The notes beneath the pieces are model-generated. The model was not told the DNA's origin. It did no database searches and was given only the letters and a program-made list of their open reading frames with translations. A stretch of 64,000 nucleotides of DNA. Source: Liolophura sinensis. Taxonomy: Eukaryota; Mollusca; Polyplacophora; Chitonida; Chitonidae. How positions within the stretch are numbered: position 1 is the stretch's first letter; the number at the start of each line of letters is the position of its first letter. The DNA lies in the NCBI RefSeq assembly GCF_032854445.1, contig NC_088300.1, forward strand, positions 60,858,984 through 60,922,983, written 5' to 3'. This document shows positions 1 through 64,000 of this stretch, piece after piece. Position numbers and translations under genes: made by a program.

Positions 1-416
1 AAACTTTTTTATACATGAATAAGACCTGATATAAACGTAAATAATTCTTTCATACCAGATGAACCATTTTACAACTCTCAGTTCTATCAGATATGCTCCA
101 GCTATGTGCTAGCTTCTTACAAATATAGTAGTACCCAACAGTTTATCCAGATGTCATCACAGTTAAAAATTTTCAGTGTTAGTGTTTATCATGGATGATA
201 CCAAGCCATTAGAATCCCTCTCTTTTTTCATCAACTCATAAAAACATTGCTGTCAGACGTCAGTAAATTATTGGGAGAGCACCCAAACAATATTTATGTT
301 ACTGCAGACAAGCTTAAATGGACTCATAAGTTCTGTGGCCAGTACCTCTGCCTGAGTTCACTCAAGTTTTCAGCAACATCAAGCAGCTTTACAATCTGCT
401 CCGTCTGTCTCCTGCC

Positions 417-449
<33 letters not shown>

Positions 450-1056
450 GCCTGTCTGTCTGTCTGCCTGTCTGTCAGTCAGTTGGTGAGTCAAATTTTG
501 GACACTACCTTTTAACATGTGCAGGTCAGTCAAATTTTAGACATCCTATCATTCAACATGAATCATTCGCTTAAAAATGGGCATGCAAAGTGATGTGCTA
601 AATGACATCGACGTCCTGTGGGATGTAACAGCCATTGTGACATTACTGAGCATGTTATTAGAACAGCAATTCAAATGACTTTTAACGACTTCAGTTTTTT
701 TCTTTCTTTTTGCCTGTAACGTTTGACTCTAATAAATACCAACAGATGCTAGAAAGGTTTTTGTGGACCATATCTTTGCTAAAAATTATGCTTTAAGAAA
801 GGAAAAAGGGAAATCATTTATACATTTATCAAGAAATATTCTCACATACACTCACATACACATAAATAATTAAACCTATGGAAGACTGCATAAGTCCAAC
901 ATTTGTAAAATTTAGTAAAATTTTTAAAAAATAATAATAAATAAATAATTAAACAAAGCATTATTTGATCAGATTTCGACAACATAATGGCATGGAAGTG
1001 TGTACACATACTTGAACAGTCTTTAGTATTTTTTTAGGTGTTTTAAACACAAGATT
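1..1056. other. non-coding stretch with a tetranucleotide tract
   Basis: AT-rich sequence with no exon I can support. The short open frames at 247-533 come from the CTGT tract at about 401-480, which is open on both strands because the repeat holds no stop. It may be intron or intergenic DNA; nothing here decides which. Confidence 0.6.
401..480. repeat. (CTGT)n microsatellite
   Basis: About 80 bp of CTGT units interrupted by a few CCTG units. It translates as repeated CLSV on the plus strand and DRQT on the minus strand; these peptides are artefacts of the repeat. Confidence 0.95.
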
Positions 1057-1138
1057 ATGTCAGACAAGGATGCACAAGGAGCAGATGACACACACCCACG
1101 AACAAGTGTAAATCGAGATACAAGTACCTCCACTGTGT

Positions 1139-1968
1139 TCACAAGGGCTGCGGGTATTAACACAAGGGCTGCGAGTATTAGCACAAGGGCTGTGGGTATT
1201 AACACAAGGGCTGTGGGTATTAGCACACGGGCTACGGGTATCAGCACAAGGGCTGCGAGTATTAGCACAAGGGCTGTGGGTATTAGCACACGGGCTATGG
1301 GTATCAGCACAAGGGCTGCGAGTATTAGCACAAGGGCTGTGAGTATTAGCACAAGGGCTGCGGGTATTAACACACGGGCTATGGGTATCAGCACAAGGGC
1401 TGCGAGTATTAGCACAAGGGCTGCGGGTATTAACACAAGGGCTGTGGGTATTAGCACACGGGCTACGGGTATTTACACAAGGGCTGTGGGTATTAGCACA
1501 CGGGCTACGGGTATTAGCACACGGGCTACGGGTATTAACACAAGGGCTGCGGGTATTAGCACACGGGCTACGGGTATCAGCACAAGGGCTGTGAGTATTA
1601 GCACAAGGGCTGTGGGTATTAACACAAGGGCTGTGGGTATTAGCACACGGGCTACGGGTATCAGCACAAGGGCTGTGAGTATTAGCACAAGGGCTGTGGG
1701 TATTAACACAAGGGCTGTGGGTATTAGCACACGGGCTACGGGTATCAGCACAAGGGCTGCGAGTATTAGCACAAGGGCTGTGGGTATTAACACAAGGGCT
1801 GCGGGTATTAGCACACGGGCTACGGGTATCAGCACAAGGGCTGCGAGTATTAGCACAAGGGCTGCGAGTATCAGCACAAGGGCTGCGAGTATTAGCACAA
1901 GGGCTGCGGGTATTAACACAAGGGCTGTGGGTATCAGCACAAGGGCTGCGGGTATCAGCACAAGGGCT
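1139..1968. repeat. 21-bp minisatellite, about 39 copies
   Basis: Tandem 21-bp units built on ACAAGGGCTGCGGGTATTAAC. Variation is confined to a few positions: ACAAGG/ACACGG, GCG/GTG/ACG/ATG, GGT/AGT and AAC/AGC. Because 21 is a multiple of three and the unit lacks stops, long frames stay open on both strands. The plus frame starts at an ATG at 1057, runs 28 non-repeat residues, then repeats TRA-(A/V/T/M)-(G/S)-I-(S/N) to a stop at 1971. Minus frames read (S)PCANTH-like and LVLIPAA-like repeats. No splice signals, domain or codon evidence supports translation, so I call it a repeat. Confidence 0.95.
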
Positions 1969-3094
1969 TGAAACCAAACATGTAATCTCTGGGGTGAAAC
2001 CGATGGTAAAATGCCGCCAGCGGGTTGGTACGCCAGAATAATAGCTATATCAAAGTTCACAATTCACAGAACAAAAGCGGCGATAATCTGGTCCAAAATA
2101 GAAAAAAATCTCCCAAAATTTAAACCTGATCTGTAGCATATCTTGGTGAAGCCAGGTACCAAACTTTTTTGATTTGGAATTATATGACCACAATGCAGAC
2201 TGAGCCCTATAATCCAATATGCTTACAACTGGGCAGATCTTGCTACAGCACTCAATGGTCACAGCAAGGCAAAGGCAAATCATGCATGCTGTGCCAATCT
2301 CTGATCTTTACAAGCACATGCTGGATACCTGAGAATCTAACGTTTAATTTGCAGCTACGTGGTGATGAACGACCTCTGATGCATTTTCACATTGATCTGA
2401 ATGCATAGCCAGATCTACTAAGTTCTAGCCAAATGTATGCTTCTCCTTTGGACATATCCTAAGCCACAATTAAACTACTCATTGGCAAATCTATCTGCAG
2501 GTGATCTCAGTATTTGTGTTAGAAGAATAATAACGCCAAGATGAGCTAGTTAGCCACCTGTGAAACGAAGGCACCTGTGAAACGTGGTGAGTGGTTGGCT
2601 GAGAACAGCTAGAGATTCATGGGTGGTGAAAACCCTTCTATAGGATCCAGTCCAGTGGTCCCAATTTCTTGAGAGCACCTTCTGTGAAATGTCAACCCTT
2701 TTGACCTCCAAAGCTCTTATTTTCAGTATTATGAAAATGACCTAAAAAGGTTTGTTTGTCACCAAATATGCAAGCTTCAAAAAACTGTGCCAATTATATC
2801 TCCACACCCCATAAAAATGTTTCAATATATTCACTGTAGAAGCAGTTACAAAGGTTGAGGAATTTAATGTCTGCTTTGGACACAGGATATAGAATTCTTT
2901 CTAAATTATCTGACTGTTCAGTGCTGATGTACTGATGCTGATACTAAAAATATTTTAAGAAAGCAAACCACACCTGAAATCATAAACACCTGCAGCAAGG
3001 ATGGTTTATCTTCTGAACAAACCATCTCTATAACTGAATACAAAAAAAGTCATCACATTCTTGGCAACTAATGAACTCATACTTAGCAAAGTAA

Positions 3095-3195
3095 ACTTTT
3101 TATTTATTTATTCAGCTATGTATCTGATTGGTTTATCATGCCGTAATCAAGAATATTCCTTTATACCATGGCTGCCAGCATTCTGAACTCTTTGA
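3095..3195 (-). mobile_element. SINE 3' tail fragment
   Basis: Minus-strand fragment of the common SINE family. TTTATTTATT is followed by a degenerate form of the GTTTTACGCCGTA...CAAGAATATT tail and the CCAGCATT core. Only the 3' part is present. Confidence 0.7.
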
Positions 3196-5319
3196 AAGCA
3201 CTCTGTTAATACGAATAATTAACAGTTTTTTCATAGAGGCCTATAAATACATGCAACACTAAAGAACAGGAGAAAAAAAACTGTGTTTGGCTCCTATTTC
3301 AATGATGGTTCTGCCATATTTGAGAGCAAACTGGCGGCAGGCAGATTTTAGCAGGTACAGGGCAAACTGATTACAAAACATGCATGACATCTGTACATCA
3401 CTATTCATTCCCTCACCTTTGACCCTTGTCTTATGTTATCAAGGTTTAGTCTGGTCTAACATGGACGTTCACTGGCCATGCATTCCCGCTATAAAACAGC
3501 CCATCTTCATCCTGAAACCATCGGTCTCAGTGAAAAGAAGAGATAAACTGAAGGCTAAATAAAGTGTATGAACATTATAGATGAAGTGCCCCAGACAGTC
3601 AGTTCCTTGTATCTGGGGTTAATATAACAGTGTGCAGGAGGTAAAATTGAAATTCCATGAAGTTGAAGGACAAACCATCCTTAGTGTTTGAGGGATGATT
3701 AAAAGATGTCCAATTTAAAGCAAATCCTCCCAAGGTCAGCAAACCAGCCAAACCAACCAGTTCAGATATGGTGTTGATTAGTGGAGTATTTGTCCCATAC
3801 ACTCAGAGCTTGATTTCATTTATTTATTTAATATTAATGTCATTTTTTCAGTATTATTTCACTACAGTGTCTTAATTTTAGCAGCAGCTAACCACTGTGG
3901 AATGTTTTTAAGTGTTGTTTCACAAAAATGCTATGCCCCAAACACCATACTACATAACCAGTGATTAGCATATCCTCTTATAATTGTAATTTAAGGTGTC
4001 TCACTTACCAGATAAGCACTTGAGACATTTTTTACAATTTTTCACAAAGTTACTGCATATAGCGCTTAAAAATTTAGTAGAAAATCAAACGAAAGACCAA
4101 ACTATACCCAAGAACATATGTTGACTATAATCTGTTTATACACATACGCATAGGTATTTAATCTCTCATTTCAAAATCCACCGGCAAACCAGCAGAAACG
4201 ATGTGAAACACCCACTCCATGCGAACATGCCTTGGAAACACAGCAAATTAGGTTCCATCATGATGAACAGCTACTGTGTGCCATACTTGTTTTACTGAAG
4301 CTTTGATGCTAAACCTAGTAGATGTACACTAAGAACTCTTCACAATTTAACTATGAGTGACTTTGTTGGTATTAGAACAAGCAGAATCTCCCCCATATGT
4401 TTTCTTCTCCAGCCACTAATTGTAGGTGATGTCAGCTAGAAGATTAAAGAACAGATGGTGGTTCACTGGAGATAAGCGTCAGTTCCAAACTAACTAGCCC
4501 CAAGTATAAGTGCCTCAGATACCCTCACCCTCGGGTTTAGCGTGGTTCAAAGACTTTGTCCATCTGTTCCAGGGCTTTATGTATCATCAGTTTATTACTG
4601 TATGGTCTGAGATCTGGGGTTCAACAAGGTTTAAATACTTAGCTTGGTTCAATCATTCACTCACTTGTTTGCAAAATGCATTGAAAAAAAACATCCTGAG
4701 ACCATTATAGTTTTAATATTTGAAGAACTGTAGTTGGATCAGCAAATTGTCAATTCCAATTCCGCTATTACATGGTCATGGTCACTGATATCTAGGTTCC
4801 AGTCTAAGAGCTTTGTTCCATCTTCAAAGTTCAATCCCGAACTTAGTTTCAGTCATTCTCAAACAGTATGTGTGCTAACATGTTTAAGAGACAAATGTGC
4901 GACAGCCAGGAAATTTAGTTAAAGATGGCTGACGGCAGCCAAGCAGAGTGACCATAATCAAACCCATGCAACCAACCCTCTGCTGATCTCAAGTCACCTG
5001 GAAAGCATGACCTTGATTGGTTGATATTCTGGACAAGTGTGACAGCCAGCATATCCAAAAAGGCCGACAGTAGCCATACTACATTCTGTTCAGCAGCAGA
5101 AATCAATTCTGTCCTTTCGCTTACCCCGATTAAGCCACTGAGTATAAGTATGAACATGACTGGCTGAAAACTACTCCCTGCCCTCACAAATTTCAGGACA
5201 AGGGATAAAAATCTGTTATCAATTAAAGCACCAGTTATTTAGAAAACAGCTGTCTTTCAAATAGTGCTCCACACCTACAGTGTCACACAGTACCACAAGA
5301 TATGAGTGCTTAAAACAAT

Positions 5320-5425
5320 GCATTTATTTATTTTGTTTGATTGGTGTTTTACATCATACTCAAGAATATTTCATTTATACAATGGCCACCAGCATTATGA
5401 CTATAAACAGGTTGCCAGCAGACAA
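5320..5425 (-). mobile_element. SINE 3' tail fragment
   Basis: Contains GGTGTTTTACATCATACTC, CAAGAATATTTCA and CCACCAGCATTATG in order, the reverse complement of the family tail and core. It lies directly upstream of a different SINE. Confidence 0.85.
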
Positions 5426-5460
5426 CTCAAAACTGAGCTGAACTCAAAGAGACTGTACCA

Positions 5461-5818
5461 GCCCGGAGAGCACAGTTGGTAGAGCGTCCGCTTCAGGAGC
5501 AGTAGATCCAGGGTCAATCCTGGGCAGTAGTCACACCTACGACTTTAAAACAGGAAGGTGTGACTTCCTCACTTAGCGTTCAGCATCAATGAGATAATGC
5601 AACGACTGGTTGACCCGAATCAGTATAAACGCTCGGGCAGGGTAGCTTACTTGCCTTCAGTAAGTTGTCTCAGTGAAGCAGCACTAGCCAAAACAGCGGT
5701 GGAAATCCGTCCTGCAACAAGGAGGCACATCACTAAGGATTCCTTCGTCGTTATATGACTGAAAAATTGTTGACTACGACATTAAACCCCAAGCTTTCAC
5801 TTCACTCACTCGCAGAGA
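5461..5818 (+). mobile_element. tRNA-derived SINE, second family
   Basis: The head is tRNA-like: an A-box-like TTGGTAGAGCGTC and a B-box-like GGGTCAATCC about 35 bp apart. The body contains CAACGACTGGTTGACCC, GGTGGAAATCCGTCC and AAGGATTCCTTCGTCG. It ends in CATTAAACCCCAAGC followed by CACTCACTC. Two more copies are in the window (23225-23570 plus, 28935-29262 minus), which confirms an interspersed element. Confidence 0.85.
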
Positions 5819-6316
5819 CTGCACTGGTGAAAGGTCCTGGGTAATTGCGTAGCGCTAGTACGTTAACCACCTTCGCAATGAGAAAATTTAGGCCTGCATG
5901 TTCATATAATACAGAGTATTATTTTGGGCTTCAAATCCACAACACAAACATACCTATATTGTGGAAATTTTAAATTAGATTGCCTGACTCACTAACAAAA
6001 TCACAAGTGTATCATTAACTTAGATCTTCAGATATGGCATACTGGTAATATAATCTGATGTTTCATTATCTGTAACCCCTTAAACCGCTCCTCTGGAGTG
6101 ATATGCCCTCTTTGGCCTGTCACTGTCAGTTGACTTCCTGCAGCTGACACATAATTTGTCCAGTTCTGATTGATTACACTGCCAATCAACCACTTCTATG
6201 GCCAAAAACATCCATTTTAAGACAGCACATGTGACCAAGGTGACTGCAGCAGATATGAGAATGGAGAGGTGGGTGGTCTGCAGGGGTTGTTGGCGTTACC
6301 TGGGGCTTTAATTTTC

Positions 6317-6795
6317 ACATGTACGCTAGAATTGTGTCCTAGTTGTACTGTATACTCAACATACATATAAATGCACAAAGCAATTTTATATTGGTTGCTC
6401 TTTTAGTATTAAATAATGCAGGGTAAGTATTAATTATGGCTTCAATTTTCACAGGATTTCATATTTTAGGGAAATAATCCAGGAGCTATAGCAGCGTGAA
6501 AACACAGTGGTCAGTTCACAGCACTCAGTACCGCATAAATCCACCAGTAGCATCACAAAGAGCATTAAAAGTGTTTACCACAAACTCTGTTTTTACACTA
6601 GCATAGCTCCTGGACTATTGCACTAACATGAAAATCTGGTTGAAATTGAAGCCGCAATTGACAAGGAATACTTACTTCAATAGTTGATTACTTACTTCTG
6701 AGAGAAAACAATATAAAATTGCTCTGTGCATTTCTATTTTTGTTGAGTATAGTTTGTACCAACCAATACACACCACTATAGCCTGTACACTGTTG
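6317..6795. repeat. ~480-bp imperfect palindrome (foldback element)
   Basis: The left arm (about 6317-6506) and right arm (about 6585-6795) are inverted copies. Matching blocks, outer to inner, are TATACTCAACA, AAATGCACA-AGCAATTTTATATTG, GGCTTCAATTT, and CAGGAGCTAT followed by AAAACA. The loop is about 80 bp. No transposase frame is present, so it could be a foldback or MITE-type element, or an inverted duplication. I saw no second copy in the window and no clear target-site duplication. Confidence 0.8.
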
Positions 6796-8524
6796 CAAAA
6801 TGGTAACAGAAGTATCTTGATCAACAGATGGCAATATCAAGAAGTAACAGAAAAGAAAAACACATTTTCTTCAACCACATACATGTTGTGCAATGCCTTT
6901 GTTCTTGTTTTCACATTTGCCTTCTGTTTGTGAAATCTACACTGTGAAACTCTCAACTGGGCATTACAGCTGCCACACTTTGCAGTTATGAAACAAAATC
7001 TTGGCGGGCTAATACCACAGACAACTCTCGTAAGGAGCAGTTAGCTTAAGCGTGTTCTAAAAAGAGTGTGATAATCACATAACTGATTAAAAAAAAAAAC
7101 AAGAACCAACGCATAGTGAAACAACGTTGACTACCACGTTGTATTTAACATGTTCCCTGGAGTTGGTTTATTAATCACGCTCATTCCTGGAGGTCCTTAA
7201 AGTGAGACATCTTTTTTTTTTTTTTTTTTTGACATCATTTTTTTTAGTTTTGGACATCAGCCAGAGTGGTCTTCCCACAATACTCACCATGCACACTGTA
7301 CATATACATTACAAGAAAAGCTAGTGTACTTATTTCACTGACATTGACAACAAAAATAGCAACCAAAAACATGTTTTTACTTGTTCAATGGTAACATGTC
7401 TACATATTCCTTATGTTGGTAACATTAGAATTTGAATTGTCTAATGTCAAATTAATTTTTGCACATCCTGATAATTGAGATCTAAGTGTAATTTATGCAA
7501 GAGCTGAACTTTGTCAACACAATCTTTCAGATACGTCACATAAGCGTCATTTCAGAGTGGCCAAAAAAATGTTTATCCTACTCCATGGGTTAGCAATCCA
7601 AGCAGGGATTCAATTTGACAACATGCATTTCTGTTATCACAGGATAGATGAATGTCCATGACCCTTGAAACCCGAAAGGATATATGGTAGTTCAATCACT
7701 CAATTTGCTTAATTTTCAACAATGGATAAATGCATGAAAACTTGGGTCAAACTCATAACCAATAAAGCATGCAATACCACTGAAGTATCCTTACCTATAA
7801 CAGAAATACAACTCCGCGCAGTTAGCAAATGTCTTCACAAAGTGGCCTAGTCAAATTTGTCACTGGACACCGATTTTTCTGGTTATTGACATGACAGGTG
7901 ATACTGTGCATATATATGTAATACTCTCTTATTAGCCTATTAACTCCTTGTAGCCTATTTTGAAATAAATGTAACAAAAAATCATAACTCCATTTTCATA
8001 ATAAAAAGATATATTACCAAAAAGCAAGCCGGCAAGGTGGCCTCAACTACAGGAATTATCGTTTATGTCGTGATAATGAAAGATTCCTTTGACCTAAAAC
8101 AATACCCTCATCCACTTTTATATTGACTGTAAAACTGCCATAAGATACTCATAGGAAAAACATTATTTCTTAACTATACCAGGACATTTAGCCTCCATTA
8201 AATGATGTGCATGGGTGTAATACTGAAGTCTTTACATTTAAAACATCATTAATAATTCCACATTTAAGAGAGATTTTTTTTTCTCTTTCTCTGCTGGCTT
8301 ACCCAGTACACAAAGACAGAGTTGTGATACTGCAAAAGATACACCATACAAGCTTTTGCTATGAAACAATTTTTCTCAAGTATAATAATGGGAAAGTTAC
8401 TTGTGTTTCTGGCGAACTTATGACAATCAGAAATAACTGGGTGTAACTGAGCATTAAGCTGATCAGGTGATGATTTAATGAAGATCTGTTTACAGACAGT
8501 GGAGCAAGGAAAGAAAATACTAAC
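6796..8524. other. gene-free stretch
   Basis: AT-rich sequence with a poly-T run near 7211-7230. No exon-like frame, no recognised repeat family. Confidence 0.5.
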
Positions 8525-8875
8525 CTTATTCTACATAAACCTGTGCAATACATAGCCTTCATCTACATACACCTGTGCAATACATAGCCTTCATCTACAT
8601 ACACCTGTGCAATACATAGCCTTCATCTACATACACCTGTGCAATACATAGCCTTCATCTACATACACCTGTGCAATACATAGCCTTCATCTACATACAC
8701 CTGTACAATACATAACCTCCATCTACATACACGTGTGGAATATATAATCTTCATCTACATGCACCTGTACAATACATAACCTGCATCTACATACACCTGT
8801 ACAATACATAGCCTTCATCTACATGCACCTGTACAATACATAACCTGCATCTACATGCACCTGTGGAATATACAC
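8525..8875. repeat. 32-bp minisatellite, about 11 copies
   Basis: Units of about 32 bp containing ACACCTGTGCAATACATAG then CCTTCATCTACAT. The first five or six units are nearly identical; later ones diverge (CCTGTACAATACATAACC, GTGGAATATA). The gradient suggests recent expansion at the left end. Confidence 0.95.
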
Positions 8876-11200
8876 TCTAAACAGGATGTAACATTTCAGC
8901 CAAAGCGTCCAGAGAATGTCACCAACACATCAGGAAATCTCCCTGGGCAATGGGCGGCCCACGACGCTGTCACAATCAGACTTTCGCCAATCCCAATCTA
9001 CACGAATTAATGAAGAAATAACGAGAGACTGTCACAGACAAGCGTGCCCATTAGGAAGTCCCACCCACAGCCCTAAGTCTGTGCCCACAGGCATATTAAC
9101 CACGGTCCAGGTAAAAAAAAATGAAAGTTTTTATCAACAGCTATGAGCTGAGTTTAATCTCTGATTGTTTGGGATATTTGTAACAGTTCATTCTGGTTAT
9201 TCGAAACAGATTATTTGTCATATCTACCATGGGAAAGCATTAAATTACACATTTTATGACACTTATTATAATCTAAAAATGCAATTTTGGTGCAAAATTT
9301 AGGTAATTTACCAAAAAGGTGTTCTAAGAGCAATATAAACTTGTGAAAATAATCACCACTGATGTTGATCCTGACAATTACATCTTCCATCAGAGAATTA
9401 ATGTAAGAACATTAGAATAGTTCTTAATAGTTCTTGAAATTCAACAAAAATATGACGTCATTTTATCTCCGCACACCACTTAATACTAATTTTTTTCCCA
9501 GTTTTAAAATCAGCAGTGAATGGAACAACATGTAGACTGCATCTCAAAAACCTTTCTGAAAGTCTTAAAAACACACAATTTGTAACACTCAGGAATAGAA
9601 CGTTGTCTGAATACTGTCAAGGAAACATGCATACTGTATCCAGACAAGCCTAACGCCATCATTCTTGTATACAAATACAAAAGCCTAACCATACTTTCCC
9701 ATCTGTTTTCACAGTAGCATAAAAAACTACTTTACTGAGTCTAGTCTGTATGAAAAATTTCTCCTAAAGCAGATATGCTTTACAACGAATTCTCACACTC
9801 AAGAAATAAAAAATTTCATGGACAGTTGTAACTGAAATTATTGTTTTTTCTTTTATTCCATCACATTTCTAATGTCAAGTTAATGTGATATGTTAACACA
9901 CTAATGATAATGAAATCAAGGAATTTAAACATCTGATCATGATTAATTGCTAAAAATGTCAGCTCTCCACGTGGCACTAGTTTTCCATCAAAATTCTCCA
10001 AATTAAGGAAATTAGAGGGCTCGCTTCTTTCTTGCAGGCTAACAGTGTTTTAACGAATCGCCTCAAGTCAAATTCCAGAAACGAAAACTTCCGTTCTCTC
10101 CAGGAAGTCCTCTTTTTACGACCAAGCGTCCACGTTATTATTTATTCAAGAAAGCAGCTGGTACTAAACCTAATTGATAAAATAGAGTGAGCTATTAGTT
10201 AATAGGATGAAAGATGTGCTAATTTCACGGCTGAACCTGGGCGATAGCTGGCCATAATTTGTAGAGAGACCAGCAAAATGGGGGAATGCAAACCCAAGGG
10301 GTTATCATCACAGTCTGTCCAGATATCCAATCATAATTTATCTCTCTTTGCCAATCATAAACTGTCACTTCTTTTCAGTGACAACAGCCCCTGGGGGAAG
10401 CCATGAAATCATTCACCAAAACTAGAACGACTAAAGACCCTTTAGCTATCTGTCCACTCACAGTGAAATGTCAGACATATTATCAATGTTGGGGCAATTG
10501 CTATCTTGCCAACAATCGCTCAGAGGAGCGGAAAGAGCTCTTTGGCAAGTCTTGGTATTTAAAGAGAGAAAATTTATTCTTCCCTTTTGTTTTTTAAATT
10601 TCTTTTTTGTTTTTCAGGGTAAAAACAAATCATGAACAACTGGAAGCAATCAAAACAGTGCAACTGTCTTTCAAATTAACATTAAAAAAGTTCATATTAC
10701 AGGCTGAAATATTCCCCTTGCTTTCGTGCACAGACGATATTCCTAAGGCCTTCTGATTAATGGCTCAGGGCTAAAACTAAAAACATTTATGACTCCAGAC
10801 AGGTATAATTATGGCCTGGCTTTCAATTTATACATATTTGCATGGCCTCTAAATTTTTACTCCTTGACAAGTGTATATATGTAGTGTATACATGTAAGCA
10901 TAGCATCAAACAAGAACGTCATCTTGACCACAGCTTGGACCTGAAAAATGTCTGAAAATATGGACATAATTGTCTTAATATATAATCTTAATTATATAAC
11001 AGTGACATTTTCTTTAAAAATATTCCTATTTCCCCACTAACTCTTTATGACCCACTTTAACCATATTAAAGACTTTTGGAATTCTTAACTTGGATCTGAA
11101 TGGTACTTAAAAAACACTTCAAACAAAAGTAATAAACAGCATATTGCAGAGAGAAATTTAAAACTTCTTATGAAGAAAAAGGCAATCATCTTATCAGTTA
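8876..11200. other. gene-free stretch
   Basis: No supported exon. The plus frame at 8916-9146 is polar, unrecognised and ends at a CAGGTAAAA sequence that could be a donor, but it has no acceptor or partner exon. 10000-10600 is compositionally less AT-rich than its surroundings and could be a conserved non-coding block, which only a cross-species alignment could show. Confidence 0.4.
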
Positions 11201-11204
11201 TCTT

Positions 11205-11395
11205 TCACCTCACATCACAAACCAGAAGCACATTTTGATGTCACACTGGGATAAATTTGACATCACAAAATCACAAGCTCATTTTGATGTTATACTGTGA
11301 TAAATCTGACATCACAAGTCAGAAGCACATTTTGATGTCATACTGTGATAAATCTGACATCACAAATCAGAAGCTTATTTTGATGTCATACATTT
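11205..11395. repeat. 48-bp direct repeat, about 3.6 copies
   Basis: Units contain GACATCACAA, then CAGAAGCACATTTTGATGTC, then ATACTGTGATAAATC. The short frame over them is a by-product of the repeat. Confidence 0.9.
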
Positions 11396-11977
11396 TGCAC
11401 ATTTTGGAGGAGTTATTATTACCATCATCATCATCATCTTATCATGTTTATTTCAGTCCATATGACATAGAAAATACACAGGAGAGTAAAAATAAATAAG
11501 TAAATAAACATACTTAGGAAAGGTGTGGTGCAAAGTCAGATCAGAGAAAATTAGTTGTCACACTTATAGCTGAAATCGCCTTAAACATAATCCAACACCA
11601 CAAAGTAAATCAGTCTACAGGAAATAATAAAGAGCTTGTTTCTGATGCAACCTTAAACAGATGCAACTTGATGCAACCATTAAAAGTTGTTTAAAATTTC
11701 AAAGATCTTGCAAGATAATCTAATATCTCATTATCATTTTCATCTCCTTTATATACTTATTATTCCAGGTTGTTTAACTTGGGATTTGAGGATCTCTTTG
11801 ATAAGGTTACAAAGCCGGGATGTAGACATATACGAACTGTTCATGTATATAGTTTTGTACAGTGGTTCGATAAGATATAAATGTATGTGCCACCCAGTAC
11901 AGAGTTGTGAGATCTGTCTATTAGTATTAGCTTTAAACAAACAACTCACATCAATTATAGCAGTTAGTTAGCACACT

Positions 11978-12092
11978 GACCCAGGGGCCTCTCACCAATG
12001 CCTCCCACCATAATGCTGGCCACCGTCGAATAAGTGAAATATTCTTGAGTATGGCGTAAAACTCGAATGAAATAAATAAATAAATCAATTAT
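11978..12092 (+). mobile_element. SINE fragment (core and tail)
   Basis: Plus-strand copy with CTCTCACCAATGC, CCACCATAATGCTGGCCACC, GTGAAATATTCTTGAGTA, GGCGTAAAACTC and AATAAATAAATAAA. The middle of the element is deleted. Confidence 0.9.
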
Positions 12093-13949
12093 AGCTTCAA
12101 GCCTATTCCATGTACATGTAGTCAGAAGTTATGGGTACCGCGTACTCATGAAAGAAGAGCACTCACAACTAACGGATCGGGGTAGAAACATTACAACTGT
12201 TATCGATAAGGGTAAGTAAAGGAATTGTTATCGATAAGGGTAGGTATTAAAGTCAACTGATGTCTAACAGGTGTGTTTTTTCCAACCCTCAGGGGGATAA
12301 AAAAGGAAACAGTCTAAAAATATGTCCTAGTGTCATGATTACTCTTTACTGTAATCGTTATTTAATAATAAATGAAAAAAGGATCCACTATTAATTGTCT
12401 CCTGCACAGAGACAAATGTCAGTATACAGTAACACAGCTGGAATGAATGCTTGGAGTTTAATGTGTACCACAGCTGGAATATTGTGTTATAGAAAACGAC
12501 TTGGGAATAGAGAGAATGGATTCAACTACCTCTTTAACAACCAGATGAGGCAGACTGAGACTGACATCATCACATCAAAAACATTGGGCTTCGCCTGCCG
12601 ATCAAGCCCCTTGGAAGAACTAACTGTACAATCTTGTTTATCTGAAGCCGATGCTGCATACTATCTGACAAAGAGCAGGAACCAGCTCAGACAGATCGAG
12701 ACTGACATCGTTACATTACCAGGATGGGGCTTCGCCTGTAGATCCAATCAACTGCGGTTATACAGTGACCAATTTCAATGACATCGTATAAAAATCCTAC
12801 AAAAAACATATTATATATATATGTATACCATCATCTAATAAAGATGCTGTGATTTTGCAACAAGCATTGGTATGCTCCCCAAAAACGAAAAAAAAATTCA
12901 TTTTTGAGGCTTATTTTATACTTCTAATAACACCTGTGTTTCATTCATTTTTTCTGTCAATGATCGGAAATATTTGGAAATGACATCATCAATGAACTAG
13001 GAACGCGATCAAGACCTTCTTTGTGCTTGCCCGTTTAGGCTCCACAAAAACAAGATTGTTTTGACCGATATCACCATGGCAGGCTACTTAGTTTCCACAC
13101 TGACCACACTGATTTTTATGCTCCAAGAAAGCTTAGAAGCTATTTTGTACTTTTGCATGTTCTGAAAGATCCAAGTGTTTCATGCATCCTTTAAGTCATA
13201 ACTTCACAGTTACAATTACAATGTTTTTGCTCTTGGAAGTTTAGAATTTGTACACCAGTTCTTTATTGTAAAGCAACGTACCGACTTCAATTTGAGTTCT
13301 TTTCTGTCCTTAGTCTGTGTTTTAAGTCTTAAAGGGATACCTATGCAAGAGTTACCAAAGCTGGAGAGTTTAACCCAGGAAACCCTATCTCTACTCTTAG
13401 CCAATCAGCGTTGATTCTGTATTCCTTCAAGCTGCTGTAAGCTCTGTGACTTTATTCTGTTATATTTAGACGTTTTCACAAGGGTGGAAATTCAGTCATC
13501 TGATTATTGTCTCAATTCCATGACGAAACTGGCTGTTGCCATGGACAGATTAGTGTTTGTCAACCTAGGCCTGTATCAATCATGTACATGTAATGTTATA
13601 GTCAGGCCAAGAGTATAGTGATATTGTGTAATCATAGTATTCAATGTCAAGATTGTTTGTCTGTGTTTTGCACAAATTAGAGACTCAAGGACGAGGTAAA
13701 CAAAAGATCCAAATTGCATTTGAACATGTCCTTTTCTTCTGTGACATTGCTGTGCTTGTGTACTTCATGTGTTTTATGAGATCACATACACTGATATTTG
13801 TGGTGCAATAAAGGAAAGAAAAAAAGAGTTCATGACTACAGACCGTTTTGTTACAGACAACAAGGAGTTTTACAAGTTCCCCATTACTTCCTATGTACAC
13901 ACTGTCAGCCATTTTGTTGCACTCTTTATGACAGATTAACCTGTCCATT
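12092..13949. other. gene-free stretch with small internal duplications
   Basis: A 128-codon plus frame at 12395-12781 contains a duplicated ~45-residue segment (ETDIIT...GFACRSS and ETDIVT...GFACRSN). There is no signal peptide, domain or splice context. At 12186-12245 TGTTATCGATAAGGGTA occurs twice. I do not recognise a gene. Confidence 0.4.
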
Positions 13950-14155
13950 GCTAAGTTTTATTCATTTATTTCATTGGTGTTTTACCCAGTACTCAAAAAT
14001 ATTTCACTTACATGACCACAACCAGCATTATGATGGATGTAAACCGGACACCTGCAACGGCCTGCAGGTTGTAGGCAGGTATGACCCAAGGGGAAGTCAT
14101 CATGCTGGACTTGAACTCACAGTGAATGCATTAGTGAGACTTAGGATTTAGGATT
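13950..14155 (-). mobile_element. SINE, near full length
   Basis: Minus-strand copy. Reading inward from the tail: ATTGGTGTTTTACCCAGTAC, AAAAATATTTCACTTA, CCAGCATTATGATGG and CCTGCAGGTTG, then the B-box region seen as GGACTTGAACTCACAGTG. The plus-strand frame that crosses it is not a gene. Confidence 0.85.
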
Positions 14156-14214
14156 AGGCTCCTAAATCCACTGTTAAGAAGTCATGCAGACAGCCATCAT
14201 GTATAAAGATATGG

Positions 14215-14600
14215 ATTGGTTGATTGATGTTTAACACAAGACATGAAAGTAGTCAGGCTTGTGAGCGAAGGAAACCAGAGTGCCCTGAGGAAACCAGATT
14301 GCCCTGAGTAAACTACCGGCCTTTGTCAGGTAGCTGAATGACTGCTTGAGATAAAAGCCGTGGCTGAACACCACTGCTCAATAGCCTGCTAGTTGCAGTG
14401 AACCATTTAAGCCAGCAGGTCCCTCTCCCCACCACCAACTATTCCTTTTAAAACAAATACCTGATTTACTATTGTGCAGACTGGAAGATGCATGGACACC
14501 GAATTTAGGCCGGGACAGGCACCATTGCATGTCCACCCCTACATGTATATCCAGCCAACCAGCAGACCACAGCCATCACTGTGAGCTTAATAAAAAAGAG
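14215..14600. repeat. possible degenerate interspersed repeat
   Basis: Starts with GGTTGATTGATGTTTAACAC, then GGAAACCAGAGTGCCCTGAG and a near repeat of the latter, GGAAACCAGATTGCCC. The wording resembles repeats common in marine invertebrate genomes, but no second copy lies in the window, so this is a weak call. Confidence 0.35.
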
Positions 14601-15623
14601 AATCTGAGCCTTCTGGCTGTTTGATCAAATCTCTGCACATTTAGAGAGAGAGAGAGTCACAAGAGCTGCTATTGCTTAGGCAGAGGTCAACAGAACTGGC
14701 CTAAAACTCTCAGACACACTGGAAATTCATGGAAATCGGTTTAGTGCTCACTCTAAAAACAGGAAATAGAAAGTATGGAAAGAGCTATGGTTTAGAACAT
14801 TGGTAAGCAGGACAACAGGATGGGCCAAAGCTGCACCATTAGCAATGGAGATGGCTAGATTCTTTCATAAACCCATGGAATATGAGATTGATAAAGATTA
14901 ATGTGCTTGTAGCTGTTAAATCCTGTTGTTGACAATAAACAGATGTAGCTAAAATATTTCTGATGCACTGTACAAGGGCAAACTGAAATTATGTTACTAT
15001 TTTCTTACCATTAATGATTACTGACTAAAAAATGGAACCAGTTAGACACATACCACATTTCCAATCACATACTTTTGTAAGTACAGAAAAATGTGCCAAT
15101 TTCTTTCTAATTCCTAACGATTATAGGAATATATGCGGATAAGTCTGTGAACAGTGATCCTGCCTAATCATTACCATTAGTGTCATGTGGGAGACATTCA
15201 GCTGAGCCCTCTTCAAAAGACAAATGTCAAACACAATATTAAATGTCATTATGACACCTCTATTATAAGAGAATATCACAAAATTTGAACCGAATGGATG
15301 TGCTACAACGCCTAACAATAATAATTATATGCATGATCATGTGTCACAATTTTCATCAAATTCTATTAAAATCAAACAGCAGTTTTATTGATTTGGTATA
15401 TCACATGCAAGTCAACTTCATTAAATATATACCATGTATATGCCTTGTACAAGACAAAATCAGCTCTGATTGGTAATTCCTATATGTACACCTATATACG
15501 TAGATATGCATCTGCACTAAACAAACATTAAGAAAATTACATGAGTGCCCATAACTCTTAATGCATCCGACACTTCTTATAACAGTTAAAATTCCCGAGG
15601 GTTTTTTTTTTTATTTATTTTAA

Positions 15624-15640
15624 TGGGGGGGGGGGGGGGA
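15624..15640. repeat. poly-G run
   Basis: About 14-15 consecutive G after an A/T tract. A shorter run of 10-11 G occurs near 19531. Such runs are mutable and often mis-sequenced. Confidence 0.9.
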
Positions 15641-15817
15641 AATTGTTGATAAGATACATTGCTTTGCAGCTTAATTATAGCTGACACATTTTTAGTTGAA
15701 TTATTTTTGCTTTATAGCCAGAAAGCAGCAAACTTAATAGAATTTTAGCAATTAAACTCGAGAGCTTCCAAAAAACTCTTCTTTAATTATGCCTACTATA
15801 TTTTACCAAAAAATTAC

Positions 15818-15985
15818 AGTGGGGAGGAAAGCCCATGACCATATGCAGGTTACTGGCAGACCTTCCCACATGTGAAAGGAGGGTAAGTCAGTACATGGTG
15901 GAGCTCACAGTGACAGCATTGGTTAGGCTCTCCTGAGTCACTGCACTGTGCTGGCGTGCTAGACACTCAGCCAAGGAGGATCCCC
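15818..15985 (-). mobile_element. SINE (head and core), degenerate
   Basis: The reverse complement reads TTGGCTGAGTGTCTAGCACG (head), AACCAATGCTGTCACTGTGA (B-box region), then GGGAAGGTCTGCCAG and CATGGGCTTTCCTCCC (core). It lies just 3' of the last recognised sarcoglycan exon, in its intron. Confidence 0.75.
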
Positions 15986-16029
15986 AAAAATTTGCAAAAA
16001 GCCAAAGGTATGAATGTACCAGTACTTAC

Positions 16030-19000
16030 CATAACAACTCTGCACCAGTCCACCATAAAACGTGGGGAAAAATCCCTCTCCACTTTGACCTTTGGTCGTT
16101 CTGACCTCTGACATTCCTCGGAGCTGGGATGGGTAGCCAACATTCGCAAGTTCGTTGAGAAATGTTTGGTTCCAGAAAAGCGAACAGTCAGACTGAAATA
16201 AGATCATGTTCACATTTAAGTTTCCAGGCTTAAAAAAAGGCCTCCCTTAACAGTCAAGTGGATGAAGTCAGCAGTCAGCAATTCAATGCGTAACAGCGTT
16301 ATATTTTAAACTGAAGCTTTTACATCAGTTCTTCAGAAAATCTTACACTTTCTTCAAGAAGATGAACACAACAACTTTAAACATTCCAGAAAATATTTAA
16401 TGGCTGAAAAACAAACATATGTGTATAATCATGAAGTTCTCATCAAATAACTGCACAATCTTACACTGAATTGGAGGGTGGCTCAGGGGGGACTACTCTT
16501 GTAGGCATCACTTCCCCACGAGTCCATAGGCGCTGAACAATATGTGTCAAAGTTGAAAGTGTGTCGCCTTCAAGCAGCTGTTCTAGAGTCATATTCACCA
16601 AAGGCAAATCAATATAATACGTTAACGATACTGAAAGAAAAAGGAAAACTCAGAATGATTATATCATAAAACTGTAATTACTGGTATTTCCTGTCTCTTC
16701 AAAAAAACATGGGCAGAAAGTTTTTAAATCTGTTTAAGGTTAGGAAGACCCATTTGGGGTTGTGACCTTCAGTGGAGTTATTATTACATTAAGATTACAT
16801 TTCTCATGTATAAATGGTTTAAAATTAGCTATAAGAAAATAGGTCAATATTTCATAAGGCATATCAGCTCTATATATGCTGACAGGGGCAGAAATTCACT
16901 TCTCATGGTCACAAGTTTTCAAAACTCCTGAAGTTATTCTCGCACTAAAGTGATATCCCAAGTTAAAATGGTCTTACTATATTTAGACTAGATTTACAAT
17001 ATTTGAGCAAGATGTACATTAATTCCCCTTGCACAACGACAAATTTTCACAAGACCTATTATGTGCGAAGGTTCAACATGATGTATCATACAAAAAAAAT
17101 TGGGGGGTATTTATATAGCTAGTGTAGAATCATTGGCCAGTCACATGTGACGACACCGCAGAAGTTTCACAGCATGCTATGAACAATTTCCGGACTGGAA
17201 ATTTGAGACTATTATTACAAAATTTTGCTTCAGGTTATTTCCATCTCAGTTGTAGATAATCTATTTCCATTTTAACATACATAATAGGATCTGTTCACCA
17301 CAGAATTAAGACTTTCAATACTAAATTAACATATAAAAATATTTATCTACGCTGAGTAAACTGATAACATAAATAAACATTACACATACTACACAGCAAA
17401 TTTATTTCAAACAATCTTAACAAACAAGACAATCCCCTTTTCATTGCATATATATTCAACCTGCTGACTAAAGACATTTCTAGGTATTAATGTCAGTAAA
17501 TGTCTTAACTTCCTGAATTACAAATCCATTAAATATGGACGAGACATCTAAATCTAACTGTGTCTTCAGGTTTCCTCTCACAAGTGTGAAATAAAATGAC
17601 ACAGTAAAAGTCAATTTCAACTGCAATGTAAAACGGCTAATAAAGAAATGAAATATTTAAATGAAGGCCTACCTTGCTTTTCATACAGCTCAATAATAAC
17701 ATTTTCTTTTTTTGCTTGATATGAGTCCATGTTCAATCCAACCACCTGCAATAAGTGCAAAAGCATGTTCCATAAAAGGCTTTCCCAGCTTCAGAAAAAT
17801 ATGATCATGTTTTTCTGGCATGTACATGTACAGACTGACAATATAGAAATCAGTTTATGTTTAGTAACCACACAAAAACATAACTTACATATGTATGCAG
17901 TTATAAAATAAGAGGAGTTAGTATCATTAGTGTGGTTTCATGTTTCTTAAATTAGATAACTGTTCACAAATTCATCATTTTGTTCTTCAACTGTGTTATT
18001 TTGTTTTTGAAATTAACTAATATTCAACCATAACAAAGTTATTGGTCACCCTCAACAAACTGTGTTTTGGAACATAATACCTTATCTAGACTGAAAAAAA
18101 GATTAACAGCAATAACCGGATTCAAATACATTTCATTTATCACGGGCCTTGAGCACTGGCAATCATGTGAAGTTTCACATCACAATTATTTAACGCTGAG
18201 TAAGTTCGCTGTTGCTGAGTACACCTGAGTTCCTGGATAATCATATACCTCTGAGATTTCAGAGCGTAAGACTAGACTACTTGTCGGATCAAGATAAAAT
18301 AAAACACCATACCTACCTGTAGGTTAACTTTGTCATTAGCCTTAGCCTCAGGTAAGCCATACAGGTACGCATCACTCGTGTCATCAGCCTGCAGAAATGT
18401 CATCCAGTGGGGCAGCATCACCTCACCCTTCACAAATGGCTGAAACTCCACAGGTGAGGAGGGCACTACAGGTGTGTCAAAAATACCAATAGGTGAGGAG
18501 GGCACTACAGGTGCATCAAAATATCAACAGGTGAGGAGGACATTACAGATGGGTCATATATCCCAACAGGTGAGGACAGCACTACAGGTTTGTCAAAAAT
18601 AAATCTACCAACAGGTAAGGAAGGTACTATCACTTTGTCAAATATACCAACAAAAGTTTCATACCAATGTTTTGCAGAGAAAAACAATTTTATTCATATT
18701 TTTTGGTATTGGCGTTTTTCATAAACTAAAGAATAATTCACTTTTATCTTGTCCAGTTTTATGAAAATTGCGAAAATTTGGAAACAAAACACAGATTCTC
18801 ACAAACTACCTAACAAATCTCCACGAAGCTGCAAGCAAGCCATTGGGAGCTGGATGTGAGCTTAATTCAAAGAAACCAATTTATTGAACCAGACGAATCC
18901 ATTTGACATGTTTGATGGCTACGTCCTAAGGGCAGACATGAAAAGGTTGTCCAACACAGAGAGTATACATAGACCTATAATTTCTCAATGTAACACAAAA

Positions 19001-19362
19001 ACTACAAGCTTTCAAATTCCAAATATGTACAGTTATGAAAGACAAATGATAATTAGTGCTATTTCCAAAACACATTTTAAACTAACTAGTACAATTATAG
19101 TTCATTTTGGTGCAGAATGATTTATTTACTTATTTATTTGATTATCGCATGATATCATGATTCAGCACAGTGCATGATGATGCCATGAGTTGTTCCAAGT
19201 ACAGCAACACTTACGCAGAAGACTGCCCGGGAAGTAGTCCTCACGATGAATGGGGTAAATGAAGAATTTACCGACTCTCGCTTTGACAGACAGAGAGGAC
19301 ACCACTGTACATGCAGCTAAGATGAGAGCTGTGGAGTAAGAAAATAGTACCAAAAAAATCAT
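16030..19362 (-). CDS. alpha/epsilon-type sarcoglycan, N-terminal ectodomain exons (3' exons not found)
   Basis: Sarcoglycans of the alpha/epsilon group are type I membrane proteins of the dystrophin complex. Exons by splice signals (minus strand): 19362-19215, 18465-18317, 17745-17673, 16630-16465, 16192-16030. The phases (1, 0, 1, 2, 0) join into 233 residues with no stop. Residues 1-28 form a signal peptide (hydrophobic, ending near SVKA). Residues 30-46 (GKFFIYPIHREDYFPG) match the start of the cadherin-like domain of human SGCE. Residues 81-88 (DAYLYGLP) match its SDGVLYGSP region. Residues 204-233 carry SEEC...RFMVDWCRV, matching RFYIDWCKI-type sequence in SGCE/SGCA. There is an N-glycosylation site at N136. 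Exon 2 begins inside a 13-residue minisatellite, so its exact acceptor is uncertain. The juxtamembrane, transmembrane (CCRREG) and cytoplasmic exons were not found and may lie left of the window. Family call is firm; alpha versus epsilon cannot be decided. Confidence 0.82.
18440..18660 (-). repeat. 39-bp (13-residue) minisatellite at a sarcoglycan splice acceptor
   Basis: Five units begin (plus strand) with GGTGAGG or GGTAAGG at 18453, 18492, 18530, 18569 and 18614, giving lengths of 39, 38, 39 and 45 bp; a partial sixth follows. On the minus strand the unit reads GIFDTPVVPSSPV and joins directly to the sarcoglycan frame (PSSPVEFQPF). Most units also contain CACCTGTAG/TG, which can serve as a 3' splice site. 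The 38-bp unit breaks the frame, so units upstream of it cannot be read through in the sarcoglycan frame. Confidence 0.88.
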
Positions 19363-22300
19363 ACTGAGCTTCTACCTCTTTCTGAACTTAAGACTCACCT
19401 GTATCACCTGTTATAATGCTATTCTTTTGTCACTGTACTTTCTGCATATTCAAAACTTGATAAATCTGTGATTCCAGAAAGCCTTGAGAAGCACTTTCAC
19501 CTACTGATGACTGTAGTCATAAATTAGTATGGGGGGGGGGGTTGAAGCTCGAAGTCTTTTGCCATTAAAGGTAAAAACAGTCCTACTGTATCATTTGTTC
19601 TGTGAAAAACGTTAGGCAACCTTTGTTGACATAATTCACTGATCAATTTTCTCATCTTGTTCCAGAGGCACAAGTGATTTCTCAAGTTCACAAATATTCA
19701 GCTAATTTGATTTTCTCCGTGGTTTGTCTGCTCTAAATTAGTCTTTGTGTAATTTTTTTTCAGACGCTCATGTTGGAGTAAATGCCATCAATAATAATTG
19801 CCTAATACTTTTGACAGGTCGCATGATTTTGCCATTATAAACAGTATTAATTCAAAACTCCCCTATCAATTTACAATTAAAAGAACTTAATGTTGTATAA
19901 AATGTTTCCAAGATCTTCACTACAGTGACATGTAACGATGGTAAAAGAGAAACTTCCCTGCCTTCAATTACATGAACTCTTTTCAGTTTTACCATTCTTT
20001 GCAATCAACCCTTCAATTACATGAACTCTTTTCAGTTTTACCATTCTTTGCAATCAACCCACTGAAACTTGTTATTTCCCTTGTTATTTGCCCTGGAAAC
20101 CAGAAATTTGATCGAAACAGCCAGAGTTTAAATATGAACTAAATGCACCACAGTATGAACCTGCACATAAAACATGAAATCTTCACCTGAGGTGGTTTAA
20201 CTTCTCTTAAGATCAAGTTGGCAAAACCTGCTGTCTTCTGTTTTTGGCCAAGGAAACCAGAAATCTGATCAAAACAGCCCCAGTTAAAATGGAAACTTTA
20301 GTTCACTTTAATAGCACCGCAACGAAACTTGCTATTTCCTGTCAGTAGGCTATTAACTGGATACACTGAATTTGTTTCTATATTAGTTTCATGAAGGTGA
20401 TGATTGTCATTCATTACCCCATGCAGAACAACACTGCATGTTATGAAACTTTGTTGATTTGCAGTGCGTGCGCCATAAGCCAGGTCAAGGTTATTGGGAC
20501 ATCAGCATGCTATTTAAAAAAAAAGTGTAACATTCATCATCAGTCTCCTAGTTCCTCTAAAAGCGCCAAAATTTGAAAATCATGGCACATGTTATTTCAA
20601 TGACAGTAATCAACAGGGATTGGCAGTTTCACATACAGTGAAGATTAGAAATATTAAAATAGGCAGACTAAGACTGTATCAAGCTATTTCGTCATGGGTG
20701 AGACATGGTTGAGGACATCCGAAAATAAAATACAATAGAGTAATGTCCCAATTTTCAGCTGCTATAAACAAACACTGTGTCTGTTTGTTGATTGGCTGGT
20801 TCATCCGTCAGATATTTAACATCCTGTCTCATTCACAATCAGTCACATTTATTTTTTGAAAGGCCTGTGTGCAAAATGTCTATTGTGAATTTGCTCTTGT
20901 TCCAATATTATCTGACCAGCTTAATAAACTCCGTGCCATTTGAGATAAAAAGCTTTCAACAAAGAACATGTACATCTCCACCTTCAACCGTGCCTGACAA
21001 AGCCATACATATTCCGTTTACTTCTCATGGAGTGGTGACAGAGTTCTTGCAAATCAGGCCCTTTATGTGTGTCTCTTGCGAAAGCTCATATATGTATAAC
21101 AATTTAGGCAGCCTTTCCATTATTCTTTACCAGCCTGTTAGTTTTAAATCATTGCCCCACATTAAAACCAAAAACCTATAAAAACAATGTCGCCTACCAT
21201 GTGTGTACAATTCGCACCAAAGGCACACTTCTTACACCTCAAAATAGTTCATTTTGAAGCCTACAACAGCTGCAATATTTCTCCAACGCAGAATTCATTG
21301 TTTGCATATACAGGATGCAATCAACATTACGGCCTGATTTTATATGTTAATGTGGGGTGATCATTTTGCGGCTGCTAAGGTGAAGCTGCAAAAATTGTAG
21401 CGCGAATATTTGTGCAAATCTGTACTTTTACAGGAGACATACAATAAGTGCCTGATGAGTGAGGCAGCAAAACTGTCGGACTACAACAGTAAAATAGGCA
21501 AAATGTCTGAAAACTAGAGAAAGTCTGAAAACACCTCACCCTACCTTCACATTGCATTACGTAATCACCTCTTCCGAGTAAATCAGTTGTTGCTTTTTTT
21601 TTTATTTTTTTTTTATTTTGCACCTTAAACAAAAAAAGCCTGAAATCTGACAACTGGAGGAAAATACCCATGCCTGGTAAATGGAATACAGTTGGCCCTA
21701 TGGCTCTGTCGGAGCGTGGGAGAAAGTGAAGACAAATTGTTAGGGCTTTAGAGACCACTACACGTCTAACTCATTAACTGATTAAATTCCTGTCATTTAC
21801 ATTTGAGTTAGGTTACCCTGTTTTACCTCACTGAATATTCTGGTCCATTGTGGTTAACAGTAAGACAACTACAGTAAATAACAAATACAGACTACTAAGC
21901 ACGCTCGGACTAGTGTATAATCTGTCTTCTTCAACCAACAGAAGTCAAGTCAAACCACAAATTCATGCCTTGTTAGCTATAAAGTGCATGCCATTCTTCA
22001 ACACATACGGACCTGACACTCCCACAAGTGAGTTCATGTTTGTTTTCACGATGGACATATTTAAAATTTAAACTTTTCCCCCTAAACATCACACTTTAAT
22101 CGTCAGACAACACGTGAGTGTCAGATTTCATTGCCCTAGTGTATTTTCGCATGAAGTTCAGTTTATCAAACTTTCAATTCTTCAAGGACAGAAGTTTTTG
22201 AACATTATATTTGCAAGATTAAAATTCAATTATTATTTATTTATCACACGAGAAACTGAATTGGACTAAATTGTTCAGATGCAACCAACGTATAATACGA

Positions 22301-22499
22301 AACTGCGGCTGTAGTTAAGACGTGGCTGGATCCTGCTGTGATGTCATGTCATGAAGTGGAAACATTTCTCATTGGCAAGAACATTGACAACAAGTCTGAT
22401 TTGTGCTGGCAGGTTTATCTTAATCACGTGAAGAAATATTCATTTACCTCATTAGCTATAAGTAGGCCCTGATGTGTTTGTGTATCATGAGAAGAGGAC
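19363..22499. other. region between divergent sarcoglycan and YKT6 genes
   Basis: It should contain the promoters of both genes. 19960-20055 holds two tandem copies of a 49-bp segment (CTTCAATTACATGAACTC...). Segments at 20090-20125 and 20255-20340 are a second, diverged pair (GGAAACCAGAAAT-TGATC-AAACAGCC). The frames at 20792-21181 (plus) and 21375-21758 (minus) have no domain, signal or splice context and are not called. Confidence 0.5.
19960..20057. repeat. 49-bp tandem duplication
   Basis: Two adjacent, essentially identical copies of a segment running from CCTTCAATTACATGAACTC to CATTCTTTGCAATCAAC. Confidence 0.95.
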
Positions 22500-22638
22500 A
22501 GATTGATGGTAGACGACTGCTCATTTGTTCCACCGTATTTTGATCAGATCGTTTCTAGACTGCTGCTGTTGTTGTTGCACTTTCAGTTGCAGATTTGCGT
22601 ATATCCGTGCTGCTTGTGAGCAATTTATTCTACATTTG
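22500..22638 (+). other. candidate 5' untranslated exon of YKT6
   Basis: The sequence ends at a strong donor (CATTTG/GTAAGTATG, exon end 22638). The YKT6 start codon lies 39 bases after a good acceptor (AAATTTCAG, exon start 24147), so a non-coding first exon must exist upstream. This is the best donor nearby in the right strand. The transcription start cannot be seen; CACGTG occurs at about 22426. Confidence 0.4.
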
Positions 22639-22739
22639 GTAAGTATGTAGTTACGAATCCAATTGTGATTGTCTAGCTGCTTATGACTAATGTGTTTGTG
22701 CCAGGTGAACAAATTTCTTGGCTTTAAATAATAATTTTA

Positions 22740-22918
22740 ATTCTTTAACCAACACGGCCGTACGTGGGAAGGTTTGCCAGCAACCTGCGGATGGCTGTGG
22801 GTTTCCCCCGGGCGCTGCCCGGTTTCCACACACCATAATGCTGGTCGCCAGCGTATAAGTGAGATATTCTTGAGAACGGCGTAAAACACCAATCAAATAA
22901 ATAAATAAATAAATCTTA
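22740..22918 (+). mobile_element. SINE lacking its head
   Basis: Contains GTGGGAAGGTTTGCCAGCAA, GGTTTCCACACACCATAATG, CTGGTCGCCAGCGTATAAGT and AGATATTCTTGAGAACGGCG, then (AATA)n. It lies in the proposed first intron of YKT6. Confidence 0.9.
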
Positions 22919-23224
22919 AACCAACAAGCATATTGTTTAGCCTACTTAATGTACTGTGAACTGCAAGGCATAAAGCTTTTGCAAAAATTGAGGCTGGTGT
23001 AATCAGAACTGTGTCTTTCTGGACATTTGCCGTCCTTGCTCGAGTTAACATGTGTTACTCGCACTGACATGACAGTGATAATATGGTGGCCTAAATAGCA
23101 TTGTAGTTAATACAAAGCTGTGCTTCTGATCCAAAACCACCTCTTGTTGACAACTTCACATTCATAGTTTACATAACTTAAGGCTATGTAAATTGGTCTC
23201 TTGTCCAACATGCTATAATTTCAG

Positions 23225-23572
23225 GTTATTGTTTATACCCATACTCCTCAAAGCATCAGCTTTGGGGCTGCACATCCAGGTCAATCCTGGGTCGGGTCGG
23301 GTCGCACCTAAGACCTTAAGAGAGGAAGTTGTAGCTTTCTTGCTTGGCATTTAGCAGTAAGGGGATAGTGCAACAACTGGTTTACCAGTATCTGTATAAT
23401 GGCTTGGGTGTGGGGGCTCACTCACTTTGCATAAGTCAGCGGTGGAAAGCAACAAGGAGACACATTACATGCACTCTAAGGATTTCTTCGCTGTCATATA
23501 ACTGAAACATTATTTAGTATGATGTTAATCCCAAAGCACGCACTCACTCACTTACTCAGATTATCAGCCAAT
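23225..23572 (+). mobile_element. tRNA-derived SINE, second family, degenerate
   Basis: Same order as the copy at 5461: CCAGGTCAATCCTGGGTCG (B box), GTGCAACAACTGGTTTACC, AGCGGTGGAAAGCAACAAGG, AAGGATTTCTTCGCTGTCAT, then CACTCACTCACTTACTC. Confidence 0.8.
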
Positions 23573-24185
23573 ACTTTCTCGTTATCTTTCACCTCATTAT
23601 CTGCGAGCTGATGTCTCATAGGGCTACAGTGCCCAGATCTGCACAGTCCCAAAAAGACAGAATGACAGATTGGATAAGCATGAAGACCAGATTAGGAAGG
23701 GGTTGGCTTTATATAGATTTAGAATTTGGATTATTGGAGAGTTCTTAGCCCTACATAATAGTTACCTTTGAAGCATAGGCCTCCTGTTGTTGATACCGGG
23801 TATTTAAAGGTGATCTGCAACATTTTCTACTTTCAGATAAATTGTTGTCAACAGACTTTTTCATGATTTGTACAGCTAAAGTTGCTTCTTCAGTCATGTG
23901 GTTGAGCATGTGACATCAAACCAGTGAAGAATCTGCTTTTTCATAATGAACATTTTTCATTCATAAACTAACAATGTGCTACATTAAGCCGGCCATCAAC
24001 AAACAGTCAAGAATAAAAACATAGGTGTGTGGCAATCAAATCACCTAATTTGTAGCCTCCATGTTCTCAGTGGTTTTCCAGTTCATCATGCTCTGAATAT
24101 TTCATTGTGCTGTTACATTTAATTAAGTTCTGTTTTCAAATTTCAGATCGTTTGATTCTGTACCAGGTACACATCTAGTCTCGGG

Positions 24186-27100
24186 ATGAAGCTGTATTCA
24201 TTATCTATCAGTTTTCGTTCAGAAGATGGAAAGGTTAATCTTCTCAAAGCTGAACATGATCTGTCTTCGTTTGGTTATTTTCAGAGGTCGAGGTATGTTT
24301 ATAGGATTTATAGGCAGGTAAAACCAGAAGCAGCCTTTTCATACGTGGATAATGTAGTTATTTAATAACCCTTGGGTTCATGATGTCGGCAAACTTTAAG
24401 TGACAAATTTGAATAAATATCCACATCATACATTTAAGATGTACTGGTACCTGTCCTTTAATACAGTGTTAGTTTAGTTTGTTAGAAGGACCCTTGCTTA
24501 CTTAGCAGTCTAATGGCAATATCTTCTACCAGCAGGAATTAATGCTTTTGTTTACTTCGTTAAAGCAATTTCTTCATTGTTGACATTAAAGAATTTTTTA
24601 CAATTAAATCAATAGTTCATTGGAAAGAAAAGAGTAGGCTCTCCATCATTTCCAACCTGTAATACCTCATTAAATTTTTTTTTATGTCATCATATATAAG
24701 AGTTTGTTATGGCTAGTGGAATCTGTTTGCCACTGCATTCCAGCCGTTGTGTTTGATTGAACGCCATCTTTGCAACTATAGCTCATAATATGCCACATGT
24801 GATAAATATCACACATGTATATGGTGGCTGCTTTAACATGATTAACTTGCAGTAGCACACACACCAGTATTTGTTAGCTATCCTGCTATTCACACCAAAT
24901 ATGACAGTTGAACATCTATAGGGTGTTTACCATTTTAAAGAGTGGTAGTGTTTTCAAGATATGAATGTTTTTTGGGTTTTTTTTACAGTGTAAGAGAGTT
25001 TATGGAATTTACCAGTAAAATTTTAGTGGAGAGGACAGCTGTATGTACCCGAGCCTCAGTCAAAGAACAAGGTAAACTGGAACCTATCTGTTCAGGTTCT
25101 GTCAGTTAATTTAACATCAGTTGGTGCACAAATCAGTGATAGCATTTTGTTGACTTTTATTTTATTACAATTATATCTTCACTAGAGAAGATAGTGAAAG
25201 CACTTGTTTTCTACTTCCCAACTGTATATGCTAATATAAAAAGTGTCACACAATTGGATATGGAGTGGGACATCAATGAAATCCATCCATTGTTTTTAAA
25301 CAAATTACACAGATGGTTGTAAAAAGTATGGGATAAGTTCCTGAGTTAGTTTTGTAAAAGTTTTATTGTTTTCATGCCCCAGTTTTTCATTATAAAGTCT
25401 TTATATGGCTGTGTTTTGCAGATTACATGTGTCATGTGTATGTACGGAGTGACTCCCTGTCTGCTGTACTATTGGCTGATCATGAATACCCTCAGAGAGT
25501 TGCTCATACACTGCTTAACAAGGTAACAAATCCAAATTTGCAATAGCTCTGACATCATGCAAAAAGTTCGTTTTATCTTGTGCACTCAGGACTCTAGTTA
25601 AGTGAATGACCTATCTGAAAAGATGCATCATGGATGTTTAATGCTTGACCGACTGACCGATGACCAACTGACCAAATGCCAGAAGTATGGCAGTCATCTA
25701 ACAGTTTGACAGAATGGATGAATCTGTAACTTGTAGGAATGCCAGAAGTAAGCCAGTCGTCTAACAGTTTGACAGAATGGATGAATCTGTAACTTGTAGG
25801 AATGCCAGAAGTAAGCCAGTCATCTAACAGTTTGAAAGAACGGATGAATCTGTAACTTGTAGGAATGCCAGAAGTAAGCCAGTCATCTAACAGTTTGACA
25901 AAATGGATGAATCTGTAACTTGTAGAAAGGCCAGAAGTAAGCCAGTCATCTAACAGTTTGACAGAATGGATGAATCTGTAACTTGTAGGAATGCCAGAAG
26001 TAAGCCAGTCATCTAACAGTTTGAAAGAACGGATGAATCTGTAACTTGTAGGAAGGCCAGAAGTAAGCCAGTCATCTAACAGTTTGACAAAATGGATGAA
26101 TCTGTAACTTGTAGGAACGCCAGAAGTATGCCAGTCATCTTTTAATCGGCGCTCATCACAGTAGAGCTATAATATTATATTGCGGGGGTGACATTAAGCC
26201 AATACCATAGTCATTCATTCTGCTCGGTGCAGATGTGGGAAAGTACGTCAGTGACTTGTCAAAGGTGGACAGTATGCCCTGGGCACTCAAGTATTTTCCG
26301 CCCATTAAAGTGACATCACAGAAGTGAAAAATTCTTGAGTGTTGCATTGAACAACAATCAATCAGTCAATCTGGCTGGTGCCTAAGGTGCCGTCTAAATT
26401 ATTTTTATATTCCTAATAAAGTCAGGAAATTGAGATCTATATTGTGTGCAATTACTTGTTGAGAAAACATGATAAGAATGTCTAGTGTAAATGTTCATCA
26501 AACCCTCTTTGTCCTCCTCTCTGTTTCAGAATTGCACTGTATACATGTAACAGAGAGGAATTTGTTGTATTTAATAGATTCCTGTAGAAACTAATTGGGC
26601 TAGAACAACATTAAACAGCTAGAAACTGGCCTTGCAACCTTCCCTGTCTGTTCATTGTAGTCTTTTTATGGTGTCTTTTCCTCTACAGTTTCAGCCTTTG
26701 AGAGAAAAATTCTGACTTCCTTGAGATGTAATGAAGAATTCTTTGAGAAAACAGCCTAAAGAAAAAAGTGCCTTTCATCCCACGTAAAAAATGTATCTAA
26801 ACAAACATATCTTTTATTTCAATTTTTTTGAAGGTTGGATCATAATATTTGGCATTTAATAGAGAAGTTAATTGGGCATCAAGATGGTTTTATTCTGTTT
26901 TTTTTTTAACAGATTTTAGACGAGTTTTCCAATAAGGTCCCAAAGGGAATATGGTCTACAGCAAAGCCAAGGTGAGGACAGTTCTGCTGGATATTTCTTA
27001 TTAACACAAACTCTGCTTACATAATTACACTAATTCTTCAACTTTTTCAACTGCTTCTGCAACCAACATTTTTAAACATTCTGAGAGAACTATGGGGTGT

Positions 27101-28128
27101 AGAGAAATAAACTGCAGAGCTTTATGAAGTTTTCATCTTAAATGATCAAATCATTTTTGTGTCATTTTCATAATAATTGGATGCATAAATTCCACTGGAA
27201 AAAACTCCTTATTGGTTGAGAAGGTTGAAGATTTACAGTAGTCGGCCCATTCTATTCATTGTGTTTATTGTTGTAATAGTTGTAATATTTGTGCTGTTTG
27301 TGTGGCACTATTTGTCCTCATTTTAAGTCTTCATTCTTTCCTCTTTCCAGTGAAGTGGATTTTCCTGACCTTGAACCTTATTTGAAAAAATACCAGGTAA
27401 GGAACAACGTTTTGTGCGTCTTGTCTTCCCAAAATTGGAAACTTAAATTATTTCTACATTGTGTTTCTTTGTAGTGCTTTTAGTCAACTAAATTTTGGCT
27501 CAAATGCCGCTGTCAAGTCATTGATGCTGATGTTTTTTGTTTTTTTTTTCCAGCATCCACATAATTATGGTGTGACTAAAATAATTGTTGATGCAGTATT
27601 CAGCAAAAGTCCCTGTCAAAGAAATGAATGTATCACAAAAGCACTGTACTACAATGTTCAAATCTACAATATTCAAACTTGTATTAAAGATGAGAATTGA
27701 AAAATGTTAGTTTTGTGTTCACAGAACCCAAAAGAAGCCGATGCCATGACAAAGATACAGACAGACTTGGATGAAACCAAAATCATTCTTGTAAGTTTTT
27801 TTTTTAACATTTTTTTAATGATGCGTTTTTAAAACATTATGGTCATAGTCCTATCCAGTTCATGATGTTTTCTGTATTTATGATGGTTTTTCCTCCCCTC
27901 ACAATGCTGGCTGCTGTCGTATAAGTGAAATATTCTTGAGTACAGCTTAAAACACCAATCAAATAAAATAAATTTATGTTGGTTTATTAATTTAAAGAGT
28001 GCCGTTTTCTTTTATCACACACCTTAATTGAGCACTCCGTATAACCATTCTTTTTTTGAAGACATCGGAATCCGTGAATGCTGATTTGACAGAAAATTGT
28101 TTGCCAACAATTGTCAGTTCATGTGAAG

Positions 28129-28177
<49 letters not shown>

Positions 28178-29510
28178 CTTTTCTTTACCTCACCAGTTTG
28201 CTATCTTTGCTTGATTTCAGCACAATACAATAGAGGCTGTTTTACAAAGAGGGGAGAAATTAGACGACCTGGTATTGAAATCAGAAGGATTAAGTACTCA
28301 GTCTAAAACATTTTACAAGACGGTATGTATTAAACAAGTGAAGTTACATATAGGATGCCATATTCTGAATAAGATTTGTTTCTGAGAAAAGCTGCCTCAT
28401 TTAACATCACTAGTCCATGGATATTGGCATGTTGAGACTGAACACCTCTGCCTTATTGTGGGAGTGCATTATGTATGAGTGGTTAAGGTGTTTGGCCTCA
28501 CGAGACAGGGCATTATTAAGTTCCCCCTGCTTCCATTGTTCTTAAAGGCCTTAGTGACAATGAGAGTTTAACAGTGCTATACTGCGTGGTCCTACCAGAG
28601 GACTGTCTTCCAGGGATCACTTTCACAGTCTCCGTTAGTCGTATTTCTCAAACTTTTTCCTTTAAAAGACATTGTGTAGGTTAAAGTGCCATAAGGAGAC
28701 CTCAAATACGAGAAAAGTTACAAAAACTGATATATGAAGTTTTGTGAAAGAGGGTCCTGAAGACTGTTACCTTCGACTAATATGACATATAGTGACACAT
28801 TTCGACAGTATAACATACTGGAGGTCAGAGGTTAGTGGGTTACTCTAGGCAAGTGAAAAATTCTTGAAAATGACATTTGAGCAGTCAAATATAAAAAGAA
28901 AAAAAAATAACCTCATGAAAAATTCTTTCATCATATTGAGTGAGTGAGTGAGTGCTTGGGGTTTAACATCGTACTCAACAATTTTTCAGTCATATGACGA
29001 CGAAGGAATCTTTAGGGTGCATGTACGTGTAATGTGCCTCCTTGTTGCAGGACGGATTTCCACCGCTCTTTTATTTAGTGCTGCTTCACTTAGACGACTT
29101 ACCAGAGGCAAGTAAGCCGCTCCGCCCGAGCCATTATACTGATACGGGTCAACCAGTCGTTGCACTATCCCCTTCATGTTGAGCGCCAAGCGAGGAAGTT
29201 ACAACTTCCCCTTTTTTAAAGTCTTAGATGTGACTCGATCAAGGATCATCATATTGATGATATAGGCTTATGTATGGAGTAAGACACCAATGAAATACAT
29301 ATAAATAAGTAAATCCTTAGGGGGCCCATGTCAGATATGTGTAAATGTATAATTGAAGAAAATTAGATATTTTCCTTCCACATGCAGAGTACCCATTGAT
29401 GTCATTGCAAGGAATTACTTGGAACCAGACTCAATGCATATTTGTTGAATCATATTTCTGTTGAACTCTTGCAGGCTAAGAAGACCAACTCTTGCTGTGT
29501 GATATTGTGA
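24186..29510 (+). CDS. YKT6: YKT6 v-SNARE homolog (complete, 8 coding exons)
   Basis: YKT6 is an R-SNARE that cycles between cytosol and Golgi, endosomal and autophagic membranes and has no transmembrane segment; it is held by lipid on C-terminal cysteines. Exons: 24186-24292, 24989-25071, 25422-25522, 26913-26971, 27351-27396, 27725-27790, 28221-28322, 29475-29510. All have GT/AG borders and together give 600 nt, 199 residues plus stop (human is 198). Residues 1-130 form the longin domain (MKLYSLS start, [26 protein letters not shown]). Residues 138-190 are the SNARE motif ([16 protein letters not shown]) with the zero-layer arginine at R164. The protein ends SCCVIL, with C195/C196 as lipid sites. 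The start follows the acceptor at 24146 and matches the family's universal MKLYSL. The divergent sarcoglycan gene lies upstream. Confidence 0.97.
25678..26140. repeat. 63-bp minisatellite, about 7.5 copies, in YKT6 intron 3
   Basis: GCCAGAAGTA begins units at 25678, 25741, 25804, 25867, 25930, 25993, 26056 and 26119, exactly 63 bp apart throughout. Units also share CCAGTCATCTAACAGTTTGA and ATGAATCTGTAACTTGTAGG. All three plus frames contain stops, so the array is not coding. Confidence 0.97.
26150..26375 (+). mobile_element. SINE-like element, diverged tail
   Basis: Contains ATGTGGGAAAGTACGTCAG, a cryptic core, then GAAAAATTCTTGAGTGTTGC and AACAACAATCAATCAGTC. The tail resembles the common family but ends in (CAAT)n instead of (AATA)n. 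It abuts the 63-bp array in YKT6 intron 3. Confidence 0.6.
27885..27975 (+). mobile_element. SINE 3' tail fragment in YKT6 intron 6
   Basis: Contains CACAATGCTGGCTGCTGTCG, AAGTGAAATATTCTTGAGTA, CAGCTTAAAACACCAATC and AAATAAAATAAA. Confidence 0.85.
28129..28173. repeat. (AT)n microsatellite
   Basis: About 45 bp of alternating A and T in YKT6 intron 6, roughly 50 bp before the exon 7 acceptor. Confidence 0.95.
28935..29262 (-). mobile_element. tRNA-derived SINE, second family
   Basis: Reverse-strand copy in YKT6 intron 7: GAGTGAGTGAGTGCTTGGGG end, GACGACGAAGGAATC, GGACGGATTTCCACCGC, GGGTCAACCAGTCGTTGC, then head region TGACTCGATCAAGGATC. It is the best-preserved body of the three copies but lacks most of the tRNA head. 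Confidence 0.85.
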
Positions 29511-32500
29511 TTGCATTGCTGTGGTTAACAAGCTGACGTGCGAGGAAGCTTAGTTCCTGATGTAATTGTCTGTACACATGCTGTATGTAAGGAGAAAGCT
29601 TTTAATTTTAATGATATGGAGTTAAATCCTTGTGTGTGTCAGTGATGCTAGAGACAATCCTTACAACGATGATTACTTACAGCTTTGATCATATAGGTTA
29701 AAAGAAAATGAAGTGCTCTTTTGTGGGGTGGCTTACACAAAGCCATTCCTGACGTACGTTAAAAATTGAGTTTACGACTTCAAAATGCAAACTTTTGAAC
29801 GCCACTTAAATTTTGTTTTAAAGCAGATGTGTTAAAATTTCAACTTCGTTGTGACATTGTTTTAAATATTGCCATTAATGGCTTTGTGGTACAGGCGCCA
29901 GGAGCCCAATACCAGGTAACTTGAACACTGGAAAGTACATCATCTCGGAAAAGGCCATAGCTATGACATTCACATACGAGTTCTGATTCTTCTGACAGTT
30001 TTAACTGTTTCTCAAATGGACGTACATGTATAACAGACCGTCAATCACTGCCTGCTTTCTTCCACACATAAACTTGAATGCTGTCAAAAACAAGTGAAGC
30101 ATAGTTGGGTAAGGCGTAAAACATAATCAAATATAAACATAGATAAAAGTAATTGATCTCATTAATATAAGTTGATATAAAAATGAAACTGATTTGGTAC
30201 AAGTCTGAATCAAAGATAGACATGCAATATAGTATTTGTCATAAGGTTGATATACTTCCATTACTTATTCAGTATGGTACGGTTAGTACCTGAATGTTGA
30301 TAGTGCTGAATTTAGTCCTCTTTATATTGCTGTGGATTAAGACTCTTTATTGTCACAAAGCTTTTTCAATTCAGTTTTTCAATACACGCCATGTTTAAGA
30401 TGTAAGTCCCATATGGTTAGAATAGGTGTGAAAGTCAGGATTGTGAAGTGGGATATCATTAGTATAATGGGTAAAGATATTCAGTGTAAAAGTTTACATT
30501 CTAATTTATTATATAACTGAATGGCTTCACAGCAGATTCTGTTCTGTGATTTATTCAGTTTGGTCATGTGATGAACACTAGCAACTTCTTACGGGAATAC
30601 ATGGCAGTTAGACTTTGTTCTCAGCTTTACTACAATGTCATGTGTAGTGACAGCTCCAACGCTTCATGTTTGTGGCTGGCCAGAAAAATATGCTCCAGTC
30701 ATATTTTCATTTTATTATTCAGAGTTGTATATAATAAAACTGCTACAAACTTTTGATTTGGTGAATACAGAGTTTAACAGACCCTCAAGAAAGAATGTGG
30801 ACTTCTGTCTTTGACAGTAACCAGTATTACTTTTTTAGGCCTGTAATGCTCTGTATCATGGTTAAGCCATTACTGTATAATATGTATGTATGTGTGTATG
30901 CTATTAGATATACCTTTATATTCATATGTTAACATACTTTGCATATACTCCTGGAAAGTGCTTCATCGCCATGGTAATGTACAGATAATGTAATTATTAT
31001 TTAATTATGTTTTATTCTGGTAACATTAATCAAGAATTTCATCAGATTTTATACATACAAAGTCTACTTCATGTATGACATATGGCTGTGGCCTACATAT
31101 TAAAGATGATATGGTGATTTTGTGTAAACATTGACTTGATCACATGCGTGTCTGTACTTGTCTGTATTAGTTTGGAACATTCATTTGGATCATCTCCAAG
31201 GATTGCTCATGTCTGTTTCATCTGTTTGATCTCCTGGGACATTTGTAGGGGATAACTTATCTTTTACTACAGTATGCAGGCCTTTAAAGTATTGCTGGAA
31301 AAAATGTCAAAAAAACCTTAGCCATAAAGTTTGTTCAGTCCGATCTAGAAGTCCTACATTGTTAAACGACATTAAAGTTTGACTTGACATTTGGCCTGGA
31401 AATGCATGTAACAGTGATGATAGAGCCATTCTAACAGTTTTGTATTTCCACCTAAATGTGTACAGTCAGGCATATCATTGATAACTTCTGGCTGGTGTAC
31501 AGGCCCTATGATCATTTTTCACCACTTTGATTATGCTTGTTTGTATAAACATATATTCTACTAAGGCGTAAAACTTAAGAGATTACAGTCATTTTGGTAT
31601 CATTTTCATCCAGAACATATGAAATTTTATTGTGGATGTTTTTTGTTTTTTTGTTTTTTTTTTGCCTGATTTAGGGGCCAGTGAAAATCCTCAGAATTCC
31701 CATTAAATGCACATTGGGGTATGTCCATTGTTAGAGGCACTTGTATAAAATTGTACATGTATTTCTAAAGATTTCTGTTCCTGTATACATATTATTTAAA
31801 TGTCACATTCGTTCCATATGACTTGTATTAACTTTGAGAAGGTGTTTTGTGTCTCTTTTTGATCACATGCAGTTTGGCGGTGTACATTGTTTAACCCCAC
31901 AAGAAGACAGAAAGGGAGATAACCATGCTAAATGATAATACTGTTATACCAGTATATTGTCGTATATGGCCAGGTTTGTTCTAGGCGTTTTGTGTTTCTT
32001 TTGCCAACAGTAGTATTTCTGTAGAGCACTTTTTGGTCTTGCTTTGTGGCTGAACTCTTCTCGCTATGTTGTTGAGTTATTCTAATCATGTGAAAGGCTA
32101 TAGTATGTTATCAGAACTGACGACCTATAGCAAAGACGGGTGTTAGCAGCATTTTCCACTTTTCGCAGTTAAGTTTTTGTGGTATCGTTGGTGTTACCTG
32201 GATATTCATGCAGTGTGTTTTGTGTTGAAAATAGATTTCCAGGCTGTTCAAAAGATTTACATAGTTGTCTCCTTTCCTGTTTTTATCTGAGGACCGAAGG
32301 CTGCATAGAGCTATATAATTATGCCTTGTATTGACACTACATAGTATGTATACGCCTATGACATTGTGTCTTCTTGTCGGCAAACTCTAGACACGGCAGT
32401 GTCTGCTGCACACCGCTGCGTCATCATTTCTTGTGTTGACCCTCTTGAAACTTCATTGTATCTGCCTGCATCATGTCTTGTAATAAAAGTAAACCAGTCA

Positions 32501-32639
32501 AAATGTTATCACTTTTTGTGTTGTTGTTGTTGTTGTTTTTAAACGTAAGTTATCTTTGAATTTTCCCTTAATTGCTTCAGATGTCATATTCACATTACCG
32601 GTATATGCATTATCATTTACTATCACCAAACGTTTAGGG

Positions 32640-32775
32640 GTAATACCTGTTTATTAAAGGCGAGATCAACCTGTGGATGGGCGTGGACTCTGCGCTGTTT
32701 TTTCCCACCACCACGCCGGCCACTGTAGCATAACATTCTTGGGTACGGTGTTAAGCACCAATTTAATAAATGAAT
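32640..32775 (+). mobile_element. SINE fragment
   Basis: Core and tail: TGGATGGGCGTGGACTCTG, CCACCACGCCGGCCACTG, ACATTCTTGGGTACGGTG, CACCAATTTAATAAATG. A second, shorter tail fragment follows at about 32820-32905 (ACTATTCTTAAGTACGGC, CACACCAATGAAATAAG). Confidence 0.75.
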
Positions 32776-33014
32776 GAACAATCCATTTTGCCAAATCTAA
32801 ACTGAGGTCCACGCTTCTTTTGTTCAGATATCTAACCATTTTGCTGTGGGCGGTGATATAATTAAACTATTCTTAAGTACGGCATGACACACCAATGAAA
32901 TAAGGAAAATATATAAAGAAAAGTCTCTGCATTGTGAACTGCCATGTCAGGTTGTAACGTTTTCTCTAGTGTCCACTCCTTTGTGCCTTATGGAATGTTC
33001 ACGTAAACGAAAGA

Positions 33015-33385
33015 GATCTTCGATTGGTCAATTGTCCAGTCATTCTCAGTTGATTAATCGTTCTGTCATGACAGAGCTTGCCGGTTATTCAATCGTCATC
33101 AGCCACGTTCATTAGCTGGTGAACCATCTAATCACCTTTAGTTGATCAATCGCCCAATCATTATCAGCTGACCAACCGTCCCATCACCTTCAGTTGACCT
33201 ACTGTCCAATCGCCTTCAGCTGACAAACGACCAATCGACTTCAGTTCACCAATCGTCCAATCACCGTCTTTTATTTAGTCATCGACAGTTGATCAGTCGG
33301 TGAGTCATCGTTGGCTGAACAATCGGCCAATTATTATCATCTGATTAATTATTATGAGCTGATCCAATCACCATCCACTCATTGG
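33015..33385. repeat. degenerate ~27-bp tandem array
   Basis: Recurrent blocks CCAATCACCTTCAG, TTGACCAATCGTCC and variants (ATCAGCTGACCAACCGTCCC, ACTGTCCAATCGCCTTCAGC) spaced roughly 27 bp. Divergence is high, which suggests an old array. Confidence 0.75.
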
Positions 33386-33837
33386 CTACAATCTTCATTT
33401 GGCCAGGGGGGCCGAGGTGGTCAGCACGTTAGCACAAAACTCAACAATAGATGGGCAATATCATGTCCAGCTTATTACAGTCTAGATGCATACTTTAGAT
33501 CGTTTGGCCTTGATATATATGAATAAATACTATATACGTAGAATTTCCTGGAATCTTTTTTGTTGTTGTTGTTTTGTTTTTTATTTATTGTGTGTGTTTT
33601 GTTCTTGTTGTTGTTGTTGTTTTCAGTGTAAACTTTTACGAGGAAGCAACCTATGCCCCGTTCGTTGGCTTATATCCATCCAACAGATGCGTTTTCTCTC
33701 ACAAAAGGGAGATGTACACCAGTTTTGTGTGGTTGCGGTTTACTGCAGCAGATTCGAAAGCAAAGAAAGTATAGTTGCTTATATATATATATATATATAT
33801 GCAATTGAAATTTTTATTTCAATATTTTCTTTGCATC

Positions 33838-34092
33838 CGTGGACAAGGTGGTTACCGTGCCAGCGCAGCGCAATCACACAGGAGCCTCTCGCCAATGCGA
33901 TCGGTGTGAGTTCAAGTCCAGCTCGTGCTGACTTCCTCCCCTGCCGCACCTGGGAAGGTCATGCAGCAACATGCAGATGGTCGTGGGTTTCCCAAGGGCT
34001 CTGTTCAGTGTCCTCCTACCACAATGCTGTCCACCATTGTGAACTATTCTTGAGTACGATGTAAAACATCTATCAAATAAATAAAAAAAATC
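33838..34092 (+). mobile_element. full-length tRNA-derived SINE, main family
   Basis: The most complete main-family copy with the one at 35462. It has an A-box-like GACAAGGTGGTTACCG, B-box-like GAGTTCAAGTCCAGCTCG, core GGGAAGGTCATGCAGCAA and CACAATGCTGTCCACC, tail ATTCTTGAGTACGATG, and a poly(AATAAA) end. Length is about 250 bp. Confidence 0.9.
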
Positions 34093-34889
34093 TTTGCATT
34101 TAAACAGACCTTGCCCCAAAACAGCCGTTAACAGCGAATAAAATTATTCAAATTATTGTTTTATGAAGGGAGAAATTTCAATAAGGTTTTAAACTTTTGA
34201 AAATTGACTTTTAAATGCTATATATCATAAAGCTGTTGTTTTTATATAGGCCTTATGTTCAAAATTCCAAATGTCTAATGTCATACAAATTTAGTCTAAA
34301 CAAATTTCCCAAACGGAGGTAACTTCTCTGCTATTGGCTCATGTCCGTTTGATCCCGGAAATTTGCAGGGAATCGATCAGCTACTATGGCACACACAACC
34401 TAAGGCATGAATTTTCATAAATTTACACTTTGAAAAACGAAAAGCCGGTCGTAATGTGACGTTAGCGGTTGACTCTTCCGCACATCGTTTTGTCAGCTGT
34501 CATATATCTAAGCAGATGGCCTATTTTGGTACAAATGGGTGAATTACTCAATGAAAAAAGCGGTTATTTTGAAAATTACGTGTCAATGTGCAAACAGATG
34601 AAGAAAATAATACAGAAGGAATGTTTTGAATCTGTATATTCTTATCCGGTCTTTATTTGTAGACCAGTAACAGGTGGCTTCCCGGTACCTGTAATGACTT
34701 TGTCAAGTTGACAATTCGATAAAAAAAATGATTCACAAACAAGAAATGACGAAGACGATCAGGTTATAAAGTCAGAAAGATTAAAATTGATATATACAAA
34801 TTTTGGCTTCTAAGATCGATTCGTCACTCCTAGACATGGAGCACTCAAACGTTATCGAACGTTATAAACAGCCAGAGAAGCGTTTCAGA

Positions 34890-35060
34890 TCGCTTATCGT
34901 CACCAAGGCCCTTTGCAATAGACAGCGGAGAAATCCACAATTTCCATGTCCAAGGCTGGGTTTGAACTCCCACCTCGTTTGGAAGAAAAACATCTTTAAT
35001 AACTCGGCCAAGACCCGCTCCCAGAACAAGTGTATAACCACGCCGTTCAGCAAGAGAAGA
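34890..35060 (-). mobile_element. tRNA-like SINE head, minus strand
   Basis: The reverse complement contains TTGGCCGAGTTATTAAAG (A-box region) and GGTGGGAGTTCAAACCCAGC (B box). A tRNA gene is unlikely because the stems do not pair as a cloverleaf. Confidence 0.5.
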
Positions 35061-35461
35061 ATGAACAGTATGTGTAGTGTTCAAGCAGTTGAGCAGTACC
35101 GCCATGCAGTAAATTTGTTTCCAGACACCGAAGACACGATTACAGGTTATGATTTTAAAATAAAGCTATGATATTCATATACTGCAATGTCCTAAGACTG
35201 ATGGAATTATCAAAATTTGCATTTCGAATCCAACTTTTCCCAAGGTTAAGATACGTCCTGATATCACAGAAATGTCATTAGCTACCTCACATTACAACTA
35301 ACCAGTGAATTTTGAATAATGTCCTTTTAGTAATTCCATAGTTTCAACTTGTTTCAAATGATACTATATATAAATAATTCTCCAATGTGATGTTTCTGAA
35401 AAAAGTTTCACTTAGTAGCAAGTGCGAGAAATATATAATAAACCTCATTTTTAATTAAGGC

Positions 35462-35732
35462 CTCAACGGGGCCTTCGTGGCCAAGAGGTAGCGTCATAGC
35501 GCTGCTCGTGTAATCAAGAGTCTCTCACTAATGCAGTCACTATGAGTTGAAGTCCAGCTCATGCTGGCTACCTCTCCGGTCGTACATGAGAAGATCTGTC
35601 AACAGCCTGAGGATGCATGGCTGTGTATTTCCAAGGGTTCTGCCCGGTTTCCTCCGTCACAACGCTGTCATATACAAGAGAAATATTCTTGAGTACGGCG
35701 TAAAACTCTAATCAAACAAATAAATTAAAGTA
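35462..35732 (+). mobile_element. full-length tRNA-derived SINE, main family
   Basis: Head GGCCTTCGTGGCCAAGAGG (A box) and GAGTTGAAGTCCAGCTC (B box), core CCAAGGGTTCTGCCCGG, tail AAATATTCTTGAGTACGGCG with TAAAACTCTAATC and AATAAATTAAA. Confidence 0.92.
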
Positions 35733-36059
35733 TCTTTATTGTGCGTGAATAAACGTTATCCCAGTCAGGATAAAAAAAATCTGTAAAATCAATTTTAGCA
35801 CTTTGTCGTGTCTTCATAATCATTTGCATATATGTGCTACTGCTATTCTTATCATATATGTGTAATAATACCGTATAAAATTTAAATACAAAAAATGGTT
35901 TATGACTGATGACCTTCATATGCAGTTGATCTCTCATGTCGACTTTGGCGATAATGCAAATATAAGGGAAGAGAACAGTTTTTCACGTTTGCAATTAACC
36001 TAGTTGTCTTGTGAAATCAATCACAAATCCTCGTATCAAAATTTCCGTAGTTGTTGAAC

Positions 36060-36425
36060 TAGGGTGGGTATCCTTTCTCACAGTTTTGTGAACACTCGCG
36101 TGTGGGACAGCTGGTGCAGGCGTCAGGTGAATTCCCTGATCAATGAACAGCCTTTACGTCGCTCTCACAGTCGTATTGTAAGTATCTATATATATATTCA
36201 TATATATATATATCGACATATCTATATATACATATAAACAAGGTTTCTGAAAATTTTAATTTTCAGTGCGAAACAAGAAATTTGGAGGAATTCCCGAAGA
36301 ATAAAAAAAGCACGTCATAGATATTCGAAAGATACGAAATATAAAGGGTTGTAGGCTTGGTGCATCAAGCAATGCAGACTGAACTTACAACTTTATCTGA
36401 TAACAGAGACAATTCTATAAACAAC
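36060..36425 (+). promoter_or_regulatory. candidate promoter and 5' untranslated region of the cytokine-like gene
   Basis: No TATA box can be assigned with confidence. A donor-like GTATT/GTAAGTAT at 36177 and an acceptor-like TTTTCAG at 36266 would frame a short (89-bp) intron in the 5' untranslated region. AGGAATTCCC at 36286-36295 is one base from a Rel/NF-kB consensus on the reverse strand; GTGAATTCCC lies at about 36128. These matches are short and could be chance. Confidence 0.25.
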
Positions 36426-38825
36426 ATGGAGCAGTGGAAGAAGGCCATAATCATGAGTGAGTTTAATGTCTAGTTGGTCGAAGCTTTTACTTGTGGAACT
36501 CTTGGATGTACATTTGTAGAAAACAGCAACGGTTTAATTATTTTTTATGAATTTGAATTTGGTGTTTTAAAGAAAATGTTTTAGAGAGTTGATCAGTTTT
36601 AATTTTTCGTACAAATTTTGGGATAAAACGTCATAATTCTCAACGACTGCTGAGTTGAACTCTTACTGAGCGATGCTCGATACTGATATTAGAAAAATTA
36701 TCTCATATTACGTTTTAGGTATTTTTGACATTCTTCCTTTCAGGAGGAAACGCACATTTCTTTCAACATTTCTAAACTTGAATAAATGAAATAAAAATAG
36801 AAATAACTGCTTTTTTCAAAGACCTCTAGTTTCATAATTTACTTTTAGTTTGCTCTTGCTGCTGCCTAGTATGGACAGCTGTGGAGGGTACGCCAATCAG
36901 AGAGCGTAGAGATGTCAGTCAGCTAACAGGAGTTAGCCTTATAGAACGCCCTTGTCCCGCCAGTGTCCCGCTGGTCCTGAGTGACCAAAGTGGTCCTTAC
37001 GTCCCTCCATACACGGCAGCTCGCTTAGAGAATCTGAAGAACGATGTTAAAACGATGGAAAGCACGTTTGTAAGTAAAGATCGTTTTTTTTTCTAAAAAG
37101 AATGACTCGATGTCAGTAAGCAGCAGTGAAAATAAAGCTTGTATAAAATGAAGTGCTGTCTGTAGTCTGTCAAATAGTTGTATAGACAAAGCTGAGAGAT
37201 TCCATCTGAAGAATATACCCTGAATGTTCCTTGCTATAGAGAGGTATATAACGACACCCTGTAAATGGTATTTTGCATATGAGATGCAGGGATGCAGGAT
37301 ATTCCCTCTTGTTTAAATAAATGATTTTCTACAAAAAAATCTGAATGTCATGGGTATGTAATGTGTGTGAATTATATTACAACGCGGTTAATGGTTCTTC
37401 ATTTAGTTACTATTCTTAATGTCTTATTCTAGTCAACTCGCCTGGGATCTCCTTACATTGTCAACTTGTTCCAAACATACCCTCGGGACATGTTGGGGGT
37501 CATCACCCGATCCATGGGAACAGAGGACTTGGGACATGCCAGAAACTCAACTAGGGTGAGAATTTAGGCAAATTAGGGGAATTAGTTCATTGTCAAAATA
37601 AAAACGAACGTGGTTCTGCTATATGTGCACAACTGATTAATCCATAAACTGGTAGACAATCTGTGTATTTGTTGTTGACGGCGTTTATTTGTGTGTGTGT
37701 CTGCCCATCTCTGTGAGTCAGAAACTTTTTGCAAAAAGTTATTCTAGCATTTGGATGAAAAGTTGGGTCCAACGCCTATGCTGTTTCAGCCAATCCATGA
37801 AATCTACACTGATTTGAATCTGTAACCGGTTCTACGAAATTGTCGGAATGATACTTTACCTTTGCAGGATATAGACACAGATGGGGAGTATAGTATATTT
37901 GTATTGGTTGTTTTGTTTTTGCACAGTGTATGAGGTTTGCACTCAGTGAGTGCCTACTATAGTTGTTTTGTGTTTAGAACATGTTTTATAAATCGTAAAA
38001 GACAGACATTCACAAAATTCTCTATGTCTTGCTACCCTATTTCTTCTAATTTTTGGGACACCTGGTCTGCTCGTTTTAGCCAATATACTTGTAACTGTAG
38101 CAGGAATATTTTGCTTCTTTTTCTCACATTGTTCGACCATCTTATGAACAACATAATCAAATCTTTACTTTTTCAGTAAGCTGGCAAAGAAATGTTATAT
38201 TCTTCTTTCGGCACCAATAATAAATGTCTCAAAATTAGAAGAAGTAGGGTACATTTTGCTTCAAGGCTTTGGGGTCTTGCAGCAAGCTGCGGATGGTCGT
38301 GAGATTCCCTCGGGCTCTGACAGGTTTCCTCCCACCATAATGCTGGCTACAGTCGTATAAATGAAATCAAATCAATAAATAAATAAATCAAAGCTTTGGT
38401 GGTCACATTTTGACCCTACTTAACATAGAAGACTTGGCTTCTCTTCCTTTCAGCGGGCGGAAGTGATCGCCGAGATAAAGCGCTGGCTGCTGGTTTACAC
38501 TGTGTACACTGAATACATTCAGAGGGACGAGCGTTACCTGGTGGATCAATTATACCTGCGCCAGAACGACGCTCTGCTGGACAAGACTGCACAGATAATC
38601 CAGCTTGTGGCCAATATTATCTGCGAAGTTCACCTTACCATCCATGCCAACGGCTTTTCAGACGACTTGGCAATGTACGAGCCTATCAAATTCATTCAGC
38701 ATATGGACAACACGGACTCCGCGAAAGTCTACAGTCGGAACTACGTCATCGCCTACGATTTCGAGAAGTTCATCGATTTTGCAATTGTCTTCTTTGTAGA
38801 CTGGGCTCAGGATGTGATGAAGTAA
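36426..38825 (+). CDS. secreted helical cytokine-like protein (long-chain class I candidate)
   Basis: Exons: 36426-36456, 36849-37069, 37433-37555, 38454-38825. Borders are GT/AG, phases 1, 0, 0, and the product is 248 residues. Residues 1-24 are a signal peptide split by the first intron (MEQWKKAIIM, then ICSCCCLVWTAVEG). The mature chain is almost wholly helical in pattern: A about 65-100 (AARLENLKNDVKTMESTF), B about 126-148 (EIKRWLLVYTVYTEYI), C about 163-190 (LLDKTAQIIQLVANIICEV), D about 226-247 (FEKFIDFAIVFFVDWAQD). It has only two mature cysteines, C46 before helix A and C182 at the end of helix C, and one N-glycosylation site, N122. LIF and CNTF share a four-helix order, and LIF bridges its N-terminal cysteines to the end of helix C. 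A short signal exon ending in phase 1 is also usual in that group. The exon model is strong; the family assignment is inference from pattern. It could instead be an unrelated helical secreted protein. Confidence 0.75.
38268..38392 (+). mobile_element. SINE fragment in intron 3 of the cytokine-like gene
   Basis: Contains CTTGCAGCAAGCTGCGGATG, GATTCCCTCGGGCTCTGAC, CCTCCCACCATAATGCTGGC, then AAATCAATAAATAAATAAA. It ends about 60 bp before the exon 4 acceptor. Confidence 0.85.
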
Positions 38826-39725
38826 AAACGAAAATCCTTCATGGCTTCAGTTTTGGCGCATTCTTTTTTCAGTGGTACGGTGTCTCCAGTTTACCCTCAT
38901 TTTCAATTCTTGGAAAGGCATTCAATTTATCTTTTTTATAGTTTCATTTTGGAGTTCTTTTGTCAGTTTATTGCATTTTTGCTGTTTTATGTGTATTTTT
39001 ATATGTTTAATATGGTGGTGCATTTGTTGACAAGTAATTACATGCGCCTGCTATTTTGCAACTTAAACCAGCTATATGTTGCTCCTGTAGTGAGCGAAGT
39101 TTTACTGTATCTCATATTGAGTGAACAATAGCGATGCAAAAAGCAAGTTTTTTTGCGGGAAATGAACATATTATGTATCTCATATTGAGTAACCCAGTTA
39201 ATGGCCAACTCTATATTGTTGAAAGAAAAAATACAGTTTTTTTCAGAAAATGACAATTGATGTATCTCATATTGAGATACCCAGCTAATAAACGGTAATG
39301 TTAGAGAACTAAGTAATAATTTTAGATTATGTATACTAATCTATAAAGAGTTGATGTTTACCGATACTTATGATTTCTTTGGCCACTTGATGTAACATGC
39401 AATCTATTTATATGTATCTCACATTAGGTGAATCATTAAACTAGTCGATTGTTCAGCCCCAGTGGAATTTTTGCTTGTTAAATATATCTATACACTTATA
39501 TATATCAGATGTGACCCTAGTATATACTGAGCCAGGTAGTGGGTGTTGTCGCTGACATCATTGTACAGTTGTATTGTTTACGTAGACTTCGGAAAGGGCA
39601 TAAAACTTTTACATTTTCTTATTTATAAAATTTTTCCTTTTACTTTGTTTTATTTTGTTTTTCTAGATGTTGACCTATTAGTGAATTTTCTGTACTTTGG
39701 GTGAAATAAACTCATTCTATTAGCC
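38826..39725 (+). promoter_or_regulatory. 3' untranslated region of the cytokine-like gene with repeats and an AU-rich element
   Basis: Stop codon at 38823-38825; a polyadenylation signal AATAAA at 39705-39710 follows, giving about 900 nt. TGTATCTCATATTGAG or near copies occur at 39106, 39174, 39261 and 39413; the first two are each followed by a T-run and AAATGA, so the unit is roughly 70-90 nt. TTATTTATA at 39619-39627 fits the nonamer of AU-rich destabilising elements common in cytokine mRNAs. Confidence 0.5.
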
Positions 39726-41868
39726 ATCCGACTTTGTGTATCTGTATAGGATGTGGTTGAAATGCTGGTCTACATGTGCATGGTGTATTCCTTTTGGCCG
39801 ACTGATTTATTTCACATAAATATTATCACGTATTTAAGTGGATATGCACTTTCGTGGAATTCATACTGAGATATAGTGTAGAGCCCAAAGCATTGCGAAG
39901 GGGCATACCTTTGAGAATCCTAAATAAGAATACTACAACGACACTCGCTATATAGTTAACTTGTTGTCGTTTTTATTTGCCATCGGTGAGGATATTTAAA
40001 TCCTGAGCCCCAAATTTTTTTACATGATAGCCCAGAAGCTATGCCCTGTGTATGGTCTCGTCTCCCGCCTCAGCTTTTCGTCCCCAAATCAATAAGGTCG
40101 CCGCTTCTAATCCAGCTCTCGCTGGCGAAAGGGCGGTGGTTTCTCAAAACACACCGGGTTTCTGCACCTCAACAGAGGTGACTCGGAGGTGCATGCCTAT
40201 AGCGTTGTGTGTTTCAGTAATGTAGCACTATGCTACAAAACATGTTAACAGGCTTGTTAAAAGGAGACACCGATATATGACTCAAAAAATCTTAAAGACT
40301 ACGCTATAAATAAACAAACTGTAATTGTCCTTAGGTGCAAAACGTCACAGAAAGGGCAATGTGAAAATGTATATAAGCAGCATAAGCGACAGGTTTGCAT
40401 GAGTTCTTCAATGTAATTGCGCTCTCGGTTGAAGTATTTAAACTGTCTCAGTAAAACTGGGTATTTTGGAGACTTGTCATGTGGTAATGAATGTATTTCC
40501 ACCAAGTTCTTTGCAAACGTGTAATCGATGATATTTGAAGAACACGTGGAAGTTCCGTTTATACATGTACGATTACTGACATCAGTGATACTATACAAGC
40601 GAACATAATAACGTCCTGCGGCGAACAAATCTGTGCTCCGACGGACTCAAAGGAACACCAACGTATAATGTGGGTTGACAGGAAATACGAGATCAATATT
40701 ATGCCCCATGTCATTTCTCACAGTTTTATAATCGAGATGATTTTGTCAGACCCGCATCTCTGACTATTCGTGTGTTAGAATAAAAAAAAATCAAAATAAA
40801 AAAAAAAAATCACGCAACACACAAATGTCTGTTAGCTGTCTCAGCTTAAAAGCGGAAACATGCATTAACGTAATGTGCTGTCATCGGCAAGAACCATGAC
40901 GACGTATGTTGATCACATTACACAGATTGCCCGGGTCCTTTTGTGACCGCTGCAAGGTGTCCCCTCATCTAGGGAGTTCGACAGGATACGCTTCTTCCAG
41001 TAGCTGGCGTCGGAATGGTCGAGAACTAGGAAAGCTAACTACGCAAATGTACTGTTAGTCTAGCTGGATTTGTTGGAAAGAGTGGTTCCAGTGACTTCAC
41101 ATGTAGAGGCAGAGAATTCCTCGGTGGGGTTTCCATCTAAACGTTATACACCTAACCATTAGGAACTTTATTCCACACAGCTTGGTGTCAAAAGAGAGCC
41201 TGCATGGGGCTATAACGAGAAGGAAGGTCAACGCCGCTGATCTGACATCTTTTCCTCACGGGGTATGCCAGAAAAGTTGAATACTCTCTGAGCGATCGAA
41301 CTGGGTATTTTTCACCACGACAGTAAGTTCATTTATTGAATATTGTTATATATTCTAGCTTGGGAGCGCACGAATTAACTTACGGATGTTATAGTATGTA
41401 TGGCATTTATTATTCATTTTAATGAAACTAATTTCATCTTTGGTGACTGATTTTCTTTTTATGAAATCATGCGTTAAAATGGCGGCATATATGACGAACC
41501 AAGACAAGGCATTGTATTGTTTCCTGCTGAGTGAATCTTATACCCAGCGATTGATATCTCGAGAAATATTCTACAATTTAACTAACCTATAGTGGTCTAG
41601 TACACTCGCCAAACTGATGTGTTATGGAAGAACAAGGCCAACAAACCGCTTATTGCTAATTGCTTTGTGCACGACAATCAGGGCTACAATTGTACAGATT
41701 GTGATTAGTGGTACAGCAACTGTAAAAGGCGAAGTATTCAGGTCCTAACCCCGGCTTCGGACAGGGAATTTCCCCGCTGTCATGGACAGTGAAGTCTTGG
41801 TGACAGTTAACAGTCTTTCCGCTTTCGCAGTCTAATCTTCGTTAAAGAACACTTGTCTTTCGCCATTA

Positions 41869-42209
41869 TGGTGTTCATATTTCTGTTTATTTCTGTTCTG
41901 AAGACTGCAACAGAAGTCTCCCTGGAACAGATTTCAAAAATATCTTGTTTGAAATGTTCGCTTGCAATGAGTTTGTTTGCCTGCAGAAGAGCACAGGGAT
42001 GTCTTTTCGTGCTACATGAAGAGGTCATCTCCGAGCCCTGCCATTGGTCAACTATCGCACTTTGTATGGAATATCTAAAACACTTATTGAGTTCCACAGA
42101 CTCAGATCACTTTCCTTTAGAGCGGATGGCAACCTCATTAATATTAAATTTTACTGCAGATTTCATGAACTCAGAAACTGCATTGTATTTTTGGATAGCT
42201 GCTGGATAA
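41869..42209 (+). CDS. doubtful ORF or first exon, possible signal peptide, cysteine-rich
   Basis: ATG-led frame of 113 codons. Residues 1-18 are hydrophobic (MVFIFLFISVLKTATEVS). Then come closely set cysteines (ISCLKCS, FACRRAQGC, PCHWS) with spacing that loosely recalls PAN/apple modules. The stop at 42207-42209 abuts the end of an inserted MITE, so any original continuation may be cut off. A diverged copy of the same DNA at 43240-43500 has lost the frame. It could equally be part of an old non-coding repeat. Confidence 0.25.
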
Positions 42210-42467
42210 GGTAACTCTCAGACGAGCAAACACGAGAACAGACCCAAATGTGCCGGATTGACGATAAAGTATATTTTTTGCATCTTCTCACGCGTATTAA
42301 AACTTCCATAGCAAAAAGTAATATCAGCGAGTGGTCCCAAAATCAACTAACCTGTCTCGACGAACCAAAAGCGACCAACAGCAAAAAATCCCAAAATTAG
42401 TACGTTTTCAGTCACTACCCCCGCTACATGTGGGCTTGCTTCCCATCGTAGCTAACTGAGAGTTACC
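42210..42467. mobile_element. MITE-like element with 12-bp terminal inverted repeats
   Basis: Ends in GGTAACTCTCAG (42210-42221) and CTGAGAGTTACC (42456-42467), perfect inverted repeats; the element is 258 bp with no coding capacity. The paralogous sequence near 43500 lacks it and serves as an empty-site comparison. I see no clear target-site duplication. Confidence 0.75.
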
Positions 42468-42599
42468 CCACTCCGTATCTTCTCCTTGGAATTTTCTTTC
42501 TATTTGTGAGAAACGACTGTCTTATAAATGGCACGCTATGAGCCGTTGGGTTTATAGCTTCCCTGCTTAAAATGGGATCGGAAAGTTCGCCAATAACTC

Positions 42600-42705
42600 G
42601 CCAAAGTCAGTGGTTTTACCTGGACTTTCTTCCACCCATAATATTGACCGCCATCGTATATGTGAAAAGTTCTTGAGTATGGCGTTAGACCACCAAATGG
42701 ATATT
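42600..42705 (+). mobile_element. SINE fragment
   Basis: Core and tail: CTTTCTTCCACCCATAATAT, TGACCGCCATCGTATATGTG, AAAAGTTCTTGAGTATGGCG, then CCACCAAATGG. The poly(AATA) end is missing. Confidence 0.75.
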
Positions 42706-43239
42706 GTACATCACGATCAGGGCTGTACAAGTGTTCACTTCTTGTAAACTGAACCAGGTCAGGTATATCTAGCCGTAACCCTAAATTCGAATTTCATTTT
42801 TTCAAGTGAATTATATTTGATATTACTTAAAGCGGGTGAATATTTAGGCCTATGTGATTCCTCGCCACACGTATGTTTCAGAAGCATACAAGAAAGATAT
42901 ACCCGCCAAAAAGGTGTTGTAGGATCTTTATAAATGGTGACAAACTGATAAGAAATGGTAAATGCAACCGTCAGTTACAATTTAGTGTCGAAATTCTTGC
43001 ATTCTTCTTAAACAGGCGTTTCTTGATGTTACTTGGCAAGGGTCGTCTGGCCATTTATCATCACGCTGTAGTCGTTGCTGTTGTTTTACTCTCTATGCTG
43101 TAAGTCTTTTATAATGTAATGATGTCATCACTAGACATACGTAACTAAGGATAAACCCTGTTACAGACTGTTTTCATTGATCAAACCTTAAAGGAATAAA
43201 TACAGTAATTTTACCGACGTGATGATGACCCACCGAATG

Positions 43240-43590
43240 CTCCAACAGATTTCATCAACATCTTGCCTGCAAAAGGCCAATAGCGATATATTACTTTACA
43301 ACAGACCTTCTCAGGTGTTGGTCTGTTGATTTACCATCGCACTTTGTACGAATCAACTGAAACACATGCTCCTTTAAGTTTCACAGCTTCGGAATGAGAT
43401 TCTGATGACTTTCTTTTAGAGGCTTAATTGGGGATGACAGCCTCACCTATATTAAATGTTATTGCAAATCTGATGAACTTAGAAACTGTATTGAACTGTA
43501 TTTGTCTATTCGTAAGAAACGAACTCTCTACTTTTAAGTCGCATGTTATGAGGCGTAGGCTTTCTAGGATTCCTTTTTAAAATGTTGTAT
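43240..43590 (+). pseudogene. diverged copy of the 41.9-42.5 kb segment
   Basis: Blocks align in order with the upstream copy: AACAGATTTCATCAACATC, CCATCGCACTTTGTACGAAT, GATGAACTTAGAAACTG, then AAGAAACGAACTC. The frame that is open upstream has stops here, so if the upstream copy is coding this one is a relic. It lies about 100 bp before the GPCR start exon. Confidence 0.5.
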
Positions 43591-43706
43591 GTGTATATAC
43601 CTGTAAAGGGAATTTCACAAAAAGGGACTGTTTTCAAAGTTTCAACTGAAAGTACAAGTTGATTATTTTTTTATTCATTTCAGACAGAAGAATTTACCAA
43701 CGAAAA

Positions 43707-46700
43707 ATGTATCCACCACCTGAAGATCAATTTGAATGGATACCAGATGCAGAATTTCCTGATCACGTCAGCATCGCCCTGTTTGTTACAGCTATCATTG
43801 TCATCAGCATTGGAATTGTGGGTAATCTGGGTGTTCTGCTGGTGGTTGCTAGGACACCAGACATGCGCACCCCGATGTACCTTTGTCTTTCAAGTCTTAG
43901 TGTTTCCGATATCTTCGTTCTGTTGATCCTTCCCATAATTCCTTTGACCCGGCTTCTCATAAACATGGAAACAAACCTGGGTGTTGTGATATGTAAGTGG
44001 TTGATATTCTTTTAGGCCAACAAGTATATATTTTGTGACAAGAAAGAAAAATCTACATTGATTACGAGGAAACACTCCGCTGTTTTCTGAACACCATATA
44101 AAAACATTCTTTTCATGTTCAAAATTGTTTGATTTCTTGTTGCGAAAACAAGCACTTGTGATTACTATACATATGCCAAGTCGGGACGGAATGTGACTCA
44201 GTGGTGTAAGGTGCGCGGCTTGCATCTGCTGGCGCAGAAGATGTGGGTCGGTAATCACATTGTTCTTGGAGCTTTGGTGATAATAAGCGATCAACAAAGC
44301 TAAAAGGACCCTTTGCGCAGTCTTATTTTCGTTGAACATAACTTGTATTCCACCAGAATGGCGTTCGTAAATGAGTTTCAAAAGGTCGTTTGTTTATACC
44401 CAGGACATCCTTGGTTCATTCTTTAAAGCTAACCACTGCATGCCGTATATAAATGGAAAATTACTAATTCACATGGGCATTTAGTAAGTCATAATGCAGC
44501 ATGGGGCTGTTTGACAACATAGTAATTTTCTTCATTGCGTGCAGTGGTGTATTGTCCATGCAGTTGTCATGTTGGTGATGGGCTCAAAGGATTATTACAC
44601 TATTACCATTTAGTCAGCTCATGCTACGGATTCCATTATTTAGCCTATTTGATTTGCGAAACTATGGGTCTAGCCGGTGGAACGGAATGGAACGGCCTGA
44701 ACTCCCTCTGTTCATAACAACACATCAGCTCTTGGCGAATGACGCCACAAGTTCGAATTCAACTTCCAAAAGATAGGCTCATGGCTTTACGTCGGCAGGT
44801 TTGTCATGTACTAGGTGGCTTGACGGTGTTGTTTCTACACACAGGCGTACCTGTCAACAAAATCCAGCTTCCGAAGATATGCCTGTGGCATTACCTAGTA
44901 AGTTTGTCAGCCACATGGTAACTTCATGCGGATTCCCTTAAACATTAGTGATTAACGTGACTTAAAGATCTACATTTAAAATACTTCACCATCGTTTGGA
45001 ATTAATACCACAGTCTTGCCTGTTATCAGAGGGAAAAGACACAATCAAATGTAAACAGGCCAACGTTGAACAGGTCAGTGCCGTAAATCGAGCTGTCTAA
45101 AACCTTTCCATTTCCATTTCAACCGTATATCAGTTTGCATAAATTATCTGAGTGCAGAGATGTACTTGGCTGCAAAAGGCTGTGGTTTCCCTCGAGCAAC
45201 CTAATTTGACAGCCATTGTATATGTGAACAGTTTGGAACTGAAGTTAAACCCCAATCAAATGATCTAAGAAGGTAAAAAAAGTACGACATTGGGTTGGAT
45301 TCATGCAAAGAGAAGTCGTCAACAGTACTGTTTTAATGATGACGGAAAGTCACAAGGAAATGTTCTATAGGCGAATGAATTTAATCGGTATCGGAATCGT
45401 GAACCTTGCTAGTTTATAAGCCGTCTGTAATAAAATGTTTGTCTCAGTTAGGCTTTGATCGCAACTGTTCATCTATCCAACGTGGCGATCTAATTTAACA
45501 CGATGAATGTATGACCTCTTGTATTTTTTTTATTTATTTATTTCTTTATTTATTTGTTTGGTGTTTTACGCCGTACTCAAGAATATTTCACTAATACGAC
45601 GGCGGCCAGCATTATGGTGGGAGAAAATCGGGTAGAAGCCGAGGGGAAACCCACGACCATCCGCAGGTTGCAGCCAGACTTTCCCACGAACGGTGGCCTC
45701 TTTTAAGACAAATCGATCAAAATTCGAACAACATAACAAAAAATTCTTGGCAAGTTTTAAATTATCCTGCTACTTTTTAAGAATGTAGACGAGCAGCCGC
45801 AAGAAAACCCTGATTGAGATAAATTGAAAAGGAAATGGATTTCACTGGTTACATGTGACCATTTTACAACTATCACACACTTTCGTCACTGCCTTGGTTT
45901 TACTCTATATGCTGTCGTCTTTTGTACTAGAAGTCACTGTGGAGAACCGCTTTGTTGAATTAACCATGCATGTAATTACCGACGCTGATTTTTATATATT
46001 TTTTTATGTTTATTTATATTTGCAGGTTACATGATGAGTGTCTTCGACAAAAGCTCACTGACATGCTCAGTTCTGATCGTCCTCTTCATCAGTGTGGAGC
46101 GACTCATCGTCGTCTACAGGCCGCTGAGGGCCGGACAATTCATAACCACCAAGAGAACTGCCATAAGTCTCACGATCATCTGGCTCTTCTCCTACGCCGT
46201 CAACGCCGGCTTCATCACCATGACGGAGTATCATCAGAGAGTTATCAATGGAACACATCAAGAAGAGTGTGCTTTTTTCTCCCTTCAGCCTTGGCAAGAC
46301 CCATACTTCACGGCAATGATCTGTATCTTTTTTTTCCTGCCGCTCATCGCTATCATCGTGCTCAACGGCTTCATTATTAAACGCGTGGCCATGGACCCGC
46401 CTTCTGACTCCTCCGCCAGCGAGGGCACCACCGTTGCGCGAAGAGCCAGACGCCAAGCAGTCGTCATGATCTTTATCATTGTTGTTCTCTTCATCGTTTG
46501 CATCGCTCCTTTCCAGGTGCTGGTTATGATTGAGATTTACGGTTCCGATTTACTGGCCCCCTTGACGGAGGTGCAGTGGCAGGCGCTGATTTGGTGCAGC
46601 CGATTCACGACGTACATCAACAGTGCCGCTAACCCCATCGTCTACAACATCGTCTCGTCCAAGTTCCGCGCCGCCATGTTGAAATCCTTGACGTGTGGCA

Positions 46701-46765
46701 AGAATAAAAACACCAATGCTTCGAGAATTGAGTCGGCGTCTCGGTCAACCATATTTACCACTTGA
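43707..46765 (+). CDS. class A peptide GPCR, thyrotropin-releasing-hormone-receptor-like
   Basis: Two coding exons, 43707-43992 and 46026-46765, joined in phase 1 inside the cysteine codon at the start of TM3; 341 residues. Seven membrane segments are visible. Landmarks: N40 (TM1), D68 in SLSVSD (TM2), C96 and C177 (the conserved TM3-loop 2 disulfide), ERL at 120-122 in place of DRY, P257 in TM6, NPIVY at 298-302. The stretch MRTPMYLCLSSLSVSD, the short third loop and NSAANPIVYN...SKFRAA resemble TRH receptor and its relatives (GHSR and neuromedin U groups). The TM6 motif reads CIAP rather than CWxP. The start follows an acceptor at 43683; an extra upstream coding exon is not excluded, as the N-terminus is only about 20 residues. 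The ligand is unknown. AATAAA at 47013 may end the transcript. Confidence 0.88.
44190..44290 (+). mobile_element. tRNA-like SINE head in the GPCR intron
   Basis: GTGACTCAGTGGTGTAAGG resembles an A box and GTGGGTCGGTAATCACATTG a decayed B box, about 45 bp apart. The frames at 44535-44717 and 44739-44921 downstream are short and unrecognised. Confidence 0.45.
45535..45705 (-). mobile_element. SINE (core and tail), well preserved
   Basis: Reverse-strand copy in the GPCR intron: TTTATTTATTTGTTTGGTG, TTTTACGCCGTACTCAAG, ACGACGGCGGCCAGCATTAT, GGTGGGAGAAAATCGGG, AACCCACGACCATCCGCAG, GACTTTCCCACG. It is the clearest example of the family consensus in the window. Confidence 0.93.
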
Positions 46766-46780
46766 CTTATTATTACAGCC

Positions 46781-46895
46781 TCTCGTCCAAGTTCCGCTCC
46801 GCCATGTTGAAATCCCTGACGTGGGCTGTTGAAAAAGCACACCAATACTTCGAGAATAGAACAGGCGTCTTTACCACTTGACTGACTATTACAAC
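46781..46895 (+). pseudogene. tandem duplicate of the GPCR 3' end
   Basis: 46653-46780 (end of TM7/helix 8, tail, stop and 15 bp beyond) is followed at once by a second copy at 46781-46895. The copy reads SSKFRSAMLKSLT, diverges (WAVEKAHQYFENR) and reaches the same VFTT-stop end. It is open in frame but lies after the gene's stop codon. TTATTATTACAG at the junction could act as an acceptor, so an alternative tail exon is possible but unproven. Confidence 0.85.
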
Positions 46896-47590
46896 ACCTT
46901 ATTACAATTCCCAACTATGGCCAGTGCATAAAGTGTCTTTAAAATGTTCACAGAGGAGGCTTTCAGGCGGAAACTAGTGAACAGATTTATCGCTTTTCAG
47001 TATAGCTCTGACAATAAATGAAGTGCATCGTGGTAAATATACGTTTAATATGTGAGCGATGATGCGATGGCATAGCGTGATTGATATGCACAGAATGCAG
47101 ATACGCAGAACATGATTGTAGCTTGAAACCCCCTGGGCCTAACATTGCATGAAATGGGAAAATGAATGTAAACTGTTGGTAAAACAAAGTTTCCTTATTT
47201 TATTTTTTGTGGAAATAATCGCTAGCTACAATTTGGTTCTGTGGTGGCCGGTTGATACCATATGACATTGAATATTTTCCGATCTGTGATTGGAAATTAT
47301 TACTGGACCGTGTGTGTTTTATTAATGGACTGGGCATTTACCAAATATGATTGTTCCTAACTCAATGCCAATCATTAACAGTTCATTCCTTAACATTCAA
47401 TATATCTCAATATGAACATGTCCTTTGACGTTTCCTAAATTTCTTCATGACTGAGTCATGATTATTTTTTATTCGGCCTTATAAAATCTATCCTAATCCC
47501 CGATTCAAGCCACCTAACCAGTCAGTTGTAACATTTACAGATTCATTTTTTTCATCATTTTACCATAAACATATTTTCATATCAATACGT

Positions 47591-47761
<171 letters not shown>

Positions 47762-48554
47762 TCGATTGTGCTGCAGCTTTTTGTCATAAATTTTGCAGGT
47801 GCTTGACCATCTGTGGGCAATTCGCTTTACTCTTTTAATCTCATGACTGTCTTAACGTGTAGCATAACTTAAGTAAACAACAAAATAAAACAAATTTTAT
47901 TGTTTATTTCATGTTATAGGTTTGTGTTTTGTATTACCGCTTATTTCAAATAAATGCAAACAATATATGTATATATAGGACTGTATGTTACTGAAAAATG
48001 CCTCACATCTTATGGAATGGATCTTCTCGATAAGTTTACGACTCATACATGGGATTATAGATGAACTCGATAAACGTGTGATATATGGGGATATAATTGA
48101 AGACGTACAGTACAGCATAGAGAGTAAAACCAGAACAGCGACCACTGTGTGACAGGTGCCTAATGGTCCCACGTAAAGGAAGAAATACGGTCTGTTGTCA
48201 ATTTACCTCAGGATTTTATCCTAATTGTTCATGTGAATGCTATAATAGTAACACAATACACGCCCCCTAGCACCATGACTTAAACAGATTTACGTAGACG
48301 TGTGCCTAAGGAACGAAGATAATGTCAAAGCTGGCAAATGCCTGTTCACTACAGACGTGTCAAATACTGACATACCTGTTCCCGATCTCTCACCTTGCCG
48401 TCGCTGCATAGGCACATGTCTGTAGCGGGAACACCATTTTGCCAGCTATCACACTGTCATCGCTCTTCCGGTTTGAATATCTGTGCTATAAGTCTTTAAT
48501 TATATAGGTTTCCTACATAAACCAGGGTTTTGCTGATGGACTAAGCATCCACGA

Positions 48555-49110
48555 GCCCTGTCTAACATATGGGAATGTGATCTCGACAAACATCTGATAT
48601 ATGGGAAAGTCTGTTTTGAACAAAGACCTGTGTTTTCAACAAACGCCTGTTATAGATGTTTATATCTGCTCTCGATAAACACCTCATATATATGGAATAT
48701 CTGTTCTCGATAAACATCTGATATATGGGATTGTCTGTTCTTGATAAACATCTGATATATGGGATTGTCTGTTCTCGACAAACGCCTCATATATGGGATT
48801 CTGATCTCGATAAACCCCTAGTATATGAGATTGTCTGTCCTTTTACAAGGGATAGTCTGTCCGGATAAACGCCCGATATATGTGATTGTCTGTTCTCGAT
48901 AAACGCCTGATATGTGGGATTGTCTGTCCGGATAAACGTCTCACATCTTATACATAGGACTGTATGTTCGCAACAAACATGTCACATATGGGACCGTATG
49001 TTCCCATCGCGATAAAAGTTTCACGTATGGAACTGTATGTTGTCGATAAACGTCTCACATCTTATACATGGGACTGTATGCTCCCGACAAGCGTCTCACA
49101 TCACATTCAC
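48555..49110. repeat. 34-bp minisatellite, about 16 copies
   Basis: Units read TCTGTTCTCGATAAACGCC then TGATATATGGGATTG, with variants (CATCTGATATATGGG, CGTCTCACATCTTATACAT). Spacing is mostly 34 bp. Isolated copies appear earlier at about 47988-48105, so the array once reached further left. Confidence 0.9.
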
Positions 49111-50317
49111 AACAGAATATGGTGTTGTAAGTAAACTCGATAAAATTTTCACATTAATGATGCTGAGTCTATGAAGGAAGGGAGTCCGACAAACTGGCTT
49201 TGGACAGTCGATGGCGAGATTCTAAAAAATGCGAAAAACGCTGACATTTGAACCACTATTTAACTCACCTGGCTGATAAATCATTATAACAGAATAGAGA
49301 CTTCGGAGGATAAAAGTCCAGATTTAATACAGGCATTGACTTCTTTAAAATTAAATTTTGTGTCTTGACTTTTCACTTAGCAAAGTATGGGGAAAATGAT
49401 AGCCATCGAACAAAAGATACACTCAAAAAGATAACTTGGTGTTTTAATTTCAACACTCTGTGCTTTGTAAACACGAGAAAGTAGAGGTAGCCGATTTATT
49501 TTCCGGGTCAACTCAGAAAGACAGATCGTGGTTTCTGGCGCTGTAAGGCTTATCTGTGCTGTGACAGGGCAGGGATTCATCCTAGAACATCTGAAGGAGA
49601 CCAGGTACTTCAGAACGGCTGGGTTACCCTCCCCACCCATCCAGTTTCTCCGTCTACTACTTCTCTTCTGAGCCCTGGATACACACCACAGACTCCACTG
49701 ATATGACAACTGTGAAAAATTTACTGCCTTCGGGTTGCTTATAGGTAAATTAGTGTAAGCATATTTTTAATAAAATTCAAGAGGCTTATTGAGGGTACCA
49801 CCAGGAAATTGTTTAGTTGAATGGGACAGATTTTTTTCTACAGCTGTTTTATACCAATATAGGAAAATGTCAGGGGTGATTGTTGAACTTTAATAATTAA
49901 TTTCTGTAACACTTTGTACTTTTATGGCCTAAAGAAAAAAAAGGAGATAGTATGATATTAATGAATATTTTGAATGATCGTGACAGAGTGAAATATCTTA
50001 AGTGTTTGTGCACCAATGTTTCATGAAGTATTCAGATATATGGCAGGGCCTTACAAAAACTAAAAGGATGCTTACACGTTTTTTACCCGAAATCGGCTAA
50101 TTCTTCTTTATAATTAAATTCATCAGCGGCCGGTTGTTCAAAAGTGTATTAAAAGTTAAGCCAAGCTTAAACCTTAATACCAGTCTTGGCCTAATACAAT
50201 ACTAATGGCACTTGAGTCCAGACTAAAGTTAATACCGCGCATAACTGGGTCCAAACGTATAATAAGTTCACGTTCATGGCTTTGTAGAAATTAATCAGTT
50301 TGCACTACAGGCCTCGG

Positions 50318-50425
50318 GCCTATATGGCCCTCACTGACTAAGCATGATACGGCAGTATGCCGCTAATGAGATTGTGGGGTTCGAATCCTACTTCCGCTGG
50401 TTTGATTGTGTTCGAATTCGGAGAT
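50318..50425 (+). mobile_element. tRNA-like SINE head
   Basis: CTCACTGACTAAGCATGATA (A-box region), then GGGGTTCGAATCCTACTTCC with a perfect B box (GGTTCGAATCC). The 5' half does not fold as a tRNA, so it is called as a SINE rather than a tRNA gene. Confidence 0.55.
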
Positions 50426-50480
50426 TTGACTGCGAACTTGGAACCTGATACATACATATAACAACAGTTATAACATAATG

Positions 50481-50593
<113 letters not shown>

Positions 50594-51049
50594 CATGTTA
50601 AATTCAATTATATTTTACAATTTAGTCATCACATTGCCATGCACGTGAGCATTAACGTGCAAATTAAAATTACCACATTAAAACTAAAGGCAAGAAAACA
50701 ATGAAATACAGTACTTATGAAAGGCCATTAAATTTGTTCGGCTTACTTTTTTTTTAGAATGTTTTCAACAGAGTAAACTGGTTTTAAAATAACAGATTCT
50801 ACGGTGGCCTGTAATGACCCATAGGGTATCAGTGACGTCACATTAATATTTTTTGCTTGAAACTGTTTGTTTCAAGGTCGGTTAGGCGCATGCATTCATT
50901 GATCTCAAGTAAGGAGACAACATATTAAGGATAAACTATTTCAGTAAATTATATATAATACTTATATATTATTTATTTATTTGATGAACCAACTTGGCCA
51001 AATTAAATTTACAGTTTTAATATCGGTTGTTTTTGCTCTAGGCCTGGGA

Positions 51050-51700
51050 TGACTGAGAGAGAAGAGCGCAGATGTGCAGCTTATCAACTTGTTACGGCTC
51101 GTCATTCAAGATAACGCACATACTTGTCAATTCCTCATGGAGCCCTTTAGCCGCCATCTTGTCATACTTGTCATCTGTTCTTATCTCACTGGGCGGACCT
51201 TAGCCTCGTTTTCGCCTCCTTTCGTCTCCATTTCTTATCAGTTCGCATTAATTTCGCCGAAGAAGCGTGTTTGGCGTGACGTCACGTGTTTGTTTTGCAA
51301 TCGGCGTGTCGTCCAGATTGGAATGGCTGCCCAGTAGATGCATATCGGCTGGTTTGTGAACAAGCTATAGTAGAGGTTGTTTCGCCCGTCTATTTACCTG
51401 GTCCCCAATCTGGTGCCCTTTTTCGCTAGGTCTTCTCTGAAGATCTCCATATCACCCCTAATCACCCACTGACCCGGGCGTCTTTGTTTCAGCGTTCCGA
51501 TCTGACGTTAAGGTCACCTTAAGCCACCCGACCAGGTTGTCTACCAGTATCCTGGGGACAGAAGACACGGAAGCTGGACCCAGAGCTTTCTGTAGCAGAC
51601 CACCCGCTGGAAGGGCCATAAAGCCATAAACAACCGCATTAACCCGGAGAACCCATGTTGTTGTGCTCAGCTGATTCTGTGATTGTACAAACGTGTGAAT
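51050..51700. promoter_or_regulatory. candidate regulatory island
   Basis: Richer in G+C than its flanks. TGACGTCA (51277-51284, CRE/ATF consensus) overlaps CACGTG (51283-51288, E-box). AAGATGGCGGC (minus strand, 51150-51160) is a YY1-type site. A frame after an acceptor-like TGTTTCAG at 51493 runs 47 codons to a stop but is unrecognised. The region lies 4.4-5 kb before the RFX6-like start codon. Function is inferred from motifs only. Confidence 0.3.
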
Positions 51701-52908
51701 TACCTGGGATCCATAAATAACAATGACTGCAAAGTAGGGAATTCATACCTTTTGACACCTGCAGCATTGTCTTGGCATTCGACAAACAAGATGCGGAGGT
51801 AAAACGTCAGATGTATGCACATGTGCTACGTACTTTATTCTGAACGTGAAGGTTTACTGAAACCAGGAATATCTTTCCAAGCTTTTTCTGCGGGAATACC
51901 TGTGATTTAGGCTTGAAGATTCCATTGAAAGGGCAAAACGGAATACAGACGTTTGAGACTGGATGCCAAAGCACCAAGTACCATTTTTATGCCCTCTAGA
52001 ACATTCCCAAAAAGTATCTGCATGGTCGCTTTTCTTACCCCGTAGTTTGGATAAAGTTGAATACTGGAGACCATTCAAGGGGATTAAAAGAAAACAAGTG
52101 ATACTTTGAATAAGCGAAAGAGCTCTTTGTCATCATTTTCCAGACGACCCTTGATATCATCTAATTATTTAGGAGTCCCTCAATGGTACAAGTTTGGTAA
52201 AAATACCTTCTGTAAAGAGTGAAGTTATTATACACCCGTACTTAAAACTGAAACTGTTTATCCTTGCCTTCGCAATTTGAAATGGGTAAAACCTTATTCT
52301 AAAGCCGCAGAAAGGATTAAGGTTTACAGTAATAATTGCATGCCAAACAAAACTGGCAAGCCATTCCGTGCCATATGAAAAATATCTTTGCTTGTCTTTA
52401 GCAACCACAGGCAATATTTCAGAGAACTCTAAAAATTCCTGTAAGTTTATATTAGGCATACTCCTTGAAGAGAATATGGCCTGTATGGAAATTTGGCCAT
52501 CGGGTGAAAACAGTACCTGATATAAGAAATAGGTGCTTCTGCTGGTGTGGACAAGTGGAATATTTTGTTGCAGATTTTAGAGAAATTAAGTTAGGTTGAA
52601 TGGTATAGGTGGAAGCTCTCCAAAACTGTTGGATACTACATAAGTGTTTCTCTTGCTGGTGTTAAATCGATGAAAAAGTTAACTTCTGTTGGAAAGTCAG
52701 TCTATTGAATTTGGTAGCAATGAATTGGACCATGAAGCATTCAGCTGCAGTTGAACGGTTTACAAACGTGAGTACAATGTTGTATATGAAGTGGTAACCC
52801 TCCAGTAACGTGAAAGACTCCTCGTACAATAAGGGCTTCGTGATATTGTATATATCCAGTTTACACCACACAAAAAGACTATACTATATATATTGAGAGA
52901 CTATACAG

Positions 52909-53130
52909 AGGCTTCCGTGACGTGTCCGATCTTTGATGTTGTACACTGGGATCCACTGATGGTTTACGGGATGCCAGGACCGGCCAAGAGGCTCTGCCAA
53001 GACGGTGACATTAGCACGTCCATGTTGATCGGCCTGACCAGGGAACATCTGGAAGGGGACGAGCTCGCTGGAGTGAACCTCACTAAACCCAGCATGAAGT
53101 CACACGTTCTGAGTGCCGACGTCAAACCAG
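52909..53130 (+). CDS. unrecognised exon candidate, phase 1-1, 74 codons
   Basis: Preceded by TATACAG and followed by CCAG/GTTAGTG; the 222-bp exon enters and leaves in phase 1. The product contains TCPIFDVVHWDPLMVYG, PAKRLCQDGD and HLEGDELAGVNLTKP, with two cysteines. Third positions are G/C-rich as in the confirmed exons nearby and unlike the AT-rich flanks. Phase 1-1 exons are typical of shuffled extracellular modules. I do not recognise a domain and found no partner exon, so it may be an orphan exon, a relic or chance. Confidence 0.35.
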
Positions 53131-56102
53131 GTTAGTGCATCTGATAGCTTTTCAGTACCGGTATACACTTTACTTGATGGACCCTGCAGGCCCCATATTT
53201 ATCAAGTGTATTAAGACTTATGTTAAAAAATCAAACACCGCTTCAAATGGAAGTTTAAAATTTGTACACTGATTCTAATGTAATGCCAGTTTTTCAGTTG
53301 TTTGATAAATATGAATACTGTTTTCGTAAAGATGTTTTCAGTGTCGCCGCAAAAAGTGGTCTAAGTTGAAACGTGCACTTTTAATTTCAACCTTTGTCAA
53401 AATCAAGTTAATCTAAGTATCTTTATTTTGTTTATATATGCATAAACTGCTTTTAGCTTTTGTTTTTTTTTTTTTTTAAATTTTTTTCTTTTTGTTTTGG
53501 GGTGATTGTACTTTCCGTTACAATCAGTTATTCAATTTCTTCTTCCTGTACTCCGATGGAAATCCATCGCATGCATACACACGCTTTACAGCCCTGAGTA
53601 TTAGTGATAAAGCCACTTTAGACGCTTGTGTTACAGAAAAATGTTTGAAAATAATCAAATAAAATTCCAAACAACCATGACCAATGTGATCAGAAGAATG
53701 CATCTGTTAGTCTACATGTACACGTACGCTGGTGAGGAATACATTTACACGTACACGGGGTGAGGAATACATGTACATGTACACGGGGTGAGGATTACAT
53801 GTACACGTTCACGGGTTGAGGAATAAGGCGAATATTACGAGGGTGGTGTTGAGCAATAGCGAAACACATAACTTCTAAATTGAGGCCTACATGTCAGAAT
53901 GTATGTTTACACATCAACGATACACACAAACTACAGTATAGACAGACAATTAAACAAACTGCCGACGTCCTCCAACGTCTCCGGTATAGCTGTGGTTCAC
54001 TGATAATAAATGTTTATCCGAAACCACACTATGACGAGCACGGTACCTGAAAATGAGTCTTGAAATGTGACAAAATAGATAATTATTAAATTGTACTTGA
54101 AAAAGACAAAAATGGTCCTTTTTATAAAATACTGAATATGGTTTATATTTTTTTTTCAAATTTCAAATAATACATTTTATTACATTGTTATAGAGGTTAC
54201 AACGCTTAAATCCAATTTTCTGTTTTCGCACATCTTGTATGAAATTTACGGTTTTATATATGTATATATATGCCCTCTTCAGAAATACGTGCACTGTAAT
54301 GCGGTGGATACAATATGAATGCGTTATCACACAGAACCCGTGTATGTCTCTGCTCAACGTATATTATATAAGTGATTTGAAATATGTAATCCGATAACAT
54401 GCACTTCGCTATAAGTAGTAACGGTTACTTCTACCATATACTTACAGCTGATAACGTGTATAGCATTTCTCTTTGAACCTTACCGCCAAGTTTAAAAGCT
54501 CAGAAAATTATATCCAATGTGGCCCTTGTGAAACAATCAACAGGAATCATGGTATTTTAGACAATTACAATTAGAACTTAAAATACAGCCTTCTGCATAC
54601 TGAATCATTTATGTTAATTTTGCATGTTACAGTGCATGAAATATTCATTTGGTTGTGAATTCAGTAATGAACTCCTCCACACTGTTTCTGTCTTGTTTGT
54701 TGTTTTGTTTTTTGTCTTGACTAACATATAAACCGTATTTAAACTTTTTGAGACAAAAATACGGCTGCATTTGCTTGAACCAAAAGGCGTTTTTTTTTTT
54801 AAGTAATAATACTAGATTCCAGGTATGGTTTTAACGCCAAACTTTTGGACAGAAGAGACTCTCACTAGAGTCTGAGATGAGCAGTCACTGCATGAAGGGC
54901 ATTTTCCAGCTTAGGATTATCCGGGCATGCATCTCAGAGTAGTTTTTGATGTTCCGGTAGCAACTGATCGACAGGTCAATTAGCCTTGACTTTTGTTCAA
55001 ACATCTATCCAAAATTTCCTGGAATTCCCAGTATTATCGACATGCCTGTCACACCTGGTCTCTCTCTCTCTCTTTCTCTCTCTCTCTGCCGCAAGGATCA
55101 CAAATCTCAACTCCTCGCCTTATTAAGTTATAGACAGTGTCCCCACCTAGCTGCCATCTTGATTCCTTCTCTGCTTCTCGCTCCGTCCATATTATTTACA
55201 GCACATTATATCTTCTGTTAAGCAATACCGTCAACGCTATACCAGTTTCGGCTCATTTTAAACACTTAAAATGTCATGATACTATCTGAGCATGTTTCAT
55301 TGTCGTCTTCAGTCAGTTTTATTTCAGATTACATATCTGTCTTAGCATGACACACAGCGGTTTTGGCGAATTACCAGTGACTCATGCATGTCATTCGTTG
55401 ACAAGCATGACGCCTGCATTTCAAAACGAAAAAGTGTTTTCTATGCAGAACTGGGCTCAAATCTCGCTGAAAAATCACTAATACCCTTAAATTGTTATCC
55501 TAAAGGAACGTGTAAACATAGATTTACAATCTCTAAGTGAACTATAGAAATAGTCATGCAGTATGCATGCTAATTTTTATGTTAAATTTTGTAAACATCA
55601 CCAAATCATTTAAGATTAACTTACGACGCGATTTCCGACATTTATTTTAACTCTTCTCATTGCTATGCACAGGAATTTACTACAAAGGAATATTATGCTC
55701 TTAAGAAATTCCTGTAAAAAAATCCACGAAAAGTTACAATATACTTTGTTAATTCTTTTGTAATAATTATCTCTGCAATTTTGCCAGGTGGTAGTAGTTT
55801 TGATTAGTTTACCGATTAGAAAATTGTGGCCTAGACTTTTTGCCCCAGATGGGCCTCATAAGCTATTTAAGCACAATGATTGACAGGCTAGTACGAGCAG
55901 TTTGATTGGTTGGAAATGCTGCGCGTAAAACATACACCAAATGTGTTTTACGTACAGCCTGTCTACGTATAAAACTACAACATATTAACGCATTTGGATG
56001 AAAATCTTCGTATGGTATCTCGTGCTCATTTGGACATCGTCCTTTCTCGACTTCGTGTGTTGGATTTGTCTCTGAGTGATGTTTGTTATAGAACCTTCCA
56101 GT
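53131..56102. other. gene-free stretch upstream of the RFX6-like gene
   Basis: Contains a poly-T run near 53467, a short array at 53715-53825 (ACACGGGGTGAGGAATACATG units, about 4 copies), and a (CT)n tract at 55060-55086. A second YY1-type AAGATGGC (minus strand) is at 55153-55160. At 55924-55952 CGTAAAACA and TGTTTTACG form a 9-bp inverted pair 11 bp apart. A CCAAT-type site (GATTGGTTGG) is at about 55902. Confidence 0.45.
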
Positions 56103-56281
56103 ATGGACCATCTGGAATTGTCAGAAGACGACAGTGTCGCGGACGATGAAGATGAGAAAGGTGATTATACTCTCATATCGGGCAAAGACGAGGCTGAGAC
56201 AAACGGAAGTGGTCACCCGAAAAAATCCGTGGCTCAGATTATGAGGGACAAGAAGAAACAAACGGCGTTGACACTGCAGTG
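56103..56281 (+). CDS. RFX6-like transcription factor, first coding exon only
   Basis: RFX proteins bind X-box DNA through a winged-helix domain; RFX6 drives endocrine cell fate in vertebrate gut and pancreas. The exon starts at an ATG and runs 59 codons plus two bases to a strong donor (TG/GTAAGTC), splitting a Trp codon. Residues 1-37 are acidic (SEDDSVADDEDEKGDY). Residues 40-60 read KKSVAQIMRDKKKQTALTLQ-W, closely matching human RFX6 (KDKKKQTQLTLQW) immediately before its DNA-binding domain. RFX4 and others lack the DKKKQT stretch in my recollection. The next exon (LEENY...GVCLPR) was not found to the window's end, so the rest lies beyond 64 kb behind an intron of at least 7.7 kb. Start choice: the last ATG in frame, before the acidic run; an ATG also lies at 56076. 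Confidence 0.75.
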
Positions 56282-58110
56282 GTAAGTCAAACTCTTATTT
56301 AACTCACCATTATAATTCCCATCATATCAATAAAAAGACATGTTACATTTTTAACTGAAATGATAATCTGTAGTATTTTGAAATTTTATAGTGGTATACA
56401 AAAAAAAATCTAAAATGCTTTATTGTCTTCATACTCATTATTTTAATTTCCACAGCATTAATGAAGACATAAGCGATACATTTTTACCAAAATAATGTTA
56501 TGGTGTATGATTTTGAATTTTATAGTCATATCCAAAAGCAAATTCACCAAAACGTCCAAACCATATTATTAACATGAGATAATTTGAATGGTGTTAAAGG
56601 CAATAAATTTAAAGTGTTCAGCTGAGCAAGTGAACCAAGCTTTTCGTCAGCTTTCATTCATTTTAGTACTTTCTTTTGCATGGTATAAAACACTGGAGAA
56701 TAATTTTATTACTTTTAAGAGAACCAATAGAATTTTTATAAAATATCCGCATAATGCATTTTAACATGCAGAATCTCTAAGAAAGGGAAACTGAGCAAAT
56801 ATAGTTCATATATTTGCAGACCCTATCGCACGTTAAAAACGTACAGAATTACTAGACTAAATGAATGACTAGAAATGGCTTTCATTTTACGTTTTTGCCA
56901 TATTCTATTAGAAGTTATTTTGTTAGTGTCAACACTACATCCCTAAAACTTTTCTAAAAGTAGCTTTTCTTTATTGTTTCGCTATATTGCTTAAGGTTTT
57001 TATGTTCTTATTAAACTTAAAATTTTGTACTAAGCCCTTTTCAATAAAACATTATTTGAATCAACCTCCGAAAAATTGTGCGCATATATATCTTTTATTA
57101 CTTATTATTTGGAAATTTTTCTAGTTTAGGATATGCAAAGGTAACAATACTCGAAATGTTGTGGCACTCAGTAAAACTTGCAGAGGTATTCACAAAGTCA
57201 AATTTTCATCTTTTATATAGTACTTACACAACAACACTGCAAAACTAACAAAGCATTTTTCGTATATTTAGACACTAATTTACAGCGGTTCACTTTGGCA
57301 TGGTTCTCATTGTTCATGATCTTCATGAAAATTAATAACAAATGCTTTATACATGCAGTGTTATTCTGTATAGAGCACTTGTCTGACGTGGAAGACAGAT
57401 TGCAACGGATAATTTCACTTTTGACTTTTTGATAAAAAAAAGTTACACGAGAGAAAAAAAACAGAGCTTTGGGAATCATTGCCCGAGTGGATTACATATA
57501 AGGACATCCATTTTTAAAAAATACATTACATATACACCTGGCGGATTTCTCAAACAACGTTTAACACATAATAATTTTGCACAGAACTGCGAATGTAATA
57601 ACAACTATTTAGCTCAGTGTAATGTAAAATGGACTTTATATAGTATTTCCTCGGGAAAGGCTTTGAGATCACTCTGTATTTTCTGCTCATAATCAGGCCG
57701 TTTTTATGCCGGTTTTTGTACAAATACTTCACCGTCTTTTCTTACTTTAATTTATTTCCTACACTGTATTTCGATAATCCTGTTATTATTTTCATTGCGC
57801 GTCTCCAGCGTCCCACGGAATATATCTCTGAAATAAAAGTGTTTCGTGCGTCCGTCGCGTTCAGACATGGGTTTAAACTCGAGTCATGCCAAAGACTTCT
57901 TTGGTTCAGACTTGATAAAGGGCAACATTTTCACTGGTACAGTTGGTACTTTTTCCCTTCACACTCTAGATTAAACCTATAGCTCTAGTAGACCAGGTGT
58001 CAATATACTAGATGTCACAGTGGGCGTTGCCATGTCTGGTGTTTTGGACACGCTGTTGCAATGAGGCAGTGTACAGAAATTGACGGAGGAATCTCATGAT
58101 CCACTGAGTT

Positions 58111-59745
58111 AGTATGTTACCTTCCATTACGCTCTGAAATAACCTCCGGGATATAATATGTTACGTTCTAAAATAACCTCTGGGATATAACATGTTACGT
58201 TCTAAAATAACCTGTGGAATACAGTATGTTACGTTCTGAAATGACCTGCGGGTTATGATGTGTTACGTTCTGAAATAACCTCTGAGCTATAACATGTTAC
58301 GTTCTCAAATAACCTCTGGGCTATAACATGTTACGTTCTCAAATAGCCCCTGGGGTATGATATGTTACGTGTTGAAATAATCTCTTGGCTATAATTTGCT
58401 ACTTTCTGAAATACCCTTTGGGATATAATATGCTACGTTCTGAAATAACCTGTGGACAATAACATGTTACGTTTTGAAGTAGCTTCTGGGCTCTGATATG
58501 TTACGTTCTGAAATAATCTCTGGGATAGGATATGTTATGTTCTGAAATAACCTGTGGAATACAATATGTTACGTTCTGAAATGACCTATGGGATATAATT
58601 TGTTACGTTCTAAAATAACCTCTGGGATATAATTTGTTACGTTCTGAAATAACCTCAGGACAATAACATGTTACGTTTTGAAGTAGCCTCTGGGCTCTGA
58701 TATGTTACGTTCTGAAATAATCTCTGGGATATAATATGTTATGTTCTGAAAAAACGTCTGGATTATAATATTTACGTTCTGAGAAAGCCCCTGGGATATA
58801 ATATGTTACGTTTTGAAATAGCCTCTGTGATATAATATGTTGCGTTCTGAAATAACCTGTGTGATATAATATGTCACATTATGAAATAACATTTGGGCTA
58901 TAATTTGTTACATTCTGAAATAACCTCTGGGCTATAACATGTTACCTTCTTAAATAGCCCTGGGCTATGATATGTTACATTCTGAAATAATTTCTAGGAT
59001 ATAATATGCTACTTTCTGAAATATCCTTTGGGATATAATATGTTATGTCCTGAAATAACCTCTGTGCTATAATATGTTACGTTCTTAGATAACCTCTGGG
59101 ATATGATATGTTACCTTCTGAAATAACCTCTGGGATATTGTTTGTTACCTTCTGAAATAACCTCTGGGCTATGATAAATTTATGTTACATTCTGATATAA
59201 CCTCAGGGATACAATATGTTACGTTCTGAAATGACCTATGGGATACAATATGTTACGATCTGAAATTATTCTTGAGTACGCCGTAAAACACCAATGAAAT
59301 AAATAAATAAGTAAATAAATAAGAAATAACGTTAGAAATAACCTGTGGGATATAATATGTTACGTTCCGAAATAATCTCTGGGATATGATGTGTTACTTT
59401 CTGAAATAACCTCTGGGATATGATATGTTATGCTCTGAAATAGCCTGTGAGCTATAATATGTTACATTCTGAAATAACCTCTGGGATACACTATGTTACG
59501 TTCTGAATTAACTTCTGGGATATAATATGTTACGTTCTGAAATAACCTCTGGGATATAATATGTCAGGTTCTGAAATAACCTCTGGGATATAATATGTTA
59601 GGTTCTGAAATAACCTATGGGATATAATATATTAGGTTCTGAAATAACCTCTGGGATATAATATGTTAGGTTCTGAAATAACCTCTGGGATATAATATGT
59701 CAGGTTCTGAAATAACCTCTGGGATATAATATGTTACGTTCAGTC
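58111..59745. repeat. 34-bp minisatellite, about 46 copies
   Basis: Units read ATGTTACGTTCTGAAATAAC then CTCTGGGATATAAT. Internal units diverge by a few substitutions; those at 59540-59740 are the most uniform (including ATGTTAGGTTCTGAAATAAC). A SINE tail interrupts it at 59265-59323. To the right, decayed units with ATGTTACGTTCAGCCATG continue to about 60140 at irregular spacing. Confidence 0.95.
59265..59323 (+). mobile_element. SINE tail embedded in the 34-bp array
   Basis: ATTATTCTTGAGTACGCCG, TAAAACACCAATGAAATAA and (AATA)n, flanked on both sides by array units. It is only the tail, so either a 5'-truncated insertion or a conversion product. Confidence 0.9.
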
Positions 59746-61772
59746 ATGAAGCATTGGATGGTAACAGATTACATTCCACACGAATCATTGCGTTATGATA
59801 TGCTACGTTCAGCCGTGGAAGGCTGGCTTATCATCACAAATCACTCCGTTATACTGTTACATTCCGATATATCTCCTGGATTAGCATATGTTATTTTCAT
59901 GTGTTACCTTCAGACGTAGCCGAGAGTGTAATAACATGTTACCTTCAGCCATGAACCATGTATGCATTGGATTTTATTATGTTACGTTCAGCCATGCACT
60001 ACATGCACTATATTATAATATGTTACGTTCATCCATGGACTATGCATGCACGGGATTATAATATGTGTTAACCATGAGTAACAATATGTCTCGTTGAACA
60101 ATTGATTATAATATGTTCATCTAACCATGATTTGTTGTATCACAACATGCTACGTCCACTCAGTGTTTGCAGCCAAGTAATTTTTTCAGCGGCGCCATTC
60201 CAGATGATGGTTTGACTATTTTGTTTGGTTGGGTGTGTGGGTCATCGACCATCGCAAACATTTAAACCAGTTGGATATCTTTATACAACTATTTTGGTAC
60301 AAATGGGTTTTGAAGTGGTTTGTTTGTGTGCATGTAATGTCTAGCCTAGGCAGACCATAACCTGCATGCACCGGGAGTTTGGAAGAGTCGCAAAGTCACT
60401 GCTTGTCAAATAATCTCATCCAGTAAACTTATAAACTGTACCACACGCTATAACAGGCTAAGGAAATGGCAAAAAATCCCCCCTACCAAACACTGAGTAA
60501 GATGAGAGTATCATGAAGCCATTTTCATTTTTTACCAAATTTCTTCTTTTTTCGTGGAGTGTGTGGAGGGGTTGGGGGGTGGGGGTGGTCGGAGGGGTGA
60601 CAATATTTGTGCCTGCATTATACTAGGTGTGGGTGAGTTATTTTGTTAATTATACGTTTGTAGGTATACTACCTACCTATAATTAAATGAATGAAGGGTT
60701 GTATGGATAGATGTAGTGAGGATAGATCCCTGTAACGTGCATGGATACACACATTCTGTGAACTGATATCTGCATATGCGAAAAGTAAAAATGATGGAGA
60801 AGAACTTTATTGTATACTGGTGGACTAAGCATCTCCGAGGTCTAGTTCCTTTGTATTGTTTTAATTTTATTGAATATTAAGCGTGATGACAACACATCAT
60901 TCTAGATAAGTGACGTCTAATAAATTCCACATAACATCACCGCATTTTTTTACCCAATTCTGCTTCAGCCATGGTACTAGGGAGCGTGTATGTTACTGCG
61001 AAGCATGTATGTGGACATTTCGAATAAAACCCTGAAGTAAATCGACACGAGACCAGATTTCACCGGTAACATATGTGTGAACATATGCCAACTATGGCAC
61101 GGTCGTCAGTGCTCTGGTTTCACTTCTTTCATTTATATTTTCATACATATATATATCATATATAAGAGTTAGATGGTAAATAATGTATGGTAATTAAGGC
61201 TAATATCTCATAGTGGCAGACATGGGCACATATATAGGTACTGATTGAAAGTTTGCTTAAAAATAGATTAAAGCTTACATATGAATCATGTTCCTGATCT
61301 CAAATCTTAATATATCTTTTAACAAATCCTACCTCTCGACGTCTAGAGAAGGGAATTAAAGGGCGAGATTTAAAGAGTAATTTACAATGATGCGCTTTAT
61401 CTGTCTGGTTTAGAATCTGACACACCTGTGTTTTAATGGAACCTGATAAATCAGTCAGGTAATAATTAAGGTGGACAAAGGGTGGGGGGCGTGTTTCTGC
61501 TAAAGTGGGTGGGGTGGACGTAGATAAGTGAGCACGTACAACTATCCCCTTCACTATGCTATAGTTTCAAGGACCTGGCCCCAAAAGCCCGGTGTCAACT
61601 GACGAAGACATTCGTTTCGAGACGAGTATGTTGATTTGTGTCTGTACAAGTGTTCTTATATTCCCATATTTTATCAGCCAGCTGTCAGCAGTTCCATTTG
61701 AAAAAATAACAAATGACTTTTTGAAAGTTTCATTTCGCCAGATGATACTGGCTAATGCATTAAAGGAGTGAG

Positions 61773-61774
<2 letters not shown>

Positions 61775-61830
<56 letters not shown>

Positions 61831-61920
61831 ATATATATATATGTATATAGAGAGAGGGTGTGTTGTGTGAAACGTGGTGGGGGGGTACATAAAACAATTA
61901 AGAAGTATAAGAAGTAAGAA

Positions 61921-62006
<86 letters not shown>

Positions 62007-62075
62007 GTATATAGAGAGAGGGTGTGTTGTGTGAAACGTGGTGGGGGTGGTACATAAAACAATTAAGAAGTATAG
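61775..62075. repeat. tandem duplication of an (AT)n-plus-unique block
   Basis: Each copy has a long (AT)n run, GTATATAGAGAGAGGGTGTG, TTGTGTGAAACGTGGTGGGG, then GTACATAAAACAATTAAG. Copies at about 61775-61910 and 61920-62075 differ mainly in (AT)n length and one T in the G run. Confidence 0.93.
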
Positions 62076-63329
62076 CTTAGGTTAGAGTTGTACAAGGCTG
62101 GGCGAAATTATGCTCCATATCGGATGATATCGGTGTAAGTAAGGGGTTGACCCATGCTGTTCGATAGCTTTATTCCCCTACCCACCGAGACTGATCATAA
62201 GAGGTGGAGGAGCACAGACGCCATAAGGCCTCTCTAAATCTAACAAGCATCGTAATGGATCAGGGTGTACAAAACAAACATCTCCAGTTGAGGATGGTCC
62301 GGGTTTAAAGTATTGCTTATCAGCTAACTGATTACTATTATCCCGTAAACTTTATTCTGTAGACAGAAAAGCTTAACACAAAACCAGCACGGATGTATTC
62401 GTTATTGACTTAAATATATTGAGAAAAACGATATATCTTACGTCTAATAAAAACATTTTTATACTTTTTTAGTGATTGGCTTAATAACTTTTAAGACCAA
62501 AGACATTATCGATTTATTTCAGGAAGGAAAAAGTGGAAAAAAAAAGAAAAGATTTTCTCAGTATGAGTTAACTTAAGCATCAGTCATTTATAATACGATT
62601 TTCAGTGATTATATGGACATTCGCAACATAATATTACAGGGTATTAGTTTCAAAGAAAACTACAAAATCTAATTTCTAGAACAAAACAAATAAATGGATG
62701 TAAATGCAGTTATCAGTTTTGTCGTCAGCTTAATACAAATTTATACGGCATCATATTTGGTATGCCTTGTAGTTAGTAAGTGTATGTCATTTAACATTAC
62801 AATCGTTTAACATCATGTCAAGTATACATGTACGATGCAATGGTATTTAACTGTTGGGTTTTTTACGGGAATAAAAGTGAAAAATTTTAAATTAAGGTAT
62901 TATATCCAGGTGGAACCTACTGGCCTTTGAGAAAAAAATTTTAATTAACATTTCGTCATTAATGATGCGGAATTGTAGCCTTTATTTAGAATATGTAACC
63001 ATTTACTGCAATTAAGTTAGAAATTAGTGAATTAATTTAAATAAACAGACCAAGTTTTATACACAATACGGGCTATAATTTGAAGAGTTTTTTAGAAACT
63101 GGAGGGAAACAGAAAAAGATAAAAAAAATTCACCAATATTTCTGGGAACAAGTTTGGAAAAGAGATTCTTCACTCAGTACCGGTCGTTATATATATATAT
63201 ATATCTGTTGACGAATTGAGTTTATCAACGAATAATTGTAGTTTTGGTGACAGGCCTACTCGGCTTACGGTTATGCACGATTAAAGACAATTAAATGCCT
63301 TCAAAAAATGTAAACTGCATGAACGACCC

Positions 63330-63450
63330 TACGAACAACGAGAAAGAGCGAATTCAGTTCATGTCAGATCGGATTTGAACCTCTACCTCGTGGATCCTAA
63401 CGATTGAAGGACAAGCGCTACTTCACCCTGCTAAACCATTTTATTTGTAC
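63330..63450 (-). mobile_element. tRNA-like SINE head, minus strand
   Basis: The reverse complement reads GGTTTAGCAGGGTGAAGTAG (A-box region), GCGCTTGTCC, then GAGGTTCAAATCCGATC (B box). The variable spacing and unpaired acceptor ends argue against a functional tRNA gene. Confidence 0.5.
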
Positions 63451-64000
63451 CGTTTTTTGAAAAACATGAACTAATCTGATGTCACGATAAATTGTGACTA
63501 AAAAAAACATTTTTTTTTTAAATAAATTTCTGTGTCCTCAAAGAGATCTAAGTTTATAATAATTAAAGAACTATCAATAATTTAAATACTTCTTTTCGAA
63601 ATAAATCCAAATTTTTATTGTAAAATGAAGCTTGGAAATCTTTGTGGCGAGCTGTGCTGTTTGTGGCGCGTATTTCTGTGGTATAGGGTTTCCACTGCAC
63701 AGATGCCATTCCAGCACTGCTTAGTAGTAATGGCGCGGCTTTATCAAATCACTTTCATCTTCGCCTCGGACTTGTTCATAGGTCGCACTAGGTGTTGTTT
63801 TCTTGTCAGTAGCCATGTTCTGTGCTCAACAAGCGTGTCGGATTAGCTGTCTTTCTGCTTTACGATTATAGTGAGCAAAACACGCGTCATAGTGTTGTTA
63901 CAAGTCCGATAAAAGACATGTTAAACGATGCATTGTGATTCGGCATAATACGTTTTAAATTGACATCTATTATGTAATGCGGTAAACTAACCCATTGTTA

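What the first reader, a model, noticed from the sequence alone, without database searches (positions are those of the whole stretch)
36426..38825. A candidate LIF/CNTF-type helical cytokine gene in a lophotrochozoan
Seen: four exons with consistent splice sites give a 248-residue secreted protein with four amphipathic helices, few cysteines and one glycosylation site. Known: long-chain class I cytokines (IL-6, LIF, CNTF) have an up-up-down-down four-helix bundle, very low sequence identity, and a first intron inside the signal peptide; LIF links N-terminal cysteines to the end of helix C. Inference: C46-C182, the helix B pattern (RWLLVYTVYTEYI), helix C (LLDKTAQIIQLVANIICEV) and helix D with an internal Trp (FVDWAQD) match that plan. 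Molluscs have JAK/STAT parts, but I know of no established gp130-type ligand in them.
Basis: partly seen in the sequence, partly recalled or inferred. Interest (0 to 1): 0.85.

Follow-up and report, generated by a model that had tools for sequence, protein, structure and literature searches.

The report
LIF-like helical cytokine in a mollusc
A mollusc genome carries a four-exon gene for a probably secreted protein whose exon plan, motifs and cysteines resemble the vertebrate immune signal LIF, a kind of signal reported so far only from vertebrates; fold and function are still untested.

Summary
The gene is as described: four in-frame exons with GT/AG sites, 248 residues, no second copy found in a 609-Mb genome. 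That genome holds an FMRFamide precursor that is molluscan by recall. Pfam, NCBIfam and PDB sequences give no relative. Three lines still point to a long-chain class I cytokine of LIF/OSM type: (1) introns in phase 1 (signal peptide), 0 (end of helix A), 0 (before helix B), as recalled for IL-6, G-CSF, GH and EPO; (2) junction 2 reads F|STRLGSPY, like Y|x4-G-x-P-F of LIF, CT-1 and CLCF1; (3) the only two mature cysteines align with LIF C40 and C153, a known disulfide, and the only sequon with LIF N95. Against: profile of five LIF-type proteins not significant, FxxK absent, no WSXWS receptor found, no structure prediction possible, anchored tests chosen afterwards. I commit to a gp130-type mollusc cytokine acting through JAK/STAT: 0.7 for a class I cytokine, 0.45 for LIF/OSM type.

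The parts
36426..36456 (+). exon 1, residues 1-10 plus one base; start of signal-like segment; ends in phase 1
36849..37069 (+). exon 2: rest of signal-like segment, N-terminal extension with C46, helix A; ends in phase 0 after F84
36899..36910 (+). RERR (residues 28-31), furin-type site
   Evidence: read from the translation; consensus recalled
36953..36955 (+). Cys46, aligned with LIF Cys40 (mature C18)
   Evidence: alignment of the N-terminal part, itself not significant; LIF C40-C153 bond in PMC10022904
37433..37555 (+). exon 3: AB loop, 41 residues, ends in phase 0 just before helix B
37445..37456 (+). G89-S-P-Y92, equivalent of LIF GEPF (LIF P73 contacts LIFR)
   Evidence: PMC10022904
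37544..37552 (+). N122-S-T sequon, aligned with LIF N95-G-T
38454..38825 (+). exon 4: presumed helices B, C and D, and the stop codon
38454..38534 (+). presumed helix B (about 126-152); LLVYTVYTEYIQ against IL-6 [12 protein letters not shown], one residue off in register from junction 3
38622..38624 (+). Cys182 near the end of presumed helix C (NIIC), aligned with LIF C153 (NVLC)
38754..38765 (+). Y226-D-F-E229 at the register of FxxK counted from the helix D Trp (aromatic kept, Lys not)
38802..38804 (+). Trp242 in presumed helix D

Best explanation
The gene encodes a secreted long-chain class I four-helix cytokine of the gp130 kind, nearest to LIF/OSM. Shown: gene model, intron phases, motif, cysteine and sequon positions. 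Inferred: signal peptide removal, then furin-type cleavage after RERR31; an up-up-down-down fold; a C46-C182 bond that ties the N-terminal extension to helix C as in LIF and OSM, so that no alpha receptor is needed; one Domeless/gp130-like chain bound by the helix A/C face, a second by the GSPY turn with the aromatic start of helix D (Y226/F228); then JAK and STAT activation, perhaps in haemocyte or wound responses. A STAT gene is present in the same genome. The 0.7 is for a class I cytokine of either the LIF/OSM type (0.45) or a separate lineage (0.25, first rival).
For: Phases 1-0-0 at the places recalled for IL6, CSF3, GH1 and EPO, AB-loop exon 123 bp against 114, 108, 120 and 87; recalled sizes sum to the coding length in 7 of 7 human genes. 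Ungapped 27-mers anchored on junction 2 against LIF, CNTF, CT-1, OSM and CLCF1: summed score reached by 1 of 10000 shuffles, rank 1 of 196 candidate positions. [FYW]x4GxP[FYW] in 3 of 5 LIF-type proteins, 0 of 13 others, and in the candidate exactly at the junction. Helix B anchored on junction 3 against IL-6: 1 of 4000 shuffles. Candidate-LIF z 4.6, LIF-OSM 4.6, LIF-CLCF1 4.1, LIF-CNTF 3.8. Part after junction 2 against LIF: 5 of 40000 shuffles. C182 and N122 fall on LIF C153 and N95, C46 on LIF C40.
Against: Five-member profile: -0.6 bits, 1689 of 20000 global and 4397 of 20000 local shuffles as good; four-member profile without LIF 1208 of 3000, while each held-out true member beats 3000 of 3000. 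LIF match weaker with cysteines masked (36 of 3000) and with local shuffles (101 of 40000). Part before junction 2 not significant against any of the five (best 236 of 3000). Gapped anchor test: junction ranks 9, 42, 8, 12 and 10 of 120 for LIF, CNTF, OSM, CT-1 and CLCF1. In the ungapped test the score comes from LIF (20) and CLCF1 (22); CNTF 1, CT-1 -1, OSM -2; G-CSF, GH and EPO do not match at junction 3. FxxK absent. No Pfam, NCBIfam or PDB match. No IL6Ra-bind match, no WSXWS in 8 of 12 gp130-like matches fetched. Unrelated IL11-APOE reach z 4.4 in the same panel. Anchored tests were chosen after seeing the sequence.
Confidence: 0.7

Rival explanations
1. A class I helical cytokine of a separate invertebrate lineage, not specially close to LIF; the LIF-like traits are ancestral to long-chain cytokines or chance. 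(This share is part of the 0.7 above.)
For: Intron before helix B, recalled for IL6, CSF3, GH1 and EPO but not for LIF or CNTF; helix B closest to IL-6; FxxK absent; LIF-type profile not significant.
Against: GxP[FY] turn at the junction and both cysteines on one LIF disulfide; LIF has the highest z of 18 panel proteins under three scoring schemes.
Confidence: 0.25
2. An unrelated secreted helical protein whose resemblance to LIF is chance. This includes a class II (interferon/IL-10-like) protein, a kind reported from oyster (CgIFNLP, PMC9756803, passages).
For: No database match; profile test fails; motif tests made after the fact; leptin and IL-2 also give z 3.1 and 2.3 in one scheme.
Against: Intron plan, junction motif, cysteine pair and sequon agree with one alignment; z to IFNA2 1.2 and IL-10 0.5 (BLOSUM45 local).
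Confidence: 0.22
3. The splice model is wrong in part: exon 4 is real, but exons 1-3 are not joined as drawn.
For: Exon 2 stretch has no GC3 signal (163rd of 218); exon 1 is 31 bases and rests on splice signals.
Against: Four exons join in frame with GT/AG sites; exon and intron GC differ; the exon 2/3 junction falls on the LIF motif.
Confidence: 0.08

Closest known systems
Leukemia inhibitory factor (LIF; Pfam PF01291 LIF_OSM)
   Same: recalled phase-1 intron in the signal peptide and phase-0 intron four residues before GxP[FY]; cysteines of the C40-C153 disulfide; sequon before helix B; z 4.6
   Different: two mature cysteines against six; extra intron before helix B; Y-D-F-E in place of FxxK; RERR site; no Pfam match; 24 identities in 114 aligned positions
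Oncostatin M
   Same: N-terminus to helix-C disulfide C31-C152 (PMC10022904); NIYC against NIIC; Y-x4-G at the end of helix A
   Different: pairwise z only 1.5; OSM has FQRK
CT-1 / CLCF1 / CNTF
   Same: aromatic-x4-G turn (with xPF in CT-1 and CLCF1); Trp in helix D 16 residues after the FxxK Phe, register kept by the candidate's Y226 and W242
   Different: no N-terminus to helix-C disulfide in CNTF or CLCF1; candidate z -0.5, 2.0 and -0.6
Interleukin-6 / G-CSF
   Same: recalled phase-0 intron before helix B; for IL-6 the helix B sequence too
   Different: no GxPF turn; IL-6 and IL-11 have Trp at the site-3 anchor (PMC10022904)
Drosophila Unpaired and oyster CgIFNLP
   Same: invertebrate ligands proposed for cytokine-type receptors (PMC8226699, PMC13203501, PMC9756803)
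   Different: not compared here; their sequences were not at hand; CgIFNLP is described as class II-like

Membership tests
long-chain class I helical cytokines | up-up-down-down four-helix bundle | not testable with these tools
long-chain class I helical cytokines | introns: phase 1 in signal peptide, phase 0 at end of helix A, phase 0 before helix B | tested here: met
   human exon sizes recalled, checked only by their sums
long-chain class I helical cytokines | secreted, with signal peptide | tested here: inconclusive
   hydrophobic segment about 8-21 read; no predictor was run
long-chain class I helical cytokines | cognate CHD/WSXWS receptor | tested here: inconclusive
   PF09240 gave no match, which the tool says does not show absence; 12 fibronectin-like matches to a gp130 fragment, none of the 8 fetched with WSXWS within their 3.2-kb loci
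LIF/OSM/CNTF/CT-1/CLCF1 group | aromatic-x4-G-x-P-aromatic turn after helix A | tested here: met
   LIF, CT-1, CLCF1 and the candidate; OSM and CNTF keep aromatic-x4-G only
LIF/OSM/CNTF/CT-1/CLCF1 group | FxxK at the start of helix D (LIFR site 3) | tested here: not met
   present in 5 of 5 members; no [FYW]xxK anywhere in the candidate; role from PMC10022904
LIF/OSM/CNTF/CT-1/CLCF1 group | profile match | tested here: not met
   no Pfam family at E up to 10; own five-member profile not significant. Human CT-1 also matches no Pfam family at E 0.001
LIF/OSM pair | N-terminal Cys to helix-C Cys tether | tested here: met
   positions align (PMC10022904); the bond itself was not testable

The most novel reading that the evidence does not exclude
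A true LIF/OSM-type cytokine exists in a mollusc and keeps an intron before helix B that LIF lacks, so gp130-type ligands were present before protostomes and deuterostomes split, and the JAK/STAT receptor of molluscs has a recognisable ancestral ligand.
Probability: 0.45. Interest if true: 0.88.

Novelty: new variant of a known kind. Interest (0 to 1): 0.75.

Why it matters
A 2026 survey found IL-6 family cytokines only in vertebrates and IL-6R-like receptors back to molluscs (PMC13203501; abstract, methods, results and part 1 of 2 of the discussion read). Its BLAST cut-offs of 30% identity and E 1e-5 would miss a protein with 24 identities in 114 positions to LIF. A LIF-like ligand in a mollusc would give those receptors a candidate ligand and date the ligand-receptor pair before the bilaterian split. 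The exon plan with the junction motif also offers a way to search other invertebrate genomes where sequence alone fails.

Tried and rejected
Searches of the candidate in Pfam, NCBIfam and PDB sequences: nothing. Human CLCF1, LIF, CNTF and OSM do not find one another in the PDB sequence search at E up to 1 either, so silence says little. Five-member profile: not significant. Leptin looked like a second match (exon 4 z 4.6); set aside because it pairs the candidate's presumed helices B-C with leptin's N-terminal helices. IL-2 (z 2.9, 2.3 and 1.1 in the three schemes) was not followed. Prokaryotic and viral collections, queried with exon 4: no relative. Paralogues in window or genome: none found. 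STAT-type and kappa-B-type sites at 34400-36425: none. Literature for human LIF and CNTF exon positions: none found (passages of PMC4146584), so these stay recalled. A repeat string as taxon marker: no paper holds it. In one search the CLCF1 anchor was one residue off; one search used the right one. Own-genome searches that did not complete: PF00001, PF00489, PF01291, PF14830, PF18379 and a myomodulin pattern.

Full report
Observation. The exons 36426-36456, 36849-37069, 37433-37555 and 38454-38825 on the + strand join in frame with GT/AG introns into 248 residues. The coding signal is strong in exon 4 (first of 218 stop-free stretches by GC3 minus GC2) and absent by that measure in exon 2 (163rd of 218); exons are GC-richer than introns. 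The open length of exon 4 alone proves little (14 stretches of 133 codons or more in the window against 2.85 expected). In the 609-Mb genome of 632 contigs the protein matches only its own exons (the tool scores only its best candidates).

Host. On the window's own contig lies a 409-residue open frame with 18 FMRFG and 3 FLRFG units, led by ALSGDGFLRFGR. By recall this is the molluscan FMRFamide precursor; no database named the organism. A STAT domain passes the Pfam cut-off on two neighbouring stretches of one contig.

Sequence searches. Pfam and PDB at E up to 10 and NCBIfam at E up to 10 return nothing. Human CLCF1, LIF, CNTF and OSM do not find each other in the PDB search at E up to 1, and human CT-1 matches no Pfam family at E 0.001, so the lack of a hit is expected of a distant relative.

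Pairwise tests. In a panel of 18 proteins LIF has the highest z under three scoring schemes (3.9, 5.0, 4.7); leptin comes second in two (3.1, 4.4) and IL-2 in one (2.9). With shuffles of both partners candidate-LIF is 4.6, LIF-OSM 4.6, LIF-CLCF1 4.1, LIF-CNTF 3.8, and candidate against ferritin, myoglobin, ApoE and Bcl-xL 0.8, 1.8, 0.3 and -0.1. Larger sets: 9 of 5000 global and 39 of 5000 local shuffles reach the LIF score with BLOSUM45, 21 and 52 with BLOSUM62. The part after junction 2: 5 and 101 of 40000. Exon 4 alone: 3 of 1000 for LIF and 3 of 1000 for leptin, the latter out of register. With cysteines masked: 36 of 3000. IL11-APOE, unrelated, reach 4.4 in the same panel.

Profile tests go against. 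A five-member profile scores the candidate at -0.6 bits, with 1689 of 20000 global and 4397 of 20000 local shuffles as good; IL-6 and G-CSF score 8.1 and 18.6 bits with it. Four-member profiles give 1208 (no LIF), 4 (no OSM), 0 (no CNTF), 54 (no CT-1) and 278 (no CLCF1) of 3000; each held-out true member beats 3000 of 3000. By sequence the candidate lies further out than any of the five.

Gene architecture. Human exon sizes, recalled and checked only by their sums, put a phase-1 intron in the signal peptide and phase-0 introns at the end of helix A and just before helix B in IL6, CSF3, GH1 and EPO; LIF has the first two, CNTF and leptin the one at the end of helix A (helix limits recalled). 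The candidate has phase 1 after residue 10, phase 0 after F84 and phase 0 after R125, with an AB-loop exon of 123 bp against 114, 108, 120 and 87. It lacks the fourth intron of IL6, CSF3, GH1 and EPO.

Junction 2. LIF reads Y|YTAQGEPF, CT-1 YVQLQGDPF, CLCF1 YLNYLGPPF, CNTF Y|VKHQG, OSM YIRIQG, the candidate F|STRLGSPY; the bar is the recalled intron in LIF and CNTF and the observed one here. The full pattern is in 3 of 5 LIF-type proteins and 0 of 13 others. Anchored without gaps, the 27 residues around the junction score 40 over the five (LIF 20, CLCF1 22, CNTF 1, CT-1 -1, OSM -2), reached by 1 of 10000 shuffles and by none of the other 195 positions. In a gapped version the junction ranks 9, 42, 8, 12 and 10 of 120 for LIF, CNTF, OSM, CT-1 and CLCF1; summed over the five, 0 of 3000 shuffles do as well, but the part before the junction alone is not significant. 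LIF P73, the proline of this turn, contacts LIFR (PMC10022904, passages).

Junction 3. After intron 3 the candidate reads RAEVIAEIKRWLLVYTVYTEYIQ and IL-6 [22 protein letters not shown], one residue apart in register; 1 of 4000 shuffles is as good and the place ranks 4th of 195 30-mers of the candidate; G-CSF, GH and EPO do not match (3819, 1292 and 908 of 4000).

Cysteines and sugar. LIF ties its N-terminal extension to helix C by C34-C156 and C40-C153, OSM by C31-C152, which the authors link to signalling without an alpha receptor (PMC10022904, passages). The candidate's two mature cysteines align with LIF C40 (in a part whose score is not significant, z 0.6) and C153, its sequon with LIF N95.

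Receptor side. FxxK is in 5 of 5 LIF-type proteins, 16 residues before a Trp in CNTF, CT-1 and CLCF1; the candidate has Y226 and E229 at that distance from W242 and no [FYW]xxK. IL-6, IL-11 and IL-27 p28 have Trp as the anchor and bind gp130 there (PMC10022904), so an aromatic anchor is kept and the lysine is not. The IL6Ra-bind family finds nothing in the genome, which the tool says does not show absence. A human gp130 fragment gives 12 fibronectin-type matches at E up to 1; none of the 8 fetched has WSXWS in its locus. PMC13203501 reports IL-6R-like receptors in molluscs.

Prior art. The listings name no LIF- or CNTF-like cytokine of a mollusc. PMC13203501 states that IL-6 family cytokines were found only in vertebrates. 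PMC8226699 (12 of 24 passages) speaks of reports of IL6-like proteins in invertebrates and names Unpaired-3. PMC9756803 (passages) lists mollusc IL-17, MIF, TNF and an oyster interferon-like protein described as class II-like, with no mention of IL-6 or LIF. PMC1963337 (passages) and PMC11847480 (passages) treat receptors and LIF binding. The library is open-access only.

Verdict. I hold it to be a class I cytokine of a mollusc at 0.7, specifically LIF/OSM-type at 0.45. It should not yet be filed as a LIF-family member, since the FxxK and profile tests were not met. Fold, secretion, expression and receptor remain untested.

Noticed in passing
window 43650-44012 and 45989-46762 (+): Exons of a rhodopsin-type GPCR downstream of the cytokine; best solved-structure matches of the second exon are motilin, ghrelin, TRH and neuromedin-U receptors.
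   Followed up: partly
G000:C6:51358450-51358844 (-), L014: FMRFamide precursor with 18 FMRFG and 3 FLRFG units on the same contig as the window; used as host marker.
   Followed up: yes
G000:C1:88911917-88912758 (-), L004 and L005: Two neighbouring STAT_bind matches over the Pfam cut-off, perhaps one STAT gene.
   Followed up: partly
G000:C4:19213475-19310202: Cluster of 6 of the 12 weak fibronectin-type matches to human gp130; no WSXWS in the four fetched.
   Followed up: partly
window 58127-59741, 1140-1968, 25675-26140, 8516-8870: Long tandem arrays with units of 34, 21, 63 and 32 bases.
   Followed up: no
window 35620-35725 and 38300-38385: Two stretches that look alike by eye (GTTTCCTCC... 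and ...AATCAAA(T/C)AAATAAA), the first with GAGTACGGCGTAAAAC; perhaps one dispersed repeat. No paper in the library holds the strings searched.
   Followed up: partly
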